Shown: in pieces, positions 1-64,000 of the stretch
How the letters are laid out: each line of letters starts with the position of its first letter
Position numbering within the stretch: the first letter of the stretch is position 1
DNA from: Nocardioides limicola
GTDB lineage: Bacteria; Actinomycetota; Actinomycetes; Propionibacteriales; Nocardioidaceae
DNA: 64,000 nucleotides
Reading direction: 5' to 3'
Assembly: GCF_016827675.1 (NCBI RefSeq)
Contig: NZ_JAERJA010000005.1
Location: 62,001 to 126,000, forward strand
Position numbers and translations under genes: made by a program
The notes under the pieces: model-generated
Databases searched by the model: none
What the model was told of the DNA's origin: nothing
The model's input: only the letters and a program-made list of their open reading frames with translations

Positions 1-201
1 CTGACCCTGAGTGAGACCGCGTTGGCCGAGTACGCCGATGCCGCGGGAAGGATCGCGAGCACCGATCTGGCCGGGGTCGGCGGCACCGCCGCGGCAGCGA
101 CCGCCCACGCCGTGGTCGGCACCCTGCTCGTCGAACCGGTCCTGCTCGCCCTACGCCGCCTCGCCCAGGAGGACCTGGCCCGACGGCGCCTGGGCGACTG
201 A
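1..201 (+). CDS. C-terminal fragment of an unknown protein (cut by the window edge)
   Basis: Frame 1 is open from the first base and ends in TGA at 199-201, giving 66 residues rich in Ala and Leu and ending in ARRRLGD. The frame has the strong third-position GC typical of the neighbouring genes, so it is probably the end of a real gene whose start lies upstream. The visible part looks helical. I do not recognise the family and assign no function. Confidence 0.5.
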   Translation: MTLSETALAEYADAAGRIASTDLAGVGGTAAAATAHAVVGTLLVEPVLLALRRLAQEDLARRRLGD

Positions 202-305
202 CGCCGGTTCGAATCGAGTCGCTGAGCACTGGCTGGGTGGACTGGCTGGGTGTGGACCGGCTGGCTACTGTCGACTGCGTTGACAGCGAGCGCCGGAGGC
301 AGCAG

Positions 306-1301
306 ATGGCAGGTCGGTTCCTTGCCGCGACAGCACTGGTGCTGCTGCTCGCGGGCTGCTCCACGGAGCCGGTCGCACCTCCCGGCGCCCCGCCCGCGTC
401 ACCGTCGGCGACGCCCCCGGACTCCCCGCCGACCGAGCCCCCCGCCGAAGCACCGATGCCCCACACCCTGCCCGCCTTCTTCGACCACGAGTTCTCCGGC
501 GGGGACCTGCGGCTGGGCGCGGTCCGGGAGCGGACATCGCGCTACACGTCGTACGACGTGACCTATCGCAGTGAGGACCTGACCATCTCCGGGGTGCTCA
601 ACGTGCCGGCGGGGCCGGGGCCGTTCCCGGCGGTGGTGCTGGCGCACGGCTACATCGACCCGGCTGTCTATGTGCGCGGGCAGGGGATGACGCGGGAGCG
701 GACCGTGCTGGCGCAGCGCGGCTATGTGGCGCTGCATGTGGACTATCGCAACCACGCGGATTCCGACCGCGATCCCGGCCCGCTGGGGACCTTCCGGCTG
801 GGCTATGCGATCGACGTGATCAACGCGGTCCATGCGTTGCTCGACAGTGATCAGGTGGCTGTGGATCCGGAGCGGGTCGCGATGATCGGCCGGTCGATGG
901 GCGGGTCGGTGGTCCAGCAGGCGCTGGTGATGTCGCCGGGGCTGGTGCAGGCGGGCGTGGTCTTCGCGTCGGTGTCGTCGGATGCCTGGGAGTACGTCTC
1001 GCACTTCAGGGGCGAATCGTTCTGGGACGAGGCGATGGACCACCACGGACTGACGGACCCCGCAGCGTTCGCGGAGGCACTGTCGCCGATCAACTACTTC
1101 GACCGAATCAGCGAACCCGTACTGTCCCACCACGGCCGCTCCGACGACGTCTGCCCACCACGCTGGGCCACCGCCACCCAGCGGGCGATGCGGGCGGCCG
1201 GCGTCGACTCGCGGCTGCGCTGGTGGGACGACGGGCACGCCTTCGGGCCGGCGTTCCCCGAGTCCATGGAGGTGACGATGCGGTTCCTGGAGCGTCGGTG
1301 A
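306..1301 (+). CDS. Lipoprotein alpha/beta hydrolase (prolyl-oligopeptidase/dienelactone-hydrolase-like)
   Basis: The product is a 331-residue secreted hydrolase anchored as a lipoprotein. The signal peptide ends in a lipobox LLAG-C with Cys18, followed by a Pro/Ala/Ser-rich linker to about residue 50. The catalytic domain carries the nucleophile elbow GRSMGG (Ser197), an acidic pair SDD near 280 and the histidine in GHAFG (His311), which is a full triad. An in-frame GTG 23 codons upstream exists, but ATG 306 is preferred: it has GGAGG seven bases before it and places the signal peptide at the N-terminus. The S9/DLH-like fold is clear; the substrate, perhaps a peptide or ester outside the membrane, is not known. 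Confidence 0.85.
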   Translation: MAGRFLAATALVLLLAGCSTEPVAPPGAPPASPSATPPDSPPTEPPAEAPMPHTLPAFFDHEFSGGDLRLGAVRERTSRYTSYDVTYRSEDLTISGVLNVPAGPGPFPAVVLAHGYIDPAVYVRGQGMTRERTVLAQRGYVALHVDYRNHADSDRDPGPLGTFRLGYAIDVINAVHALLDSDQVAVDPERVAMIGRSMGGSVVQQALVMSPGLVQAGVVFASVSSDAWEYVSHFRGESFWDEAMDHHGLTDPAAFAEALSPINYFDRISEPVLSHHGRSDDVCPPRWATATQRAMRAAGVDSRLRWWDDGHAFGPAFPESMEVTMRFLERR

Positions 1302-1361
1302 GGAGCGGCTTAGCAGCGTGGAGTCAGTCGATATCGATGCCTGTCTCCGAGCCGGACCTGA

Positions 1362-1420
1362 ACTAGACGGTATGGAGTGAGCGCTCGGGGCTACTGAGTG
1401 GACACTCCATACCGTCTAGT
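1362..1420. repeat. Perfect 18-bp inverted repeat with a 23-nt loop
   Basis: ACTAGACGGTATGGAGTG at 1362-1379 is exactly complementary to 1403-1420, with a 23-base spacer. The arms are about half AT, unlike the GC-rich surroundings. It lies 60 bases after the hydrolase stop, and an in-frame TAG inside the right arm (1417-1419) blocks any upstream extension of the next gene. It could end transcription of the hydrolase, act as an operator, or be a mobile-element scar. There is no T tract, so it is not a standard terminator. Confidence 0.7.
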
Positions 1421-1458
1421 CCAGCGACGACAACCGCCGCTCCCTCGTCTCCTACCTC

Positions 1459-2757
1459 GTGCTCCCCCGGCCCGATGATCTTGTTAAGGGTGCGTTTCTG
1501 TTCGGCGGAGTGATTGCCGCCAACCTGGCCAGCGGCAATGCGCCGCCAACGGACGCCGCAGACCTTGGCCGCGATCTGCTCCAGGTCGCGGCTCTGTGGG
1601 TCGCGGTCGAGGTACTCATCTACCAAGCCCGCTACCAGTGGAATGACATAGTCGGCCGCAGCGAGGACTGGGTGGCGCCGACGGCGAGCACCCGCGGTCG
1701 GCTGCCAGAGTCCCCCGGCGCCCATCACGCCTCCTGGTTGGTCATCCTGCTTCGCCTATACCTCGTCATCGTCATCGTCACCATCGACTGGAGCCCCGGT
1801 AGCTTGCAGCTCGCAGTCGACCGCGCGCTCTTGATCGCCGTGGCCGCGACCGCCGCTACGGCGATCATCTACGAGTCCCTCCGTGCGTGGCTGCGACACA
1901 GGGAGGACTGTTCGAAGCTCGGCATGTACGCCCTGCTCGCAGCCGTAGGTCTCGGCTACCCAGTGCGGTTCACCATCGGCTGGTTCGCTGTCCAGCCCGA
2001 CGGGGTCACCGACGGCTTCGGGTGGCTCGTTGCCGGCTTCTGGCTGGTTGGCATTCAATTCGTCGCGCTGACCTGGGGGCTCGAGGCGGCCGATCACCAC
2101 TACTACGACGCCGACGGCGTCGCTACGCCCATTGCGACTAGCTTGGCCTCGTTGCGTCGCAAGCCGCACCTCCTCCCGGTCCTGGTCTCGGCTGGCCTGC
2201 CTCCGGGCTCCCCCATCCGTGGCTTTTCCAAGCCGGGTGACGGCGGTGAGGTTCCGATTCTGCGTTACACCCAGCGACGCTGGAAGCCACCGCCGTGGCG
2301 GCTCGCCGCCGCGGCCTTCCTAGCCACCACCGGATGGCATGCCCCGGTCGCGGTCGGTCTCCCCGCCACCTACACTTGGGCGTGGGCGGTCATTCCCTGC
2401 CTGATCGCATTGCTCCCCGTCACTGGCCGCGGAGCGCTCGGTGCCACGACCCTGGCGTGCGTGACCATGCTGTCCGTCCAGGTGGCTGGCCTTGTCGATG
2501 CCCGCGCCGACCTCGACAACATCCCTCTGTCGGAGATCAGGATCGCCTTGCTCTTTCTGATCGTGATGCTGCCCGCGGCCATTCAGGCCTTCGACAAGCT
2601 CACATACCGGAAGAGCCGCGGAATGGCGAAGCGCATTCTGCTCGGCTCCGCGTCACTGATCCTGCGGCTCTACGGCCTCCTCAGTGGAGACGGGTGGCGA
2701 CCGGCCCGAAGTGACGAGAGCCGTGACCCTCAACAGCGACACCACCTAGTGCAATGA
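1459..2757 (+). CDS. Polytopic membrane protein, possibly UbiA-related, start uncertain
   Basis: The 432-residue product has many hydrophobic segments (roughly 10-25, 40-55, 90-105, 115-135, 150-170, 190-205, 280-295, 305-325, 350-370). Near residue 62 it has YQWNDIVGRSED, which resembles the first Asp-rich motif of UbiA-type prenyltransferases (NDxxDxxxD) with one acidic position missing. A second cluster, EAADHHYYDADG, lies near 213. The GTG at 1459 is the only usable start after the in-frame TAG at 1417-1419 and has no Shine-Dalgarno sequence. The 13 codons before it also read like protein, so the 5' end may have been cut off by the inverted repeat. Family assignment is tentative and catalytic activity is doubtful. 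Confidence 0.55.
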   Translation: MLPRPDDLVKGAFLFGGVIAANLASGNAPPTDAADLGRDLLQVAALWVAVEVLIYQARYQWNDIVGRSEDWVAPTASTRGRLPESPGAHHASWLVILLRLYLVIVIVTIDWSPGSLQLAVDRALLIAVAATAATAIIYESLRAWLRHREDCSKLGMYALLAAVGLGYPVRFTIGWFAVQPDGVTDGFGWLVAGFWLVGIQFVALTWGLEAADHHYYDADGVATPIATSLASLRRKPHLLPVLVSAGLPPGSPIRGFSKPGDGGEVPILRYTQRRWKPPPWRLAAAAFLATTGWHAPVAVGLPATYTWAWAVIPCLIALLPVTGRGALGATTLACVTMLSVQVAGLVDARADLDNIPLSEIRIALLFLIVMLPAAIQAFDKLTYRKSRGMAKRILLGSASLILRLYGLLSGDGWRPARSDESRDPQQRHHLVQ

Positions 2758-2946
2758 CGACAGCTGAGTCCTTGATCCGATGGCTGTTCGATCGTCACGT
2801 GCATGGGCTGTCGAGGTGCACTGCATGCGCTCCGGACAGTTGCGCGCCGTCCACCTGGGGCTCACCGAGGAGACCTGGTTAGGTCACGCCGATAGGGGAC
2901 GAAGGTGATCCGCGAGGGAGTATGCGGGGCGGACTCGCGGGGGATT
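2758..2946. other. Non-coding stretch before the insertion sequence
   Basis: Together with the IS left end this gives about 310 bases without an intact gene. I see no start with a ribosome-binding site, no strong hairpin and no recognisable gene remnant. Confidence 0.4.
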
Positions 2947-4395
2947 GGCTCTTCCCAGATGAGGGTGTAGCCGGGTTGTGATGACGTGGCGGCGCGTCGG
3001 TGCCGGGATAGAGGTCGAGGTCTCCCGAAGATGAAGGTTCCTACGCCTGACATCTGGAAGACCTCGACGTGCCTGACGCTACCCCTCCGGCCGGCTTCGC
3101 CTGCGCTGATCTGACCGCCTTCGCTCGACTTGATGGCCTCGGCTTGGCCGTGGTCGGGCAGCGACTCGAGCCCGACCGTGCGGTGCTGGCGTGCTTGGTC
3201 GTCGAACCCGACCAGTGGTGCCACCGCTGCGGCTGCGAGGGCACGGCACGAGACACGGTGGTGCGGCGGTTGGCGCACGAGCCGCTGGGCTGGCGCCCGA
3301 CCACACTCGAGGTCACGGTGCGCCGCTACCGCTGTGCCGAGTGTGATCACGTGTGGCGCCAAGACACCACGCTCGCCGCGGAGCCACGCGCCAAGGTCTC
3401 GCGCGGCGGGCTGCGCTGGGCCCTGGAAGGGATCGTGGTCCAGCACCTGACCGGCGCCCGCGTGGCCGAAGGGCTCGGGGTCGCGTGGGACACCGCGAAC
3501 AACGCCGTTCTGGCCGAAGGGAAGCGGGTCCTGCTCGATGACGAGCACCGCTTCGACGGCGTCCGGGTCCTCGGGCTCGATGAGCACGTGTGGCGCCATA
3601 CAAGGCGCGGCGACAAGTCCGTCACCGTGATCATCGACCTCACCCCGGTGCGTGACGGCACCGGCCCCGCCCGGCTGCTCGACATGGTCGAGGGCCGCTC
3701 GAAGCAGACGTTCAAGACCTGGCTCGCCGAGCGACCCCAGGCCTGGGCGACGGGATCGAGGTGGTCGCGATGGACGGCTTCACCGGCTTCAAGAGCGCCG
3801 CCGCCGAGGAGGTCCCCGACGCGGTCGCGGTCATGGATCCCTTCCACGTCGTGAGGTTGGCCGGCGACGCCCTGGACAAGTGCCGTCGTCGGGTCCAGCT
3901 CCAGGTCCATGGCCACCGCGGATTCAAGGACGACCCGCTCTACAAGGCGCGCCGCACCCTGCACACCGGCGCCGGACTGCTCACCGACCGCCAGAAGGGC
4001 CGGCTCACCGTGCTGTTCGCAAACGATGCACACGCAGAGGTCGAGGTAACCTGGTGGATCTACCAGCGCATGGTTGCCGCCTACCGCGAGCCCGACCGCA
4101 CCCAGGGCCGCAAGTCCATGGTCAAGCTGATCGAGTCGATCAGCAGCGGCGTCCCGAAGGCCCTCACCGAGATCATCACGCTCGGCCAGACCCACAAGAA
4201 GCGCGCCGCCGACGCACTCGCCTACTTCGACCGACCGGGCACCAGCAACGGACCGACCGAAGCACTCAACGGCCGGCTCGAACACCTCCGCGACAGCGCG
4301 CTCGGGTTCCGCAACCTCACCAACTACATCGCCAGTCGCTGCTCGAGACCGGCGGCTTCAGACCGCAACCGCTACACCCTCGATTGGGATGAGCC
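2947..4395 (+). mobile_element. ISL3-family insertion sequence, 1449 bp, inactivated
   Basis: The element is bounded by imperfect 25-bp terminal inverted repeats. The left end (2947-2971) begins GGCTCTTCCCAGATGAGGG; the complement of the right end (4371-4395) begins GGCTCATCCCAATCGAGGG. They agree at 21 of 25 positions, including the inner GAGGGTGTAGC. The single transposase gene ends inside the right repeat, as is usual in this family. The flanks, GGGGGATT on the left and GGATGAAG on the right, do not form a clear 8-bp target duplication, so the insertion is old or the locus was rearranged. The transposase is broken, so the element can move only if a partner supplies the enzyme. Confidence 0.85.
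3069..4392 (+). pseudogene. ISL3-family transposase with two single-base frameshifts
   Basis: The reading frame starts at GTG 3069 with an N-terminal zinc-binding region (CHRCGC near residue 54, YRCAEC near 90) and a helix-turn-helix part. The DDE-type nuclease signals follow: GLDEHVW, VVAMDGF and SNGPTEALNGR. Near 3747 the homologous protein continues one frame back, after what reads as QAW, and near 4333 it shifts back once more, where NLTNYIA is followed by SLLETGGFRP in another frame. Each shift equals one lost base. Repairing both gives about 441 residues, the usual length, with a stop at 4390-4392 inside the right inverted repeat. Two shifts at unrelated places point to decay, not programmed frameshifting. 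Confidence 0.85.
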
Positions 4396-4455
4396 GGATG
4401 AAGGCGTCCACGGTACGTGGAAACATGCGATGCTGCCTCCGGAGATCCGTGGTTG

Positions 4456-6312
4456 CTAACGGAACGAATGACGCGGAGGCTCAAAGCCGTCCGGCCAGCG
4501 CGTTGAATCATCGCACATTATACGTTCAAGATTATCTTCCTTGAGCCCTTTCACGCCACTGAGATCGCATTCACGAAGGTCGCACCGATACAGAGAAACG
4601 TCCCGAAACCTCACATCCTGGAGAACGGCCCCCCTCATATCTGCGCCGTCGATGCGCATATTCTTCCATTCGCCGCCACTGACAGATACACCTCGCAGAT
4701 CAGCCCGGTCAAGTTGGACGCTGTCGAAGTACGAGTCATTGAAAGACGCATCCTTGAGTCCGGCTTCCGAGAAGTCCAATCTCTGGAACTGGGTTGATCC
4801 AAATTTCGCGCTGGACGCTTGAATGGGAGCGGAATCTGTCGACAAATCAACGAAAGTGGATTCGACAACATCGCATCCTTCGAGGTCGAGGCCATCAAAA
4901 GAGCACCGCTCGGCTGTGACTGATTTGAGATGCCCAAAAGAGAGCTTGGCGCGAGTAAGGTCCACGTCACGCAGTTTCACATTCTCCAGCACCGAATGGC
5001 GGAGATCAGCAGAGTCCAGTATCGCACCTCTTGGGAGCGACCCCATCCGGAAGGACGAGTAACTCAAGTTGATCCCGCGCAGGTCAGGGTAGTTGGCACC
5101 GCGCGGCAGATCACTTAGGACTTTCAGAGTAGGTAAAGTATGCCGCGGAAGAGGGGTGTCTTCAGGGCTTTCAGATCGCTTCCAGGTCGACTCCCTCGCA
5201 TAGGCCGCCAGGACTTCGCAGATTGTGTCACGGTCCCGAGGTGAGTCGCGCGCAACCCTTGCCAGGGCGTATACGCCTCCGAGGTTCATACTCAAATGAT
5301 CGCTACTCAACTGTCGGACAGCTTCGCTATATCGACCGGTCGAGTTGGCATCTCGATCAAGCTGATGTCTTAGATGCGTATAGACCAAAGTCAGTGCCGC
5401 ACCGAGGCCGGCCAAGACTGCCAGGATAGTTCTTCTCTCATTCGTATAGGCTTGGGAGACCTGCTCTGGCGTTAGACCCTCGATATCGACGAGAAGTGTC
5501 GGCAGGTAGTACAAGAATGTAGCGCCAAACAACGCGGCAGTCCCACCGACGAGTAGCAGATCCACAAATCGGAGCCCCGTCCGTCGAATCAATCTGACTA
5601 AGCGGTTCGCCCAGTTGCTCTCTTGTTGCTTCGATGCGTCCTCGGCTTCGTGTTCCCGGAAGCGAATACCGATCCACTCGAGATCATCGTCATCTTCTTC
5701 AGTAGTTCGATAGGGATCAAGAAGCCATCGGAGCCGTAGGAGCAAGGCCAGAGTCGACACGACGAGAGCAACGGGCTGCCAATGATCTCGGAGGCTCACG
5801 AGCCGAATATCGATTCCCGCCCAGTCGACCAATCGCGTGCCGCCCACGTACAAAACAAGGCCTATAACCAGCAGGGTAAGTGCGGGAAGTACGAGCCAAA
5901 GCATTTCCTCTATACTGAGATCATCCCTGAACCAAAAAGTTACCGCGGTCACGAAGGCCCCAGCGACCACGGCCCCCACGAACAGCCAGGCGTTGATGCC
6001 CCGTGACCGGAGAAGCTCGAAGAGCGACCAGACTTCTAGAGTATGCAGGGCTAGGAATGTGCCGATTGCAATGACAAGCGCCGCCGAGAGCACAGCCGGC
6101 CCTGGGTACATCCCATCCGACATGTACCAGGGGGCAACAAGCGCCATGAGCGTCCCAAGAACCACCAGGATCAGTAGCAGGTGGGTTGAGACGATCCCTA
6201 CGAGAGCACCAAACCAGAAGCTGCCGGAGAGGACTAACACCACCGTTAGTCCGCCGACAAGGACGCTGTGACGGAACCTCAAGACCGAACCCCTTTCCCT
6301 CTCATCCACCAT
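4456..6312 (-). CDS. Multi-pass membrane protein with C-terminal pentapeptide repeats
   Basis: The protein has 618 residues from the ATG at 6312; a longer frame reaching 6423 lacks any support. About five hydrophobic segments lie in the first 190 residues. A charged stretch and two more membrane spans (about 245-300) follow, then the conserved block RYSEAVRQLSSDHLSMNLGG with YALARVARDS that typifies a widespread family of bacterial pentapeptide-repeat membrane proteins. From about residue 400 A(D/N)LxG-like five-residue units form a right-handed beta-helix, for example LRGINLSYSS and ADLRGVSVSG. The biochemical role of this family is not established. GC content is visibly lower than in neighbouring genes, which suggests transfer; it sits between the decayed IS and tRNA-Ser. 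Confidence 0.75.
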   Translation of the reverse strand: MVDERERGSVLRFRHSVLVGGLTVVLVLSGSFWFGALVGIVSTHLLLILVVLGTLMALVAPWYMSDGMYPGPAVLSAALVIAIGTFLALHTLEVWSLFELLRSRGINAWLFVGAVVAGAFVTAVTFWFRDDLSIEEMLWLVLPALTLLVIGLVLYVGGTRLVDWAGIDIRLVSLRDHWQPVALVVSTLALLLRLRWLLDPYRTTEEDDDDLEWIGIRFREHEAEDASKQQESNWANRLVRLIRRTGLRFVDLLLVGGTAALFGATFLYYLPTLLVDIEGLTPEQVSQAYTNERRTILAVLAGLGAALTLVYTHLRHQLDRDANSTGRYSEAVRQLSSDHLSMNLGGVYALARVARDSPRDRDTICEVLAAYARESTWKRSESPEDTPLPRHTLPTLKVLSDLPRGANYPDLRGINLSYSSFRMGSLPRGAILDSADLRHSVLENVKLRDVDLTRAKLSFGHLKSVTAERCSFDGLDLEGCDVVESTFVDLSTDSAPIQASSAKFGSTQFQRLDFSEAGLKDASFNDSYFDSVQLDRADLRGVSVSGGEWKNMRIDGADMRGAVLQDVRFRDVSLYRCDLRECDLSGVKGLKEDNLERIMCDDSTRWPDGFEPPRHSFR

Positions 6313-6478
6313 GGAATCCGACGCGCAAGCGTCCCGCCCAAATCTCTCACGGCGAGGGGCCTCCGCGGTCGTGACACGACTCAGCCGCCGGAGCGGCGGC
6401 AGCCGATTTGCCTGGGAGGACACTCCGCGCTCCCCGTCTGCGGGTGCTGTCCGACACGGACTCCGCGCTGCCTTGGAT

Positions 6479-6766
6479 CCGGCGCGCCGACATCCGATCG
6501 TCTACGCCCGACTGGAGCAGGTCATCTCACTGCTGACCCGCGCCGAGAAGCTCTACGCCACCGTGGGCGACGAGGCCCGCACCATCCTCAACAAGGCCGT
6601 CTTCGGCCCCTTCGAGGTCGACAGCCTGTCCGACGACGGCGCCACCATCCCCGCCGTCGTCCGCGCCCCCCTGGCGCCGGTCGTCGGCGCCGTCCTGGCC
6701 ACCGCCGGGGCGGTACACGCAAGAACCCCCGGCGAGCTTTCGCTCACCGAGGGTTCCAGCATGTGT
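6479..6766 (+). pseudogene. Probable C-terminal remnant of a large serine integrase
   Basis: The frame beginning near 6479 reads ARLEQVISLLTRAEKLYATV, then DEARTILNKAVFGPFEVD, a short acidic turn and VVRAPLAPVVGAVLA. This order (coiled helix, LLNQAxF-like segment, beta strand, 'LAxP' stretch) is typical of the end of large serine recombinases. No N-terminal catalytic domain, zinc ribbon or credible start is present, and the frame runs on into the tRNA, so it is a fragment. Its position against the tRNA 3' end suits an old integration event. Similarity was judged by eye only. Confidence 0.4.
6723..6754 (-). terminator. Hairpin downstream of tRNA-Ser
   Basis: Arms at 6723-6735 and 6742-6754 pair at 11 of 13 positions around a 6-base loop. 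Read on the minus strand the hairpin starts 16 bases after the tRNA CCA end and is followed by TTCTTG, consistent with an intrinsic terminator of the tRNA transcript. Confidence 0.6.
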
Positions 6767-6769
6767 CAC

Positions 6770-6860
6770 TTGGCGGTGGCGGAGGGATTTGAACCCTCGG
6801 TGGGCTTGCACCCACAAACGCTTTCGAGGCGTTCTCCTTAGGCCGCTCGGACACGCCACC
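6770..6860 (-). tRNA. tRNA-Ser (anticodon CGA), CCA encoded
   Basis: The minus strand folds into a complete class II tRNA. The acceptor stem GGTGGCG pairs with CGCCACC. The anticodon stem AACGC/GCGTT encloses the loop CTCGAAA with anticodon CGA at 6823-6825. There is a long variable arm GTGGGT-GCAA-GCCCAC, and the T arm GAGGG-TTCAAAT-CCCTC. A discriminator G and the CCA end (6770-6772) follow. The long variable arm fits serine. It reads UCG codons. Confidence 0.97.
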
Positions 6861-6928
6861 GCGGGAAAGGCTACAAGAGGAGCCCCCCTCAGGGGGAATC
6901 GGGCGAGTACGCCGGGCGGGGAAGCGGT

Positions 6929-7393
6929 TCACCCTCCGCGGTGCCGGGCGAAGAACTCCTCCAGCAGCGCGGTCGACTCCGCCGCCAGCACACCAGAGAT
7001 GACTTCGGGCCGGTGGTTGAGGCGTCGGTCCCGGACCACGTCCCAGAGCGATCCGACGGCGCCGGCCTTATCGTCGTACGCACCGAAGACCACCCGGGCC
7101 ACCCGGGCCAGCACCGCAGCCCCCGCACACATCGTGCACGGCTCCAGGGTGACCACCAGTGTGCAGCCCTCGAGCCGCCACTCGCCGCGGACCGAAGCAG
7201 CCTCGCGCAGCGCCACCACTTCGGCATGGCCGGTCGGGTCGGCCTGCTCCTCACGGACGTTCCGGCCGCGCCCGATCACCGCCCCGTCGGCGTCGAGGAC
7301 CACGGCCCCGACCGGCACGTCATCGGTGTCGGCGGCGATCCGCGCCTCGGCCAGAGCGACGTGCATCGCGTCGACCCATGCGTCACCCACCAT
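6929..7393 (-). CDS. tadA: tRNA adenosine(34) deaminase
   Basis: The 154-residue protein converts adenosine 34 of tRNA-Arg(ACG) to inosine. The zinc site of the cytidine-deaminase fold is complete: His56 and the proton-shuttle Glu58 in GHAEV, and Cys86 and Cys89 in EPCTMCAG. The length is normal. It is translated after its neighbour at 7393-7878, with a one-base TGATG overlap, so the two are probably translationally coupled. Confidence 0.95.
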   Translation of the reverse strand: MVGDAWVDAMHVALAEARIAADTDDVPVGAVVLDADGAVIGRGRNVREEQADPTGHAEVVALREAASVRGEWRLEGCTLVVTLEPCTMCAGAAVLARVARVVFGAYDDKAGAVGSLWDVVRDRRLNHRPEVISGVLAAESTALLEEFFARHRGG

Positions 7394-7878
7394 CAGGCCG
7401 AGGTGAGCCCGACCGCGTCATCGAAGAGGTCGCCGAACCCGACCCGCCGGGCGATCTCGGAGAGCGCCTCGTCGGGGTAGAGGTCGTAGTCGTCCAGCAG
7501 CACGCCCATGTCGATCGCGGTCACCCCGGCGTCGGCGAGGATGCCGAGGTCGCCGGCGGGGGCCTGCTCGTCCTCGTCCTCGGGCATCGGCAGGTCGAGC
7601 AACTGGACCGCTTCGCGGGCCAACTCCCACTCCTCGGCGGCGGTGACGTCGGACAACAACACGTGGACCTGACTGCCGGTCACCCGCACCAACAGGAAGA
7701 AGTCCTCGTCGATGCCGATCAGGCCGAGCGCACCACCGTCACCGGGGAACCGACGCAGCCCGGTGACCACGGCCCCGAGTTCCTCACAGAAGTGCTCGGC
7801 GATCTCGGCGACCTGCCACTGGCCTTCCTCACGGTAGGCAGCCAAGGCGAAGTCAATGCTGTCGGTCTGACCGGCCAC
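7393..7878 (-). CDS. tRNA adenosine deaminase-associated protein
   Basis: This 161-residue acidic protein belongs to the actinobacterial family always found next to tadA. Its body contains a strand-rich N-terminal half (FALAAYREEGQW, GVLLDDYDLYPDEALSEIA near the end) and a very acidic middle, PEDEDEQAP. Start GTG 7878 (VAGQTDSIDFAL) is preferred to the longer frame reaching 7998, whose extra residues are Arg-rich and unlike coding sequence. Its stop overlaps the tadA start. Its molecular role is not known; a chaperone or regulator of TadA is a guess from the constant gene pairing. Confidence 0.85.
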   Translation of the reverse strand: MAGQTDSIDFALAAYREEGQWQVAEIAEHFCEELGAVVTGLRRFPGDGGALGLIGIDEDFFLLVRVTGSQVHVLLSDVTAAEEWELAREAVQLLDLPMPEDEDEQAPAGDLGILADAGVTAIDMGVLLDDYDLYPDEALSEIARRVGFGDLFDDAVGLTSA

Positions 7879-8015
7879 TGCACCCACCCCTCGACTCCTA
7901 GGCAACGCCCAACGCCTTCGTGCACCACTGTGACAGAGATGCAGCACCCCAACAAGCCTGTTAAGACAAGGACGCGCGCCGCTGCGAACCGTCCGCACGG
8001 GCTATCGTGCACCGC

Positions 8016-8654
8016 ATGCGCACCCACGTCGTCGACCACCCGCTGGTCTCGCACAAGCTCACCACCCTGCGCTCGGTGGAGACCGACTCGCCGACCTTCC
8101 GGATGCTCACCCAGGAACTCGTGATGCTGCTGGCCTACGAGGCCACCCGCGAGGTCCGAGTGGCCCCGGTGCAGATCCAGACCCCGGTCTCCCCGGCCAC
8201 GGGGGTCAAACTCGCCGCACCCAAGCCGCTGGTGGTGCCGATCCTGCGCGCCGGACTGGGGATGCTCGACGGGATGATGCGGTTGCTGCCCACCGCCGAG
8301 GTCGGCTTCCTGGGCATGATCCGCAACGAGGAGACCCTCGAGGCGTCCACGTACGCCGAGCGACTGCCCGACGATCTCGCCGGTCGCCAGTGCTACGTGC
8401 TCGACCCGATGCTGGCCACCGGCGGCACGCTGGCGGCGGCGATCCGGTTCCTGGTCGAGCGCGGAGCCAACGACATCACCGCGATCTGCCTGCTCGCCGC
8501 CCCCGAAGGCTGCGCCCGGCTGGAAGCGGGCCTGGCCGGGCTCGACGTACCGGTCACCGTGGTCACCGCGGCTGTGGACGAGAAGCTCAACGACCGCGGC
8601 TACATCGTCCCGGGCCTCGGTGACGCCGGCGACCGCCTCTACGGCGTCGTCTGA
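8016..8654 (+). CDS. upp: Uracil phosphoribosyltransferase
   Basis: The 212-residue enzyme makes UMP from uracil and PRPP for pyrimidine salvage. The family signatures are present: [14 protein letters not shown], the PRPP-binding loop [13 protein letters not shown] and the C-terminal uracil-binding region [18 protein letters not shown] 8016 gives the usual N-terminus [11 protein letters not shown]; the upstream GTG at 8007 adds only three residues. It is transcribed away from the tadA pair across about 140 bases and ends at the edge of the large palindrome at 8655-8717. Confidence 0.95.
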
Positions 8655-8717
8655 ACGAAGTAGCCCATCTCGTCCGCCGAGGTGTGACACCTCGGCGAAC
8701 GAGATGGGCTACTTCGT
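8655..8717. repeat. 63-nt near-perfect palindrome, likely bidirectional terminator
   Basis: Two 31-base arms (8655-8685 and 8687-8717) pair at 30 of 31 positions around a single base at 8686. The outer part is ACGAAGTAGCCCATCTCGT and the inner part CGCCGAGGTGT. It starts at the last base of the upp stop and reaches into the last codons of thpR, so it could end transcription from both sides. The length and near-zero loop are far beyond a normal terminator; see the findings. Confidence 0.9.
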
Positions 8718-9296
8718 CAGGGGGGACTCGGCGACGATCTCGTAGCGGGGTCGTCCGCGCCGACCCTGTCCCAGGTACGACGCCACCAGCGTGAGCGTGT
8801 CCGCCGACCAGGCCGGACCCTGATAGGTCTCCAGCAGCCGCACCCAGTTGCTGACCTCGGCGGGCCGACCGAGCCGGGCGACCGTCAGATGCGGGGTGAA
8901 GCGTTGTCCCTCGGCTGGCGCACCGGCCCGGGTCCCGGCGGCCCGGCAGCCCATTGCCAGCCGAGGCAACTCGACCTCGCCGACCTCGTCCAGAGCCACC
9001 CCCACCCACAGCACCCGTGCGCCGGCCGGATGCGGGAACGCCCCACCCCCGGACAGCCGCGCCTCGAAGGCGGTTCGTTTCGCCGCGGCGCGCTCCAACC
9101 GCTCGATCAGATCGTCCAGCTTGCGCTCCGGCACCGCCGGATAGAAGGCGCAGGTCAGGTGGAAATGGTCCGGGTCCGACCACCGGAACGGCGCCGCGTC
9201 GCGTCGTACCTCCAAGAACGCATCCAGGTGAGCCACCGCCTCCTCGGAAGGACGCACCGCGGCGAACATCCGCAACGTCGACGGGAGCCCGGGCAT
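8709..9296 (-). CDS. thpR: RNA 2',3'-cyclic phosphodiesterase (2'-5' RNA ligase family)
   Basis: The 195-residue protein has the two HxTx motifs of the 2H phosphoesterase fold, HLTC at 46-49 and HLTV at 136-139, which bind the phosphate. Members hydrolyse 2',3'-cyclic phosphates on RNA; the biological substrate is not settled. ATG 9296 gives MPGLPSTLRMFAAVRP; a longer frame to 9347 has an unlikely Trp-rich head, and ATG 9269 is another possible start. The last codons (LTK, stop) are made of the outer arm of the palindrome, so its C-terminus may have been altered by that element. Confidence 0.85.
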   Translation of the reverse strand: MPGLPSTLRMFAAVRPSEEAVAHLDAFLEVRRDAAPFRWSDPDHFHLTCAFYPAVPERKLDDLIERLERAAAKRTAFEARLSGGGAFPHPAGARVLWVGVALDEVGEVELPRLAMGCRAAGTRAGAPAEGQRFTPHLTVARLGRPAEVSNWVRLLETYQGPAWSADTLTLVASYLGQGRRGRPRYEIVAESPLTK

Positions 9297-9439
9297 ACCA
9301 CCGATGCTGCCAGAGAGCCCCCACCACCACCGGGGTGTGACTGACATCTCAGCGTCTCATCCACCGCATGGGGGATCACAACTCGCCAGTACATGGGTAG
9401 GTTGTCGCACGCTGTGCACTCGACAGGCAGGAGGCCCTC

Positions 9440-10972
9440 GTGCTGATCGGCATTCCCCGGGAATCGAAACCGGGAGAGACCCTGGTCGCCGCGACGGCGA
9501 AGACCACATCCCAGCTGCGCAAACTCGGCTACGACGTCGTCGTCGAGTCCGGCGCAGGCAACGGCGCCGACCAGGCGGACGGCGCGTTCGTGGACGCAGA
9601 AGCGCGCGTCGGCACCGCTGACGAGGTCTGGGCCGCCGACATCGTCGTCAAGATCAACGCCCCGACCGACGACGAGATCGCTCGACTGCGTCCCGGCGCG
9701 ACGGTGATCTCGATGATGGCCCCGGCCCGCAACCCCGAGTTGGTGGACCGGCTGTCCCAGGCCGGGGTGACCGCCCTGGCGATGGACGCCGTGCCGCGGA
9801 TCTCGCGGGCGCAGTCGATGGACGTGCTGTCCTCGATGGCCAACGTCGCCGGCTACCGCGCCGTGGTCGAGGCCGCCCACGAGTTCGGGCGCCAGTTCAC
9901 CGGCCAGGTCACCGCCGCCGGCAAGATCCCCCCGGCCCGCGTCTTCGTGGTCGGCGCCGGCGTCGCCGGACTGGCCGCGATCGGCGCCGCGTCGGCGATG
10001 GGCGCCATCGTCCGCGCCTTCGACGTACGCCCCGAGGTGGCCGAGCAGGTGCGCTCGATGGGTGCCGAGTTCGTCTCCGTGGAGATGGAGTCCGAGGTCT
10101 CCTCCGACGGCTACGCCAAGGAGATGACCGCCGAGCAGGAGGCGGCCACCGCGGCGATGTACGACGAGGAGGCGCGCAACGCCGACATCGTCATCACCAC
10201 CGCGCTGATCCCCGGCCGTCCCGCCCCGAAGTTGATCCGCGCCGAGACGGTGGCCGCGATGGCCAACGGCAGCGTGATCGTCGACATGGCGGCGGCCAAC
10301 GGCGGCAACTGCGACCTCACGGTCACCGACGAGCGCACCGTCTCCGACAACGGCGTGACGATCCTCGGCTACACGGACCTGTCCAGCCGACTGGCCGCGC
10401 AGACCAGTCAGCTCTACGGCACCAACATCGTCAACCTGCTCAAGCTGCTGACCCCCGAGAAGGACGGTCAGCTCACCTTGGACATGGACGACGTGGTCCA
10501 GCGCGGCATCACCGTGACCCGGGACGGCGAGACCATGTGGCCGCCGCCGCCGGTGCAGGTCTCGGCCGCCCCGGGCCAGCCTGCGAAGGTGCAGCCCTCC
10601 GCGCCGGCCAAGCAGCCGACCAAGCTCAGTGAGCGCGGCCGGATCGTCACCGTGGCAGCAATGGGCGCGGTGCTGTTCGGGCTGGTCGCCATCGCGCCGC
10701 CGGCCCTGCACAGCCACCTACTGATCTTCGCGCTCGCGGTGGTCGTCGGGATCTATGTGATCGGCAACGTGGCGCACGCTCTGCACACCCCGCTGATGTC
10801 GGTCACCAACGCGATCTCGAGCATCATCATCGTCGGCGCCCTGCTGCAGATCGGCACGGGCAAGCCCCTGATCACCGCCTTCGCATTCGTGGCGGTGCTG
10901 TTGGCCAGCATCAACATCTTCGGTGGCTTCGCGGTGACTCGCCGCATGCTCGCCATGTTCTCCAGGAGCTGA
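9440..10972 (+). CDS. pntA: Proton-translocating NAD(P) transhydrogenase, alpha subunit
   Basis: The 510-residue subunit has the NAD(H)-binding domain I at about 1-380 (start [30 protein letters not shown], nucleotide fold [17 protein letters not shown]). A Pro/Ala linker (about 370-395) follows, then four membrane segments (about 405-505). The single-chain form, as in E. coli, is used instead of split alpha1/alpha2 chains. GTG 9440 follows GGAGG at 9429-9433. With PntB it couples hydride transfer from NADH to NADP+ to proton entry, supplying NADPH. Confidence 0.95.
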
Positions 10973-10977
10973 GACGG

Positions 10978-12423
10978 TTGTTCACCACTGACACTGCCGC
11001 ATACGCGGCGTACATCGTCGCCGCACTGCTGTTCATCCTGGCCCTGGCCGGGTTGTCCAAGCACGAGACCGCCCGCGCCGGCAACACCTTCGGCGCCCTC
11101 GGCATGGGTGTCGCCCTGGCAGCCACGCTGGCGCTGGCCTTCGGCCACGGCATGGACAACACCGGCCTGGTGCTGCTCATCGTCGCGGTCCTGATCGGTG
11201 CCGCGATCGGCCTGTGGCGCGCCCGGGTCGTGGAGATGACCGGGATGCCCGAACTGATCGCCCTGCTGCACAGCTTCATCGGTGCCGCCGCGGTGATGGT
11301 CGGCTGGAACCGCTACTTCAAGGTCGAGGCCGACCCCGACGGTGCGGCCGCCCAGGAGCTGGACCTGCTCGGCCTGCTCGGCATCCACGCCGCCGAGGTG
11401 ACGATCAGCGTCTTCATCGGCGCGGTCACCCTGACCGGGTCGATCGTGGCGTTCCTCAAATTGTCGGAGCGGATGAAGTCCACCCCGATGGTGTTGCCGG
11501 GCAAGAACGTCCTCAACATCGGCGCCGTGGTCGCCTTCGTGGCGATGACCGCCTGGTTCGTCATCGACCCGCAACTGTGGATGCTGATCCTGATCACCGT
11601 GCTGGCGCTGGCGCTGGGCTGGCACCTGGTCGCCTCCATCGGCGGCGGCGACATGCCGGTCGTCGTCTCGATGCTGAACAGCTACTCCGGGTGGGCCGCG
11701 GCCGCACTCGGCTTCCTGCTGCTCAACGACCTGCTGATCATCGTCGGCGCCCTGGTCGGCTCCTCGGGTGCGTTCCTGTCCTACATCATGTGCAAGGGCA
11801 TGAACCGCTCCTTCATCTCGGTCATCGCCGGCGGTTTCGGCATCGAGGCCGCCCCCTCGGGCGACACCGACTACGGCGAGCACCGCGAGGTCCTGGCCGA
11901 CGAGGTCGCCGAGATCCTGGCCCACGCCACCTCGGTCGTCATCACGCCGGGCTACGGGATGGCCGTGGCCCAGGCGCAGTACCCGGTCGCCGAGGTGACC
12001 GCCAAGCTGCGCGAGCGGGGCGTCAACGTCCGCTTCGGGATCCACCCGGTGGCAGGTCGACTGCCCGGCCACATGAACGTGCTGCTCGCCGAGGCGAAGG
12101 TCCCCTACGACATCGTGCTGGAGATGGACGAGATCAACGACGACCTCTCCGACACCGACGTGGTGCTGGTGATCGGCGCCAACGACACCGTCAACCCGTC
12201 GGCCGCCGAGGACCCGGCCAGCCCGATCGCCGGCATGCCGGTGCTGGAGGTCTGGAACGCCCGCGAGGTGATCGTCTTCAAGCGGTCGATGGCCACCGGG
12301 TACGCCGGCGTCCAGAACCCGCTGTTCTTCCGCGAGAACACCCGGATGCTCTTCGGCGATGCCAAGGACCGGGTGGAGGACATCATCCACCACCTCGGCG
12401 CCATGCAGCCCGCCGGACGCTGA
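10978..12423 (+). CDS. pntB: Proton-translocating NAD(P) transhydrogenase, beta subunit
   Basis: The 481-residue subunit carries about eight membrane helices in its first 270 residues ([30 protein letters not shown]). The NADP(H)-binding domain III follows, with [31 protein letters not shown] and [12 protein letters not shown]-like (here [12 protein letters not shown]). Translation begins at TTG 10978, five bases after the pntA stop, with the pntA-internal AGGAG at 10964-10968 as ribosome-binding site. The pair forms an operon that ends at the hairpin at 12445-12478. Confidence 0.95.
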
Positions 12424-12444
12424 GCGCACCGGCGTAGGAACGCG

Positions 12445-12478
12445 CAGGGGCGGTGACCCGGTCGGGTCACCGCCCCTG
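12445..12478 (+). terminator. Intrinsic terminator after pntAB
   Basis: CAGGGGCGGTGACCC (12445-12459) pairs perfectly with 12464-12478 around the four-base loop GGTC and is followed by TT. It sits between the convergent pntB and MMPL genes and can serve both. Confidence 0.85.
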
Positions 12479-12500
12479 TTCCGTCTCATCCGGCCGCGTG

Positions 12501-14657
12501 TCAGCGGCCCACCAGCGCCGGCTCGGGCGTGGAACCGGGCTCGGGATCCTGCCCGGCGCCCGACTCCTCCCGGAAGCCGTGCCGCAGCCACCACCGGCGC
12601 ATCGGTCCCGGCGCCCACCAGTTCCAGCGGCCCAGCAGCTTCATGGTGGCCGGGACCAGCAGTCCGCGGATCACGGTGGCGTCGATCAGCAGCGCGATCA
12701 GCATGCCGACGCCGAGGATCTTCATGAAGACGATGCCCGACAGCGCGAAGGCACCGATGACGACACCGAGGAGCACCGCGGCGGAGGTGATGATCCGGCC
12801 GGTGCGCTCCACGCCGGTGGCCACCGCCAGCACGTTGTCGCCGGTGGCGTCCCACGCCTCACGCACCCGCGACAGCAGGAACACCTCATAGTCCATGGAC
12901 AGCCCGAAGACGATGGCCAGCATCAGGATCGGCGGGGTCGCGTAGAGGTAGCCCGGGCTGGTGAAGTCCAGCAGCCCTTCGAGGTTGCCGTCGGCGAAGA
13001 TCCAGGCGACGATCCCGAACGCGGCCGAGATCGAGAGCAGGTTCATCAACACCGCCTTGATCGGCAGCACGATCGACCCGAAGGCGAGGAAGAGCAGCAC
13101 CAGCATCACCACGACCACGAACACACCCATCCAGGGCAGCCGCTCGGCGATGGAGCTGAGCAGGTCGACGGTGTCGGCGGACAGCCCACCGACCAGCGCC
13201 TCGGCACCGGTCGGCGCCTCGACGGCACGCAGCGCGCGCACCATCTCCTGGGACTCTCCCGACTGGGCGCTGGCCTGCCAGATCGCCCGGATGACGGTGA
13301 GGTCGGTGTCAGCGGCGATCACCGCCGCGTCGAGGCCGTCGATGCCGTTGACCGCGGTCAGGTACTCGTTGACCCCGGCCTGGTCGGCACCGGCCAGCGT
13401 CACGTTGGCGGTCGCCTGCTCGGGGCCGAACTCGGCCAGTTTCTCGGTCGCCTGGTGGGCTGGGGCGTGCGCCGGCAGCACCCGGTGGTCGAAATCGCCC
13501 CAACTCGCGCCGAGGAAGGGCAGACCAAGTCCGATCAGTGCCGCGGTGAGCAGCGTGACGACTGCGATCGGGCGGCGCATCACGGCACGCGCCGTCCGCC
13601 CCCAGAAGCCGAAGTCGTGCGGGTCACGCGGGGCACGGCCCCACGGCAGTCGGCCGGCATCGATGCGGCGTCCGAGGAGTGCCAGTACGGCGGGCAGCAC
13701 GGTCAGCGAGGCGACCATCGCCACCAGCACCGCAGCGATGCCCCCGTAGCCGAGCGATCGGAGGAAGGCCTGGGGGAAGAGGAGCAGTGAACTCATCGCG
13801 GCGGCCACGATCAGTCCGGAGAAGGCGATGGTCCGCCCGGCGGTCGCCATCGTCGCGACCAGGGCGTCGTTCACCGAGCGGCGGGTCAACTCCTCCCGGT
13901 AGCGGCTGACCACGAAGAGCGCGTAGTCGATCGCCAGCCCCATCCCGAGCAGCGTGACGACGTTGACCGCGAAGACCGACACCTCGGTCACCTCGGTGAG
14001 CAGTCGCACCGCGGCCAGGGCTCCGATCATCGCCAGCACGCCGACCATGAACGGCATCAGCGCGGCCACCACGCTGCGGAAGATGATCAGCGACAGCAGC
14101 AGGACGATCGGGAGGGCGATCAGCTCGGCCCGCTCGAGGTCCTCCTGGCTGAGGTCGTTGAGGTTGGCGTACGTCGACCAGATGCCTGCCAGGTGCAGGG
14201 TGAGGCTGTCCGCCTCCAGGAGGGGGGCGATCTCCTCGTAGGCATGGCCCATCTGGTCCTGGTCGTCGCCACCGAGAGAGATGATCACCTGCGCGGCGTG
14301 ACCGTCCTCGGTCACCATGGCGGGCTCGTCGACGGCGTACCAGGGCACGACTGCGCTGACATGCTCGGCGGGCAGGGTGGCCAGCGACTGTTGCACCGCC
14401 CCCCGGAACGTCGGGTCGTCGGCAGTGAGGTCCTCGGAGGAGTAGATGGCGACCACGTCGACGCCGAGGTTGCCGAAGGTGTCGCGCTCGAGTTCGAGTT
14501 GCCGGGCGGAGTCGCTCGCCGGGTCGTCGTACCCACCATTGGACAGCGCCCCGAAGACCCCGGTGCCGTACCAGGCCGCGCCGAGTGCGACGAACAGCCC
14601 CACCATCAGGACGGGCAGCGCCCGACGGACCACGAAACGGCCCAAGGTCTCGATCAT
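12501..14657 (-). CDS. MMPL-family (RND-type) membrane transporter
   Basis: The 718-residue exporter shows the MMPL layout: one N-terminal helix (about 10-30), a periplasmic loop (30-160), five to six helices (about 165-330), a second loop (about 365-500) and a final helix cluster (about 505-690). Inside the first cluster is LGMGLAIDYALFVVSRYREEL, and the second cluster has FGLSMDYEVFLLSRVREAWD, the conserved GxxxDY proton-relay motifs. It probably exports lipids or small toxic molecules. The TetR gene at 14752 is transcribed divergently across 94 bases that contain a palindrome, so that regulator is the likely repressor. Confidence 0.9.
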   Translation of the reverse strand: MIETLGRFVVRRALPVLMVGLFVALGAAWYGTGVFGALSNGGYDDPASDSARQLELERDTFGNLGVDVVAIYSSEDLTADDPTFRGAVQQSLATLPAEHVSAVVPWYAVDEPAMVTEDGHAAQVIISLGGDDQDQMGHAYEEIAPLLEADSLTLHLAGIWSTYANLNDLSQEDLERAELIALPIVLLLSLIIFRSVVAALMPFMVGVLAMIGALAAVRLLTEVTEVSVFAVNVVTLLGMGLAIDYALFVVSRYREELTRRSVNDALVATMATAGRTIAFSGLIVAAAMSSLLLFPQAFLRSLGYGGIAAVLVAMVASLTVLPAVLALLGRRIDAGRLPWGRAPRDPHDFGFWGRTARAVMRRPIAVVTLLTAALIGLGLPFLGASWGDFDHRVLPAHAPAHQATEKLAEFGPEQATANVTLAGADQAGVNEYLTAVNGIDGLDAAVIAADTDLTVIRAIWQASAQSGESQEMVRALRAVEAPTGAEALVGGLSADTVDLLSSIAERLPWMGVFVVVVMLVLLFLAFGSIVLPIKAVLMNLLSISAAFGIVAWIFADGNLEGLLDFTSPGYLYATPPILMLAIVFGLSMDYEVFLLSRVREAWDATGDNVLAVATGVERTGRIITSAAVLLGVVIGAFALSGIVFMKILGVGMLIALLIDATVIRGLLVPATMKLLGRWNWWAPGPMRRWWLRHGFREESGAGQDPEPGSTPEPALVGR

Positions 14658-14695
14658 GTCGACTCCAGTGAAGTGTGATCAGTAGTGTTAACGGG

Positions 14696-14708
14696 GTTTA
14701 CCGTAAAC
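14696..14708. promoter_or_regulatory. Candidate TetR operator between MMPL gene and regulator
   Basis: GTTTACCGTAAAC is a perfect 6-1-6 palindrome, 39 bases before the MMPL start and 44 before the TetR start. A third TAAAC half-site follows at about 14713. TetR-family repressors usually bind such sites between themselves and the exporter they control. Confidence 0.55.
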
Positions 14709-14751
14709 GGTGTAAACTCGCCACGTCAACCCCCGAACACAGGAGGCACGA

Positions 14752-15495
14752 GTGCCGACGGCCACCCGGCGAGAGCGTCAGCGAGAAGCGACCTTCGAGG
14801 AGATCGTGTCCACCTCCCGGGACCTCCTGGCGGCCGGCGAGGAGTTGTCCCTGCGCGCGATCGCGGCTCGGATGGGGATGACGGCGCCGGCGCTCTATCG
14901 CTATGTGGCGAACTACCAGGAGCTCGTCGACCTGGTCGCCTTCGAGATCGACAAGGCGGCCACCGACCTGTTCCGCGCGGCCGCCGACCGGCACCGCGGC
15001 GATCCGGCGGCGAGTGCCATGGCCGCGGCGGTGGCCTTCCGTCGTTGGGGCCAGGAGAACCCCCGGGAGTTCGGGCTCGTCTTCGCGAACCCCGTGGCCG
15101 AGAGCGCCTGCCTGCGCCGCGACCTGATCACGATCTCGCACTCGTGCCGGTTCATGAACGACTTGCTGATCGATCTGCATGAACGTCATCCGATCCCGCA
15201 CCCGACCCGCGACGAGCTACCCCCCGGCGTACTGGAAACCGTCGTGGACCCGGTGATGCCCGTCGACCTCGACCGGCTCACGGACGAGAACCGTGGGCTG
15301 CTGTGGGTGTTCATGCGGGTATGGGCCGCCCTGTACGGCGTGGTCACCCTCGAGGTCTTCGGCCACATCGACCCGCGACTGATCGAATCCGGGGTGATGT
15401 TCCGGGACATGATCGCGAACCTGCTGACCCCACTGGGCCTCACCGAGCGCGCCGAGGAGCTCCTCGCCCTGGTCGGCGAGGAACTCAACCGATAG
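14752..15495 (+). CDS. TetR/AcrR-family regulator (divergent from MMPL exporter)
   Basis: The 247-residue protein has an N-terminal TetR DNA-binding domain (residues about 10-60) with the helix-turn-helix LSLRAIAARMGMTAPALYRY. The C-terminal ligand domain has the WGQENPREFGLVFANP stretch common in the TetR_C_33/WHG group. GTG 14752 follows an AGGAGGCAC ribosome-binding site. The divergent arrangement and the shared palindrome suggest it controls itself and the exporter. Confidence 0.9.
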   Translation: MPTATRRERQREATFEEIVSTSRDLLAAGEELSLRAIAARMGMTAPALYRYVANYQELVDLVAFEIDKAATDLFRAAADRHRGDPAASAMAAAVAFRRWGQENPREFGLVFANPVAESACLRRDLITISHSCRFMNDLLIDLHERHPIPHPTRDELPPGVLETVVDPVMPVDLDRLTDENRGLLWVFMRVWAALYGVVTLEVFGHIDPRLIESGVMFRDMIANLLTPLGLTERAEELLALVGEELNR

Positions 15496-15569
15496 CAGGA
15501 CCGGGCGCGGCACTCCGCGAGTCGACCCGTGGTGGCTGCCCATCGGCGGCCACCACGGTCGCCCGGGAT

Positions 15570-16586
15570 TCAGGCGAGCATGCGATCTCGCCGCCCGACC
15601 CTCGCAATGGTCTCCTCCACGTCCATGCCGTGGAGCCGCAGCATGTTCTCACCCAGGATCTTGCGCTTCGCCTGAGCGGTGAGCTGTGGGTATCCGTACC
15701 CGTCGCAAAGGTCTTGGGGGATCTCGAAGTCCCAGAACGCCTGGAGGGCCCATTGCGGCTGCCAGATCGGTGCCTCGGATCCGTAGACGATCTTGTCCTC
15801 TCCGCACCAGAAGAGCAGCTTCCCGAGCAGCTCAGCGAACAACCGTGGCGCCCGCACCACAAAGTTGATCGAGGCGGCCAGCGAGGCGTACAGGTTCGGG
15901 TAGCGGATCAATTGCCAGCAGGTCTCATCGATGAACGGGAGCCCGACGTGGTAGATCACGAAGTTGATGTCTGGGAAGGACGCAGCTGCCCCGTCCATGT
16001 CCCACGTCTGCGTGAACTCGACCGGCTGGGGACCCAGCGGCACTCCCTTGTGTACACCGACCAGGTCGATCCCAAGCTCCTGGAGCCTCTCGAAGACCGG
16101 GAAGGCGACTTTCGGGTCGTCCATCCGCCAGGGCACCATGCCTCCGTCCTCGTACCGGACGTTGTAGAACTTGAAGCCACGGGCGCCGTACTCCTCGACC
16201 TGGCGCGTCACATCGTCCAGAGCCTTCTTGCCCTCCAACGGATTCACCGTGCCCCAAAGGACTGTCCGGTCGGGATCGGCCTGCGCCAGCTTGGCGCACT
16301 CCTGCCACGGCGACAGCCCGTCCCGGTAGAGGTCGGTCAGCGGCAGCGGCATCGCCACCAGCATGTCGGTGTCAGAGTTGGCATAGACCATCTCGCGGAT
16401 CTCCTCGATGGACCACTTGTGCAACCACTCCTCGGCAGGCATCACCTCCTCACCCTCGGGAGTCAAGGTGGCGTGGAAGGCGTAGAGGTGGTTGGAGAAC
16501 ATCTCCCCTTCCTTGCCGAAGGCGTTCCCCTGTTCGAAGTTGAAGGGGTGGGCCACCCCGTCGAACACGAATGCATCGCCGATCAT
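15570..16586 (-). CDS. Amidohydrolase-2 family (ACMSD-like) protein
   Basis: The 338-residue protein is a TIM-barrel metal-dependent hydrolase or decarboxylase. It starts FVFDGVAHPF, a variant of the usual D-x-H-x-H metal motif. Later metal or active-site candidates are FKFYNVRYEDGG, VGVHKGVPLGP, FVIYHVGLPF and KIVYGSEAPIW. It overlaps the MIP18 gene by ATGA and forms an operon with it. From memory, this pair occurs beside soluble di-iron propane monooxygenase genes (prm/mim clusters) in actinobacteria, but no monooxygenase genes are present here. The reaction is unknown. Confidence 0.8.
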   Translation of the reverse strand: MIGDAFVFDGVAHPFNFEQGNAFGKEGEMFSNHLYAFHATLTPEGEEVMPAEEWLHKWSIEEIREMVYANSDTDMLVAMPLPLTDLYRDGLSPWQECAKLAQADPDRTVLWGTVNPLEGKKALDDVTRQVEEYGARGFKFYNVRYEDGGMVPWRMDDPKVAFPVFERLQELGIDLVGVHKGVPLGPQPVEFTQTWDMDGAAASFPDINFVIYHVGLPFIDETCWQLIRYPNLYASLAASINFVVRAPRLFAELLGKLLFWCGEDKIVYGSEAPIWQPQWALQAFWDFEIPQDLCDGYGYPQLTAQAKRKILGENMLRLHGMDVEETIARVGRRDRMLA

Positions 16587-17008
16587 CGCTGCTCTCCTTC
16601 ATGGTTCGGCCAGTTGGCAGCCACATAGTTTGTTGGGTCGGGCACCGCAGCGGGCTCGGGCAGGAATGTGAGTTTGCTGCGCGCCGAGGCGCTAAGGCGC
16701 TCGGATCCCCACACCTCGTCCCAGACGATCTCCACCGCCGCCTCCGCGACGTCCTCGAGTCCGACCACGGCTGCCTCTATGTCAGTGAGGACCTGTGAGG
16801 CGAACGGGCACCAGCCGGACGTCAACAGCAACTCCACCCGCGCTCGGGATCCGCTGATCTCCGCCCGGTGCAGCAGCCCCATGTCCACCACGGAGATCCC
16901 CTTATCGCGACAACAGGGATCGAAGACCCCTGTCAGCACGTCACGGATCCTTGGATCCACTGTCGGCGCCCCGTCCTTGGTCGCCTCAGCCAGCGTCTGC
17001 TGGGTCAT
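16583..17008 (-). CDS. MIP18/DUF59-family iron-sulfur assembly-like protein
   Basis: The 141-residue protein has the MIP18/PaaD-type domain: GISVVDMGLLHRAEI near the N-terminus and the conserved metal-ligand region LLLTSGWCPFASQVLTDIE. Members help insert iron-sulfur clusters or assemble metalloenzymes. ATG 17008 follows GGAGG; a longer frame to 17038 would start inside the palindrome. It is the first gene of the operon with the amidohydrolase and is likely controlled by the IclR regulator across the palindrome at 17021-17039. Confidence 0.8.
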   Translation of the reverse strand: MTQQTLAEATKDGAPTVDPRIRDVLTGVFDPCCRDKGISVVDMGLLHRAEISGSRARVELLLTSGWCPFASQVLTDIEAAVVGLEDVAEAAVEIVWDEVWGSERLSASARSKLTFLPEPAAVPDPTNYVAANWPNHEGEQR

Positions 17009-17020
17009 GCGCAACACCTC

Positions 17021-17039
17021 CTTGTGCGATGCGCACAAG
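17021..17039. promoter_or_regulatory. Candidate IclR operator palindrome
   Basis: CTTGTGCGATGCGCACAAG is a perfect 8-3-8 palindrome lying 13 bases upstream of the MIP18 start and about 110 upstream of the divergent IclR gene. Its place over the probable transcription start or 5' leader suits repression by the IclR protein. Confidence 0.6.
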
Positions 17040-17147
17040 TCAAGTGCGGCGGCCCAGACGCCGGAACCCCCCTGGATTTCCCATCACGAAACGCTGTGGC
17101 GCTGCTCACAGCGACAACTACGATGGTGATCATCGAAGGAGTGAGTG

Positions 17148-17942
17148 ATGCCCCGCAACGACCCGTCTCCGCCTCCCGAAGACTTCGTTCAGAGCGTTGG
17201 GCGTGCGCTGCGTATCCTCGAAGTTGTCAGCGCCTCCTCGTCGTTGCCGGTGAAGGCCATCGCGCGACGCTGTGACCTCAACCTCTCCACCACCTACCAC
17301 TTGGTGCGCACCCTGGCCTACGAGGGCTACCTGCACAGAGCTACCGACGGGACCTACAGTTGCGGGCGCGAGGTGGCCCGCAGGTTCTACGACCTCCTGG
17401 AATCGTGTCCGAAGCCACCGACTGCGCGGGAGGCCATGCGACACCTCGTCGGGCAGACCGGCCTGAGCGCCTACCTCGGCCGACTCCATGGGGACGCCGT
17501 GGTGGTCGTCGACTACGTGGAAGGTCCTGGGTCGCCCTATCTGGAGGACTTCGAGCGTGGCCTGGATGTCTCAGCCCATGCCACAGCCTTGGGCAAGGCC
17601 CTGCTTCTGACGCTTCCTGGGCGAGAGCGCCGCGCCCTACTGCGGCGCCAGGGGATGCGCCAGTTCACCGCCAACACGGCTACCGATGTGGAGCGTCTGG
17701 CCAGGCTGCTGGCCCGCACCGAGGTCGGGACCCTGGTCGAGGAGCATGGGGAGTTTCGTGACGGCGTTGCCTGCGCCGCCATGCTGGTGCCCGGCCCACA
17801 GCACGAACCCGCCTGGGCGTTGGTGGTGAGCGCCCACGGCGAGCAGGTGCCCGCCAGCGCGCGGGCTGAACTACGGCTGACTGCCGGGGACCTGCAGGCA
17901 TCGGGCTCGCGACGCCAGTTCAATCCCGTCGGGAACACCTGA
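17148..17942 (+). CDS. IclR-family transcriptional regulator
   Basis: The 264-residue regulator has an N-terminal winged helix (ALRILEVVSASSSLPVKAIA, LNLSTTYHLVRTLAYEGYLH, about 15-70). A C-terminal effector-binding GAF-like domain follows, with SAHATALGKALL and VACAAMLVP. ATG 17148 has GAAGGA eight bases before it; GTG 17145 is equally in frame. It faces the amidohydrolase/MIP18 operon and probably controls it. Confidence 0.9.
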   Translation: MPRNDPSPPPEDFVQSVGRALRILEVVSASSSLPVKAIARRCDLNLSTTYHLVRTLAYEGYLHRATDGTYSCGREVARRFYDLLESCPKPPTAREAMRHLVGQTGLSAYLGRLHGDAVVVVDYVEGPGSPYLEDFERGLDVSAHATALGKALLLTLPGRERRALLRRQGMRQFTANTATDVERLARLLARTEVGTLVEEHGEFRDGVACAAMLVPGPQHEPAWALVVSAHGEQVPASARAELRLTAGDLQASGSRRQFNPVGNT

Positions 17943-17971
17943 GTATCCGGGTGTCGGCTAGCGTTCCCGGC

Positions 17972-18469
17972 ATGACCCAGGACCTGATCGACTCCTTCTG
18001 GCAGGTCGCGCGTGTCCGCGCGAACCTCAACCGACTCTCGATCTACACCGGGCCGCAGCCCCTCGATGCGATCACGCCACCCGCCTGGGCCTTCGGCGCG
18101 ACCCCCGAGCACGCCGACGAGCTGCTGGCGCTGGTCCTCGCTGGCACCAAGACCGCCACCTCGACGGCCCTGTGGGACATCGAGGCTGACCCCGACGAAC
18201 CGATGCCCGAGCGGGGCGGGCTCTCCATCCTCCTGGACGGTTCGAGCCGCCCGCGCGCGCTGATCGTGACCAGCGCGGTGTCCGTGGTGCCGTTCGACGA
18301 GGTCGACGCCGACCACGCCCGGGCCGAAGGCGAAGGGGACCGCACGCTCGAGCACTGGAGCGAGGTCCACCAACGCTTCTTCACCGAGCACGCCGCCCAC
18401 GACCGCGGCTTCTCCCCCACCATGCCGGTGGTCCTCGAACGGTTCGAGGTGTTGTACGACGGGTCCTGA
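17972..18469 (+). CDS. ASCH domain protein
   Basis: The 165-residue protein has the ASCH beta-barrel signatures: AFGATPEHADELLALVLAGT followed by KTATSTALWDIE, GGLSILLDGSSRPRALIV and EGDRTLEHWSEVHQRFF. The fold is related to PUA and is proposed to bind RNA or modified nucleotides; some members cleave acylated cytidines. ATG 17972 (MTQDLIDSFW) fits the family N-terminus better than a longer frame to 17951. It may be cotranscribed with the IclR gene 29 bases upstream, although the functions look unrelated. Confidence 0.85.
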   Translation: MTQDLIDSFWQVARVRANLNRLSIYTGPQPLDAITPPAWAFGATPEHADELLALVLAGTKTATSTALWDIEADPDEPMPERGGLSILLDGSSRPRALIVTSAVSVVPFDEVDADHARAEGEGDRTLEHWSEVHQRFFTEHAAHDRGFSPTMPVVLERFEVLYDGS

Positions 18470-18480
18470 CCGGGCGCGGC

Positions 18481-19626
18481 TCAGAAGCCGAGCTCGCGGC
18501 CGATGAGCTCCTTCATGATCTCGTTGGAGCCGGCCCAGATCTTGGTGACCCGGGCGTCGCGCCAGGCACGAGCGACGCGGTACTCGTTCATGAAGCCGTA
18601 GCCGCCATAGATCTGCACGCAGTGGTCGAGGACCTCACCCTGGGTGTCCGAGGACCACCACTTCGCCTTCGCCGCCTCGACCGCGGACAGTTCGCCGACC
18701 GAGTGCGCGGCCACGCACTTGTCCATGTAGGCCTCACAGACCTCGACCTTGGTGACCAGTTCAGCGAGCAGGAACTTGATGTGCTGGAACTTGCCGATGG
18801 GCTGGCCGAACGCCTGCCGTTCTTTGGCGTACTGGATGGTCTCCTCGAGGATCTGCTTGGCGTGCGCGGTGTTCGCGATGGCGCAGGCGATCCGCTCCTG
18901 GGGCAGCTTCTGCATCATGTGGACGAAGCCCATGTTCAGCTCGCCGACGATGTCGTCGTCGGTGCAGCGCACGCTCTCGAAGAAGAGCTCCGCGGTGTCG
19001 GACTCCTCCATGCCGACCTTGTCCAGCTTGCGACCCCGACTGAAGCCCTCCTTGTCCGCATCGATGGCGAACAGGGTGATCCCCTTGGGCCCCTTCTCCG
19101 GGTCGGTGCGGACCGCGGTCACCACCATGTCGCAGGAGAAGCCGTTGGTGATGAAGGTCTTGGAGCCGTTGATGACCCACTCATCCCCGTCGCGGACCGC
19201 GGTGGTCTTCAACGCGGCCAGGTCGGAGCCGCCGGACGGCTCGGTCATCCCGATCGCCAGCAGGCACTCACCCGAGGCGACCTTGGGCAGGTACTTCTGC
19301 TTCTGCGCCTCGGTGCCGAGTTCGACCAGGTACGGCGCAGTGATGTCGGCGTGGATGCCCACACAGGTCGGCAGCGCGGCGTTGACCTTGGCCAACTCCT
19401 CCTCAAGGATCGCGTTGAAGCGGAAGTCGTCGGCCCCGGCGCCGCCGTACTCCTCGGGGATCGCCAGACCCAGGAATCCCTGCGCACCCGCCTCGAGCCA
19501 GAACTCGCGCGGCAGGGCCTTGTCGGCGATGTACTGCTCGCTGTGGGGGATCACGGAGCGTTCGAGCCAGGTGCGCACCGACTCGCGGAAGGACTCGTGG
19601 TCGGCGTCGTAGATGTCGCGCTTCAT
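18481..19626 (-). CDS. Acyl-CoA dehydrogenase
   Basis: The 381-residue flavoenzyme is a normal-length acyl-CoA dehydrogenase. It has the mixed N-terminal domain (GFLGLAIPEEYGGAGADDFR), the FAD-binding signature LLAIGMTEPSGGSDLAALKT, and the C-terminal four-helix bundle ending CVQIYGGYGFMNEYRVARAW with RDARVTKIWAGSNEIMKELI. The catalytic Glu is expected in the GxxE(I) segment near the C-terminus. ATG 19626 (MKRDIYDADHESF) is preferred; ATG 19635 adds three residues. Substrate chain length cannot be told from the sequence. Confidence 0.92.
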   Translation of the reverse strand: MKRDIYDADHESFRESVRTWLERSVIPHSEQYIADKALPREFWLEAGAQGFLGLAIPEEYGGAGADDFRFNAILEEELAKVNAALPTCVGIHADITAPYLVELGTEAQKQKYLPKVASGECLLAIGMTEPSGGSDLAALKTTAVRDGDEWVINGSKTFITNGFSCDMVVTAVRTDPEKGPKGITLFAIDADKEGFSRGRKLDKVGMEESDTAELFFESVRCTDDDIVGELNMGFVHMMQKLPQERIACAIANTAHAKQILEETIQYAKERQAFGQPIGKFQHIKFLLAELVTKVEVCEAYMDKCVAAHSVGELSAVEAAKAKWWSSDTQGEVLDHCVQIYGGYGFMNEYRVARAWRDARVTKIWAGSNEIMKELIGRELGF

Positions 19627-19876
19627 GCCGCCCATACTACCCGTCGGTAACGACCAGGTCGCGCCCCACGGACCGCGCAGAACCACCGGCCCACAGCCCC
19701 CGTCCCGAGCCAGCGAACCGGGCAGTGTGACGTAGGTCGCAATTCCGGAGATCGGCGCGTGTGGCCCGACATCGTTCGCTCCTGCTGGGGGTAGGCTGGA
19801 TGAACACCAAGTTCACGGGGACAGTGGTGGCTGATCGTGGGGAGCGATTCAGACGCCAACACGACACGGAGAGTGA

Positions 19877-20674
19877 ATGCCGGTGGTTCCGCAGGAGCGT
19901 GCAGGAAGCGTCATGTCCATCACGCACCCCCCGCGCCCGCACCGCCGGCCTGAGTCCGGAGGGAACCCCGAGACCGTGAACCCACCCATGGGTCGTCGCG
20001 AACGACTCCGCAAAGAGGCCACCGAAGAGATCCTCGAGACCGCCCGCGGGCTGCTGGAGAGCGCCCCGGACGGAGGGTTCTCGCTGAGGGCGGTGGCTCG
20101 TGGGATGGGGATGGCGCCGTCGGCGATCTATCGGTACTTCGACTCCCGGCAGGCGCTCGCGCAGGCACTGGCCGAGGAGGCCTGTCGCCGGGCTCTCGGG
20201 GAGTTCGAGCAAGCCCTGGCCGGCGCCACGAGCCATCGCGAACGTGTCGAACGGCTGGCGGCGAGCTACCGGTCGTGGGCGCTGCGGCACCCGGCCGAGT
20301 ACTCCTTGATCGTCGGGGTCAACCAACCCGGCGACGACGACGCTGACCATTCCCCGCACGTGCTCAACCGGCTCCTGCTGCTGCCCCTGCGGGATGTCTG
20401 CGTCGCCGCAGCACGCGAAGGCAAGCTCAACCTGCGCCGGACCGAGCAGATGCCCACGGAGCTTCGCCTGGCGGCACCCGCGCAGACGTGGCTCGATCTG
20501 GGCGAGGACCTCGATGCGCGGTACGCCGGGTTGCTGGTCGCCGCCACCGCCGCACTGCACGGCATCGTCTCCTCGGAACTGTTCGGTCACGCCGGCGATG
20601 TCATCGACGAGCCGGAACTGCTCTTCGACGTCTACGTGAAGCTGACCCTGGACTCGCTGGGCTTCACCGACTGA
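19877..20674 (+). CDS. TetR-family regulator
   Basis: The 265-residue protein has a Pro-rich head, then a TetR DNA-binding domain (about 40-95) with FSLRAVARGMGMAPSAIYRY and a C-terminal domain with WALRHPAEYSLIVGV. It is related to the regulator at 14752. ATG 19877 has GGAG five bases before it; ATG 19913 (MSITHPP) is also plausible. Its last 11 bases overlap the end of the convergent sirtuin gene. The target is unknown; the acyl-CoA dehydrogenase, divergent across about 250 bases, is one candidate. Confidence 0.88.
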   Translation: MPVVPQERAGSVMSITHPPRPHRRPESGGNPETVNPPMGRRERLRKEATEEILETARGLLESAPDGGFSLRAVARGMGMAPSAIYRYFDSRQALAQALAEEACRRALGEFEQALAGATSHRERVERLAASYRSWALRHPAEYSLIVGVNQPGDDDADHSPHVLNRLLLLPLRDVCVAAAREGKLNLRRTEQMPTELRLAAPAQTWLDLGEDLDARYAGLLVAATAALHGIVSSELFGHAGDVIDEPELLFDVYVKLTLDSLGFTD

Positions 20675-21365
20675 GCCGACGCGCGGTCAGCTCGGCGACC
20701 CAGGCCGGCACCAGCATCGACGCCGGACCGTGCCGGGCATCGCGGAACCACACCGTGCCCTGACTCGGCTCGAGGTTGAGCTCGACAGTATGGGCGCCCC
20801 ACAGCCGGGCCAGTTGGACGAAGCCGGCGGCCGGATACACCGCCCCGGACGTGCCGATGGACACGAAGAGGTCCGCCGCCGCCAGTGCGGCTTCGATCCG
20901 GTCCATCTGCCGGGGCACCTCCCCGAACCAGACGATGTCGGGCCGCAGCGACGCGGCACCGCATCCCGGGCACGGCGGACCGTCGGCAAGGGGGGCCGTC
21001 CACGGGCACCGCCCGTCACACGACGTACACCAGGCCGAGCGCAGCTGGCCGTGCATGTGCACCAGTCGCCGTGAACCGGCCCGCTCGTGCAGGTCGTCCA
21101 CGTTCTGGGTGACCAGCAACAGATCGTCACCCAGCGTCTCCTCGAGTTCGGCCAGGGCCAGGTGGGCCGGATTCGGCGTCACCAGTTCGAGTTGGGCACG
21201 CCGAGCGTCATAGAAGGCGTGCACCAGCGCAGGGTCACGCTCGAAACCCTCCGGGGTGGCCACGTCGGCAACCGAATGCCCCTCCCAGAGGCCGCCGGCG
21301 TCGCGGAAGGTGGACACCCCACTCTCCGCAGAGATGCCTGCTCCGGTGAGCACCACGACCTTCAT
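20664..21365 (-). CDS. cobB: NAD-dependent protein deacylase (Sir2 family)
   Basis: The 233-residue sirtuin has the NAD loop GAGISAESGVSTFRDAGG, TQNVDDLHERAG, catalytic His105 in VHMHGQ, and a zinc site of Cys113, Cys116, Cys132 and Cys135. Tyr52 and Arg55 in FYDARR form the class III pair that recognises acidic acyl groups, so desuccinylase/demalonylase activity is expected as well as deacetylation. It overlaps the end of the convergent TetR gene by 11 bases. Confidence 0.93.
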   Translation of the reverse strand: MKVVVLTGAGISAESGVSTFRDAGGLWEGHSVADVATPEGFERDPALVHAFYDARRAQLELVTPNPAHLALAELEETLGDDLLLVTQNVDDLHERAGSRRLVHMHGQLRSAWCTSCDGRCPWTAPLADGPPCPGCGAASLRPDIVWFGEVPRQMDRIEAALAAADLFVSIGTSGAVYPAAGFVQLARLWGAHTVELNLEPSQGTVWFRDARHGPASMLVPAWVAELTARRLSR

Positions 21366-21463
21366 GGAGGGAGCCTAGTGAAGAAGATTCACGTCTCGGG
21401 TGGTTTGAACCGATCGGCCAGTGGGTAGAACCTCCCTTGACGCATCGGCGGAGGAGGCAGCCA

Positions 21464-21769
21464 GTGGAAGTGGATCCCGACGAGCTCGACGACGCAGCCC
21501 GCCTGCTGCGCGACCTGACCGGCGAGCCGGACGGCTACGAGTTCACCGGCACCCGGGTCACGGGTCAGAACTTCGGCGACCCCGAGCTGGCCGCCTGGGT
21601 CGACGCCGTCTTCGGCAACTGCCAGCAAGCCGGAGCGCTCCTGCACGCGGCAGCCGCCCGGATGGCCGAGGACCTGGTCGCTCAGGCCGCCGACTACCGC
21701 GACACCGACGCACGGGAAGCCGACCAGTTCACCCGACTCCTGCCGCCGACCATGGGAGGACCACTGTGA
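21464..21769 (+). CDS. Small WXG100-like helical protein (putative type VII secretion partner)
   Basis: The 101-residue protein starts at GTG 21464 (VEVDPDELDDAARLL) after GGAGGAGG at 21450-21457; a TTG at 21437 in the same frame is weaker. It is helical with a central Asn-Phe-Gly-Asp turn and ends ADQFTRLLPPTMGGPL. Size, charge and its GTGA overlap with the next gene resemble the small ESX/WXG100-type partners that precede secreted cargo, although a canonical WXG triplet is missing. The family call is an inference from layout. Confidence 0.6.
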   Translation: MEVDPDELDDAARLLRDLTGEPDGYEFTGTRVTGQNFGDPELAAWVDAVFGNCQQAGALLHAAAARMAEDLVAQAADYRDTDAREADQFTRLLPPTMGGPL

Positions 21770-23112
21770 GCTGGACGCTGACCCGGGCCGAGCTCGGACA
21801 GACCGACGACCACTTGATGCTGATCCCCGGCAGCGTGACCACGGTGCAGAGCAACGCCACCCGCTTCGGCAACGAGCGGGCCAGCATGGAGGAGATACTC
21901 GACGGCATCAAGCGGATCCGCACGCCCAGTTGGGGCGGTGTCCCCGGATGGCTCTTCGAGAACAACCTCAACCTTCAGGTTGAACGGTGGCAGGAATACG
22001 TGAAGGTGCTGGACATCGCCGAGCAGGCGCTGACCAGCTATGCCGACGACCTGTCCCAGGCCCAGGTGGAGGCCCGTGAGGCTCTGCAGCTGTGGAACGA
22101 GGGTGTCGGCGAATCCGAGGAGGCGATCCAGGCCTACAACGCGTCCGTCGCGGCGTACAACACCTTCATCTCCTCCACCGCCTGCCAGGCGCCGGGCGCG
22201 CCGCCGGCGATGGGGCCTGCTCACCCCGGCCAGTTCGTCGACCCGGGCGAGGCCAAGCGGCGGGAGGCCCAGGAGATGCTCGCCCAGGCCCGTGCCGACC
22301 TGGCGGCTGCGGCTCGGACCGCGACGGTGAAGCTTGGCAACACCCCCGGTGGGCGGACCGAGGGCGGCGTCGACGTGGGTAGTGGGAGCACCGAGTGGTC
22401 GGGGCCGAGCATCGACTGGGAGCTATGGGACAGCAAGTTCGGCGACCCCAAGCACGGTTCCTCCGGCTACGAGACCGGTGCCCCGGAGAGCTCGTGGAAG
22501 ATCGACCTGGCCACCTTCGAGGCCGAGGGCAGCGTCGTCAACATCAACGGCTCCTACGAGAACTACCACGGGTCGGTCAAGGTCAATGCCGACGGCTCGA
22601 TCCAACTCATCCAGGGCTCGGCGAAGGCGTCGTTCGGCATCGACGGCAACGGTCTGCAGGCCTCCGCCAATGCCCAGTTCAACCTGCTCAGAGCCGAGGG
22701 CTCGGTCGGTGCTGAGTGGGGCATCGTCGAGGCGGGTGCCAGCGGCTACGCGCAGGTCGGCGCCGAGGCGTCGGGGAACCTGCACGTCGGCCCCACCGGG
22801 GTGCACGCCAACGGTGAACTCTTCGCCGGCGCCCGGGCCGGCGCGGAGGCCACCGTGGACGTCGGTGGCGTGGGGGCCAAGGGTGGCGCCGAGGCCTGGG
22901 CAGGAGTCGGCGCCAGCGGCCATGTCGACCTCGGATACAGCGACGGCAAGTTCACCATCGGCGGGTCAGGCGGTCTGGCGCTCGGAGTGGGCGGCAAGGT
23001 GGAGCTCAACCTCACTGTCGACGTCGGCAAGGTCACCGACACCGTGTCCAGTGCTGCGGACACGGTCGGCGGTTGGGTCTCGAGCGGCGCTGAGAAACTC
23101 AAGATCTGGTGA
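21766..23112 (+). CDS. Putative type VII-secreted protein with Gly/Ala-rich repeat C-terminus
   Basis: The 448-residue protein starts at GTG 21766, overlapping the previous stop, with GGGAGGA before it. Residues 1-160 match the N-terminal helical domain of putative T7SS-secreted proteins: GWLFENNLNLQVERWQEYVK, then ALTSYADDLSQAQVEAREAL and Trp near 112. A linker follows. Residues about 240-430 form a Gly/Ala/Val-rich stretch of alternating beta-like units (NAQFNLLRAEGSVGAEWGIV, ASGYAQVGAEASGNLHVG, GGSGGLALGVGGKVELNLTV). The C-terminus is the amphipathic segment SSAADTVGGWVSSGAEKLKI. No known catalytic toxin domain is seen. Confidence 0.7.
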   Translation: MSWTLTRAELGQTDDHLMLIPGSVTTVQSNATRFGNERASMEEILDGIKRIRTPSWGGVPGWLFENNLNLQVERWQEYVKVLDIAEQALTSYADDLSQAQVEAREALQLWNEGVGESEEAIQAYNASVAAYNTFISSTACQAPGAPPAMGPAHPGQFVDPGEAKRREAQEMLAQARADLAAAARTATVKLGNTPGGRTEGGVDVGSGSTEWSGPSIDWELWDSKFGDPKHGSSGYETGAPESSWKIDLATFEAEGSVVNINGSYENYHGSVKVNADGSIQLIQGSAKASFGIDGNGLQASANAQFNLLRAEGSVGAEWGIVEAGASGYAQVGAEASGNLHVGPTGVHANGELFAGARAGAEATVDVGGVGAKGGAEAWAGVGASGHVDLGYSDGKFTIGGSGGLALGVGGKVELNLTVDVGKVTDTVSSAADTVGGWVSSGAEKLKIW

Positions 23113-23130
23113 ATGTGTGAGGGTGGAGAC

Positions 23131-23628
23131 ATGAAGCAACTGCCTGTCCCGTTGGAGTTCCGGCTGCCGAACGAGCACTGGGAGCCGATGGTGCCCGAGA
23201 CACTCGGGGTTGAGTACGCCGCCTTCCTCGCGGTGCGTCGCAACCTCGACCCGGCGTACTCGCCGACGATCACGATCAGCGGCGACTACCGACTCGACGA
23301 GGCGACGCTGTCCGACATCGCCGACGAGGCGGTCGCGAAGTACCAGGGCCAGGTCGACCAGCTCCGGCTGTTGCAACGCCAGGACATCGGCTCGGCCGAG
23401 GCTCCCGGGATCAGCCAGCTGATCGGCATGAGCGCCCCCATCGACGGGACGCACTTCGACCTGCGGCAGGGGCAGATCCTGATGGCCCTGATCGATCAGG
23501 ACGACCCGACCAAGCGGGTGGTGCTGATCTACACGCTCAGCTGCACCGCCGACCAGCTCGCCCAGATGTCGGGGGAGTTCCAGGAGTTCCTCGCCTCCAC
23601 CCGACCGTTCCCCGAGCAGCAGGGTTGA
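23131..23628 (+). CDS. DcrB/LpqN-like small protein in the secretion-cargo operon
   Basis: The 165-residue protein starts at ATG 23131 after GGTGGAG, 18 bases past the cargo stop; a GTG-like longer form from 23113 is less likely. It opens PVPLEFRLPNEHWEP and has alternating strands and helices ending SGEFQEFLASTRPFP, a layout seen in DUF1795/DcrB and LpqN-like proteins. It has no signal peptide, so it is probably cytosolic. Proteins of this type often sit beside ESX cargo genes; chaperone or immunity roles are possible but unproven. Confidence 0.65.
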   Translation: MKQLPVPLEFRLPNEHWEPMVPETLGVEYAAFLAVRRNLDPAYSPTITISGDYRLDEATLSDIADEAVAKYQGQVDQLRLLQRQDIGSAEAPGISQLIGMSAPIDGTHFDLRQGQILMALIDQDDPTKRVVLIYTLSCTADQLAQMSGEFQEFLASTRPFPEQQG

Positions 23629-23640
23629 CCCCGGAGTCCG

Positions 23641-24180
23641 TCAGTCGAACCAGCCGAGCGAGAACGCCAGGATCAGCACGACGGCCGAGATCAGGGCTCC
23701 AACGCCGCCGATCAGCGCGAACACCAGACCGAGCTTGGCGTAGCCACTCATCCGGTAGCGCAGCCCCAGGTGCTTGCCGATGTCGGTGACCACGCGACGC
23801 CCCTCCTCGGAGTGGAAGGTGTAGTCGACCACCCGGGTGAACTCACCCCGCTCGTTGAAGGCCCAGGTCTTCTCGAATCCGGATCGGATCACCCGGCCCT
23901 TGACCACCTCGGCCGAGCCGGCGATCCGGGGGATGCCCGCCACCCACTCGACCCGCTTCTCCACATCGAGCACCCGGAACCAGCCGTCGCCGACCGTCAC
24001 CCGATGGTCCACGGCGTACTTCAGGCCGGCCTTGTTCAAGATGCCGTACCAGGTCGCGTCGGCAACATCGATCCGGACGTCGAACCCCTGATCCGTCGAC
24101 GTCACCTGGTACGGCGTGCCCGCGAAGGCGTCGCGCACCCGACGCTCGAACTCGTAGGCAACTCCCGAGAGCTGGGCCAT
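23641..24180 (-). CDS. Hypothetical protein with C-terminal membrane segment
   Basis: The 179-residue protein starts at ATG 24180 after GGAAGGGA; a longer frame to 24213 is not supported. Residues 1-140 look like a soluble alpha/beta domain (RRVRDAFAGTPYQVTSTDQG, FRVLDVEKRVEWVAG). A pair of membrane segments follows at the end (LGLVFALIGGVGALISAVVL, ending FSLGWFD). It converges on the secretion-cargo operon with 12 bases between, so it is not cotranscribed with it. The family is not recognised. Confidence 0.7.
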   Translation of the reverse strand: MAQLSGVAYEFERRVRDAFAGTPYQVTSTDQGFDVRIDVADATWYGILNKAGLKYAVDHRVTVGDGWFRVLDVEKRVEWVAGIPRIAGSAEVVKGRVIRSGFEKTWAFNERGEFTRVVDYTFHSEEGRRVVTDIGKHLGLRYRMSGYAKLGLVFALIGGVGALISAVVLILAFSLGWFD

Positions 24181-24295
24181 CACGTTCCCTTCCGCAGAGG
24201 ACCTCCCGGCCAACCCTAGGACATCTCGACCGGCGCTCCGCTCCGGTTCTGCCCGACCGGCTGCATCCGGGGCCGCGAGTTGGCACCATGGGGGG

Positions 24296-25933
24296 ATGGT
24301 CAGTCCCGAGGCCGGCGTCGATCTCGCCGACGCCCGAGCGGCGTACCAGCGTCGCGACTGGGTCGCGGCCCGGGACGCCTACCAGCGGGCCCACAGCCTG
24401 ACCCCACTGGACCTCGACGACCTGTACGCCGCCGGCAACTGTCACTGGTGGCTGGGCGAGCTGCCCGCCTCGGTGCCGCTGCTGCAGGAGGCCTACCGTC
24501 AGGCGGCCGCCACGGCCCAGCCAGGTCCGGCCGGCCGGATCGCTCTCGACATCGCGTACACCCTGCAGATGATCGACGAATCCGCCCAGGCGTCGGGCTG
24601 GATGAGTCGCGCCTACCGATGTGCCGGCGAGGATCCCGAGGATGCCGTGAACGGCTACCTGCGCTACATCGAGTTCGAGTCCGCCCTCGGCGGCAACGAG
24701 CTCGAGCAGGCCGCCACCCTTGCCCGCAGCATTCAGACCGCCGGTGACCGCCATCGGGAACCGACACTCGCCGCGTTGGGGGTGCTGGCCGAGGGCCGGG
24801 TGCTGATCCGCCGCGGCGAACTCGGGCGGGGTCTGGCGCTTCTGGACGAGGCGATGGTGGCCGCGCTCTCCGACGATCTTCCCCCGGACTGGGCGGGCAA
24901 TATCTACTGCAACCTGATGGCGGTGTGCGAGGAGATCGCCGACCTGCAGCGGGCCGGGGAGTGGACGGCCGCCACGGCACGCTGGTGCGACAGCATGCCC
25001 GCCGGGTCGGGACCGTTCATGGGGATCTGCCGGGTGCATCGCGCGCATCTCCACTACCTGCAGGGGGACTGGTCGAAGGCGGAGCGGGAAGCCCGACTGG
25101 TGATCGACCGCGACCATGCGTTCGTGGTCTCCATCGTCGCCGAGGCGCACTACCTGCTCGGTGAACTGTCGCGGCAGCGCGGCGACCTGGCCGGGGCCGA
25201 CCGGGAGTTCACCGCCGCGCACGCCCTGGGTCGTGACCCGCAGCCGGGGGTGGCCCTGCTGCAGGCGGACCGCGGCGATACCGCCCGGGCGAACGTGTCG
25301 ATCGGATCCGCGCTCGAGAGCTGCTCCGGCGACGCCGCCGCCCGGGGACGACTGCTCTCTGCCGCCGTCGAGATCGCGCTGGCGGCTGACGATCTGGGGG
25401 CGGCCCGCGGGTTCAGCGACGAGCTCGCCGCCGTGGCGGTCGCGTTCCCCACCCCGGGGTTCGAGGCCGCCAGTGCCTACGCCCTGGGGTTGGTCCGGCT
25501 CGCCGAGGACGAGGGGGCCGCGGCGCTGCCGCTGTTCCGTCAGGCGTTGCAGAGCTGGCAGTCGGTGAAGGCGCGGGCTCGGGTGGAGCAGGCCAGGCTG
25601 GGGTTGGCCCGCAGTTATGAGCTGGTCGGGGATCCGGAGGCCGCCGGCCGGGAGCGGGCGGCGGCCAGGGTGCTGCACCATGAGCTCGGCGACCCGTCGG
25701 CCCAGGACGGCGCGCCGTTGCCCGGTGGCCTCACGCCCCGGGAGGCCGAAGTCGTCTGCCTGGTGGCCGGGGGGCGCAGCAACCAGGAGATCGCCGACGT
25801 CCTGGTGCTGAGCGTGCGGACCGTGGAGCGCCACCTGGCGATGGTCTATCAGAAGCTCGGGGTCAGCGGTCGGAGCGCCCGCGCGGCGGCGGCGTCGTTC
25901 GCGCACCGCGAGGGGCTGATCGAGACCCGCTGA
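24296..25933 (+). CDS. LuxR-family regulator with TPR-like helical repeats
   Basis: The 545-residue protein has an N-terminal tetratricopeptide-like array from about 5 to 450 (ADARAAYQRRDWVAARDAYQ, HYLLGELSRQRGDLAGADRE). A C-terminal LuxR helix-turn-helix (about 475-540) reads GLTPREAEVVCLVAGGRSNQ, then EIADVLVLSVRTVERHLAMV. There is no ATPase domain, in contrast to the large regulator at 31698. ATG 24296 follows a weak ribosome-binding site. The target is unknown. Confidence 0.88.
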   Translation: MVSPEAGVDLADARAAYQRRDWVAARDAYQRAHSLTPLDLDDLYAAGNCHWWLGELPASVPLLQEAYRQAAATAQPGPAGRIALDIAYTLQMIDESAQASGWMSRAYRCAGEDPEDAVNGYLRYIEFESALGGNELEQAATLARSIQTAGDRHREPTLAALGVLAEGRVLIRRGELGRGLALLDEAMVAALSDDLPPDWAGNIYCNLMAVCEEIADLQRAGEWTAATARWCDSMPAGSGPFMGICRVHRAHLHYLQGDWSKAEREARLVIDRDHAFVVSIVAEAHYLLGELSRQRGDLAGADREFTAAHALGRDPQPGVALLQADRGDTARANVSIGSALESCSGDAAARGRLLSAAVEIALAADDLGAARGFSDELAAVAVAFPTPGFEAASAYALGLVRLAEDEGAAALPLFRQALQSWQSVKARARVEQARLGLARSYELVGDPEAAGRERAAARVLHHELGDPSAQDGAPLPGGLTPREAEVVCLVAGGRSNQEIADVLVLSVRTVERHLAMVYQKLGVSGRSARAAAASFAHREGLIETR

Positions 25934-26103
25934 GTGGCTGGGCTGAGTGACCCGGTCGAGTGGCCGCGTCGAGTGGCCGAACTGAGTGATGAGTTGGGTG
26001 GCGGGTTGGGTGCCAGCACCCATGTCGTACGACGTCAGTCGCCGTAGCGTCGAAGTCCACCGACGCCGCATGGTCGGTGACCATCCCACGATCGGAGACA
26101 GCG

Positions 26104-26706
26104 ATGAACACCCGACTTTCCGAGGCGCCTGCCCCGCCACGCACCGAGCATCCAGCGGTGCGGACGTTGGTGCTCGCCTTCACCAACGACCCGGTGATCC
26201 GGTGGATCTACCCCGACGCCGGCCGCTACCTCGCCCACTTCCCGGAGGTCGCCACCCTGCTCGGGGCGGCGGCGTTCGAGGCCGGCACCGTCGACCACAC
26301 CTCGGACGGCAGCGGCGCCGCGCTGTGGGTGCCGCCGAACTCGCCCGCGGACCCCGAGGCTGCCGGCGAGTTGCTGGCCCGCAGCGTGGCCCCGGAGCGC
26401 CTCGAGGTCATGTTCGCCTTCCTGGGTCAGGTCGACGAGTTCCACCCGACCACCCCGCACTGGTACCTACCCTTCATCGGAGTCGACCCCCGGCACCAGG
26501 GGCGTGGCGTCGGGTCGGCGCTGCTGCGCACGGCGCTGGCCAGGGTCGACGGGGACGGGGTCGGCGCCTATCTGGAGGCCTCCAGCGAAGGGAACCGGGC
26601 GCTCTATGAGCGGCACGGGTTCCAGGTGCAGGGCGAGATCCGGGTGGCGGACTCGCCGCCGTTGTGGCCGATGTGGCGCCCGGCGGTCTCGGACGGTGTG
26701 CGATGA
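26104..26706 (+). CDS. GNAT-family N-acetyltransferase
   Basis: The 200-residue protein has the acetyl-CoA binding motif A, IGVDPRHQGRGVGSALL near 130-147, and the usual C-terminal ALYERHGFQVQGEI. ATG 26104 has GGAG eight bases upstream. The ATGA overlap with the methyltransferase gene suggests an operon. The substrate is unknown. Confidence 0.88.
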   Translation: MNTRLSEAPAPPRTEHPAVRTLVLAFTNDPVIRWIYPDAGRYLAHFPEVATLLGAAAFEAGTVDHTSDGSGAALWVPPNSPADPEAAGELLARSVAPERLEVMFAFLGQVDEFHPTTPHWYLPFIGVDPRHQGRGVGSALLRTALARVDGDGVGAYLEASSEGNRALYERHGFQVQGEIRVADSPPLWPMWRPAVSDGVR

Positions 26707-27533
26707 GCACCGGACAGTTGCAGGGCAACCCTGCCCGCGCCTACGAGGAGTACTTCGTCCCGGCCATCTTCGATCCGCTGTCCGCGCACACGCTGCGCCG
26801 GGCTGCGCTGACCCCCGGCGAACAGGTCCTCGACCTGGCGTGTGGGACCGGCATCATCGCCCGACTGGCCGCGCCCCTGGTCGGCGCGGGCGGACGAGTC
26901 CTCGGCGCCGACCTGAACCCCGCCATGATCGAGGTCGCCCGGGAGGTGAGCGGCCACGGGCCCGGCGCCCCGGAGTTCGTGGTCGCCGACGCCACCGCGC
27001 TCGACCTGCCGGGTCCGGGCTTCGACGCGGTGATCTGCCAGCAGGGGCTGCAGTTCTTCGCTGACAGGGCTGAGGCGGTGCAACGGATGCGGCACCTGCT
27101 GCGGGACTCCGGGCGCCTGGTGGTGGCCACCTGGCAGAGTCCGGAGCGGCACCCGTTCTTCCAGGCACTCGCCGAGGTGGAGGCGCCGCTGCTGGCCGAG
27201 GTCGGCCTGTCGGCGACACCGGACGATCTGCTCGCCCCGTTCAGCTTCGGCGACGCCGACGCACTCGGGGACCTGTTGACGGCCAACGGCTGCTCGACGG
27301 TCGAGGTCGAACCGGCCTCGATCACCGCCCACTTCGCCGACGCGGACCGCTTCATCGAACGGCAGGTCTTCGCCTACGTGGCCGTCGTACCGGCCTTCGG
27401 CGCCGACCCCGCGGCGTTCACCGAGTACGCCCGCCGGGTCGCCGAGGCGACCCGCGACCTGGTGGACACGCATCGGGTCGGCGACCACATCGCGGTGCCG
27501 ATGCACACCCAGATCGCGGTCGCCACCGGCTGA
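26703..27533 (+). CDS. SAM-dependent class I methyltransferase
   Basis: The 276-residue enzyme has motif I VLDLACGTGIIARLAAP (about 40-56), the acidic end of strand 2 (GADLNPAMIEVAREV), FVVADATALDLPGPGFDAVI and a UbiE/COQ5-like fold. It overlaps the GNAT gene by ATGA, so both are probably cotranscribed. The methyl acceptor cannot be deduced. Confidence 0.9.
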   Translation: MSTGQLQGNPARAYEEYFVPAIFDPLSAHTLRRAALTPGEQVLDLACGTGIIARLAAPLVGAGGRVLGADLNPAMIEVAREVSGHGPGAPEFVVADATALDLPGPGFDAVICQQGLQFFADRAEAVQRMRHLLRDSGRLVVATWQSPERHPFFQALAEVEAPLLAEVGLSATPDDLLAPFSFGDADALGDLLTANGCSTVEVEPASITAHFADADRFIERQVFAYVAVVPAFGADPAAFTEYARRVAEATRDLVDTHRVGDHIAVPMHTQIAVATG

Positions 27534-27535
27534 GG

Positions 27536-27850
27536 TCAGGACATCGGCTGGTCGTCCACCTGGATGTCGTAGTTGATGGTGGTGCCTTCCACGCCGGTCA
27601 CCTTGACGGTCACCCCGTAGCTCGTACCCTCATGGGTGAGCACGCAGCGCATCTCGGTGTCGATGGATCCACGCAGGTCGCCCGGGCACTCGATCTTGTC
27701 GGGGGCGACCCCGACGATCTCGGTGAGTTGCTGGGTGACCTGCTCCTCCACCTGGTCCTGGCTCAGCGAGAAGCCACTGCTGGTGAACGAGCAGCCAGCC
27801 ACGAGTGCGGCCGCGCCCAGCCCGGCGAGGACGCCCGAGATCCGTGCCAT
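27536..27850 (-). CDS. DUF4333 lipoprotein (copy 1)
   Basis: The 104-residue protein has a signal peptide ending in the lipobox LVAG-C (Cys20), then one DUF4333-type domain with LSQDQVEEQVTQQLTEIVG and two cysteines (IECPGDL, MRCVLTH) that can form a disulfide. ATG 27850 follows AAGGAA. A second member of the family lies 67 bases upstream; they are diverged paralogs. The function of this family is unknown; it acts outside the membrane. Confidence 0.85.
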   Translation of the reverse strand: MARISGVLAGLGAAALVAGCSFTSSGFSLSQDQVEEQVTQQLTEIVGVAPDKIECPGDLRGSIDTEMRCVLTHEGTSYGVTVKVTGVEGTTINYDIQVDDQPMS

Positions 27851-27916
27851 GCGATTTCCTTCCATCGTCAGCCGTCCTGGGTGGACGGCGCGTCAACGCC
27901 TCACCCTAGGTCATCG

Positions 27917-28255
27917 TCACGACGGTTGCGGATCGACCTCGATGGTGAAAGTGACCGTGCGTCCCTGCACACCGGTGACCACGACGCTGACCCCGACTTC
28001 ACCGCCGGGGGTCGTGGCCACGCAGTCGCGACTCTCCCCGACCTCGGGCTCGAGGCCCTCGGGACAGGTGACCGCGACCACGCTGAGATCGGCCAGGTCC
28101 GCAAGCAGCCGTGCCTCCAACTCCTCCGCGGTCATCGCTTCGGCGGAGGCCTGACAGGCCACGGCGAGCAGCCCGACACCCAGCAACGGAACACCGGCGA
28201 GGACGCGACGCGTCGTCGGTGACTGTTCACGTCGCCGTTCGCGACGGTTCGGCAT
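27917..28255 (-). CDS. DUF4333-like lipoprotein (copy 2)
   Basis: The 112-residue protein has a basic N-terminus (MPNRRERRREQ), a hydrophobic segment and a lipobox LLAVA-C near residue 34. A domain like that of the neighbour follows (MTAEELEARLLADLADLSVV, VTCPEGL, RDCVATTP), with the same Cys pair and the same ending TIEVDPQP compared with IQVDDQP. It lies upstream of copy 1 on the same strand and probably arose with it by tandem duplication. Confidence 0.82.
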   Translation of the reverse strand: MPNRRERRREQSPTTRRVLAGVPLLGVGLLAVACQASAEAMTAEELEARLLADLADLSVVAVTCPEGLEPEVGESRDCVATTPGGEVGVSVVVTGVQGRTVTFTIEVDPQPS

Positions 28256-28410
28256 GAGTCAGTAGTACCACGCGGCGCGGGTCCGGAGGAGCGGTTCGCG
28301 GGTCACGACCGTGCCCGCTGGCGCCTCGCCGCTTCCGGGGAGGGATACCGTGAGGTCGTGGCCACCGACCCGGCGCAGCGAATCCCCAGCAGCCTTCGAA
28401 GGGACTCACG

Positions 28411-29322
28411 ATGACCAGCGATCGGCCGACCCGCATCCTGCTGACCGGGGCCTCCGGGTTCGTCGGCCGCAGGTTGGGCAGCGCGCTCATCGAGCAGGGG
28501 CACGACGTGGTGGCGATGACCCGCCGCCCGGGCGAGTACGACGGCCCCGGGCGTCCCGTCGGCGGCGACGTCACCAGGCCCGAGACCCTCACCGAGCCCC
28601 TCGATGGTGTCGACGTCGCGTTCTATCTCGTGCACTCCCTGGATGCCGCCGACTTCGAGGAGCGCGATGCGGCCGCCGCTCGCGCGTTCGGCGAGGCAGC
28701 CGCAGCGGCCGGCGTACGCCAGATCATCTATCTGGGCGGACTGGGCGAGGACGACGGCGAACTCTCGGCCCATCTGCGTTCCCGGCGTGAGGTCGAGGGA
28801 CTGCTCGGCGTCGCCGGCGTGCCCGTGACGGTGCTGCGGGCCGCCATCGTGGTGGGCCACGGAGGCATCTCCTGGGAGATCACCCGACAACTGGTCAAGA
28901 ACCTCCCGGCGATGGTGGTGCCCCGCTGGGTGACCACCCGCACCCAGCCGATCGCGGTCGACGACGTGGTCCGCTACCTGGTGGGCGTCGTCGACGAACC
29001 GCGGGCGCTGGGCCAGGTGTTCGAGGTGGGCGGCCCCGAGCAGATGACCTACCTGGAGATGCTGCAGATCGCCGCCGAGGTCAACGCTGGCTACCCGTTG
29101 CCGATCGTCCGGGTCCCCGTGCTCACCCCACGCCTGTCGTCGTACTGGCTGGCCCTGGTCACCGACGTCGACGTCGCGACCGGCCGTCACCTGATCGACT
29201 CGATGGGCACCGAGGTCATCGCCACCGACAACCGGATCCGCGAGATCGTTCCCGGGGAGCCGCTGTCCTACGCCGAGGCGGTACGACGCGCCCTCGAGGA
29301 ACGGCGTACCAGCGTCAGCTGA
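28411..29322 (+). CDS. NAD(P)-binding epimerase/NmrA-like protein
   Basis: The 303-residue protein starts with the Rossmann motif RILLTGASGFVGRRLGSALI and has the atypical-SDR features YLVHSL, IIYLGGLGED and HLRSRREVEGLL. The classical YxxxK is replaced, as in the NmrA and NDUFA9-like subgroup, so it may sense redox or act as a reductase. ATG 28411 follows GAAGGGA. Confidence 0.85.
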   Translation: MTSDRPTRILLTGASGFVGRRLGSALIEQGHDVVAMTRRPGEYDGPGRPVGGDVTRPETLTEPLDGVDVAFYLVHSLDAADFEERDAAAARAFGEAAAAAGVRQIIYLGGLGEDDGELSAHLRSRREVEGLLGVAGVPVTVLRAAIVVGHGGISWEITRQLVKNLPAMVVPRWVTTRTQPIAVDDVVRYLVGVVDEPRALGQVFEVGGPEQMTYLEMLQIAAEVNAGYPLPIVRVPVLTPRLSSYWLALVTDVDVATGRHLIDSMGTEVIATDNRIREIVPGEPLSYAEAVRRALEERRTSVS

Positions 29323-29332
29323 GCTGGCCGGG

Positions 29333-29944
29333 TCACAGACCGAACAGCGCGGGCAGCACGAAGAGCATCGTCATCGACCAGGTCACGTGGGTGATCGCCG
29401 GCGCCAGCAGACCGCCCGAGATCTTCCGCTGCTGACCCACGACGAGGCCCAGCAGGAAGGCCGCGAAGGCCAGCAGCGGGTTCCCGGTGACCAGCGTGGC
29501 CAGGGTGTAGACCAGGGTCGTGACCAGCACCGGGTGACGCGGCACCGCGTCGTACAACGCGCCCCGGAAGTACATCTCCTCGGCGACCCCGTTGACCAGG
29601 GCGATGACCACCACCAGCGGACCGACCCCCACCACGGCGTACGTCATCACGTCGACGACACGCTCGGCGAGCCAGGGGATCTCGCGCACCACCAGGGCCC
29701 CGACGATGAAGAAGCCCGACAGCAGCCCGCCCACGAGCAGCGCGGGGATCACCGGTCGCCGGTCTCGGGTGCGCCCGAGGTGCAGCGGGCCGGAAGCGAC
29801 GGCGCCTCCCGCCCACACGGCCGCCAGAGCGACGCTGCCGACATAGAAGGCGGCGCTCCCGGGCTCGGCCCGCAGGGAGACCCCGAGCAGGATGGCACCG
29901 ACGATGGCGGTGACGACGGTTGCCGCTGCCCGTCGTCGGTCCAT
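29333..29944 (-). CDS. CPBP-family intramembrane glutamic protease
   Basis: The 203-residue protein has about six membrane segments and the CPBP/Rce1 signatures: GVAEEMYFRGALYD near 123 (motif EExxxR), FLLGLVVGQQRKISGGLLAP and ITHVTWS with the second catalytic His. It may cut a membrane substrate, and some family members confer bacteriocin self-immunity. It converges with the epimerase-like gene. Confidence 0.88.
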   Translation of the reverse strand: MDRRRAAATVVTAIVGAILLGVSLRAEPGSAAFYVGSVALAAVWAGGAVASGPLHLGRTRDRRPVIPALLVGGLLSGFFIVGALVVREIPWLAERVVDVMTYAVVGVGPLVVVIALVNGVAEEMYFRGALYDAVPRHPVLVTTLVYTLATLVTGNPLLAFAAFLLGLVVGQQRKISGGLLAPAITHVTWSMTMLFVLPALFGL

Positions 29945-29960
29945 GCCGCGAGCGTACTTG

Positions 29961-31232
29961 TCAGTCCGCGGGGGTGCCCCGATCCTCGTCCAGGCTGGCG
30001 ATCACCCGGGGGCGTACGCCGTCGCCGGCGTCGGGGTCGTCGAGGATCCCCTCCGGGTCGACCAGGGTCACCTGTTTGTCGTCGTGCAGGGTGAGCCGAC
30101 GCACCGCTTCGAGGAGGACGCGCCGGGCCACGTCGCTGACGCCGTGCACGCGGGTCAGGTCGAGGACCACCTCGCGATGCGGCAGGTCCGCCTCGACCAC
30201 CTCCCGGACCACCGCTTCAGCGCCGGCGAACCGGATCACCCCCTGGAGCCCGAAGACATGCGTGTCCCCGCGCTGGTCGTGACCGCGCAGCACCGAGCGG
30301 CCGACCGGGGGGACCTCCATCAGGTGCAGCCCCATGTCGTCGCTGAGTCGTTCGAAGAGCTTCACGCCGCGGGTGGAGTTGCCGTGCGCGTCGAGTCGTG
30401 GGGAGAAGACGGCGATGCCCACCTGCCCGGGCAGCACGCCGAGGATCCCGCCGGCCACCCCGGACTTGGCGGGGATGCCGACGGCGGTCATCCAGTCACC
30501 GGCGGCGTCGTACATGCCACAGGTCATCATCACGCTGAGCGTCTGGCGGACCGCCCGGTCCCCCGACAGCCGCCGACCGGTTGCCGACTGGACGCCCCCG
30601 TTGGCGAGCGTCGCCGCCATCATCGACAGGTCCCGGGTCGTCACGCTCAGCGAGCACTGTCGGATGTAGCCGCGGACGACGTCCTCGGGGTCGCCGTCCA
30701 GGATGCCGTGGTTGCGCAGCATGTAGCCGATGGCGATGTTGCGGTACGCCGTCTCCAGTTCGGAGGTGTAGACCGCCTCGTCGTAGTGGAGTTCCCGGTC
30801 GGCGGCCAGGCTCATCCGCTCCCGGAAGCGCTCGGTCCGCTCCTCAGCGTTGCGACCGTCGATCAGGGAGTGCGCGGCGATCGCGCCGGCGTTGATCATC
30901 GGGTTGCGGGGCCGGCCCGAGCCCTCCTCCAAGGAGATCTCGTTGAAGGCCTCGCCGGACGGCTCGACGCCGATCTTGGCGAGGACGGCGTCGAAGCCGG
31001 CGTCGAGCAGGGCGATGCCGTAGGCGAAGGGCTTCGACATCGACTGGATCGAGAACTCCGCGTCCGCGTCGCCTGCGCAGTACGTCGCTCCGTCCGGGGT
31101 GGTCAGCGCGATGGCCAACCGTTCGGGGTTCGCGCGGGCGAGTTCGGGGATGTAGTCGGCGACCGCTCCGCCGTCACCACCGCGGCAGTCGTCGAGCACT
31201 TCGGCCAGGTAGTCCGGGATCGGTGAGCGCAT
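29961..31232 (-). CDS. glsA: Glutaminase A with C-terminal STAS domain
   Basis: Residues 1-310 form a serine-dependent glutaminase: SIQSMSKPFAYGIAL with the catalytic Ser-x-x-Lys, NPMINAGAIA, YMLRNHGIL and SGVAGGILGVLPGQVGIAVF. It hydrolyses glutamine to glutamate and ammonia. Residues about 320-415 add a STAS-like domain (RGDTHVFGLQGVIRFAGAEA, LDLTRVHGVSDVARRVLLEA), which in other proteins binds nucleotides or partners. The fusion is seen in other actinobacteria; the start MRSPIPDYLAEVLDDC fits the family. Confidence 0.92.
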   Translation of the reverse strand: MRSPIPDYLAEVLDDCRGGDGGAVADYIPELARANPERLAIALTTPDGATYCAGDADAEFSIQSMSKPFAYGIALLDAGFDAVLAKIGVEPSGEAFNEISLEEGSGRPRNPMINAGAIAAHSLIDGRNAEERTERFRERMSLAADRELHYDEAVYTSELETAYRNIAIGYMLRNHGILDGDPEDVVRGYIRQCSLSVTTRDLSMMAATLANGGVQSATGRRLSGDRAVRQTLSVMMTCGMYDAAGDWMTAVGIPAKSGVAGGILGVLPGQVGIAVFSPRLDAHGNSTRGVKLFERLSDDMGLHLMEVPPVGRSVLRGHDQRGDTHVFGLQGVIRFAGAEAVVREVVEADLPHREVVLDLTRVHGVSDVARRVLLEAVRRLTLHDDKQVTLVDPEGILDDPDAGDGVRPRVIASLDEDRGTPAD

Positions 31233-31343
31233 GCCGCGAGGGTACGACGTGACTCGACGGACAGGGCCGCCGTGGTCCCACGCGGGCGTGGGTGCCGGTG
31301 AGCCGCGGCCGTCGTCCCGGACTCACCGGCGGAGGTGGCAGGG

Positions 31344-31619
31344 TCAGACTCTGTAGAAGTAGGGGTCGAGGACCGAAACCTCGGTGATCGTGTCGATCGG
31401 AAGCCCGGTGTCCGCAGCAGCGGACCTGATCGCCTCCGGCGAGGGACCGTCGTAGATGCAGAACGTCTTCGTCTTGTCCGGTGACACGTACGAGTGAACC
31501 CAGGTGACGCCGTGACCGGCGTTCCCGTCGACAACGTTCAGGCACGCCTTCGCGCCGCTGTCGTCCTGCGGGATCGCGAGACCGTCGGGGAAGGTGCGTT
31601 CAATGAGATATCTGGGCAT
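31344..31619 (-). CDS. DUF4242 small protein (SCO4226-like)
   Basis: The 91-residue protein fits the DUF4242 ferredoxin-like family: MPRYLIERTFPDGLAIP, VTWVHSYVSPDKTKTFCIYD and a C-terminal ITEVSVLDPYFYRV. A Streptomyces homologue binds nickel, but the physiological role is not known. GGAGACAGCC precedes ATG 31619. It lies 78 bases from the large LuxR regulator on the same strand, in the downstream position, so that regulator may control it. Confidence 0.85.
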   Translation of the reverse strand: MPRYLIERTFPDGLAIPQDDSGAKACLNVVDGNAGHGVTWVHSYVSPDKTKTFCIYDGPSPEAIRSAAADTGLPIDTITEVSVLDPYFYRV

Positions 31620-31697
31620 TGGCTGTCTCCTTCGATGTGTGTTGGCCCGTTCAACCTCACCGTAGGGACCGTGGCACTGCAGGCGCCTCCGTGAACC

Positions 31698-34196
31698 TCA
31701 CCCAGATTGGGACCCGGACTCACCCAGGAGTTCGTCGCGCCGGGTGACACCGCGCTTGCGGAGCACCGCGGAGACATGGTGCTCGACGGTGCGCCGGGAG
31801 ATGAACAGCCGGGAAGCGATGGCCGGGTTGTCCAGGCCGTCGAGGAGCAGCTCATGGATCTCGGCCTCACGCTCGGTCATCCCCCATGGGTTCTCCAGCG
31901 TCCGCGAACGAGCTGGGCGTGGCACCGGCAGGCCACGGGAGGCAAGTCGGCGTCTTGACCAGGCTGCGGCCGGCCGGGCACCCAACCGGTCGAGGATAGC
32001 CAACCCTTCGGCGGCCGCGTCGGCATCACCGTCCACCAGCGCGAGGGCCCGTTCGTAGGGGCAGCCGATCCGCTCCCAAGCCTCCGCCGCTGCCGTCCAG
32101 TCCCCTCGCATGTGCGCTGCGAAAGGCTCCGCCGCCCGCGGGGCGGGCTCGTCGAGACCGCCGTTGCGCCACAGCCAGTAGCCGATCTCGCCCTGCGCCC
32201 AACGGCTGTCGGTCTCGAGTGCCTGCTGGTAGGGCCGTTGGAGAACCGCGACGCCGGATGGGTGGTCACCCGAGAGCCAGTGCTGCTCCGCCGCGCCGCA
32301 CAGCCCCGACCACCGGTGCTGCAGCTCCAGACCCTCGAGCCGCTGAACCTCTGCCAACGGTTCGAGCGGCCGTGGATCACCACGGCGTACCCGCAACCGA
32401 CCGACAACGCCCAGGACCGTGGACTTGTTGATCGGCGCACCGTGGTCAATGTTCACCGCGGCCGCCAGCTGAGCGGCCTCGTCCCATCGCCCCTGCTCGA
32501 AGCGGATCCGGGCCTGCCATGCCCGGGCGTAGGCGACGTCGTAGTCGTTGTCCCGACTGAGCGAGCTGTCGACCAGTTGCTGCGCCCACTCGAAGGCGTC
32601 GTCGTACCGCCGCACCTCGCCGCCTCCGCTGCCGAGCATGCGGAGCGCGTCCATCTCCAGAATCGGATCTCTGCGTGCCCGAGTCTGGGATAGCAGACTG
32701 GTGAGGTGCGCGATGCCGACGTCAGGGTCGCCGGTCACCAGTTCGATCGTGCCCAGCATCAGTCTCGCGGCCGCGGCGGCCGTCTCGTCTCCGATCTCGG
32801 CTGCGACGGATTCAGCCTCGGCGACACTCTCGAGGGCCGGCACGTGGTGGCGGGCCAGCATCCGACCGCGCGCGGAGTACGTCAAGGCGGCTGCCAGCTC
32901 CGACGTGGGCCCGAGTGGCCGGAGCACCTCCACGGCGTGCTCACGGAGGACGGCGGCCGCGGCGACGTCACCGGCGCGCCACTGTGCAGCCGCAAGGTGA
33001 CACAGCACCCGACCACGCAGTGTGTCGTCGCCGATCCTCTCGGTCTCCTGCAGTGCCTTCTGCAGATGACCGACCGCATCCGCATGGCGGTCGAGCGCAC
33101 CCAGTACGACACCCAGCCGGTCGTGTACTTCGACGCGGTCGTGCGGGGACAGTTTCGATTCCTGGTCGACCAGTGCGGTCAGGAAGCCGGCGGCCTGGCG
33201 ATTGGCGCCTCGCTCGACGGCCTCCTCGGCAGCAGGTCGGCAGTGCGTGACGACGGTGGACGGATCCCCGGTCCCCACTGCGTGGTGAGCCATTCGTGCC
33301 AGGTCAGTGGAGCCGGCCAACTTCTCGAGGAGGCGTCGATGCAGCTCCCTGCGGCGGACGAGCGGCAGGCTGTCATAGACGGCCAGCCGGGCGAGCTCGT
33401 GGCGGAAGGTGATCCGGTCGCCGCTCTCCACCAAGAGGCCGTGGGCCCGCTCAGGCTGCGCGACCGCCCACAGCTCCAATCCGCCCGGCTCCACCGAGAC
33501 CCACTCCAGGATCTCGCGGGTGCCTTCCGGGAGCGCGTGCACGCGCGCGAGCACCGCGTCTGCCACCGTCTCGGTGATCCCACCCCCTCCGGCCACGAGC
33601 TCGGTCACGAAGAAGGGGTTGCCCTGGGTGGCCGCCAGGACTTCAACCGGGTCGAGTCCCGCGCCCTCGGACAGGACGGCCACGGCCGCCGACGACAGCG
33701 GTCCGACCTCGACCCGATGGACGCGATCTCCGAGTCGGGCAAGGTCGCCCAGCACCCGCTGGAGCGCGGGTCCCATCTCGTCACCCCGATAGGTCGCGAC
33801 CACCAACGCTCGGCAGCCCTCGAGCCGACGGCCGAGGAACTGCAGCATCGTGAGCGTGGCGTCGTCTGCCCAATGGAGGTCCTCCAGCACCACCGCGACC
33901 GGAGTGGTCCGGTCGCGCAGCACCGCGAGCAGCGCGTCGTACGCCTCGAAAGGGTCTTTTCCAACTGTCAAGCCGGCAGCTGGTGCCAGATCGAGCAGGG
34001 GACCCAGGGGGCGGGGCGTCGCGAGGGGGTCGCACCACCCCCACCAGGATTCGACGTCGCTGGTAGCACTGCGGACGAGACTCGTCTTGCCGGAGCCGGC
34101 CTCACCCTGGACGAGGACGATCGAACTCTGGCCGGCGCCTGCGTCGGTCACCCAACCGGCGAACGACGCGAGCTCTGAGTCCCGGTCGAGCAGCAT
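31698..34196 (-). CDS. Large ATP-binding LuxR (LAL) regulator
   Basis: The 832-residue protein starts with an AAA/STAND ATPase domain: Walker A GEAGSGKTSLV near 31 and Walker B VAVVLEDLHWADD near 102. A winged/helical middle region follows, then TPR-like repeats (about 330-740). The C-terminal LuxR helix-turn-helix reads MTEREAEIHELLLDGLDNPA and IASRLFISRRTVEHHVSAVL. The length is typical of LAL/MalT-type regulators, which sense a ligand and oligomerise with ATP. Nearest possible target: the DUF4242 gene downstream. Confidence 0.92.
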   Translation of the reverse strand: MLLDRDSELASFAGWVTDAGAGQSSIVLVQGEAGSGKTSLVRSATSDVESWWGWCDPLATPRPLGPLLDLAPAAGLTVGKDPFEAYDALLAVLRDRTTPVAVVLEDLHWADDATLTMLQFLGRRLEGCRALVVATYRGDEMGPALQRVLGDLARLGDRVHRVEVGPLSSAAVAVLSEGAGLDPVEVLAATQGNPFFVTELVAGGGGITETVADAVLARVHALPEGTREILEWVSVEPGGLELWAVAQPERAHGLLVESGDRITFRHELARLAVYDSLPLVRRRELHRRLLEKLAGSTDLARMAHHAVGTGDPSTVVTHCRPAAEEAVERGANRQAAGFLTALVDQESKLSPHDRVEVHDRLGVVLGALDRHADAVGHLQKALQETERIGDDTLRGRVLCHLAAAQWRAGDVAAAAVLREHAVEVLRPLGPTSELAAALTYSARGRMLARHHVPALESVAEAESVAAEIGDETAAAAARLMLGTIELVTGDPDVGIAHLTSLLSQTRARRDPILEMDALRMLGSGGGEVRRYDDAFEWAQQLVDSSLSRDNDYDVAYARAWQARIRFEQGRWDEAAQLAAAVNIDHGAPINKSTVLGVVGRLRVRRGDPRPLEPLAEVQRLEGLELQHRWSGLCGAAEQHWLSGDHPSGVAVLQRPYQQALETDSRWAQGEIGYWLWRNGGLDEPAPRAAEPFAAHMRGDWTAAAEAWERIGCPYERALALVDGDADAAAEGLAILDRLGARPAAAWSRRRLASRGLPVPRPARSRTLENPWGMTEREAEIHELLLDGLDNPAIASRLFISRRTVEHHVSAVLRKRGVTRRDELLGESGSQSG

Positions 34197-34583
34197 GAGG
34201 GAATCGTAGGCCTGTGAGCGGTTCGATGCCGGTCACAAGCCACTGCGGTGCAGGGTGGGCGCACGAAACTCCCGAATGACCTGCGGTCTCGACAGGCTCG
34301 ACCACCGGCGACTCCGAACACCTACAGCCACCTGTGGCCGACCGCCGAGGACCGGACGCGAGCAGCCGCGAGCGATCTGATGCGTGAGGCGCTCGGGTCA
34401 TTCACGCCAGGTGGCCACTCTTGAGGGACACCGCGATCAACCCGACGACCATCTGCTCCATTTCGCGGCGCCAGGCGACCGCCTTCTCGCCGCTCAGGCG
34501 CTTCCAGTCCAGTCGATGGGCAGGAGATGATTGGTGGACACAGACTTGCCGGTCGTGCACTCATCGAATGTTGAGCGTCACCG
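34197..34583. other. Gene-poor stretch with dispersed repeat and possible gene remnant
   Basis: This 387-base stretch holds one copy of the dispersed repeat (34285-34307). On the minus strand a 52-codon open frame from GTG 34560 to TGA 34402 reads partly like protein (AHRLDWKRLSGEKAVAWRRE, then MEQMVVGLIAVSLKSGHLA), but it has no ribosome-binding site or recognised homologue. Immediately after the antitoxin stop, GTG 34581 opens a frame VTLNIR that ends at once in TGA. Both may be relics of a lost gene. Confidence 0.4.
34285..34307. repeat. Dispersed short repeat, copy 1
   Basis: The core GGTCTCGACAGGCTCGACC is followed by ACCG. It contains TCGA at both ends, giving weak dyad symmetry. The flank CTGCG before it and GACTCCGA after it recur partly at the other copies (35116 and 41119). 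Confidence 0.8.
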
Positions 34584-34826
34584 CTACTGCCTCGCGGCAC
34601 GGTCCTCCGCGAGCTTGGCCTTGACCTCGTCATGGGAGATGGTCTGCACGCGACCGCTGGTGATGTCGTCGACCCGGGACGTGATCTCTGCCGTCCACGC
34701 CTCGTGGACCTCGGTCGAATCGGCCGGGTCGTCGAGACTGGCCAGCAGCGCATTGGCCACCTGAGCGCGCTGATCCACCGGGAGCGTCAGCGCCAACTGC
34801 ATGATCTCATCGATTCCGACGGTCAT
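34584..34826 (-). CDS. Addiction-module antitoxin-like protein
   Basis: The 80-residue protein resembles the addiction-module component family (CHP02574-type): EIMQLALTLPVDQRAQVANA, then LLASLDDPAD near 28 and a charged C-terminal tail. Such proteins normally precede a RelE/ParE toxin. Here the next frame (GTG 34581, three bases after the stop) ends after six codons, so no toxin is left. It lies nine bases after a second antitoxin-like gene. Confidence 0.65.
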   Translation of the reverse strand: MTVGIDEIMQLALTLPVDQRAQVANALLASLDDPADSTEVHEAWTAEITSRVDDITSGRVQTISHDEVKAKLAEDRAARQ

Positions 34827-34835
34827 GACACAACT

Positions 34836-35018
34836 CTACGCCGAGGTCCCAGTCGACGTCTGCGCTGAGCGCCACTTGAGGTCGAACCGTGCCCTCACCT
34901 CATCAGCGGTGATCGCCCGCGATGGATCGGCCTTCAGCGCGTCGTACGCCGCGACCGCCTCACCGCGTAGCCACTTCTCCGCCGCGTCCTCGAAGCACTC
35001 CGAATCGCGCACCGACAT
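34836..35018 (-). CDS. Small ParD/RelB-like antitoxin
   Basis: The 60-residue product from ATG 35018 reads SVRDSECFEDAAEKWLRGEA, then VAAYDALKADPSRAITADEV and RARFDLKW, a pattern common in small type II antitoxins (WLR...YDAxKADPSRAxxADEVRAR). The frame can extend to 35084, but those residues have no support. No toxin gene is next to it; the next gene downstream is another antitoxin-like gene. Confidence 0.6.
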   Translation of the reverse strand: MSVRDSECFEDAAEKWLRGEAVAAYDALKADPSRAITADEVRARFDLKWRSAQTSTGTSA

Positions 35019-35115
35019 GCAAGTCAGGCTAGCCGACGGCACAGACGCGCGGCTCGATCCGAATTCTTGCCACAGTTCTGCCACATCTGAAACCTCATCA
35101 GGCCTCTGACCTGCG

Positions 35116-35138
35116 GGTCTCGACAGGCTCGACCACCG
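35116..35138. repeat. Dispersed short repeat, copy 2
   Basis: The core GGTCTCGACAGGCTCGACC followed by ACCG is identical to copy 1. The upstream TGACCTGCG is shared with copy 1 apart from one added G. Copies 1 and 2 lie in the same orientation 831 bases apart and bracket the antitoxin-like genes. Confidence 0.8.
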
Positions 35139-35143
35139 ATGAA

Positions 35144-36088
35144 TCAGTAGTACCAGGGGTACGGCGACCAGTCGGGCTCGCGCTTCTCCAGGAACTGGTC
35201 GCGGCCCTCCTGGGCCTCGTCGGTCATGTAGGCGAGTCGGGTGGTCTCACCGGCGAAGAGTTGCTGGCCGACCAGGCCGTCGTCGAGGAGGTTGAAGGAG
35301 TACTTCAGCATCCGCTGCGCAGTCGGGGACTTGCCGTTGATCTTGCGGCCCCAGTCCAGGGCCACCTTCTCCAACCGCGCGTGCTCGACGACCCGGTTCA
35401 CCGCACCCATCGCGTGCATCTCGTCGGCGTCGTACTCCTCGGCGAGGAAGAAGATCTCGCGGGCGAACTTCTGGCCGACCATTTTGGCCAGGTACGCCGA
35501 CCCGTAGCCGCCGTCGAAAGAGCCCACGTCGGCGTCGGTCTGCTTGAACCGCGCGTGCTCCTTGCTGGCCAGGGTCAGGTCGCAGACCACGTGCAGCGAA
35601 TGGCCACCGCCGGCCGCCCAGCCCGGCACCACGCAGATGACCACCTTGGGCATGAACCGGATCAGCCGCTGGCACTCCAGGATGTGCAGCCGAGCCAACT
35701 TGGCCTTGTCGATCACCGACGGTTCCTCGGCGCCGGTGTCGCCGGCGCCGATCGTCTTGTCCTCGTACTGGTAGCCGGCCTTGCCGCGGATCCGCTGGTC
35801 ACCGCCGGTGCAGAACGCCCACTTGCCGTTCTTCGCGCTCGGCCCGTTCCCGGTCAGGATCACGCACCCCACGTCGGCCGACTGGCGCGCGTGCTCCAGG
35901 GTGCGCAGTAGTTCGTCAACCGTGTGCGGCCGGAAGGCGTTGAGGACGTCGGGTCGATCGAACGCGATCCGGACAGTGCCGTGCTCCTTCGCCCGGTGAT
36001 AGGTGAGGTCGGTCAGATCGGCGAAGCCGGGCACCTCGTCCCAGTCGGCCGGGTCGAAGATCTCGCTGACACCCGCAATGGCACTCAT
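35144..36088 (-). CDS. menB: 1,4-dihydroxy-2-naphthoyl-CoA synthase
   Basis: The 314-residue enzyme performs the ring closure of o-succinylbenzoyl-CoA in menaquinone synthesis. It is a crotonase-fold protein with TVRIAFDRPDVLNAFRPHTV, NGKWAFCTGGDQRIRG, VPGWAAGGGHSLHVVCDLTL and the C-terminal EKREPDWSPYPWYY that is diagnostic for MenB. ATG 36088 is chosen; the frame runs far upstream to 36583 only as an overlap with the opposite gene. It overlaps no other men gene, so the pathway genes are elsewhere. Confidence 0.95.
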   Translation of the reverse strand: MSAIAGVSEIFDPADWDEVPGFADLTDLTYHRAKEHGTVRIAFDRPDVLNAFRPHTVDELLRTLEHARQSADVGCVILTGNGPSAKNGKWAFCTGGDQRIRGKAGYQYEDKTIGAGDTGAEEPSVIDKAKLARLHILECQRLIRFMPKVVICVVPGWAAGGGHSLHVVCDLTLASKEHARFKQTDADVGSFDGGYGSAYLAKMVGQKFAREIFFLAEEYDADEMHAMGAVNRVVEHARLEKVALDWGRKINGKSPTAQRMLKYSFNLLDDGLVGQQLFAGETTRLAYMTDEAQEGRDQFLEKREPDWSPYPWYY

Positions 36089-36128
36089 GGAAGCGAAGGC
36101 TACCGATCCTCGCCCGTACCCTGATCCG

Positions 36129-37139
36129 GTGACCCTCACCAAGCAACTCCTCGACGCCCAGGTCGCCTGGATCCTCGACCAGGTCCTCGGCGACCGGCTC
36201 GCCGAGACCGTGGCCGCCGACGTCGACCGCGTGCTGGCCATCGCCGGCGATCTGCCGCTGGCCGACCTGGTGGACGTCGACCAGGTCGCTCCGGTGGTCC
36301 GACGACTGGTCGCCGGCGTCCCCAGCACGGTCGCTGCCGATGCGCTGGTCCGTCGTACCGTCGAGATCCTGTACGCCGGACCCGAGGAGCGGTTCTCCGC
36401 CGACCAGGTGCTGGCCCGCGACCAGGTCGAGGCACTCGTCGGCGAGGTGCTGCAGGGCAGCCGACTGGCAGAGAAGGCACTCGACGACCTGGCCCGGAGC
36501 CCGCTGATGGCCACCGTCGCCTCACGGTTCGTCGGCCGACTGGTCGGCGAGGTGCTCCAAGCCAACCGCGCGGTGGCCGACAAGGTGCCCGGGCTGGGTC
36601 AGTTGATGTCGTTCGGCACGTCGGCGGCCTCGATGGTGATGGGGGCGGCCGACAAGCAGTTCGAGGCGCTGATCGGCGGCGCCAGCGGCAAGGGCGCCAC
36701 CTTCGCGGCGCGCCGACTCAACAAGATCCTGCTGGAGACGCTGCAGGACCCGACCACCCGCGCCGCCGTGATGGAGGTGTGGGACATGTTCGCCGACAAG
36801 CCGCTGCCGCTGCCGAGTGAACACGTGGCCGAGGAGGACGTGCTGCGGTTCGCCGGCGTCCTGCACGAAGCGGTGGCCACCGCCGCCGCCTCCGGACCGG
36901 CCGGCGACCTGGTCGAGGCCCTGGTCGCCGGCTTCTTCCATGTGTACGGCGAGCATCCGCTGGCCACGCTGCTGGAGGAGTTGGAGGTGACCCGGGACGA
37001 TCTCATCGAGGACCTCACCGCCGTGGTGGGCACCACCGCTGCCGCGCTGCATCGGGCGGGCGTGCTCGAGGACGCGATCCGCAGCCGGTTGGCGCCGTTC
37101 TGGTCCTCCGACGAGGTAGCAGCCCTGCTGGAGAGGTGA
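36129..37139 (+). CDS. Hypothetical helical protein
   Basis: The 336-residue protein is acidic and helical throughout, with many Leu-Val-Ala heptads (LTKQLLDAQVAWILDQVLGD, VGRLVGEVLQANRAVADKVP, GATFAARRLNKILLETLQD). No signal peptide, clear membrane span or catalytic motif is seen; a Gly/Ala-rich segment near 165-185 is the only hydrophobic one. GTG 36129 is chosen; the frame upstream overlaps the menB start. It is divergent from menB across 40 bases. I do not recognise the family. Confidence 0.7.
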   Translation: MTLTKQLLDAQVAWILDQVLGDRLAETVAADVDRVLAIAGDLPLADLVDVDQVAPVVRRLVAGVPSTVAADALVRRTVEILYAGPEERFSADQVLARDQVEALVGEVLQGSRLAEKALDDLARSPLMATVASRFVGRLVGEVLQANRAVADKVPGLGQLMSFGTSAASMVMGAADKQFEALIGGASGKGATFAARRLNKILLETLQDPTTRAAVMEVWDMFADKPLPLPSEHVAEEDVLRFAGVLHEAVATAAASGPAGDLVEALVAGFFHVYGEHPLATLLEELEVTRDDLIEDLTAVVGTTAAALHRAGVLEDAIRSRLAPFWSSDEVAALLER

Positions 37140-37163
37140 CCGCCGTCCTGGGGCAATGAGAGG

Positions 37164-37772
37164 TCAGCTGGCGATCGAGACGGCGAGGCCGGCCATGTGA
37201 CCGAGCCGGGCGATCTCTGAGTCCAGGATCTCCGGCCCACCCCGGCGACCGATGATCACCACCTCGTCGGGACCCAACGGGGCACCGGCGAGCTCGTACA
37301 TGTCGTCGCCGTCCAGCCGCTTCGGACGCGTCAGGTCGACCCACTGGCACTGCTCGGGAGCAGCCGGGGTCCGATGCACGATCACCGGACCGTCGGCGCC
37401 TCGTCGCACCCGGGCGCCCCAGTCGGCACGGAAGGTGATCGGGAGCAGGTCGACGAACCTGTTCAGCGCCTCGGCCGGGTTGGCGGTGAGCTCCTCCACC
37501 GCTTCGAGGTCGAGGAAGATGTTGCCGCCGGCGGCGTACCGGGAGATCCAGAGCACCTTCACCCCGTCCAGCCGGTTGCAGGCGGACACGAGCGAATCGG
37601 GGAGGACTCCGGCCGCGGTCTCCAGCAGCACGTCGTCGACCGCGGTGCCGTTGCCGCGGTGCTCGACGATCTCGATCGCCTCGATGTCGCCACCGGCCTC
37701 ACCGATGGCGGTGGCGACGCGGCCGAGCGATCCGGGGACGTCGGGCAGCTCCACGCGGAGCAGGAAGGGCAT
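37164..37772 (-). CDS. ACT-domain protein
   Basis: The 202-residue protein begins with an ACT domain (LRVELPDVPGSLGRVATAIG, EAGGDIEAIEIVEHRGNGTA), which usually binds an amino acid. A second domain from about 100 (LLPITFRADWGARVRRGADG, EQCQWVDLTRPKRLDGDD) is of unknown type. It is probably a small allosteric sensor or regulator. It does not sit in an amino-acid biosynthetic operon. Confidence 0.8.
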   Translation of the reverse strand: MPFLLRVELPDVPGSLGRVATAIGEAGGDIEAIEIVEHRGNGTAVDDVLLETAAGVLPDSLVSACNRLDGVKVLWISRYAAGGNIFLDLEAVEELTANPAEALNRFVDLLPITFRADWGARVRRGADGPVIVHRTPAAPEQCQWVDLTRPKRLDGDDMYELAGAPLGPDEVVIIGRRGGPEILDSEIARLGHMAGLAVSIAS

Positions 37773-37919
37773 GTCTTCTCCTGGTCGATTCTGGTGACCT
37801 CACGACCATACTCGGCTCACATTGCTGGACTGTTTCGGTCCCCTCTGGGGCGGATCCCGAGGCTCGACCGGCGGGCACCCCGCCCCCGTGCCCGGGCGAG
37901 CCGGTAGGTTGGCGCGGCC

Positions 37920-38546
37920 ATGGACCTGTACGACGCGATCAACCGCCGCCGCGACACCCGCGCCGAGTTCACCGGGGAACCGGTCGACGAGGCGGTGCTG
38001 CGCCGCGTGTTCGGCGCCGCCCACGCCGCCCCCAGCGTCGGCATGAGTCAACCGTGGGACTTCGTGCTGGTGCGGGACCCGTCGACCCTGGACCGGTTCG
38101 CCGCGCACGTGGCCCAGGAGCGTGACGTCTTCGCCGCCTCGTTGAGCGGTGAGCGTGCCGAGACGTTCTCCCGGATCAAGATCGAGGGGATCCGGGAGTC
38201 CGGGCTCGGGGTGGTGGTCAGCTATGACGCGGGGCGCGGTGGCCCGGCGGTCCTCGGTCGGCACGCGATCGCCGACGCCGGCCTCTACTCGGTCTGCCTG
38301 GCCATCCAGAACCTGTGGCTGGCGGCGACCGCCGAGGGTCTGGGCGTGGGTTGGGTGAGCTTCTATCGGGAGGAGTTCCTGGCCGACCTCGTCGACCTGC
38401 CCGAGGGGGCCCGACCGGTGGCCTGGCTGTGCCTGGGTTCGGTGGCCAACCTGCCCGAGGTGCCGGACCTGGAACGGTTCGGCTGGCGTCACCGGTCCCC
38501 GTTGGACTCGGTGCTGCACCAGGAGCGCTACCGGACCGGCGACTGA
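37920..38546 (+). CDS. bluB: 5,6-dimethylbenzimidazole synthase
   Basis: The 208-residue protein is a nitroreductase-fold enzyme that converts reduced FMN to DMB, the lower ligand of vitamin B12. Key signatures are YDAINRRRDTRAEFTGEPVD, AAHAAPSVGMSQPWDFVLVR, AIADAGLYSVCLAIQNLWLA and EGLGVGWVSFYREEFL. No B12-riboswitch-like leader is visible in the 147 bases before it. Its last 19 bases overlap the end of the convergent recD. Confidence 0.88.
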   Translation: MDLYDAINRRRDTRAEFTGEPVDEAVLRRVFGAAHAAPSVGMSQPWDFVLVRDPSTLDRFAAHVAQERDVFAASLSGERAETFSRIKIEGIRESGLGVVVSYDAGRGGPAVLGRHAIADAGLYSVCLAIQNLWLAATAEGLGVGWVSFYREEFLADLVDLPEGARPVAWLCLGSVANLPEVPDLERFGWRHRSPLDSVLHQERYRTGD

Positions 38547-40291
38547 CCGGAGAGGCGGCCGGCCAGGCCGGTCGCGCGACTGGCCCGGGTGAGCACCGCT
38601 GCCCGGACCGCCTCCTCACTGCCGATGATCCGGACGTGGTGGCGGGCCCTGGTCAACGCGGTGTAGAAGAGTTCGCGGGTCAACAGCCGCGAGTCGGCCT
38701 CCGGCAGCAGCACGGTGATCTGATCGGCCTCGCTGCCCTGCGCCTTGTGAATGGTCAGCGCGTGCATCGTCTGCACGGCGTCGAGCCGCACCGGCGCGAA
38801 GTCGCGGGTCCGGTCGCCGCCCTCGATGTGGGCGCGCAGCCGGCTGCCGTGCTGCACCACGACCCCGGTTTCGCCGTTGTAGAGGTCCAGGGCCCGATCG
38901 TTGCGGGTGACCAGCAGCGGCCGACCTGGATACCAGACCCGGGCCATGTCCTCGCCGGTCTCCTCGGCCAGCCACTGCTCCACCTGGCTGTTCCAGCGCC
39001 GGACACCGTGCGGACCCTCCCGATGAGCGCAGAGCAGTCGGTGCCCCCGGAGGGCGGCCAGCGCGGAGTCGGCGTCGCCCTCGACTGCGGCGGCGTGCGC
39101 CGCTTCGGCGGCGGGCAGGCAGTCCGCGCGCACCGCCGCCTCGACGGCCGCCGGGTCGTCGGTCTCGACGAAGGTGATCTGGGTGGACGAGGTGCGCAAC
39201 CGGTCCAGGACCAAGTCCGGGTCGCCGCTGCGCAAGGCATCCGCCAACCCCTGGATGTCGCGGGTGGCTCGGAAGTTCTCGGTCAGCGCCAGCACCGGCG
39301 AGTCCGGTGTCCCGGCACAGCCGGCGACGATGTCGGCGAGCACCGCCCCCGCGCCCACCGAGGTCAACTGGTCCGGGTCGCCGACCAGCAGCAGCCTGGT
39401 GTCGGGCCGCAGTGCTTCGAGGAGTCGCGCCATCATCGTCAGGTCCACCATGGACGATTCGTCGACGACCACCAGGTCCGCTCCGAGCCTGTTGCCGCGG
39501 TGATGGGCGAACCGGGTCCGGTTGTCCGGGCGCCAGCCGAGCAGTCGATGCAGGGTGACCCCGGCCAGCGGGGACAGCAGACGCACAGCGGCACGGGTCT
39601 GGTCCGTGCTTGCGGCCAGCGCGAGCTCGCTGTTGACCGCCTCGGTGAGTCTGGCCGCCGCCTTGCCGGTCGGGGCGGCCAGCACCACCCGGAGCCGTTG
39701 CCCGGCGTGTTGGTCGGCCAGGAGCAGCAACATCCGCGCGACCGTCGTGGTCTTGCCGGTGCCGGGCCCCCCGGTGAGGACGACGGTACGCCGGGTGAGT
39801 GCCGCGAGGGCCGCCCGCTGCTGCTCGGGGCTGAAGTGGCCGTCGAGCGTGTCGGCCAGGGCCGTTGCCCGGGCCTGGTCGATGCCGTCGACGGCACCGA
39901 TCCGTGTGCTCAGCTGGTCGGCGACCTGCCTCTCCAGCAGGTGGTAGCGGTCCAGGTACACCAGGCCGGCCTCGACGTGCAGGATGCGGTCCCGGACCAG
40001 CGGTGACGTGGCTGGCGGCGGGTCTGGCGCAGCAGTCAGCCCTTCGGGCAGCCGGTCTGCGATGGTGGCCAGGTCCAGACAGACCGAGCCGTGCCGCACC
40101 GCCCGCACGGTCAGTGCGGTCACCAGCAGGGCCGCTTCGTCGGCCTCGCCGGCCAGTCGGCCGATCGTGCGGGCCACGTGCACGTCGCCGGCGGTCAGCA
40201 CACCGGCGGCGTTCCAGTCGGCCAGCGGGCCGGTGGCGGCGAGCGCCAGCCGGCGGTCGTAGGCGTCGTCGCCCTGCCAGAGCTCGGTCAT
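38528..40291 (-). CDS. recD: RecBCD helicase subunit RecD
   Basis: The 587-residue helicase has Walker A VVLTGGPGTGKTTTVARML near 165, Walker B LVVVDESSMVDL and the SF1B motifs MHALTIHKAQGSEADQITVL and LFYTALTRARHHVRII. As the fast 5'-3' motor of RecBCD it works with RecB and RecC on double-strand breaks. ATG 40291 overlaps the recB stop by ATGA; earlier in-frame ATGs lie in recB and are not used. It is the last gene of the recC-recB-recD operon. Confidence 0.93.
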   Translation of the reverse strand: MTELWQGDDAYDRRLALAATGPLADWNAAGVLTAGDVHVARTIGRLAGEADEAALLVTALTVRAVRHGSVCLDLATIADRLPEGLTAAPDPPPATSPLVRDRILHVEAGLVYLDRYHLLERQVADQLSTRIGAVDGIDQARATALADTLDGHFSPEQQRAALAALTRRTVVLTGGPGTGKTTTVARMLLLLADQHAGQRLRVVLAAPTGKAAARLTEAVNSELALAASTDQTRAAVRLLSPLAGVTLHRLLGWRPDNRTRFAHHRGNRLGADLVVVDESSMVDLTMMARLLEALRPDTRLLLVGDPDQLTSVGAGAVLADIVAGCAGTPDSPVLALTENFRATRDIQGLADALRSGDPDLVLDRLRTSSTQITFVETDDPAAVEAAVRADCLPAAEAAHAAAVEGDADSALAALRGHRLLCAHREGPHGVRRWNSQVEQWLAEETGEDMARVWYPGRPLLVTRNDRALDLYNGETGVVVQHGSRLRAHIEGGDRTRDFAPVRLDAVQTMHALTIHKAQGSEADQITVLLPEADSRLLTRELFYTALTRARHHVRIIGSEEAVRAAVLTRASRATGLAGRLSGQSPVR

Positions 40292-43200
40292 CGCAGGCTC
40301 CCGTCCAGCAGGTCGGAGACGGCCGCCACCAGCTCGATCGGTGGCTGCCACCCGAAGACACCGGCCGGCTGGCCGTCGTACCGGGGCGTGTCGGGGCCAC
40401 ACATGCCGCGCAGGTAGAGGTAGAGGACGCCACCGAGGTGCTGCTCGGGGCGGTAGCGGTCGGTCAGCCGCCACCGCAGGAACCGGTGCAGCACACAGGC
40501 GTAGAGCAGCGCCTGGAGTGGGTAGTCCGAGTGCGCCATCGCTTCCTCGAGGGCCTCGGGGCGATAGGCGTCCGCGGTCAGCGGCGAGTCGAGGTCGCCG
40601 AGCCAGTTGGTCTTGTAGTCGACCACCAGGTAGCGGGCGTCGTCACCGTGGCCGACCCGCATGGCCACGTCGATCGACCCGGTGAGGTAGCCGCGCAGCG
40701 GCTGCGCGGCCAACTCTCCGGTCAGCCGGTCGGCGTACCACCGGACCGGGTCGCCGGGAGGCAGGTGCTGGCGCAGCAGCGGCGCCAGGTCCCCCAGCGT
40801 GACCTCGGTGCCGTGATGGTGGTCGCCGCCGTCCAGGGGCACCTCGAACTCGACCTCGCAGAGTCGGTCACCGGTGCCGATGTCGCGCAGCGTGGCGTCA
40901 CCGGCCAGCGGGCCCAGCGGCGTGTCGCAGACCGCGACCAGCGCGTCGACCAGGGTGTCGGTGTCCAGGTCGACCGGCCACCAGAGCTGCTGGTCGAGGA
41001 TGTGGCGGCGTAGCTCTGCCGCCAGGTCGTCCGCCTGCGGGTCGGCGTGTTCGAGGACGGCGTGCACCAGGGAGCCGAAGGTGGCCCCGGAGGGCAGGTC
41101 GGCCATCGGGCTGAGGGGGGTCTCGACAGGCTCGACCGCCGAGGACTCCGACCCGACCGCCGAGGACTCCGACCCGACCGCCGAGGACTCCGGCTCGACC
41201 GCCGAGGACTGCGGCTCGACCACAGGAGATTCAATCAGCGGGGACTCGGGTTCACTGGTGACGCCAGGGGCCTCGTGGCCGACCCGGCTCAGCGCGGTGT
41301 ACGACGTACGTCGCCACCAGTGATCCACCCGGCGGGTGAAGCGTCGCAGCCGCAGCTCGGCCGGCGGCGGCTCTGCGGGGGGCCGACCGGCCGGGGCGTG
41401 CACCGCATGCTCGACGGCTATCCCCCACCGCCCGAACACCGCCGCGAGGTCGTTGTCGCCAGGCAGGTCGGCGATCTGGGCGACCTGGTCCGGCTGGCCG
41501 GGATCCCGCAGCAGCACCCGGTGCAGCGGAGAGGCGGCGGTGCTCTTCGCGGTCGGTGCCCACCAGCACACCACCTGGGACTGGGCCCGGGTCAGCGCGA
41601 CGTAGAGCAGCCGCAACCACTCCCCGTCGGACTCCTCCCGCCAGCGACGCAGGTGTTCGCGGCGTGCCGAGCCACTGTTGCCGCCGATGTCGAGGCACCG
41701 CTGGCCGTCCTCGTCGTGGAAGAGGGGCAGATCGGGTTGCGTGATGTACCGGTCCCACAGGGTCGGCAGATGGACGACCGGGTACTGCAGCCCCTTGCAG
41801 CCGTGGATGGTGACCAGTTGGACGGCCGCGGCGTCGGAGTCCAGTCGGCGGCTGCGTTCGTGCGCGTCGGCGGCGGTGTCGGCGACCCGCTCCCGCAGCC
41901 AGGCCAGCAGGCCCACCACGCCGCGACCCTCGGCGTGCCCGAGCTGGTGCAGCAGTTCACCGAGGTGCTCGAGGTCGGTCAGCGTGCGCTCCCCGCCGGT
42001 GCGGCCGAGCACCCGGGCCGGCAACCCACCCACCCGGGCCGCTTCGAGCACCGCGGCGCAGCCACCATCGGCGAGCAGCAGCGCCCACTCTCGCAGCGTC
42101 TCGGCGACCTGCTCGGTCAACTCGTCGCCGCGCTCGTCCAACTCGACCGCCGTGTGCCCGAAGAAGCTGGTCAGGGCCGCGGACCGGACCCGGGGGCTCC
42201 GGTGCGGTTGCTCGAGACCCTCCAGCAGCCGCACCCACTCCGAGGCGGCGGGCGTGTCGAAGACGCTGCCGCCGGACCTGACCGCGGCAATGCCGAGCGC
42301 GCGCAACTCCTGCTGGATCGCATCGAGCTCGGCGTGCTTGTGGGCGATCACCGCGACATCACTGGCGACCAGCGGCCGCCCGTCATAACTGGCGCCGGAG
42401 CCCAGCAGGCGGCTGATGTCCAGGGCGACGTCCCGGGCGATGTAGGCCCGCACCGGCGCGACGGGCGGGTTCTCCTGGGCGCCGGGCAGGTCGTCCCGTC
42501 GCAGGTACCGCAACCGGAACGGCGCGGACTCGGGAGCGCCGTGAAGGCGACTGCCGGGACGCTGGCTGCTCACCTCGGAGACCCGGATCCGGTCGTGGCC
42601 CAGCGGCAGGCCGCGCAACAGCCCCTGGAGACGGTCGACCAGCGGCGCGTCGCTGCGCCAGTTGCTGTCCAGGCTCTTCTGCGCGGTGACATGGGCGCTG
42701 ACCGACGCGGTCAGGTAGGTGTGCACGTCGCCGCCGCGGAACGCATAGATGGCCTGCTTGGGGTCACCGATCAGCACCATCGTCGCCTCACCACCGAAGG
42801 CCCGGTCGAGCACCTGCCACTGGTGGGGGTCGGTGTCCTGGAACTCGTCGACCAGGACGTACTGCCACCGATCCCGCATCCGCGTGGCCGCCGGGGCGTC
42901 GGGTTCGGCGAGGACGGCGGCCAGTTGGCTGAGCAGGTCGTCGTAGGTGAGGATCCCCTGGCGCCGTTTACGTCGTTCGACCTCGTCGCGGACCGCGAAC
43001 CCGAAGCGTGCCCGCAGCGCAGCGGCGGGGTCGGTCTCGGCGGCCGGGTCGGGCACCAGCCGGGCCAGCGGGTCCTTGATCACGCGGGTGGCGAGGGAGA
43101 GCGCGGTGGCGTGATCGAAGCCGTGCTGTTCGCTGCCGTCGGCGAAGCGACGAAGGTAGAAGTCGTCGACCACCTCCCGGACCAGGTCGTCGACCTCCTC

Positions 43201-43635
43201 GACCAGCACCGCGCGCGGGTCGCTGTCGCCGGCGACGCCGAGGGAGTCCAGGACCAGCGAGCAGAAGCCGTGGGTGGTGGTGATGGTGGCCGCGTCGAAG
43301 CGGGCCAGCGCGGCGGTGAGGCGAGCGAGTACGACGGTCCGGGTGTCCGGGTCGGCGTCGAGCAGCCAGTCGGTGAGCTCGGAGTCGGCGTCCCCGACGG
43401 CCTCCCCGGCGAGCAGGCTGCGCGCCTCCTCGAGCTGTTCGCGGACCCGGCTGCGCAGTTCCGAGGTGGCTGCGCGGCCGAAGGTGATCACCAGGATCCG
43501 CTCCAGGTCGACACCCTCGGCGACGTAGCGGGTCACCAGCGCGGCGATCGCCCACGTCTTGCCGGTGCCGGCGCTCGCCTCGAGGACCGTGGTGCCTCGG
43601 CCCGGCAGCGGGTCTGCGATCCGGAAGGTGGTCAC
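40288..43635 (-). CDS. recB: RecBCD helicase-nuclease subunit RecB
   Basis: The 1115-residue subunit has the UvrD-type helicase core: EASAGTGKTWAIAALVTRYV near 18, YVLVDEFQDTDPHQW near 265, QLVTIHGCKGLQYPVVHLPT and LYVALTRAQSQVVCWW. The C-terminal RecB nuclease domain has GSIDVAMRVGHGDDARYLVV followed by DYKT, and YPLQALLYACVLHRFL. GTG 43635 overlaps the recC stop by GTGA. The linker before the nuclease domain (about residues 790-840) holds a Ser/Ala/Val/Glu heptad tract encoded by a 21-bp tandem repeat; see the separate repeat entries. Confidence 0.93.
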   Translation of the reverse strand: MTTFRIADPLPGRGTTVLEASAGTGKTWAIAALVTRYVAEGVDLERILVITFGRAATSELRSRVREQLEEARSLLAGEAVGDADSELTDWLLDADPDTRTVVLARLTAALARFDAATITTTHGFCSLVLDSLGVAGDSDPRAVLVEEVDDLVREVVDDFYLRRFADGSEQHGFDHATALSLATRVIKDPLARLVPDPAAETDPAAALRARFGFAVRDEVERRKRRQGILTYDDLLSQLAAVLAEPDAPAATRMRDRWQYVLVDEFQDTDPHQWQVLDRAFGGEATMVLIGDPKQAIYAFRGGDVHTYLTASVSAHVTAQKSLDSNWRSDAPLVDRLQGLLRGLPLGHDRIRVSEVSSQRPGSRLHGAPESAPFRLRYLRRDDLPGAQENPPVAPVRAYIARDVALDISRLLGSGASYDGRPLVASDVAVIAHKHAELDAIQQELRALGIAAVRSGGSVFDTPAASEWVRLLEGLEQPHRSPRVRSAALTSFFGHTAVELDERGDELTEQVAETLREWALLLADGGCAAVLEAARVGGLPARVLGRTGGERTLTDLEHLGELLHQLGHAEGRGVVGLLAWLRERVADTAADAHERSRRLDSDAAAVQLVTIHGCKGLQYPVVHLPTLWDRYITQPDLPLFHDEDGQRCLDIGGNSGSARREHLRRWREESDGEWLRLLYVALTRAQSQVVCWWAPTAKSTAASPLHRVLLRDPGQPDQVAQIADLPGDNDLAAVFGRWGIAVEHAVHAPAGRPPAEPPPAELRLRRFTRRVDHWWRRTSYTALSRVGHEAPGVTSEPESPLIESPVVEPQSSAVEPESSAVGSESSAVGSESSAVEPVETPLSPMADLPSGATFGSLVHAVLEHADPQADDLAAELRRHILDQQLWWPVDLDTDTLVDALVAVCDTPLGPLAGDATLRDIGTGDRLCEVEFEVPLDGGDHHHGTEVTLGDLAPLLRQHLPPGDPVRWYADRLTGELAAQPLRGYLTGSIDVAMRVGHGDDARYLVVDYKTNWLGDLDSPLTADAYRPEALEEAMAHSDYPLQALLYACVLHRFLRWRLTDRYRPEQHLGGVLYLYLRGMCGPDTPRYDGQPAGVFGWQPPIELVAAVSDLLDGSLR
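41119..41141. repeat. Dispersed short repeat, copy 3, inside recB
   Basis: The core GGTCTCGACAGGCTCGACC is followed by GCCG, one base different from copies 1 and 2. Read in the recB frame it encodes VEPVETP. It is directly continuous with the 21-bp tandem repeats. Confidence 0.8.
41133..41216 (-). repeat. 21-bp tandem repeat (minisatellite) in the recB linker
   Basis: Four units of CGACCGCCGAGGACTCCGAC plus one base start at 41133, 41154, 41175 and 41196. The first two are identical; the third and fourth differ at the end (GGCT) and the fourth has one more change. A fifth, degenerate unit starts at 41217. The unit length keeps the recB frame and codes for heptads of the type SSAVEPE and SSAVGSE. 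Confidence 0.9.
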
Positions 43636-46600
43636 ATCGCCACCTCCCACTCCGAGGCCAGCAGCGGCGACCAGATCCGCTCGGCCGCGGCGGGCAGGGC
43701 CGCCGCAGCGGGCGTACGTCCGAGCAGCACGTCGACGTCGGCGCCCACCCCGAACGCGAGGGCGTGATAGGGGTCGGCGTCCTCCTTGGGGTAGCCGTTG
43801 AACCGGTCGGTCGTCCACTCCCGGGCGGCGGCCTGGCCGGCGGAGTCGCGATGGCGGCGGGCTCGTTCCGCCCAGGCGGCCCCGGTCTCGACGGGGCAGG
43901 CGACGGGCGTGGTCAATCCCAGGTCGCGCAGCGCGACCAGGTCGCGGAGGGTCTCGACGGGGTCGACGACATCGGCGCGCAGTCCCCGGGCGACGGCCAC
44001 CTTCGTGGCGGAGCGGCCGCCGGCCTTGCCGACGGCACAGCCGAGCCAGGCCGTGTCCGGTCGGCTGGCGGCCAACGCGAGCAGGTCGACCCACAGGCCC
44101 AACCGTTGCGCGGCCTTGACCCGTCCCCAGCGCATCGACAGCACCGTGACGTCGTGCACGCCGGCGACCGTGCCGATGAGGCGGCGGCCACCGCCGAGGT
44201 CCACGTCGACGTCGATGGTGGCCGGTTGGGCGCTGCGGAACCGCGCCGACGCCTGCCACAGTGCCTGACAGTCGCGCACCAGGGGCTCCAGGGTGGCTGC
44301 GGCCAACGCGCCCGGGGGCAGCGTGCCACGCAACTGCTCGAGGGTGAGCAGCGCGCCGGGCTCGCCGCCGGCCAGCAGCTCCGCAAGCAGCCGGTCGCCG
44401 ATCTGCCAGGTGGCGAGATGGTCCAACTCGATCGGGATCGCGTCGGGGAGTTCGTTGTGGGTCAACGGGGCACCGACGTCGAGCCGCTCCTTGAAGAACG
44501 TCCGAACCGGATGGGTGAGGAACGCCCTCAACTCCTCGACGGTGACGTCGGCAGCGGGCAGTGCGGTCAGTGGTGCGGCCAGCAGCTCCGGGGGCGGGGT
44601 CCGCTCGGCGGCCGCTGCGGCTGCGCCGTCGCGGGCCGCGGCGTCGAAACTCCGACCCGCGAAGTTGCGTCGGTCGTGGGCTTGCAGGGGGTGCCGGGTG
44701 AGCACTCGTCCGGCAACCGGGTCCGCGGTGGTTCGGTCCAGGGCGGCCAGGAGTTCGGCGAGGGGCACGGCGGGTGGACGCTCGGCGCCACTGCGCTCGT
44801 CGGCGCCGCTGTAGGTGACCACCAGGTGCTCGCGGGCGGCCAGGATCGCATCGAGCAGCAGTTGCCGGTCCTCGCCGCGCCTGTCGCGCTCTCCGGTCAT
44901 CGGCCGACGCAGCAGCACGTCATCACCGTCGGCGAGGGTGCCGCGCGGGAACACCTGATCGTCGAGGCCGAGCAGGCAGACCACCCGGTGCGGGATGGAC
45001 CGCATCGGGGTCAACGTCGCCACCGTGATCGCGCCGGTGCGGAAGTTGGCGCGGGTCGGCCGACCGGCCAGCCGCTGCTCGAGCATCGCTCGTACGTCGG
45101 GGAGGCTGAGCTCGGTGGGGGCGTTCTGCGCGGCTGCACCGATGCCGGCCAACTCCCGCTCCAGTTGCGGCAACTGCCAGGCGTCGGCGGCCGCGACCCG
45201 GGTGAGAGCGCGTACGCCGTCGCGCAACGCGGCGAGCCAGTCGGCGACGCTACGGGACTGGGCCAGCGCGGCCAGGCAGCGCTCCAGCCGGTCCAGGAAC
45301 TCGGCGAAGTCTCCGGCCAGGTCGAGTTCATCGCTGCCGATGTCATCGACCGGCACCGCCCGGCCCAGGGGCCGGCGTTCGTCGTCGCTGAGCGCTACCC
45401 CGGCGAGGATCCGTTCCAGCCCGGCGGCGAAGGTGTTGCCGCCGTACTGTCCCAGCCCGTACCTGGTCAGGGTCAGCTCCGCGGACAGCCCCCACCGGAC
45501 GGCGGCACGGTCCACCCAGTCGTGCAGGCGCTCCAGGCCGTCGTCGTCGAAGGAGAAGCGCATCCGGCACGGTGCGGCACCGGCCAGGTCGAGCACCTCG
45601 GCGGCGGTGGCCCGGCCGGCGGCCAGGGTCAGCAGGTGGCCAGCCACCGCCAGCAGCGGGTTGGTGGCGCGCAGCGACCGGTCGGCCAGACGCAACCGGA
45701 GGCGATGCCCGGGGTGCCCGGCCCACCCGTCGGTGTCGGCGGGCGCGAGGCCGAACGCGGACTGGATCAGCGGGGCGTAGCTCTCGATGTCGGGGCACAT
45801 CACCACGATGTCGCGGGGCTCCAGGTCGGGCTGGTCCTGCATCAGGCCGACCAGCACCTCGCGGAGCACCTCGACCTGGCGGGCCGGGCCGTGGCAGGCA
45901 TGCACCTGCACGGAACGGTCGTCCTCGGCCAGGTGTCGGTCGCCCCGCTCGGCGGGGGTGGGGGCGTGGTTGTCGCGCAGATCGTCCTGCAGCCAGCCCA
46001 GCAGCGTGGCCGGGGCCGGCGGACCGGCCAACGTCTCGGCGGTCGCGTCGGCCAGCAGCGGCGCCACCGCCCGGCGCAACTCCCGGGCGTCCCGACCCAG
46101 GGACGCGAGCAGCGGGTGACCGACCAGCTCGACGGAACGGTCCTGGTCGCGGGGCACCACGCTGTCGCCGAGTTGCCCCTGGGCCTCCCAGAGAGACCGG
46201 GAGACCTGGGGCAGCCACAGGTGCACCTCGCGGTGCGTGGCGAGTGCCTGCAGCAACTCCAGTTCGGTGACCGGGATCCGGGTGTGCCCGAAGAGGGAGA
46301 GCCGCTCGGGCAGGTCCAGCGACCCCGGCGCCTCCCGCAGCTGGTCCAGCACGCCGTGGTGGCGGACCTCGGGCGGGTCAGCTGGCACCACCTCCAGCAA
46401 CCGTCGCCACAGCTCCGCCTGCCAGGCCAGGTCGGGCGCCAGGTGGCCACCGGCGCCGTCGCTGTCCTGGCCGGCCCGCCAGTCGGCCAGCAGCCCGGGC
46501 CGCTGCACGGCGTACGACGCGAACCTGGTGGCCAGCCGGTGGGCGGTGGCCCAACGACGGGCCCGGCGCAGGTCCCGCTCGGTGTCGTCGCGCCCCTCGC

Positions 46601-46955
46601 CCAGGTGCCGGGCGAGCGGCCGGCACCAGTCGGCATCCAGGTGCGCGTCGATCGTGGCCAGCAGCGGCCACACCAGACGGTCCGGGTCCCACGGGTCATC
46701 GTCCTCGCTGCCGGTCACCATCGCGACCAGGGAGCGCGGGTTGAGGAACCGGACCCCGGCACAGACCCCGTCCCCGAGACCCGGTGCGGCGCCGAGACGG
46801 TGCGAGAGCCGCTGCGCCAGCCACCGCTCGACACCCCTGGTCGGCACCACCACCACCTCGGTGGCGAAGGGATCCGGCAGCGGGTCGCTCAGCAGCCGGG
46901 CAAGCCCGTCGGCCAGCACGTCGGTGCTGGGGGCGTGGTGCAGGTGAACGGGCAC
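43632..46955 (-). CDS. recC: RecBCD subunit RecC
   Basis: The 1107-residue subunit starts at GTG 46955 with VPVHLHHAPSTDVLADGLAR and has typical RecC stretches: VVVVPTRGVERWLAQRLSHR, RFLNPRSLVAMV, PDIESYAPLIQSAFGLAPAD and ITVATLTPMRSIPHRVVCLL with GLDDQVFPR. It recognises Chi and splits the duplex in the RecBCD enzyme. The frame continues upstream to 47663 only because of high GC. It is the first gene of the operon; the HNH gene is divergent. Confidence 0.92.
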   Translation of the reverse strand: MPVHLHHAPSTDVLADGLARLLSDPLPDPFATEVVVVPTRGVERWLAQRLSHRLGAAPGLGDGVCAGVRFLNPRSLVAMVTGSEDDDPWDPDRLVWPLLATIDAHLDADWCRPLARHLGEGRDDTERDLRRARRWATAHRLATRFASYAVQRPGLLADWRAGQDSDGAGGHLAPDLAWQAELWRRLLEVVPADPPEVRHHGVLDQLREAPGSLDLPERLSLFGHTRIPVTELELLQALATHREVHLWLPQVSRSLWEAQGQLGDSVVPRDQDRSVELVGHPLLASLGRDARELRRAVAPLLADATAETLAGPPAPATLLGWLQDDLRDNHAPTPAERGDRHLAEDDRSVQVHACHGPARQVEVLREVLVGLMQDQPDLEPRDIVVMCPDIESYAPLIQSAFGLAPADTDGWAGHPGHRLRLRLADRSLRATNPLLAVAGHLLTLAAGRATAAEVLDLAGAAPCRMRFSFDDDGLERLHDWVDRAAVRWGLSAELTLTRYGLGQYGGNTFAAGLERILAGVALSDDERRPLGRAVPVDDIGSDELDLAGDFAEFLDRLERCLAALAQSRSVADWLAALRDGVRALTRVAAADAWQLPQLERELAGIGAAAQNAPTELSLPDVRAMLEQRLAGRPTRANFRTGAITVATLTPMRSIPHRVVCLLGLDDQVFPRGTLADGDDVLLRRPMTGERDRRGEDRQLLLDAILAAREHLVVTYSGADERSGAERPPAVPLAELLAALDRTTADPVAGRVLTRHPLQAHDRRNFAGRSFDAAARDGAAAAAAERTPPPELLAAPLTALPAADVTVEELRAFLTHPVRTFFKERLDVGAPLTHNELPDAIPIELDHLATWQIGDRLLAELLAGGEPGALLTLEQLRGTLPPGALAAATLEPLVRDCQALWQASARFRSAQPATIDVDVDLGGGRRLIGTVAGVHDVTVLSMRWGRVKAAQRLGLWVDLLALAASRPDTAWLGCAVGKAGGRSATKVAVARGLRADVVDPVETLRDLVALRDLGLTTPVACPVETGAAWAERARRHRDSAGQAAAREWTTDRFNGYPKEDADPYHALAFGVGADVDVLLGRTPAAAALPAAAERIWSPLLASEWEVAM

Positions 46956-47087
46956 GGCGGACAGCCTGCCATGGAGCACCGACGAAGTGGCCGGGCCGAT
47001 GCGGTGGTTCCGCGTCGGCATGCCTACTCTTGCCAACGAGAGTTCAACGCACGTCACGTCTCCTCGAAGCGGCCGGAGGTGATTGCG

Positions 47088-47552
47088 GTGACCGCCACCC
47101 AGGTGACCTTGCTGAACGCCTCCTATGAGCACCACGACGTGGTGTCGTTCAAGCACGCGGTCCGGATGCTCTTCCGCGGCGTCGCCACCGTCGAGGAGTC
47201 GGTGGCGGACAAGATGATCGGCCCGCATCCGTGGCCGAAGGTGATCCGGCTGGTCCGGTACGTCTCCCAGCGATGGCTGCACCGGCCGGCGGGCTGGTCG
47301 AGGCGCGGCATCCTGATCCGCGACGGCGGCACCTGCGGCTACTGCGGAGCCCCCGCCACCACCATCGACCACCTGCTGCCCGCCTCCCGCGGCGGGCCGT
47401 GGTCGTGGGAGAACTGTGTCGCCGCCTGCCGGCACTGCAACGAACGCAAGGGCAACCGGACCCCCGAGGAAGCCGGGATGCGGCTCAAGGCGCCGGCGTA
47501 CCACCCGACCAAGGCGCGACTGATCACCCTGCAGGCGGCCGCCGCCGGGTGA
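47088..47552 (+). CDS. HNH endonuclease
   Basis: The 154-residue protein has the actinobacterial HNH layout: N-terminal LLNASYEHHDVVSFKHAVRM, a central domain VIRLVRYVSQ, then the zinc-type HNH core RRGILIRDGGTCGYCGAPAT, TIDHLLPASRGGPWSWENC and ACRHCNERKGNRTPEEAG. GTG 47088 has GGAGG eight bases before it; GTG 47079 is in frame but too close to it. These proteins are common and their DNA targets are unknown. It is divergent from recC across 132 bases. Confidence 0.88.
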   Translation: MTATQVTLLNASYEHHDVVSFKHAVRMLFRGVATVEESVADKMIGPHPWPKVIRLVRYVSQRWLHRPAGWSRRGILIRDGGTCGYCGAPATTIDHLLPASRGGPWSWENCVAACRHCNERKGNRTPEEAGMRLKAPAYHPTKARLITLQAAAAG

Positions 47553-47564
47553 GGCGGAAATAGA

Positions 47565-47606
47565 GAACGGCTCCGCGTCGACGGGGGAGGCGACACGGAG
47601 CCGTTC
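47565..47606 (+). terminator. Hairpin 1 after the HNH gene
   Basis: GAACGGCTCCG (47565-47575) pairs perfectly with 47596-47606 around a 20-base loop, 13 bases after the HNH stop. Confidence 0.7.
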
Positions 47607-47612
47607 ATAAGA

Positions 47613-47644
47613 GCTTCGCCGGTGTCTCGGGTCACCGGCGAAGC
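47613..47644 (+). terminator. Hairpin 2 after the HNH gene
   Basis: GCTTCGCCGGTG (47613-47624) pairs perfectly with 47633-47644 around an 8-base loop. The two hairpins in tandem make a strong transcription barrier. Confidence 0.7.
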
Positions 47645-47861
47645 AAGACCCATCCTGCCCCACGAGTCACCGGCTTGTCACGTTGTCGTCACAGAAAGTT
47701 CGCGAATCCTTCGTCAGAGGGGGCGTTGGTCCCGTCTCGGGCGGGCCATCCGGTCCGGCTGCTCGGCGGCCTGAGGCCACTAGGCAGTTTCTCCTCATGG
47801 CGGCCACCGCCCGGCCGCCCCTAGCGTGCGTGCCCGCGACACCCATCCTGAGGAGCACGCA

Positions 47862-48509
47862 ATGAGTGAACGATCCACGTCGAAGGCGGCCCTGATCGTG
47901 GCCAGCCTGGCGTTGGTGCTGTCCGCGACGACCGGAGCCACCGCGGCCGTGGTGACCAGTCAGCAGATCGCCAAGAACGCGGTCAAGTCCAAGCACATCG
48001 CCAAGAGCGCCGTGAAGTCGCGGCACATCGCGCGGGGGACGATCAAGTACGGCGACCTCGCCCCCGCCGCCCGCGAGCAGCTGCAGGGACAGCAGGGCCC
48101 GGCCGGACCCGCTGGACCGAGCGGTCCCGCCGGCGAGATCACCCCCCTGGCGTCGGGCGAGACCATGTCCGGCCCGATCGCCGCCGCGGGCGCGAAGCTC
48201 GACAATGGCACCGGCGGTTACCTCAGCGCGGTGATCCAGTACCCACGCCCGCTTGCCGCACCGGCGCCCAACGGGGCACTCGCCCAGGTCTGGGGCACCA
48301 CCTACACCGCCGACTGCCCCGGGCCGGGTCAGGCGGCCGCCGGGAAGCTGTGCATCTACTCGTCGCTGCACAGCCTGGTGGCCAACCCCTACATCTACTC
48401 GGACGACGCCTGGGCCGACGGCAGGAACGGCGTCGTGGTGTTCTGGCCGTTCAACGGCAACTCCGGCAACGCCTGGGTTGCGGGCAGCTGGGCCTACACG
48501 GCGCCGTGA
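47862..48509 (+). CDS. Secreted protein with short collagen-like segment
   Basis: The 215-residue protein has a signal peptide (ALIVASLALVLSATTGATAA) and then a Lys/His-rich repeat (QIAKNAVKSKHIAKSAVKSR). A short Gly-x-x tract (QGPAGPAGPSGPAG, about 92-105) and a C-terminal globular part with two cysteines follow (YTADCPGPG, GKLCIYSSL). ATG 47862 follows GAGGAG. The layout is common in actinobacterial surface proteins of unknown function. The stop overlaps the next start by TGATG. Confidence 0.8.
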   Translation: MSERSTSKAALIVASLALVLSATTGATAAVVTSQQIAKNAVKSKHIAKSAVKSRHIARGTIKYGDLAPAAREQLQGQQGPAGPAGPSGPAGEITPLASGETMSGPIAAAGAKLDNGTGGYLSAVIQYPRPLAAPAPNGALAQVWGTTYTADCPGPGQAAAGKLCIYSSLHSLVANPYIYSDDAWADGRNGVVVFWPFNGNSGNAWVAGSWAYTAP

Positions 48510-49027
48510 TGGGGATGCGACGCAAGGCCACCCGGGTGGCGGTGACGGCCGCCCTGCTGATCGCGGCCACGGGATGTGGCGAGAGCCTGAGCGAGCGAGG
48601 CGCCGAGCGGCTGCTCGAGCAGTTCACCGACGCCGAGAACGTCGACGTGGACTTCGAGACCGGCGACTTCTCGGTCACCACCGAGGACGGGTCGGTGCAG
48701 ATGGGCGCCCGGCTGCCGCAGGGTTTCCCCGACGATGTCCCCCTGGTGTCCGGCGAGGTGCTGCACGGAGCTGAAGTGCTCGGGGCCGACGGCGAGGCGC
48801 ACTGGACCGTCTCGCTGCAGGTCACCGGCGCCCCCACCGACGCCTACCGGGCGGCGGTCGAGCAGTTGGAGGCCGTCGGCTTCACCTCACAGGGATCGAT
48901 GGACCTGAGTTCGCCCGAGGAGACCGTGTTGGGCGCCACGTTTGAGCGGCCGCCGTACACGGTGGTGGTCTCCGTCATCAGTGACGAGCCGACGATGCTC
49001 AACTATGTGGTCGGGCGCACGGGTTGA
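48509..49027 (+). CDS. Putative lipoprotein
   Basis: The 172-residue protein has a signal peptide ending AATG-C near residue 23 (VAVTAALLIAATGCGESLSE). The mature part has two roughly repeated strand-rich halves (FSVTTEDGSVQMGARLPQGF, WTVSLQVTGAPTDAYRAAVE). It is coupled to the upstream collagen-like gene by a one-base overlap. ATG 48515 is another possible start. The family is not recognised. Confidence 0.72.
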   Translation: MGMRRKATRVAVTAALLIAATGCGESLSERGAERLLEQFTDAENVDVDFETGDFSVTTEDGSVQMGARLPQGFPDDVPLVSGEVLHGAEVLGADGEAHWTVSLQVTGAPTDAYRAAVEQLEAVGFTSQGSMDLSSPEETVLGATFERPPYTVVVSVISDEPTMLNYVVGRTG

Positions 49028-49084
49028 GTCCCGTGTCCCCTAGAGTCAGGCCGCGTCACCCACGCCTGGATCAGGAGACCCCCC

Positions 49085-50137
49085 TTGGCACCGCGCGTCC
49101 GGACCATCCTCTCTGTTGCGACCACCACGACGCTGTTGGCTGCCGTTGCCGCGGGCACCAGCGCCCCGGCGATCGCGCAGCCCACCAGCCAACCGGTCGT
49201 CGTCCATGCTCCGGCGCCCACCGGGACGTGCTTCGACTGGTTCCCGAACCTGATCCGGCAACTCCAGTGCCACCTGGGCCTGATCGACGTACCTCCGGGC
49301 CAGACACCCAACCCCCTCCCCGACCCGTGGCCGGCACCCGACCCCTCGCCCGACCCCGACCCGTCCCGGTTCGACTGCGGCGACACAATCCTGAAGCGCG
49401 ACGGCACTGCGTGGGCGTGCACGTTCGCCGACGACTTCTCCGGCACCGAGCTCGACCGCACGCTGTGGGTTCCTCAGCGCCAGCACAGCAACGGCACGGC
49501 GTCGGTGTTCGCCTGCTACATCGACGACCCGGCCGTGGTCGACGTCTCCGGGGGGTCGCTGAACCTGTCCGTGGTGGAGATGGACGAGCCGGTGCCCTGC
49601 CCCGATGGGCGGCAGACCAGGTACGCCGCCGGCCAGGTCTCGACGTACCAGATCTGGAGTCAGGCCTACGGCCGCTTCGAGGCACGGATGCGGGTGCAGG
49701 AGTTCGATCGCCCGGGGCTGCATGAGGCGTTCTGGCTGTGGCCGGACACCCGACACTTCCCGTGGACGCACCTGTGGCCGGCCTCGGGTGAGATCGACGT
49801 GATGGAGACCTACTCCAAGGACCCACACCTGGCCGTCCCGTTCCTGCATTCGGGGGTCAGCGCGGTGCTCGGCCCGGTGCCCGGGCTCAACACCGCGTGG
49901 GACTGTGTCGCCCACCGTGGCGAGTGGAACACCTACGTGCTGGAGTGGTCGGCGACCCGGATCAAGATCCTCGTCAACGGCCGGACCTGCCTGAACACCG
50001 CCACCGATGCGGCCTTCCACAAGCCGTTCCTGATCGCATTCACTCAGGCGCTCGGCGTCGGCGCCAACGGCTACGACGACTCCGCCGGGTTCACTCCGGC
50101 GACCATGAACGTCGACTACGTGAAGGCCTGGAAGTAG
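49085..50137 (+). CDS. Secreted glycoside hydrolase family 16 enzyme
   Basis: The 350-residue protein has a signal peptide (to about 31), a Cys pair, a Pro/Asp linker (DPWPAPDPSPDPDPSRFDCG near 81-100) and a GH16 jelly-roll domain. The domain starts FADDFSGTELDRTLWVPQ and carries the catalytic motif SGEIDVMET (ExDxxE) near 238. Members cut beta-1,3/1,4-glucans or related galactans. TTG 49085 follows GGAG. It probably attacks external polysaccharide or hydrolyses a wall polymer. Confidence 0.88.
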   Translation: MAPRVRTILSVATTTTLLAAVAAGTSAPAIAQPTSQPVVVHAPAPTGTCFDWFPNLIRQLQCHLGLIDVPPGQTPNPLPDPWPAPDPSPDPDPSRFDCGDTILKRDGTAWACTFADDFSGTELDRTLWVPQRQHSNGTASVFACYIDDPAVVDVSGGSLNLSVVEMDEPVPCPDGRQTRYAAGQVSTYQIWSQAYGRFEARMRVQEFDRPGLHEAFWLWPDTRHFPWTHLWPASGEIDVMETYSKDPHLAVPFLHSGVSAVLGPVPGLNTAWDCVAHRGEWNTYVLEWSATRIKILVNGRTCLNTATDAAFHKPFLIAFTQALGVGANGYDDSAGFTPATMNVDYVKAWK

Positions 50138-50141
50138 CGCG

Positions 50142-50528
50142 TCAGCGCCACACTCCGACGATCAGGGCGATCACCCCGAGCGCCGGCACCAGGCCCTGCT
50201 TCACCGCGGCGGAGGCCTTGTCCGGGCTCGACAGGATCAACACCGCTGCGGCGGCGACCATCGACCCGGCGCCGGTGAACACCAGCGTCGCGCCGACCGC
50301 TTCGAAGCCGGCGGCGTACACGCCGATCCCCAGGAACACCGCGATCGCGAGGAAGAGGTTGTAGAAGCCCTGGTTGAACGCCAGCACCTTCGTCGCCTCC
50401 GCCTCCTCAGCGCTGGTGCCGAAGACCGCTCGCGCCCGGCGGCTGGTCCACGCGATCGACTCCAGATAGAAGATGAAGACGTGCACCAGCGCCGCGATGC
50501 CGGTGAGGACGAGTCCAGTGATGACCAT
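50142..50528 (-). CDS. DUF1304 membrane protein
   Basis: The 128-residue protein has four membrane segments and the family features LTGIAALVHVFIFYLESIAW, NQGFYNLFLAIAVFLGIGVY and an ending LGVIALIVGVWR. The function of DUF1304 is unknown. It converges with the GH16 gene with four bases between. Confidence 0.88.
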   Translation of the reverse strand: MVITGLVLTGIAALVHVFIFYLESIAWTSRRARAVFGTSAEEAEATKVLAFNQGFYNLFLAIAVFLGIGVYAAGFEAVGATLVFTGAGSMVAAAAVLILSSPDKASAAVKQGLVPALGVIALIVGVWR

Positions 50529-50620
50529 GGTGGTGCCTCCTTGATGCCAGGAGTCGACACCCTACCGATCAGAGGCCATCGCCCCGGGCAACGGAACCAG
50601 AAGGGACAACTGAGCAGGGT

Positions 50621-52006
50621 CTAGGGCAATGTCGTAGCGGTCACCGACGGTGCCGATCGAGGGGAACGCCCGTATCGTGTGGCCCCTACTGGGCCTGAGG
50701 GATGGTTCACCACCAGTCCGGCCGTGAACCGGGCCATGCTCGCCAGGGCACGAGCTTGGCGCAGGGCGTGGCGGGGGTGCTGAGCGGAACCAGCGATCAA
50801 GGCGCCGGTGGTCCGCGCTGTCGCCGTCAGGAACGCTCCCGTCGGAACTGCTCGCAGCGGTGGGATGGTCTTGTTGAGGATGCCTGCCAGGCGTAGGGCC
50901 ACCTCAGGGTCCCGTGCTCCTGGCTCGAAGATCGCATCGGCTAACGCTTCGGGGAGGTAGGGCTCGCCGATCAGGCAGTTGGTCCAGTACATCTGCCACG
51001 CATCCTGGTCCCGCCACCGCCACCATCGCCGCGTGTGGGCATCGATGCGGTTCGTCTCGAAACCCAGCTCGACGGCGGCAGCGAGTGTCTCGGCTTGTCG
51101 CATCGCGTCGGACATGCCTTGGCCGAGCGAGTAGTCCTTGAAGTTGCCGGCGTCGCCCACCAACACCCATCCGGGGCCGGCGGATGTGCGGAAGTAGCTG
51201 TGCCATCTCTGGAGGACTCGTAGCGGACCCACTCGAGTTGCGTCTCTTGTTGCCTCCGCCAGCTCAGGGAACAGTTCGAGCTCGATGTCGAAGTTGCGGT
51301 ATCGGTCCTTGAGAAAGGACTGTCCGACGTCGATGGGCACGGCTGCCGCGGCGAGGAACCGACCGCCATCGAGCGGCGTGCCGAGGAAGCCGGTGGTGCC
51401 ACCGCCGGGCCTGCTCCTGGCGCCGAAGAAGAACCCGGCCTCGATGTCGGCGCCCTCATAGATCGACCAAGTCGGCAACCGTCCAGCGGCGCGCGAACAG
51501 TACTCGGAAGCGCCTACGCTGGCCGCGACGGTCGAGTTGCGGCCATCAGCGCCGACTACCAGTCCCGCGTACAGGTCCCCGGACGCCGTGCGCACGCCAA
51601 CGACCCTGCCTGCTTCGACGATCACGCCCTTGACCGCGCTTCCGACCCTGACGTCGGCACCGACGTGCGCTGCGCTCTCCACGAGTGCTGCGTCGAGCAT
51701 GGTTCTGGTGACTCCCAACGTCATCCCATAGGTCTGCGGATCGACGTCGAGCGTGAAAGTTGAATGGGGACTGACGGTCGTTACGCTCCGCATGACCGGA
51801 GGACCGGCCGCCAGCACACGGTCGAGCATCCCAAGCCGCCGCAGTACATCGACGCCGTTGGACTGCAGTGCGCTCGTCGACGGGGTATCGCTGGGGAACG
51901 TCGCCTTATCCAGGACACAGACACGGAGTCCGCGGTCGGTCAGGGCCTTGGCGAGCGGCGCCCCGGCACATCGCGCACCCACGATGATCACGTCGAACGT
52001 TTCCAT
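50621..52006 (-). CDS. FAD-dependent oxidoreductase (geranylgeranyl-reductase/halogenase-like)
   Basis: The 461-residue flavoprotein starts with the dinucleotide fold DVIIVGARCAGAPLAKALTD and has LVVGADGRNSTVAASVGA (DG motif) and WVLVGDAGNFKDYSLGQGMS (GD motif), as in the PHBH/GGR group. ATG 52006 follows AGGAGGACGT; the frame upstream to 52042 is unneeded. It could reduce or hydroxylate an aromatic or isoprenoid substrate. It lies 300 bases from the aromatic cluster on the same strand, so involvement in it is possible but unproven. Confidence 0.82.
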   Translation of the reverse strand: METFDVIIVGARCAGAPLAKALTDRGLRVCVLDKATFPSDTPSTSALQSNGVDVLRRLGMLDRVLAAGPPVMRSVTTVSPHSTFTLDVDPQTYGMTLGVTRTMLDAALVESAAHVGADVRVGSAVKGVIVEAGRVVGVRTASGDLYAGLVVGADGRNSTVAASVGASEYCSRAAGRLPTWSIYEGADIEAGFFFGARSRPGGGTTGFLGTPLDGGRFLAAAAVPIDVGQSFLKDRYRNFDIELELFPELAEATRDATRVGPLRVLQRWHSYFRTSAGPGWVLVGDAGNFKDYSLGQGMSDAMRQAETLAAAVELGFETNRIDAHTRRWWRWRDQDAWQMYWTNCLIGEPYLPEALADAIFEPGARDPEVALRLAGILNKTIPPLRAVPTGAFLTATARTTGALIAGSAQHPRHALRQARALASMARFTAGLVVNHPSGPVGATRYGRSPRSAPSVTATTLP

Positions 52007-52306
52007 ACGTCCTCCTGTTGAGCTTCGGACCGCCGCTCGCACCTTGATCCGACGTTCCCGCGGTCATGGCAGTGAGTCTGAATACCCGCTACACGGTGTA
52101 TCAGTAACATTGCCGCAGGCGAGGACATGTGACCAACGACACCCAGATCGAACGGATCGCCCCGGAAGCAGACGAGACCCGACTCGCACTGATCGCGCGC
52201 CGGCTCCACTCCGTCGCAGATCGAACGGATCGCGAACCTCTTGCAGGTGAACGAGGCTTACGCGACTGCCCCCCGCATACCCATCAGTCGGCTGCTGCTG
52301 GCGCGT
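52007..52306. other. Intergenic stretch with gene remnant and direct repeats
   Basis: CAGATCGAACGGATCGC occurs at 52144-52160 and again at 52217-52233. The first is in a frame from GTG 52129 (VTNDTQIERIA), the second in a different frame that continues NLLQVNEAYATAPRIPISRL to a stop at 52310-52312. The 73-base step between repeats breaks the frame. Removing it would join the two into a 36-codon open frame. No function is recognised. Confidence 0.45.
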
Positions 52307-53332
52307 CTATGAGTCCGCTTTCTGAATCGGCGGGCCCGCCAAATCGAGCGCGATGTCGACGATCATGTCCTCCTGACCGCCGACGAGCCCGCGGCGGCCG
52401 ACCTCCAGCAGGATGGTGCGTACGTCGAGGCCGTACCGCTCGGCGGCAGCCTCAGCGTGACGCAGGAAGCTCGAGTAGACGCCCGCGTATCCGAGCGTGA
52501 GAGTCTCCCGATCGACCCGGACGGGGCGGTCCTGCAGCGGACGCACCAGTTCCTCCGCAGCGTCTTGCAGTGCGAAGAGGTCCGCGCGGTGCTTCCACTC
52601 GTAGAGGTCGGCGACGGCGACCATCGGCTCGATCGGGCAGTTGCCCGCCCCGGCACCCTGACCGGCGAGCGAGGCGTCGACCCGGTAGACACCCTCCTCC
52701 ACCGCGACCACCGAGTTGGCGACCGACAGCGAGAGGTTCTCGTGGGCATGGATGCCGATCTCGGTGGATTCGTCGAGCACGTCGCGGTAGGCGCGCACCC
52801 GGTCACGCACGCCGGTCATGGTGAGCCGTCCGCCGGAGTCGGTGACATAGACGCAATGCGCGCCGTAGGACTCCATCAGCTTCGCCTGCTCTGCCAGAGT
52901 CCCCGCCGGAGCCATGTGGCTCATCATGAGGAAACCAGCGACGTCCATGCCGAGCTCGCGGGCCTTGGCGATGTGCTGCGCGGAGACGTCGGCCTCGGTG
53001 CAGTGGGTGGCGATGCGGATCGACCGCACGCCCAGGTCGTAGGCGCGCTTCAGCTCCTCGATGGTGCCGATGCCGGGCAGCAGCAGCGTGGTGAGGCGTG
53101 CGCTGCTGATGTTGTCCGCAGCGACCTCCAGCCACTCCCAGTCCGTGTGGGAGCCGGGGCCGTAGTTGAGCGACCCACCGGCGAGGCCGTCACCGTGCGC
53201 GACTTCGATCGCGTCGACGCCGGCGGCATCCAGCGCAGCGACGATCTCGCCGAGCCGGCCCGGTGGGATCCGGTGGCGGATGGCGTGCATGCCGTCGCGG
53301 AGCGTGACGTCCTGCAAGAAGATCTCGGTCAT
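52307..53332 (-). CDS. mhpE: 4-hydroxy-2-oxovalerate aldolase
   Basis: The 341-residue enzyme cleaves 4-hydroxy-2-oxovalerate to pyruvate and acetaldehyde. It has the DRE-TIM start [18 protein letters not shown] (general Arg and metal-binding Asp), [13 protein letters not shown] and the metal-binding [13 protein letters not shown]. It overlaps the acetaldehyde dehydrogenase gene by four bases, matching the channelled DmpFG-type complex of the two enzymes. It is the last gene of the lower meta-pathway operon. Confidence 0.95.
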
Positions 53333-54291
53333 CGGGTTGCCCCCACGGTCGATCCAGCCTGCTGCTCGGCCATCCGCTCGGCGACACGGAGTGCAGCCGA
53401 GGTCATGATGTCGAGGTTGCCGGCGTACGCCGGCAGGTAGTGTGCGGCACCCTCGACCTCGAGGAACACCGTCACCTGATGGGTTGCGGCGGCGCCGCCG
53501 GTCAGCGTGTGGACCGGCTGCCCCTCGGGGATCGGGGTCACCTGTACCTCCTGCTTGAGCCGGTAGCCGGGCACGTACTCAGCCACCCGGGCCGCCATCT
53601 CCTCGACCGACGCGCGGATCGCGTCGGCTTTCGCGCCGTCCGGGTCCTCGACCAGCGCGAGCACGGTGTCACGCATGATCAGCGGGGGCTCGGCCGGGTT
53701 GAGGATGATGATTGCCTTGCCGCGGGTGGCGCCGCCGACGGCCTCGATCGCGTGCGCGGTGGTCTCGGTGAACTCGTCGATGTTGGCGCGGGTGCCCGGA
53801 CCGGCGGACTTGCTCGCGATCGAGGCGACGATCTCGGCGTACGGGACCGGGACGACCGACGCGATGGCGGCAACCATGGGGATGGTGGCCTGGCCACCGC
53901 ACGTGACCATGTTGACGTTGTCCACCGACTCCGCGAGGTGCTCCTCGAGGTTGACCGGCGGCACGACGAAGGGTCCGATCGCGGCCGGGGTGAGGTCGAC
54001 CAACTGCTTCCCGTGCGGAGCGAGCGCGGCGGCATTGGCCTTGTGCGCACCGGCCGACGTGGCGTCGAAGACGATCTGGATCTCATCGAAGCCGGGCATC
54101 GCGATGAGACCGTCAACGCCCTCGTGGGTGGTGGGTACGCCGAACCGCTCGGCGCGCGCGAGTCCGTCGGACTCGGGATCGATGCCCACCATGGCCGCTA
54201 CCTCGAGGGTCGCGGAGAGGCGGAGCACCTTGATCATCAGATCGGTGCCGATGTTGCCCGATCCGATGATCGCGACCTTGGTCCTGCTCAT
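53329..54291 (-). CDS. mhpF: Acetaldehyde dehydrogenase (acetylating)
   Basis: The 320-residue enzyme turns acetaldehyde, NAD+ and CoA into acetyl-CoA. It has the NAD motif [20 protein letters not shown] and the catalytic Cys in [18 protein letters not shown] near 129. Typical stretches are [18 protein letters not shown] and [20 protein letters not shown]. It is coupled to the aldolase by overlap and takes the aldehyde through the shared tunnel. Confidence 0.95.
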
Positions 54292-55109
54292 GCGTCCTCC
54301 TCGAGGCTGAACGGTGCGGTGACCGACCCGAGCCCGGGCACGGTGGCGACGAAGGTGTCTCCCGCCGCGACCGGCACCATGGGCCCGAGCGCACCGGAGA
54401 GCACGACCTGGCCGGCGCGCAGCGGCTCGCCCAGGTCGCGAGCGGTCGTGGCCAGCCAGGCCAGCGCGGCGAGGGGGTCGCCGAGGCAGGCAGCCCCGGT
54501 GCCGGTGGAAACCACCTCGCCGTCGCGGGTCAGTTCCATCGCGGCCTCGACAGGGGTGAACTCCGCGAGCGAGACGCGCCGTTCTCCGAGCACGTACCCG
54601 CCCGAGCTTGCGTTGTCGGCCACGGTGTCGCCGAAACTGATGTCCCAGTTCCTGATCCGAGAGTCGACGATCTCCAGCGCCACGCAGACCTCGCCGACGG
54701 CGGCCTCGACGGCATCGTCGGAGATGTCGCCGTCGAGGTCCGCTTTCAGGACGAAGCCGATCTCGGCCTCGATCTTTGGCTGCAGGAAGCAGCGGACCGG
54801 GATCGGCTCGCCGGCGTCGTATGCCATGTCGTCGAGGAGTACGCCGAAGTCAGGCCGGTCCACCCCGAGCTGCTGCTGCACCGCCTCGGAGGTGAGCCCG
54901 ATCTTGCGGCCCACGACGGTGCGGCCGCTCGCGATCTGGTCCGCCACCAAGCGCTGTTGCACGGCGTATGCCGCAGCTATGTCGGTGGTGCCGATCAGGT
55001 CGCGGACGGGTGGGCACGGGGTGCGGCTGCGGGAGGCTTCGGCAAGCCGGGCGGCGGCATCGGCGATCGCGGCGTCGGTCACCGACGGGGCGGCGGGGGT
55101 CGAGGGCAT
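54288..55109 (-). CDS. mhpD: 2-keto-4-pentenoate hydratase
   Basis: The 273-residue enzyme hydrates 2-hydroxypenta-2,4-dienoate to 4-hydroxy-2-oxovalerate. Family stretches are [60 protein letters not shown] and [20 protein letters not shown]. It overlaps the acetaldehyde dehydrogenase gene by four bases. Decarboxylases of the 4-oxalocrotonate route are related, but no partner for that route is nearby. Confidence 0.9.
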
Positions 55110-55126
55110 CGCGTCCTCCGGGTGGG

Positions 55127-55145
55127 CACTGGGTCACCCCCAGTG
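55127..55145. promoter_or_regulatory. Short palindrome upstream of the hydratase gene
   Basis: CACTGGG at 55127-55133 pairs with CCCAGTG at 55139-55145 across five bases, 17 bases before the hydratase start and downstream of the XRE regulator stop. It may be an operator or an RNA hairpin between the regulator and the lower-pathway genes. Confidence 0.35.
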
Positions 55146-55197
55146 AAGGGGGCCCGCGGCCCCGTCGCGCTGGCCGTGCCGGGGACCGGCACACCAT

Positions 55198-55776
55198 TCA
55201 GGTGTTGAGCACCTGCGGTGCGATCTGGCGCACCTGCGGCATGGTCACGACAATGTGCAGTGCGGCCGGCCCCGCGAGGCAGACCTGCAGGTGCGGGACG
55301 TCGGCGGGGAACCGCACGAAGTCGCCGGCTTCGACCTCGACCGGGTCGGCGAGCGGCCCGATCCGTACCGCGCCGCTGATGACATAGGCGTGATACAAGG
55401 TCCCCTGCGGTTGAGCGTCGAGCGCGCCGGAGTCCGCGCCCGCTTCGAGGCGGACCAGCCGGGTGATGACGTAGCCGGAGCCGTAGATCTGGTCCAGGGC
55501 GCGTATGTCTCCGCCGTCGGCGTTCTCCCACTCGGCCTCGCCGGCGCGTTGCACGAAGACCGGCGTGCCCCATTCGGTGAGCAGCCGCTGGACCGGCACG
55601 TCGAGCGCCTCACTCAGCGCCATCAACGTCTCCACTGTCGGGTTGCCGGTGCCGAGCTCCACCTTGGAGACCGTCTGCTTGGCCAGTCCCGAGCGTCGGG
55701 CGACCTCTCCCAGGGAGAGGTTGCGCTCGATGCGGAACCGCCGCACATTGCGCGCGACCACGTCGTTGCCGGACAC
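55198..55776 (-). CDS. XRE-family regulator with cupin domain
   Basis: The 192-residue protein has an N-terminal XRE helix-turn-helix (VRRFRIERNLSLGEVARRSG, LAKQTVSKVELGTGNPTVET). A C-terminal cupin follows (GTLYHAYVISGAVRIGPLAD, VEAGDFVRFPADVPHLQVCL) that is expected to bind a small-molecule signal. GTG 55776 is preferred; the frame upstream to 56130 overlaps the divergent gene. It is transcribed toward the hydratase operon, and its promoter region is shared with the IclR gene. Confidence 0.88.
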   Translation of the reverse strand: MSGNDVVARNVRRFRIERNLSLGEVARRSGLAKQTVSKVELGTGNPTVETLMALSEALDVPVQRLLTEWGTPVFVQRAGEAEWENADGGDIRALDQIYGSGYVITRLVRLEAGADSGALDAQPQGTLYHAYVISGAVRIGPLADPVEVEAGDFVRFPADVPHLQVCLAGPAALHIVVTMPQVRQIAPQVLNT

Positions 55777-55785
55777 CCATCCTCC

Positions 55786-55848
55786 GTCACTTTTAAATGA
55801 CACTGCGTAACTCTTGACTACCGTCACTTCTAGTATGCACTCTGTCAC
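55786..55848. promoter_or_regulatory. Shared regulatory region: three GTCAC direct repeats and an inverted repeat
   Basis: Between the divergent XRE and IclR genes GTCAC occurs at 55786, 55823 and 55844. The three sites read GTCACTTTTA, GTCACTTCTA and GTCACATGTA. The last two are 21 bases apart, two helical turns. The first is also part of the imperfect palindrome GTCACTTTTAAATGAC (55786-55801). TTGACT at 55814 may be a -35 box for the IclR gene. This is the likely control region for both regulators. Confidence 0.5.
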
Positions 55849-55891
55849 ATGTAGGCAACACAGGGAAGCACCCCGAGGAGAGAACCCCAAG

Positions 55892-56692
55892 ATGAGCACC
55901 ATGACCGCCAGCCGCGACGACCGGGCAGCGATCGACAAGGCAGTGAGCCTCCTGGTGTCCTTCGGTGAGCAGGCCAGCACCGGACTCGGCGTCAGCGAGC
56001 TCGCCCGCCGTGCCGAGCTCAGCAAGTCGACGGCGTTCCGGGTGCTCGGGATGCTGGTGCGCAACGACGTGGTGGAGAAAGTCGGTAGCGAGTACCGCCT
56101 CGGCTCACGGCTGTACGACCTCGGCACCAAGGTCTACTCCGCCGAGCATGAGGCGCTGCGCGAGATCCTCACGCCCTACCTCGCCGACCTCTACGAGATG
56201 ACCCACGAGACCGTGCACCTCGCCGCGTTGCACGGCACCGACGTGGTCTACCTCGCCAAGCTGTTCGGGCACCGTCGCGTGCCGTCGCCCTCCCGCGTCG
56301 GCGCCCGCGTGCCGGCCAACTGCACCGCCGTCGGCAAGGTGCTGATGGCCTACAGCCCCAGCGCATTCGACGCCTTGATCAGCACCCCGCTCCCCCGGCT
56401 CACGGGGCACTCGATCACCGATCCCGAGGCACTGGCCGCCCAGCTGATGCGGACCCGCCGGGCAGGCATCGCGTACGACGACCAGGAGGCTGCCGAGCGG
56501 CTCAACTGTGTCGCGGTGCCGGTCTTCGGCGCCGACGGCCGACCGCTCGCGGCGCTCTCGATCAGCGGCCTGGTCGGCGAGTACGATCCGCGCGCCCAAG
56601 CCGTCCCGCTGCGCCGGGTGGCCCGGGCGGCGTCCTCGGCCCTGCAGAAGTCGGGCGTCGGCTCCACGGTCCGCCGCGCCCGCGCGGTCTGA
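55892..56692 (+). CDS. IclR-family transcriptional regulator
   Basis: The 266-residue regulator has the winged helix (VSLLVSFGEQASTGLGVSEL, ELSKSTAFRVLGMLVRNDVV) and the IclR ligand domain (VHLAALHGTDVVYLAKLFGH, ARVPANCTAVGKVLMAYSP, FGADGRPLAALSISGLVGEY). ATG 55892 follows GAGGAG. It is divergent from the XRE-cupin gene in the middle of the aromatic cluster and so is likely to control one or both catabolic operons. Confidence 0.92.
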   Translation: MSTMTASRDDRAAIDKAVSLLVSFGEQASTGLGVSELARRAELSKSTAFRVLGMLVRNDVVEKVGSEYRLGSRLYDLGTKVYSAEHEALREILTPYLADLYEMTHETVHLAALHGTDVVYLAKLFGHRRVPSPSRVGARVPANCTAVGKVLMAYSPSAFDALISTPLPRLTGHSITDPEALAAQLMRTRRAGIAYDDQEAAERLNCVAVPVFGADGRPLAALSISGLVGEYDPRAQAVPLRRVARAASSALQKSGVGSTVRRARAV

Positions 56693-56716
56693 CGCTGACT
56701 TCCTCGGCCGGGTCTC

Positions 56717-56757
56717 AGCCTGGATCCGTGGACGGGCGCCGTCGACGGATCCAGGCT
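56717..56757. terminator. Bidirectional terminator between IclR gene and upper-pathway operon
   Basis: AGCCTGGATCCGT (56717-56729) pairs perfectly with 56745-56757 around 15 bases. It lies 25 bases after the IclR stop and four bases before the convergent gene's stop codon, ending both transcripts. Confidence 0.8.
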
Positions 56758-56760
56758 GTC

Positions 56761-57129
56761 TCAGGTCTGCGGGACCCGGTCGAGGTCCATGTCGACCGCG
56801 GTCACCCAGCCGGGTTCGGCCACCGCGAGGCTGACCGGCCCCTCAGGGAGGTCCACGTCGACGACGTACCGGAAGCCGGCCGCCTCGGCCGCCTCCAGCA
56901 CGGACACATCGCCCTCGGGCGCGGCGAAGACGATGCGGCGGCACTGCGGGTCCGCGGCCTCGACCACAGCAACGGCGCGCTCGAGCGTCGGGGTCAGCGC
57001 GGTGGGTGCCAGGCCCTCCGCCCGCACCTCGACGTCACGTTCGCTGACCGGGTAGGCCTCGCGGAGCCGGCCGGTCACGCAGTGTTCGAGCACGACGCCG
57101 GCACCGACGTCGGGCAGGGGCGTGCTCAC
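56761..57129 (-). CDS. Small hypothetical protein at the end of the dioxygenase operon
   Basis: The 122-residue protein overlaps the acyl-CoA synthetase by four bases and ends the operon. It has an alpha/beta pattern (AEGLAPTALTPTLERAVAVV, RRIVFAAPEGDVSVLEAAEA, AGFRYVVDVDLPEGPVSLAV) reminiscent of a small GNAT-like domain, without a clear acetyl-CoA motif. Its constant coupling to the ligase, if found in other genomes, would suggest a helper role. Confidence 0.65.
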   Translation of the reverse strand: MSTPLPDVGAGVVLEHCVTGRLREAYPVSERDVEVRAEGLAPTALTPTLERAVAVVEAADPQCRRIVFAAPEGDVSVLEAAEAAGFRYVVDVDLPEGPVSLAVAEPGWVTAVDMDLDRVPQT

Positions 57130-58736
57130 TGGTCAGCCTCCACGATCTGCCGGATCCGGACCTTGTCGAGCTTGCCCGACGCGTTGCGGGGGACGACATC
57201 CGCGACGTGCAGCCGGGTCGGGAGCTTGTACCGCGCCAGGCTCTTGGCAGCGTGGTCGCGCACCTTCTCCAGGGTGAGGTCGGCACCTGGCTCGGCGGTG
57301 ATCATCGCGACGACCGCCTCGCCCCACTGCTCGTCCGGCATGCCGACCACCGCCACGTCGGTCGCACCCGGCAGGTCAGCGAGCGCGCGTTCGACCTCGG
57401 CGGGATAGACGTTCTCGCCGCCGGAGATGATCATGTCCTTGAGGCGGTCGACGATGAAGAGGCAGCCGTCGTCGTCGAGGTAGCCCACGTCGCCGGAGTG
57501 GAACCAGCCCTCGGCGTCGAAGGCTGCGGCGGTGGCCTCGGGATTCTCCCAGTAGCCGGGCGTGACGTTGGGCCCGCGCACCACGATCTCGCCGGACTGA
57601 CCGGCGGGCAGCGGCTGGTTGGAGGCCACGTCCACCACCCGCACTTCGGTGTAGGGCATCGGGATGCCCGCCGAGCCGAGCTTGTCCTCGGTCCACTCCA
57701 CGGGGAGGTGGGTCGCGAACGGTGCGGTCTCGGTGAGGCCCCAGGCCTGTTGCAAGGTGACACCGAGAGCGGCGTACTCCTTGATCAGCGACGGCGGCAC
57801 CGGCGCGCCCGCGACCACGACCGACCGCAGATGGGAGAGGTCGGCGTCGGCGAGGCCGGGCGTACGGGCCAGTGCCTGCAGCATGGCGGGGACCGCGAAA
57901 GTCGAGGCGACCTCGTAGTCGACGTAGTCACGCAGCGTCTGCTCCGGGTCGAAGGCCCGCCGCAGCACGATCCGGTTGCCGCGCACCAGCGACCGGAGAA
58001 CGAAGCTGTTGAGGGCTCCGATGTGGAAGATCGGAGCAGCCGCGTGGGTGGTGTCGCCGCGGCGGCTGTCGAGCATCAGCTCTACGTTGATCGAGTTCCA
58101 CCAGGCGTTGCCGTGGGTCAGCACGACGCCCTTCGGGAGGCCGGTCGTGCCGGAGGTGAACATCAGGATGGCCGGGTCGTCGAAGGTGCGCGCCGCGATC
58201 GAGGAGTACGGCGTCGCGGCACTCAGCAGCGAACGCCAGCCCCGCCACTGCCCGGTGACCGGTTCGGCCGGGATCGCGGGGTCGTCGTCGACGAGCAGCC
58301 GCTGTCGCAGGTCGGGCAGGTCGAGTTCGTCGACAACGGCCCGGTGCCCTTGCTCGCAGACCAGGACCGTGGCGCCGCTGCGTTCCAGCACCGACTGCAG
58401 TTCCGGGCCGGCGAGCCGGAAGTTCACCGGAACGTGGATCGCGCCGAGCCGGAAGGCGGCCAGCATGGTGAGCAGGAAGGACGTGCTGTTGAGGCCCACG
58501 TAGGCGACCCGGTCCCCTTCGCCCAGCCCGGCGTCGGCCAGCACGGTGGCCAGTCGGGCGGCACGGTCTTCGAGCTCTCCGTAGGTGAGGTCGTCGCCGT
58601 CGTACACGACCGCGGTGACATCCGACCGGAACCGGGCATGCCGGGCGACCGCCGCTGCGACGCTGATGTCGACGCTGTGGCCGGAGTTGGCGGGGTGCCC
58701 GGCTACTGGCCCGGCCGTCGTCGGATGGGTGCTCAT
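57126..58736 (-). CDS. AMP-dependent acyl-CoA synthetase
   Basis: The 536-residue ligase has the adenylate-forming motifs: P-loop ILMFTSGTTGLPKGVVLTHG near 195, GLTETAPFATHLP, PGYWENPEATAAAFDAEGWF with HSGDVGYLDDDGCLFIVDR, and the C-terminal Lys in PRNASGKLDKVRIRQIV. It activates a carboxylic acid with CoA. In a Rieske dioxygenase operon it may activate a side-chain acid, for instance a phenylpropanoid-type acid, or a product of ring cleavage. It overlaps the next gene by four bases. Confidence 0.92.
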   Translation of the reverse strand: MSTHPTTAGPVAGHPANSGHSVDISVAAAVARHARFRSDVTAVVYDGDDLTYGELEDRAARLATVLADAGLGEGDRVAYVGLNSTSFLLTMLAAFRLGAIHVPVNFRLAGPELQSVLERSGATVLVCEQGHRAVVDELDLPDLRQRLLVDDDPAIPAEPVTGQWRGWRSLLSAATPYSSIAARTFDDPAILMFTSGTTGLPKGVVLTHGNAWWNSINVELMLDSRRGDTTHAAAPIFHIGALNSFVLRSLVRGNRIVLRRAFDPEQTLRDYVDYEVASTFAVPAMLQALARTPGLADADLSHLRSVVVAGAPVPPSLIKEYAALGVTLQQAWGLTETAPFATHLPVEWTEDKLGSAGIPMPYTEVRVVDVASNQPLPAGQSGEIVVRGPNVTPGYWENPEATAAAFDAEGWFHSGDVGYLDDDGCLFIVDRLKDMIISGGENVYPAEVERALADLPGATDVAVVGMPDEQWGEAVVAMITAEPGADLTLEKVRDHAAKSLARYKLPTRLHVADVVPRNASGKLDKVRIRQIVEADQ

Positions 58737-58745
58737 GTCATCTCC

Positions 58746-59579
58746 TCAAAGGTGGTCGCCACCGGCGTCGCTGCGGAAGCCGCGCACGCCCATCCCACCA
58801 TCGACGGAGATGGCGTGCCCGGTGATCGGTCCGGACTGCTCACGGGACGCGAGCAGCACGTACGGGCCGGTGAAGTCCCGGGGGTCGGTGCTGGAGTCGT
58901 GCAGAGGGATCGGGGGTGGTGGGGTGTTGGCGTCCCGTTTCGCGAACGAGGTCGCGATCGACCGGTCCACGAGGTCCAGGGAGGCCGGTCCTCGCAGGTC
59001 GGTGTTCATCGCACCGCAGGCCACGCCGTTGACCCGCACCTTCGGCGCGAGCTCGTAGGCGAGTTCACGCATCAGGCCGAGGCAGGCGTGTTTGCTTGCG
59101 GTGTAGACCGGTCCGCCGCCGTTGACGTAGAAGGACGCGTTGGACAGCGTCATCACGATGCTGCCCCGGGTCTTCACCAACTCTGGCCACGCCGCGTGCG
59201 CAGCCAGCGCATAGCCCTTGACGTTGACAGCGAAGACCTCGTCCACGCTGTTCGACAGCTCGTCGGCGGTGAGCTTGGTGAGCTGTCGTTGGAAGTCCCA
59301 CATCCCGGCGTTCGGGACGAGGGTGTCCAGCTTGCCGAACCGCTCGAGGGTCGCGGTGACAGCTCCAGCGAGGTCGTCGGCGGAGCGGACGTCGCCGGCG
59401 ACGGCGAGCATGCGGTCCGGGTCCGACGAGCTCTTCACGACCGCATCCAGCTTGTCCCGGTCCCGGCCCATCACGGCGACCGAAGCGCCCTCGGCCACGA
59501 ATCGCTCCGCGACCGCGGCACCGATCCCGGAACCGCCGCCGGTCACGAGGGCGACGTACCCCTCGAGCCAGCCGGTCAC
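58746..59579 (-). CDS. cis-Dihydrodiol dehydrogenase (BphB/HcaB-like SDR)
   Basis: The 277-residue SDR enzyme has TGGGSGIGAAVAERF at 14-28, LVPNAGMWDFQ, the catalytic YTASK with the upstream Ser (TLSNASFYVNGGG), and ends GHAISVDGGMGVRGFRSDAG. WDF after NAG and this C-terminus place it with BphB/HcaB, which rearomatise the cis-dihydrodiol made by the dioxygenase to a catechol with NAD+. It overlaps the hydrolase gene by four bases. Confidence 0.88.
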   Translation of the reverse strand: MTGWLEGYVALVTGGGSGIGAAVAERFVAEGASVAVMGRDRDKLDAVVKSSSDPDRMLAVAGDVRSADDLAGAVTATLERFGKLDTLVPNAGMWDFQRQLTKLTADELSNSVDEVFAVNVKGYALAAHAAWPELVKTRGSIVMTLSNASFYVNGGGPVYTASKHACLGLMRELAYELAPKVRVNGVACGAMNTDLRGPASLDLVDRSIATSFAKRDANTPPPPIPLHDSSTDPRDFTGPYVLLASREQSGPITGHAISVDGGMGVRGFRSDAGGDHL

Positions 59580-60448
59580 GAGGGCGCCCCGACGAAGTCG
59601 ACGACCAGCCGCTCGAACTCCGCCTGGCGCTCCAGCTGGACCCAGTGGCCGCAGTTGCCGAAGACGTGGAGCTGGACGTCGCGGATCAGCTTGAGCATCA
59701 GCTGGGCGCCCTCGAGGGTGATGGTGCGGTCGTCACGGCCCCACAGCAGCAGGGTCGGAGCCTTGATCTTGTGAAGGTCACGCCAGAGTGGATCCATGCC
59801 GCGCCGCTGCGCGAAGTGGGCGTTGAGCCGGTGGTAGAACTCGACGTGGCTCTCGTCCAGCGAAGCCTCGTAGCGGGCCTCCGCGGTGTCGGCCCACTTC
59901 TTCGGCTGCGCGGTCATCACGCCGATGAAGCTCTTCATCTTCTTCAGCGTGGGGCCCTCGCCGTTGTAGTACTTCCACATCTCCTTCTGACCCTCGGTCG
60001 GCGTGGGACCGAACGGCAGCCAGCCGCCGCCGGGCGCCATCAGCAGCAGCCGCTCGACGCGGTCGGGGTGCTGCTGGGCAAACGCGATCGCGGCGGCGCC
60101 GCCGAGACTGTTGCCGAGGAGGTGGAACCGCTCGACGCCGAGGTCGCCGAAAGCCTCGGTGAGCTGGTCCACGGCGATCTGGGTGATCGACTTCTCATCC
60201 AGCTCCTCCTGACTGGGGCGGTAGGAGCCGCCGAAACCGGGCTGGTCGGGCAAGACGACGCGGAAGTGCTTGGCAAGCTCTGGGAGGTTCTGATGATAGT
60301 TGGCGATCGCGGAGGCGCCGGGGCCGCCGCCGTGCAGCATCACGAGTACCGGAGCGTCGCTGCCCGCAGCGTCGGCAATGGCCACGGCGATGTCACCGCG
60401 GCTGGTGGCCACGGTGTGATGGGTGAGCTCGATGTCGGCGACGGTCAC
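59576..60448 (-). CDS. Meta-cleavage-product hydrolase (BphD/MhpC/HsaD family)
   Basis: The 290-residue alpha/beta hydrolase has the oxyanion motif HGGGPGASAIANYHQNLPEL near 39, the nucleophile GNSLGG (Ser114), LLMAPGGGWLPFGPTPTEG, Asp in WGRDDRTI and His in FGNCGHWVQLERQAEF. These match C-C hydrolases that split the ring-opened dienoate into an acid and 2-hydroxypenta-2,4-dienoate, the substrate of the hydratase at 54288. GTG 60448 has GAGAGGAA before it; upstream codons to 60613 belong to the overlap with the beta subunit gene. Confidence 0.92.
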   Translation of the reverse strand: MTVADIELTHHTVATSRGDIAVAIADAAGSDAPVLVMLHGGGPGASAIANYHQNLPELAKHFRVVLPDQPGFGGSYRPSQEELDEKSITQIAVDQLTEAFGDLGVERFHLLGNSLGGAAAIAFAQQHPDRVERLLLMAPGGGWLPFGPTPTEGQKEMWKYYNGEGPTLKKMKSFIGVMTAQPKKWADTAEARYEASLDESHVEFYHRLNAHFAQRRGMDPLWRDLHKIKAPTLLLWGRDDRTITLEGAQLMLKLIRDVQLHVFGNCGHWVQLERQAEFERLVVDFVGAPS

Positions 60449-60458
60449 GATATTCCTC

Positions 60459-61049
60459 TCAGAAGAAGGTGGAGATGTTCTTGGACTGCAGAACGTTGGC
60501 GTCGAGGAGGATCTCCCGGCGGGCGACCTGGAGCCGTCCGTCGGTGACGCCGTCGGGCGCGGTGAGCCGACGCAGTACGTCGGCACGCTGGCCGGCGAAG
60601 ACGTTCTCCTCACGCTCCAGCCGACTCCGGTAGACGAGGAAGTTGCTCTTCACGACCAGGTCAGACTCGGTGACACCCTCGTCGACCGCCGGGCTGGCGT
60701 GGCGCACGCGGACGTTGGTCACCAGGTGACGGGTGCGCGATGGCGGATCCTCCGCCCATGCCATGCCCGAGTCGAAGCGCCGGATCCGCCAGGCCAGCGA
60801 CTCCTTGGTCTCGTCGTAGAAGCCGGCCTCGCCGCGCGCGGCGATCGACAGCGCCTGCTGGCGACGCAGCCGATTGGTGCGGGTGGGCATCCAGTAGTCG
60901 AGATCGTCGGCGAGCAGCTCGAGCCAGTCGGCGTATCTGCCGTCGTCGAGCAGTTCGGCCTCGCGGTAGTAGAACTGCTCGACCTCGAAGTGGATGTCGC
61001 GGTCGGCCAACTGTCCCGCCCGGGTGCCGTCGAGGACTGAGTGGGTCAT
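60459..61049 (-). CDS. Aromatic-ring-hydroxylating dioxygenase, beta subunit
   Basis: The 196-residue protein is the small structural subunit of the Rieske dioxygenase (SnoaL-like fold): IHFEVEQFYYREAELLDDGR, YADWLELLADDLDYWMPTRT, SRTRHLVTNVRVRHAS and the ending NVLQSKNISTFF. ATG 61049 follows GGGATGAC; the frame upstream to 61109 overlaps the reductase. One base separates it from the reductase stop. Confidence 0.92.
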   Translation of the reverse strand: MTHSVLDGTRAGQLADRDIHFEVEQFYYREAELLDDGRYADWLELLADDLDYWMPTRTNRLRRQQALSIAARGEAGFYDETKESLAWRIRRFDSGMAWAEDPPSRTRHLVTNVRVRHASPAVDEGVTESDLVVKSNFLVYRSRLEREENVFAGQRADVLRRLTAPDGVTDGRLQVARREILLDANVLQSKNISTFF

Positions 61050-61050
61050 G

Positions 61051-62274
61051 TCATCCCTTTGCTGCGCGGAGGAGCTTGCGGAGGTCGGTGCCGGAGTCGG
61101 CGAGGTCATCGAGATCGACGGCGAGGCGACCGTCGATCATCCGGCGGCTGGCGCGGACCGCCTTGGTGTCATCGACGGCGACAGCGCCGACGACGCGCCC
61201 GTCGTCGATGGCGAACACGGAGAACGGGCCGTCGCCGGGCGTCCCTCGTACGACGGTGTGGCCGGCGTCGGCCATCCGGCCCACGCCCTCGACGTGGAGA
61301 CCGTGGCGGTCGGTCCAGAACCAGGCGGCGGTCGGCTCGGGCTGCGGGGTGCCGAGGATGGTCGCGGCCGCCCGGGTGCCGTCGTGCTGGGCGGCCTCCC
61401 AGTGCTCCGCGGGACGCTGGAGTACGCCGTCCACGCGGCGTCGCGTCGGGTCGCCGACCGCCAGTACCGCGGGATTGGAGGTGGTCTGGCCGGCATCGAC
61501 CACGATGCCGCCGGTGACCTCGAGGCCGGCGGCCTCGGCGAGGGTCGTCTCGGCGCGCATGCCGACACCGAGCAGCACTGCGTCGAAGTCTCGTGGGGCG
61601 TGCTCGCTGTTCAATCGCGCGGCGATGCCGCCGGCGGTTTCCTCGAAGGCGTCCACGCCCGCGGTGAGCACACTGATGCCACGCTCGGCGTGCAGGTCGT
61701 GCAGCCAGGTCGCGGTCTCCTCACCGACGGCGGCGGCGAGCGGCGGGGTGAGCGGATCAACCAGCGTCACCTCGCAGCCGAGGCCGAGCGCGGTGGAGGC
61801 GGCTTCGGCGCCGATCAGGCCGCCACCCACGACCAGCAAGCGGGCGCCGGGCAGCAGCGCCTTGCGGAGTCCGTCGGCATCCTCGGCGGTGCGCAGCACG
61901 TGGACCCGGTCGCTGGTCGCTCCGGGGATGGGCGGCCGTGCGGCGTGGGCACCGGTGGCAAGCACGACGCGGTCGGCCGGCAGCACGGTGCCGTCGCTCA
62001 ACTCGACGCCCGCCTCGGCGGGCCGGAGCGCAGCGACCGTGGTGCGATTGGCCAGCCGGATCTCCTGGTCGTCGTACCACTCCGCGGGCTGCAGGGCGAG
62101 AGCGGCAAGCTCCTGCTTGCCGGCCAGGTAGTCCTTGCTGAGCGGCGGCCGGTCGTAAGGGAACTCGCCGGCGTCGACCAGCGTGAGGTCGCCGTCATAC
62201 CCACCGGAGCGGAGCGCCGCCGCGGTGCTGACGCCGGCGATGCCGCCGCCGACGATGACGATGCTCGCGACCAT
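61051..62274 (-). CDS. Ferredoxin reductase of the dioxygenase system
   Basis: The 407-residue FAD/NAD flavoprotein starts IVIVGGGIAGVSTAAALRSG, followed by DRPPLSKDYLAGKQELAALA, LLVVGGGLIGAEAASTALGL (NAD fold) and GIVVDAGQTTSNPAVLAVGD (FAD end). It is BphA4/HcaD-like and passes electrons from NADH to the ferredoxin. ATG 62274 overlaps the ferredoxin stop by TGATG. It lies between ferredoxin and beta subunit. Confidence 0.92.
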   Translation of the reverse strand: MVASIVIVGGGIAGVSTAAALRSGGYDGDLTLVDAGEFPYDRPPLSKDYLAGKQELAALALQPAEWYDDQEIRLANRTTVAALRPAEAGVELSDGTVLPADRVVLATGAHAARPPIPGATSDRVHVLRTAEDADGLRKALLPGARLLVVGGGLIGAEAASTALGLGCEVTLVDPLTPPLAAAVGEETATWLHDLHAERGISVLTAGVDAFEETAGGIAARLNSEHAPRDFDAVLLGVGMRAETTLAEAAGLEVTGGIVVDAGQTTSNPAVLAVGDPTRRRVDGVLQRPAEHWEAAQHDGTRAAATILGTPQPEPTAAWFWTDRHGLHVEGVGRMADAGHTVVRGTPGDGPFSVFAIDDGRVVGAVAVDDTKAVRASRRMIDGRLAVDLDDLADSGTDLRKLLRAAKG

Positions 62275-62612
62275 CACACCGGCTTCTCATTCGGGAAGAG
62301 GTAGATCTCGCCGTCGCGGACCTCGACCCGGTGGGCCACGGTGTCCTGCGTGGCGGGCAGGCCGTCGACCTCACCGGTCTTCAGGTTGAACTTCGAGGCG
62401 TGCAGCGGGCACTCCACGTCGCCGTCCTCGACCCAGCCGTCGGCCAGCGAGGCGGTCTCGTGGGTGCAGGTGTCGTTGAGCGCCCAGCAGAAGCCGGCCT
62501 CGTCACGGAGGATGGCGATGTCGTCCTCGGTGCCGGTGACCTCCTTGGAGATGGCGATGCCTTCCCCCTCCTCGACATCGTCGAGGGAGGCAACACGGAT
62601 GCCTTCGCTCAT
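62274..62612 (-). CDS. Rieske-type ferredoxin of the dioxygenase system
   Basis: The 112-residue protein carries one Rieske [2Fe-2S] cluster with Cys49 and His51 (DTCTHE) and Cys68 and His71 (ECPLHASKFNLKTG). It carries electrons from the reductase to the oxygenase alpha subunit. ATG 62612 follows GGAGGA and overlaps the alpha-subunit stop by ATGA; upstream codons to 62660 are not needed. Confidence 0.94.
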   Translation of the reverse strand: MSEGIRVASLDDVEEGEGIAISKEVTGTEDDIAILRDEAGFCWALNDTCTHETASLADGWVEDGDVECPLHASKFNLKTGEVDGLPATQDTVAHRVEVRDGEIYLFPNEKPV

Positions 62613-63967
62613 GACGGGTCCTCCTCGTGCCAGGCGGGGGTGTTCATCAAGGTGCGCCACCGGGCGTAGAACGCCCGCCCTGCGGCGTCGCTGTAGAGCT
62701 CACTGGTCACGCCGGGGAAGCGGCCGTCCTCGCGTTCGGAGTCGATCCCCATCTGGTAGTTCAGGGCGACGCCGTTGGTGATGAAGCCGTGCGCGATGGA
62801 CTGGCACTCGCTCCAGTTCTCCCCGTCGTCCTGCTCGAAGATGCCGCTCGGGCCGAAGGTGCGCAGGTTGTAGCGGCGCTGTGCCTCCTTGACCTCGTCC
62901 GGCCAGGATCTGTCGACGATGGTCCAGGCCCAGACCTCGATCTGGTTCGGGCCCTTGGGGTGCCAGATCCGGATCGAACCGTTGACAGGGAGATAGGAGA
63001 AGTTGGGGAAGACCGTGGCGTGGCCATTGGTCAGCGGACCGTCCACGCGGGCGTCGCCGAGCCGCTCGCGCAGCGCGTCGTAGTCGACGTGTTCGTGGAC
63101 GGTGGGGGCGTCGAACCGGTTCTTGGGATGGACCGGAAAGCCGGCGCCGTGGCCGTTGGGGTCGACGTACTGGCGGCCGGTGCGGTGGACGATCTCGTCC
63201 TTGGGCTTCTTGCCGGTCGGGCTCATCACCTGCAGCGCCGAGGCGTGGCTCATGTTGACGTGGTACCAGTCGGTGGCGAACTGCTCGGCCGCCAGCTTCC
63301 AGTTGCCGTCGAGCACCCACTTGTGGACGCCGCCGATGACCTCGGTGCCCTCGTCATCGTGGTCGAGCATCGCGTCCATGTACCAGGCCATGTCGCCCAG
63401 CGACTCGCGCAGCGAGACCGACTCGGGGTTCCAGGTGCCGAAGATCAGGCCCTTGTAGGTCTCGACGTGGGGCACCTCGACCAGGCCCCAGTCCTCGCGG
63501 CGGAAGGACTCCGGGTAGCCGTCCTGGTTGGGGACGCTGACCAGCCCGCCCTGCAGGTCGTAGGCCCAGCCGTGGTAGGTGCAGGTGAAGTTCTTGGTCC
63601 GGCCGGAGTCGGCACGGCACACCCGCGCTCCTCGGTGGCGACAGGAGTTGAGGAACGCCTTGATCTCGCGATCCTTGTTCATCGTCACGATGACCGGGTC
63701 CTCACCCATGTAGGTGGTGAAGAAGTCGCCCGGCTTCTGGAACTGGTGGGTGTGCGCGAGGAACAGCCAGCTCGGGGCGAACACCCGCCGCAGCTCCTGG
63801 CGGTAGAGCTGCTCGTCGGTGAAGATCGCGCGGTCCAGCAGGCCGCCCTCGGCGTCCACCAGGCCGGCGACGTCCAGGTTGCGGATCAGCCCGTCCGGCC
63901 GACGCAGCGCACCGCTCGGCGCAGTGGTCGCTGCCCGGGACGTCGCAGGCTCGATGGTCGAGGTCAT
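62609..63967 (-). CDS. Aromatic-ring-hydroxylating dioxygenase, alpha subunit
   Basis: The 452-residue catalytic subunit has the Rieske centre with Cys109, His111 (SCRHRGARVC) and Cys129, His132 (FTCTYHGWAYDLQGG). The mononuclear iron site has Asp233, His236 and His241 (EQFATDWYHVNMSHASAL). It performs cis-dihydroxylation of an aromatic ring. Length and residues are normal for naphthalene/biphenyl/3-phenylpropionate-type enzymes. ATG 63967 is 33 bases from the window edge. It is the first gene of the upper operon in view. Confidence 0.94.
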   Translation of the reverse strand: MTSTIEPATSRAATTAPSGALRRPDGLIRNLDVAGLVDAEGGLLDRAIFTDEQLYRQELRRVFAPSWLFLAHTHQFQKPGDFFTTYMGEDPVIVTMNKDREIKAFLNSCRHRGARVCRADSGRTKNFTCTYHGWAYDLQGGLVSVPNQDGYPESFRREDWGLVEVPHVETYKGLIFGTWNPESVSLRESLGDMAWYMDAMLDHDDEGTEVIGGVHKWVLDGNWKLAAEQFATDWYHVNMSHASALQVMSPTGKKPKDEIVHRTGRQYVDPNGHGAGFPVHPKNRFDAPTVHEHVDYDALRERLGDARVDGPLTNGHATVFPNFSYLPVNGSIRIWHPKGPNQIEVWAWTIVDRSWPDEVKEAQRRYNLRTFGPSGIFEQDDGENWSECQSIAHGFITNGVALNYQMGIDSEREDGRFPGVTSELYSDAAGRAFYARWRTLMNTPAWHEEDPS

Positions 63968-64000
63968 GCTGCTACCGAACTACGTCGGCGAGGAGCGATC

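Follow-up and report, generated by a model that had tools for sequence, protein, structure and literature searches.

The recB gene of Nocardioides limicola carries a short repeat that also occurs elsewhere in the genome, followed directly by a 21-bp tandem array. This raises the question of how such a sequence came to lie in frame within a subunit of RecBCD. The gene was identified in a 64,000-nucleotide stretch of the genome (the window), where it lies on the minus strand (40288..43635). The likely start, from alignment with relatives, is a GTG at 43635, giving a protein of 1,115 aa. Pfam matches include UvrD helicase and UvrD_C domains and a C-terminal PD-(D/E)XK nuclease (PDDEXK_1). The neighboring minus-strand genes, taken as longest ORFs, are recC (43632..47663; Exonuc_V_gamma, 1.5e-65, and RecC_C, 4e-49) and recD (38528..40474; RecD_N, AAA_19, SH3_13, and UvrD_C_2). 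Because recC and recD flank a gene with both the UvrD helicase and PDDEXK_1 domains, we assign it as the recB of RecBCD, which bears out the host gene named in the initial annotation. The best named matches of the protein are from Nocardioides. Within the genus, identity to the nearest RecB reaches only ~60%, and the protein from this genome (G000) sits without a close relative on a long end branch (0.65) of the RecB tree.

The repeat has two parts. The head is a 19-mer, GGTCTCGACAGGCTCGACC, at 41119..41137 on the plus strand, and it encodes VEPVET on the minus strand near the conserved SPMADLP. It is followed by the element end GCCGA (41138..41142), which agrees with the family consensus RNCG(A) derived from 21 copies in this genome. 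The same nucleotides open the tail, four in-frame 21-bp units at 41138..41221 on the plus strand (GCCGAGGACTCCGACCCGACC twice, GCCGAGGACTCCGGCTCGACC, and GCCGAGGACTGCGGCTCGACC) that encode heptads of the form SSAVxxE. TRF reports the array at 41133-41221, with period 21, 4.2 copies, and 95% matches. The frame stays open throughout, with the peptide ...VVEPQ(SSAVEPE)(SSAVGSE)(SSAVGSE)SSAVEPVETPLSPM within the linker SEPESPLIESPVVEPQ SSAVEPE SSAVGSE SSAVGSE SSAVEPVETPLSPMADLP. What is left of the linker, as far as SEPE (41222..41260, plus-strand coordinates), is nonrepetitive or decayed. The 19-mer position, the TRF result, and the open frame together confirm the original description of a repeat in the recB linker with an in-frame 21-bp minisatellite.

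The 19-mer is dispersed, as had been proposed pending a genome-wide count. In this genome (3.72 Mb, 24 contigs) we identified 10 exact copies, with totals of 25 at one mismatch or fewer and 33 at two or fewer; the reversed 19-mer gave no matches. Two further exact copies are in the window, both on the plus strand. One (34285..34303) is within no open frame of at least 120 aa, and the other (35116..35134) is followed by ACCGA and lies just outside an ECH_1 ORF (35144-36583, minus strand). The shuffle expectation for the window is 0.12 matches at up to three mismatches. Copies in this genome end in the consensus CTCGACC plus RNCG(A): of 21 copies, all have C at +3 and G at +4 and 16 have A at +5, with no flank consensus past RNCGA. 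The downstream flank had been said to resemble that of another copy in the window. This holds for RNCG(A), which is common to the copies, but the longer match at 34304 (GACTCCGA) does not extend to the family.

Related forms are widespread in the genus. GGTCTCGACANGCTCGACC occurs exactly in 110 of 215 genomes, at 0 to 346 copies, with no match to the reversed control in any of them. A longer form, GGTGGTYGAG-N8-38-TCGARACC, was found in 193 of the 215, at up to 436 copies, and its controls were also zero. The 346 exact short elements are in one 4.9-Mb genome (G063) and are partly clustered. Folding predicts bulged hairpins for the long forms (z -1.1 to -4.5). With z about 0, the 19-mer by itself folds no better than shuffles and is therefore a weak palindrome. 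A REP-like palindromic superfamily, with ends GGTYTCGA...TCRACC followed by RNCGA, includes the 19-mer as its short form. Separately, three similar loci that are probably lipoprotein paralogues (L014, L017, and L021) have a common GGCCTCGACAGGCTCGACC copy (VEPVEA) in an apparent linker after the lipobox.

The tail of recB has counterparts at other loci, both in this genome and in others. Another TCGAYC occurs within 60 bp downstream of 17 of 47 short elements, versus 4 of 47 upstream. Tail units end in TCGACC and have lengths of 12, 14, 18, 19, 20, 21, or 30 bp, depending on the locus, mostly on the same side of the element. The recB array is one case of these locus-specific tails, which may arise by slippage between the TCGAC/TCGACC of the element and nearby copies of that motif. 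The initial annotation had the tail of the element amplified to four units. Local tandem amplification stands, but the tail shares only the terminal CTCGACC-RNCGA with the element; most of the unit is local sequence, particular to the locus. Other tails were seen in coding sequence. In two distant species (L015 and L279) the element precedes a biotin carboxylase domain and has its own 18-bp in-frame tail in each. A gene for a FAD-binding protein (L025:395-1858) contains the element, together with 18-bp tail units in frame (GEGDST repeats), well away from the N-terminus.

We compared 133 recB linkers from the genus; 20 further recB loci that the linker pattern did not parse were excluded. Matches to the end motif GGTYTCGA/TCGARACC number 19 in the 19.4 kb of linker sequence and 5 in the 118.8 kb of adjoining recB. 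The densities are 0.98/kb and 0.042/kb, with a Poisson p of 8e-20 that is indicative only, because the motif was picked after the first examples and at least five of the 19 matches are coincidental VET codons. Shuffled linkers had a mean of 2.96 and a maximum of 9 motifs, versus the 19 observed. By eye, 11 of the 133 linkers contain a whole in-frame element (G000, G055, G026, G029, G155, G061, G205, G141, G157, G003, and G006), and these vary in type, length (up to 81 bp), orientation, and frame. The sister genomes G141 and G157 (branch support 98) have a short and a long element at one spot. In G003 the linker exceeds those of near relatives by 27 aa, exactly the length of the 81-bp element that it holds. 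A RecB tree from which the linker was left out requires 10 changes, of which at least eight are forced by supported branches; the forced eight count gains and losses alike, as some changes may be losses, but because the element types are so varied, separate gains are likely. The RecB hinge is likely a recurrent, tolerated landing site, reached by related repeats on at least eight separate occasions within the genus, a recurrence that the initial annotation did not mention. Insertion in frame into the helicase-nuclease linker, as first suggested for this gene, remains the best reading and is in keeping with recurrent occupation of that linker.

The linker appears suited to such inserts. An AlphaFold2 model based on 27 sequences places residues 755-836 (41128..41373, minus strand) below a pLDDT of 50, with values of 28-35 over most of the region and well-predicted adjoining domains. 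The E. coli RecB linker (residues 870-940) occupies the same position between the helicase and nuclease domains. It contains a nuclease-blocking helix (PMC5030088), and the length and flexibility of the tether must suffice for Chi control (PMC7644769). By comparison, the G000 linker has predicted disorder, a mobile repeat, and tandem heptads, and no blocking helix was predicted in its AlphaFold2 model. At 59 aa it is within the range of the 133-linker set, in which the longest has 73 aa. Two nearly invariant columns that are acidic in the linkers of relatives (KDDE; D803/E804) are replaced in G000 RecB (window 41224-41229).

We consider it probable that a REP-like repeat inserted in frame into the tolerant, disordered RecB linker and that its terminal part was then tandemly amplified. 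A repeat of the superfamily would spread within genomes, and one copy would enter the helicase-nuclease linker of recB in frame. The insert would be tolerated, and nearly neutral, because the linker would require length and flexibility and not a particular sequence. The terminal TCGACC-RNCGA and adjacent linker DNA would then be duplicated by slippage, yielding four in-frame 21-bp units. For this recB the insertion is argued by analogy, because the nearest RecB is so divergent and the gene's own empty site is unseen. Given that the tail units lack the head, the tail could predate it. The weak palindrome of the 19-mer and a linker length of 59 aa, short of the 73-aa maximum, also weigh against this reading.

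An alternative is that the linker is an active target, via preferential insertion or recombination, or that an occupied linker alters RecBCD activity to the benefit of element or host. The occupation of the linker at least eight independent times in one genus and the turnover between sister species are consistent with this, as are published REPs that recur near one site of Xanthomonas recB or lie in other DNA-repair genes (PMC3733652) and the bearing of tether length and flexibility on Chi control in E. coli (PMC7644769). However, many unrelated proteins also contain the element in frame or have it at the N-terminus. A long disordered linker offers a large and tolerant target, and survivorship then explains the recurrence. 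We regard active targeting as unlikely. In a broader form of the idea, which we judge quite improbable, RecB linkers would be preferred landing sites of palindromic repeats across unrelated bacteria. There the element or its mobilizing enzyme, possibly a DUF222-HNH nuclease, would meet RecBCD-processed ends, and occupancy would tune RecBCD. If so, element turnover would act as a switch on recombination.

Very improbable, in our assessment, is that an acidic, serine-rich low-complexity linker grew by codon slippage and that its match to the 19-mer is a coincidence of codon usage (VET = GTC GAG ACC). Five of the 19 linker motif matches are indeed plain VET-codon coincidences (L181, L187, L190, L377, and L388), which puts the background above zero. 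Against this reading, the 19-mer is exact, with 10 genome copies and none in the reversed control, and ten other recB linkers contain elements in other frames and both orientations, up to 81 bp long. The periodicity score of the G000 linker is 59, versus a maximum of 12 in codon-shuffled linkers. The next highest score among the 133 is 17, and G000 has the one clear tandem array. Relatives with the same heptads and no dispersed repeat, which would have spoken against an inserted element, were sought in the same 133 linkers, and the heptads occurred only in G000.

The RecB linker is one of several protein contexts for this element. We identified it in frame in an M13 peptidase, MazG, a protein with two tetrapyrrole methylase stretches, PanC, and, with in-frame tail units, a FAD-binding protein. 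NuoD and RimM have it in frame at the N-terminus, and it also lies in frame before biotin carboxylase; at N-terminal positions the element could in fact precede the true start. Certain positions recur: the M13 peptidase of G000 and G054, the biotin carboxylase of G000 and G028, and the NuoD N-terminus of two species. The searches behind these pairs demanded near-exact matches and are biased accordingly; the shared positions in distant species may reflect common ancestry or repeated insertion. They are what favors the extremely doubtful reading of the short element as an ancient, vertically inherited linker module conserved for protein function, against which the recB elements differ in kind, frame, and strand, only two of about 20 parsed M13 peptidase loops carry the element, copies are found outside genes too, and the shared positions stem from a search needing near-exact matches.

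Comparable behavior is known from other repeat families. Rickettsia palindromic elements (RPE) are selfish palindromes found in frame in unrelated protein genes (PMC10969869). Compared by description, they share this mode of insertion with the Nocardioides elements but are about 150 bp long, versus 19-81 bp in this high-GC actinobacterial genus. Proteobacterial REPs (GTAG and CGTC super-families) are also short dispersed palindromes, sometimes within ORFs and often in DNA-repair genes; X. campestris and X. oryzae recB contain different REPs at about the same site (PMC3733652). As in the GTAG super-family, the Nocardioides elements are short palindromes in many dispersed copies (the 19-mer itself being at z about 0). 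As in the CGTC super-family and RPE, in-frame copies occur within ORFs and no dedicated transposase was found, a lack also described for CGTC REPs (PMC3733652). In contrast to these REPs, the elements end in RNCGA, their flank consensus lacks both the GTAG tag and the CGTC tag (CGTC super-family / RPE-4, RPE-6), they have no RAYT, and their tails are locus-specific minisatellites. Because the tags and RAYT are absent, we do not file them under the GTAG or CGTC families, alike as the behavior is. A text search of PMC3733652 for Nocardioides, Actinobacteria, Mycobacterium, and Arthrobacter found no mention. A literature search by repeat sequence turned up no paper on the short form, and matches to longer strings seemed unrelated, judged from titles and abstracts.

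Thus in-frame palindromes were already known from Rickettsia (RPE) and from proteobacterial REPs, including REPs near one site of Xanthomonas recB. What is new is the family itself, the minisatellite tails that it carries, and how many times one linker has been hit independently within one genus. The 11 in-frame inserts, varied in length and sequence, are in effect a series of natural mutants of the RecB tether and bear on how length and flexibility govern nuclease control in RecBCD. More broadly, this is a REP-like family widespread in an actinobacterial genus, without the usual RAYT transposase and with locus-specific minisatellites of its own seeding.

Candidate partners and functions were also considered. 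RAYT (Y1_Tnp) was rejected as a partner, with no match in G000 and one genome with a match among the 215. DUF222-HNH proteins are present in 211 of the 215 genomes, and their counts, which are minimum values, do not track short-element copy number; G029 has 76 short elements versus one weak DUF222 match, and this partner is not supported for the short form. A Chi-like oriented signal was set aside, as most genomes have the element on both strands in about equal numbers.

One DUF222 and HNH gene of G000 (L224:2034-3428) contains a long palindromic element and lies between inverted arrays of 24-bp units ending CTCGACCACCGA (L224:1721-3805; contig C1, about 131220-133300). Inverted arrays about 1.6-1.8 kb apart also occur at C2:136690-138339 and C21:132684-134977. 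The genome has 78 TCGACCACCGA array pairs, versus none for the reversed control. Some TCGACCACCGA arrays are near contig ends (the starts of C2, C4, C5, and C11 and the end of C16), and so may have broken the assembly.
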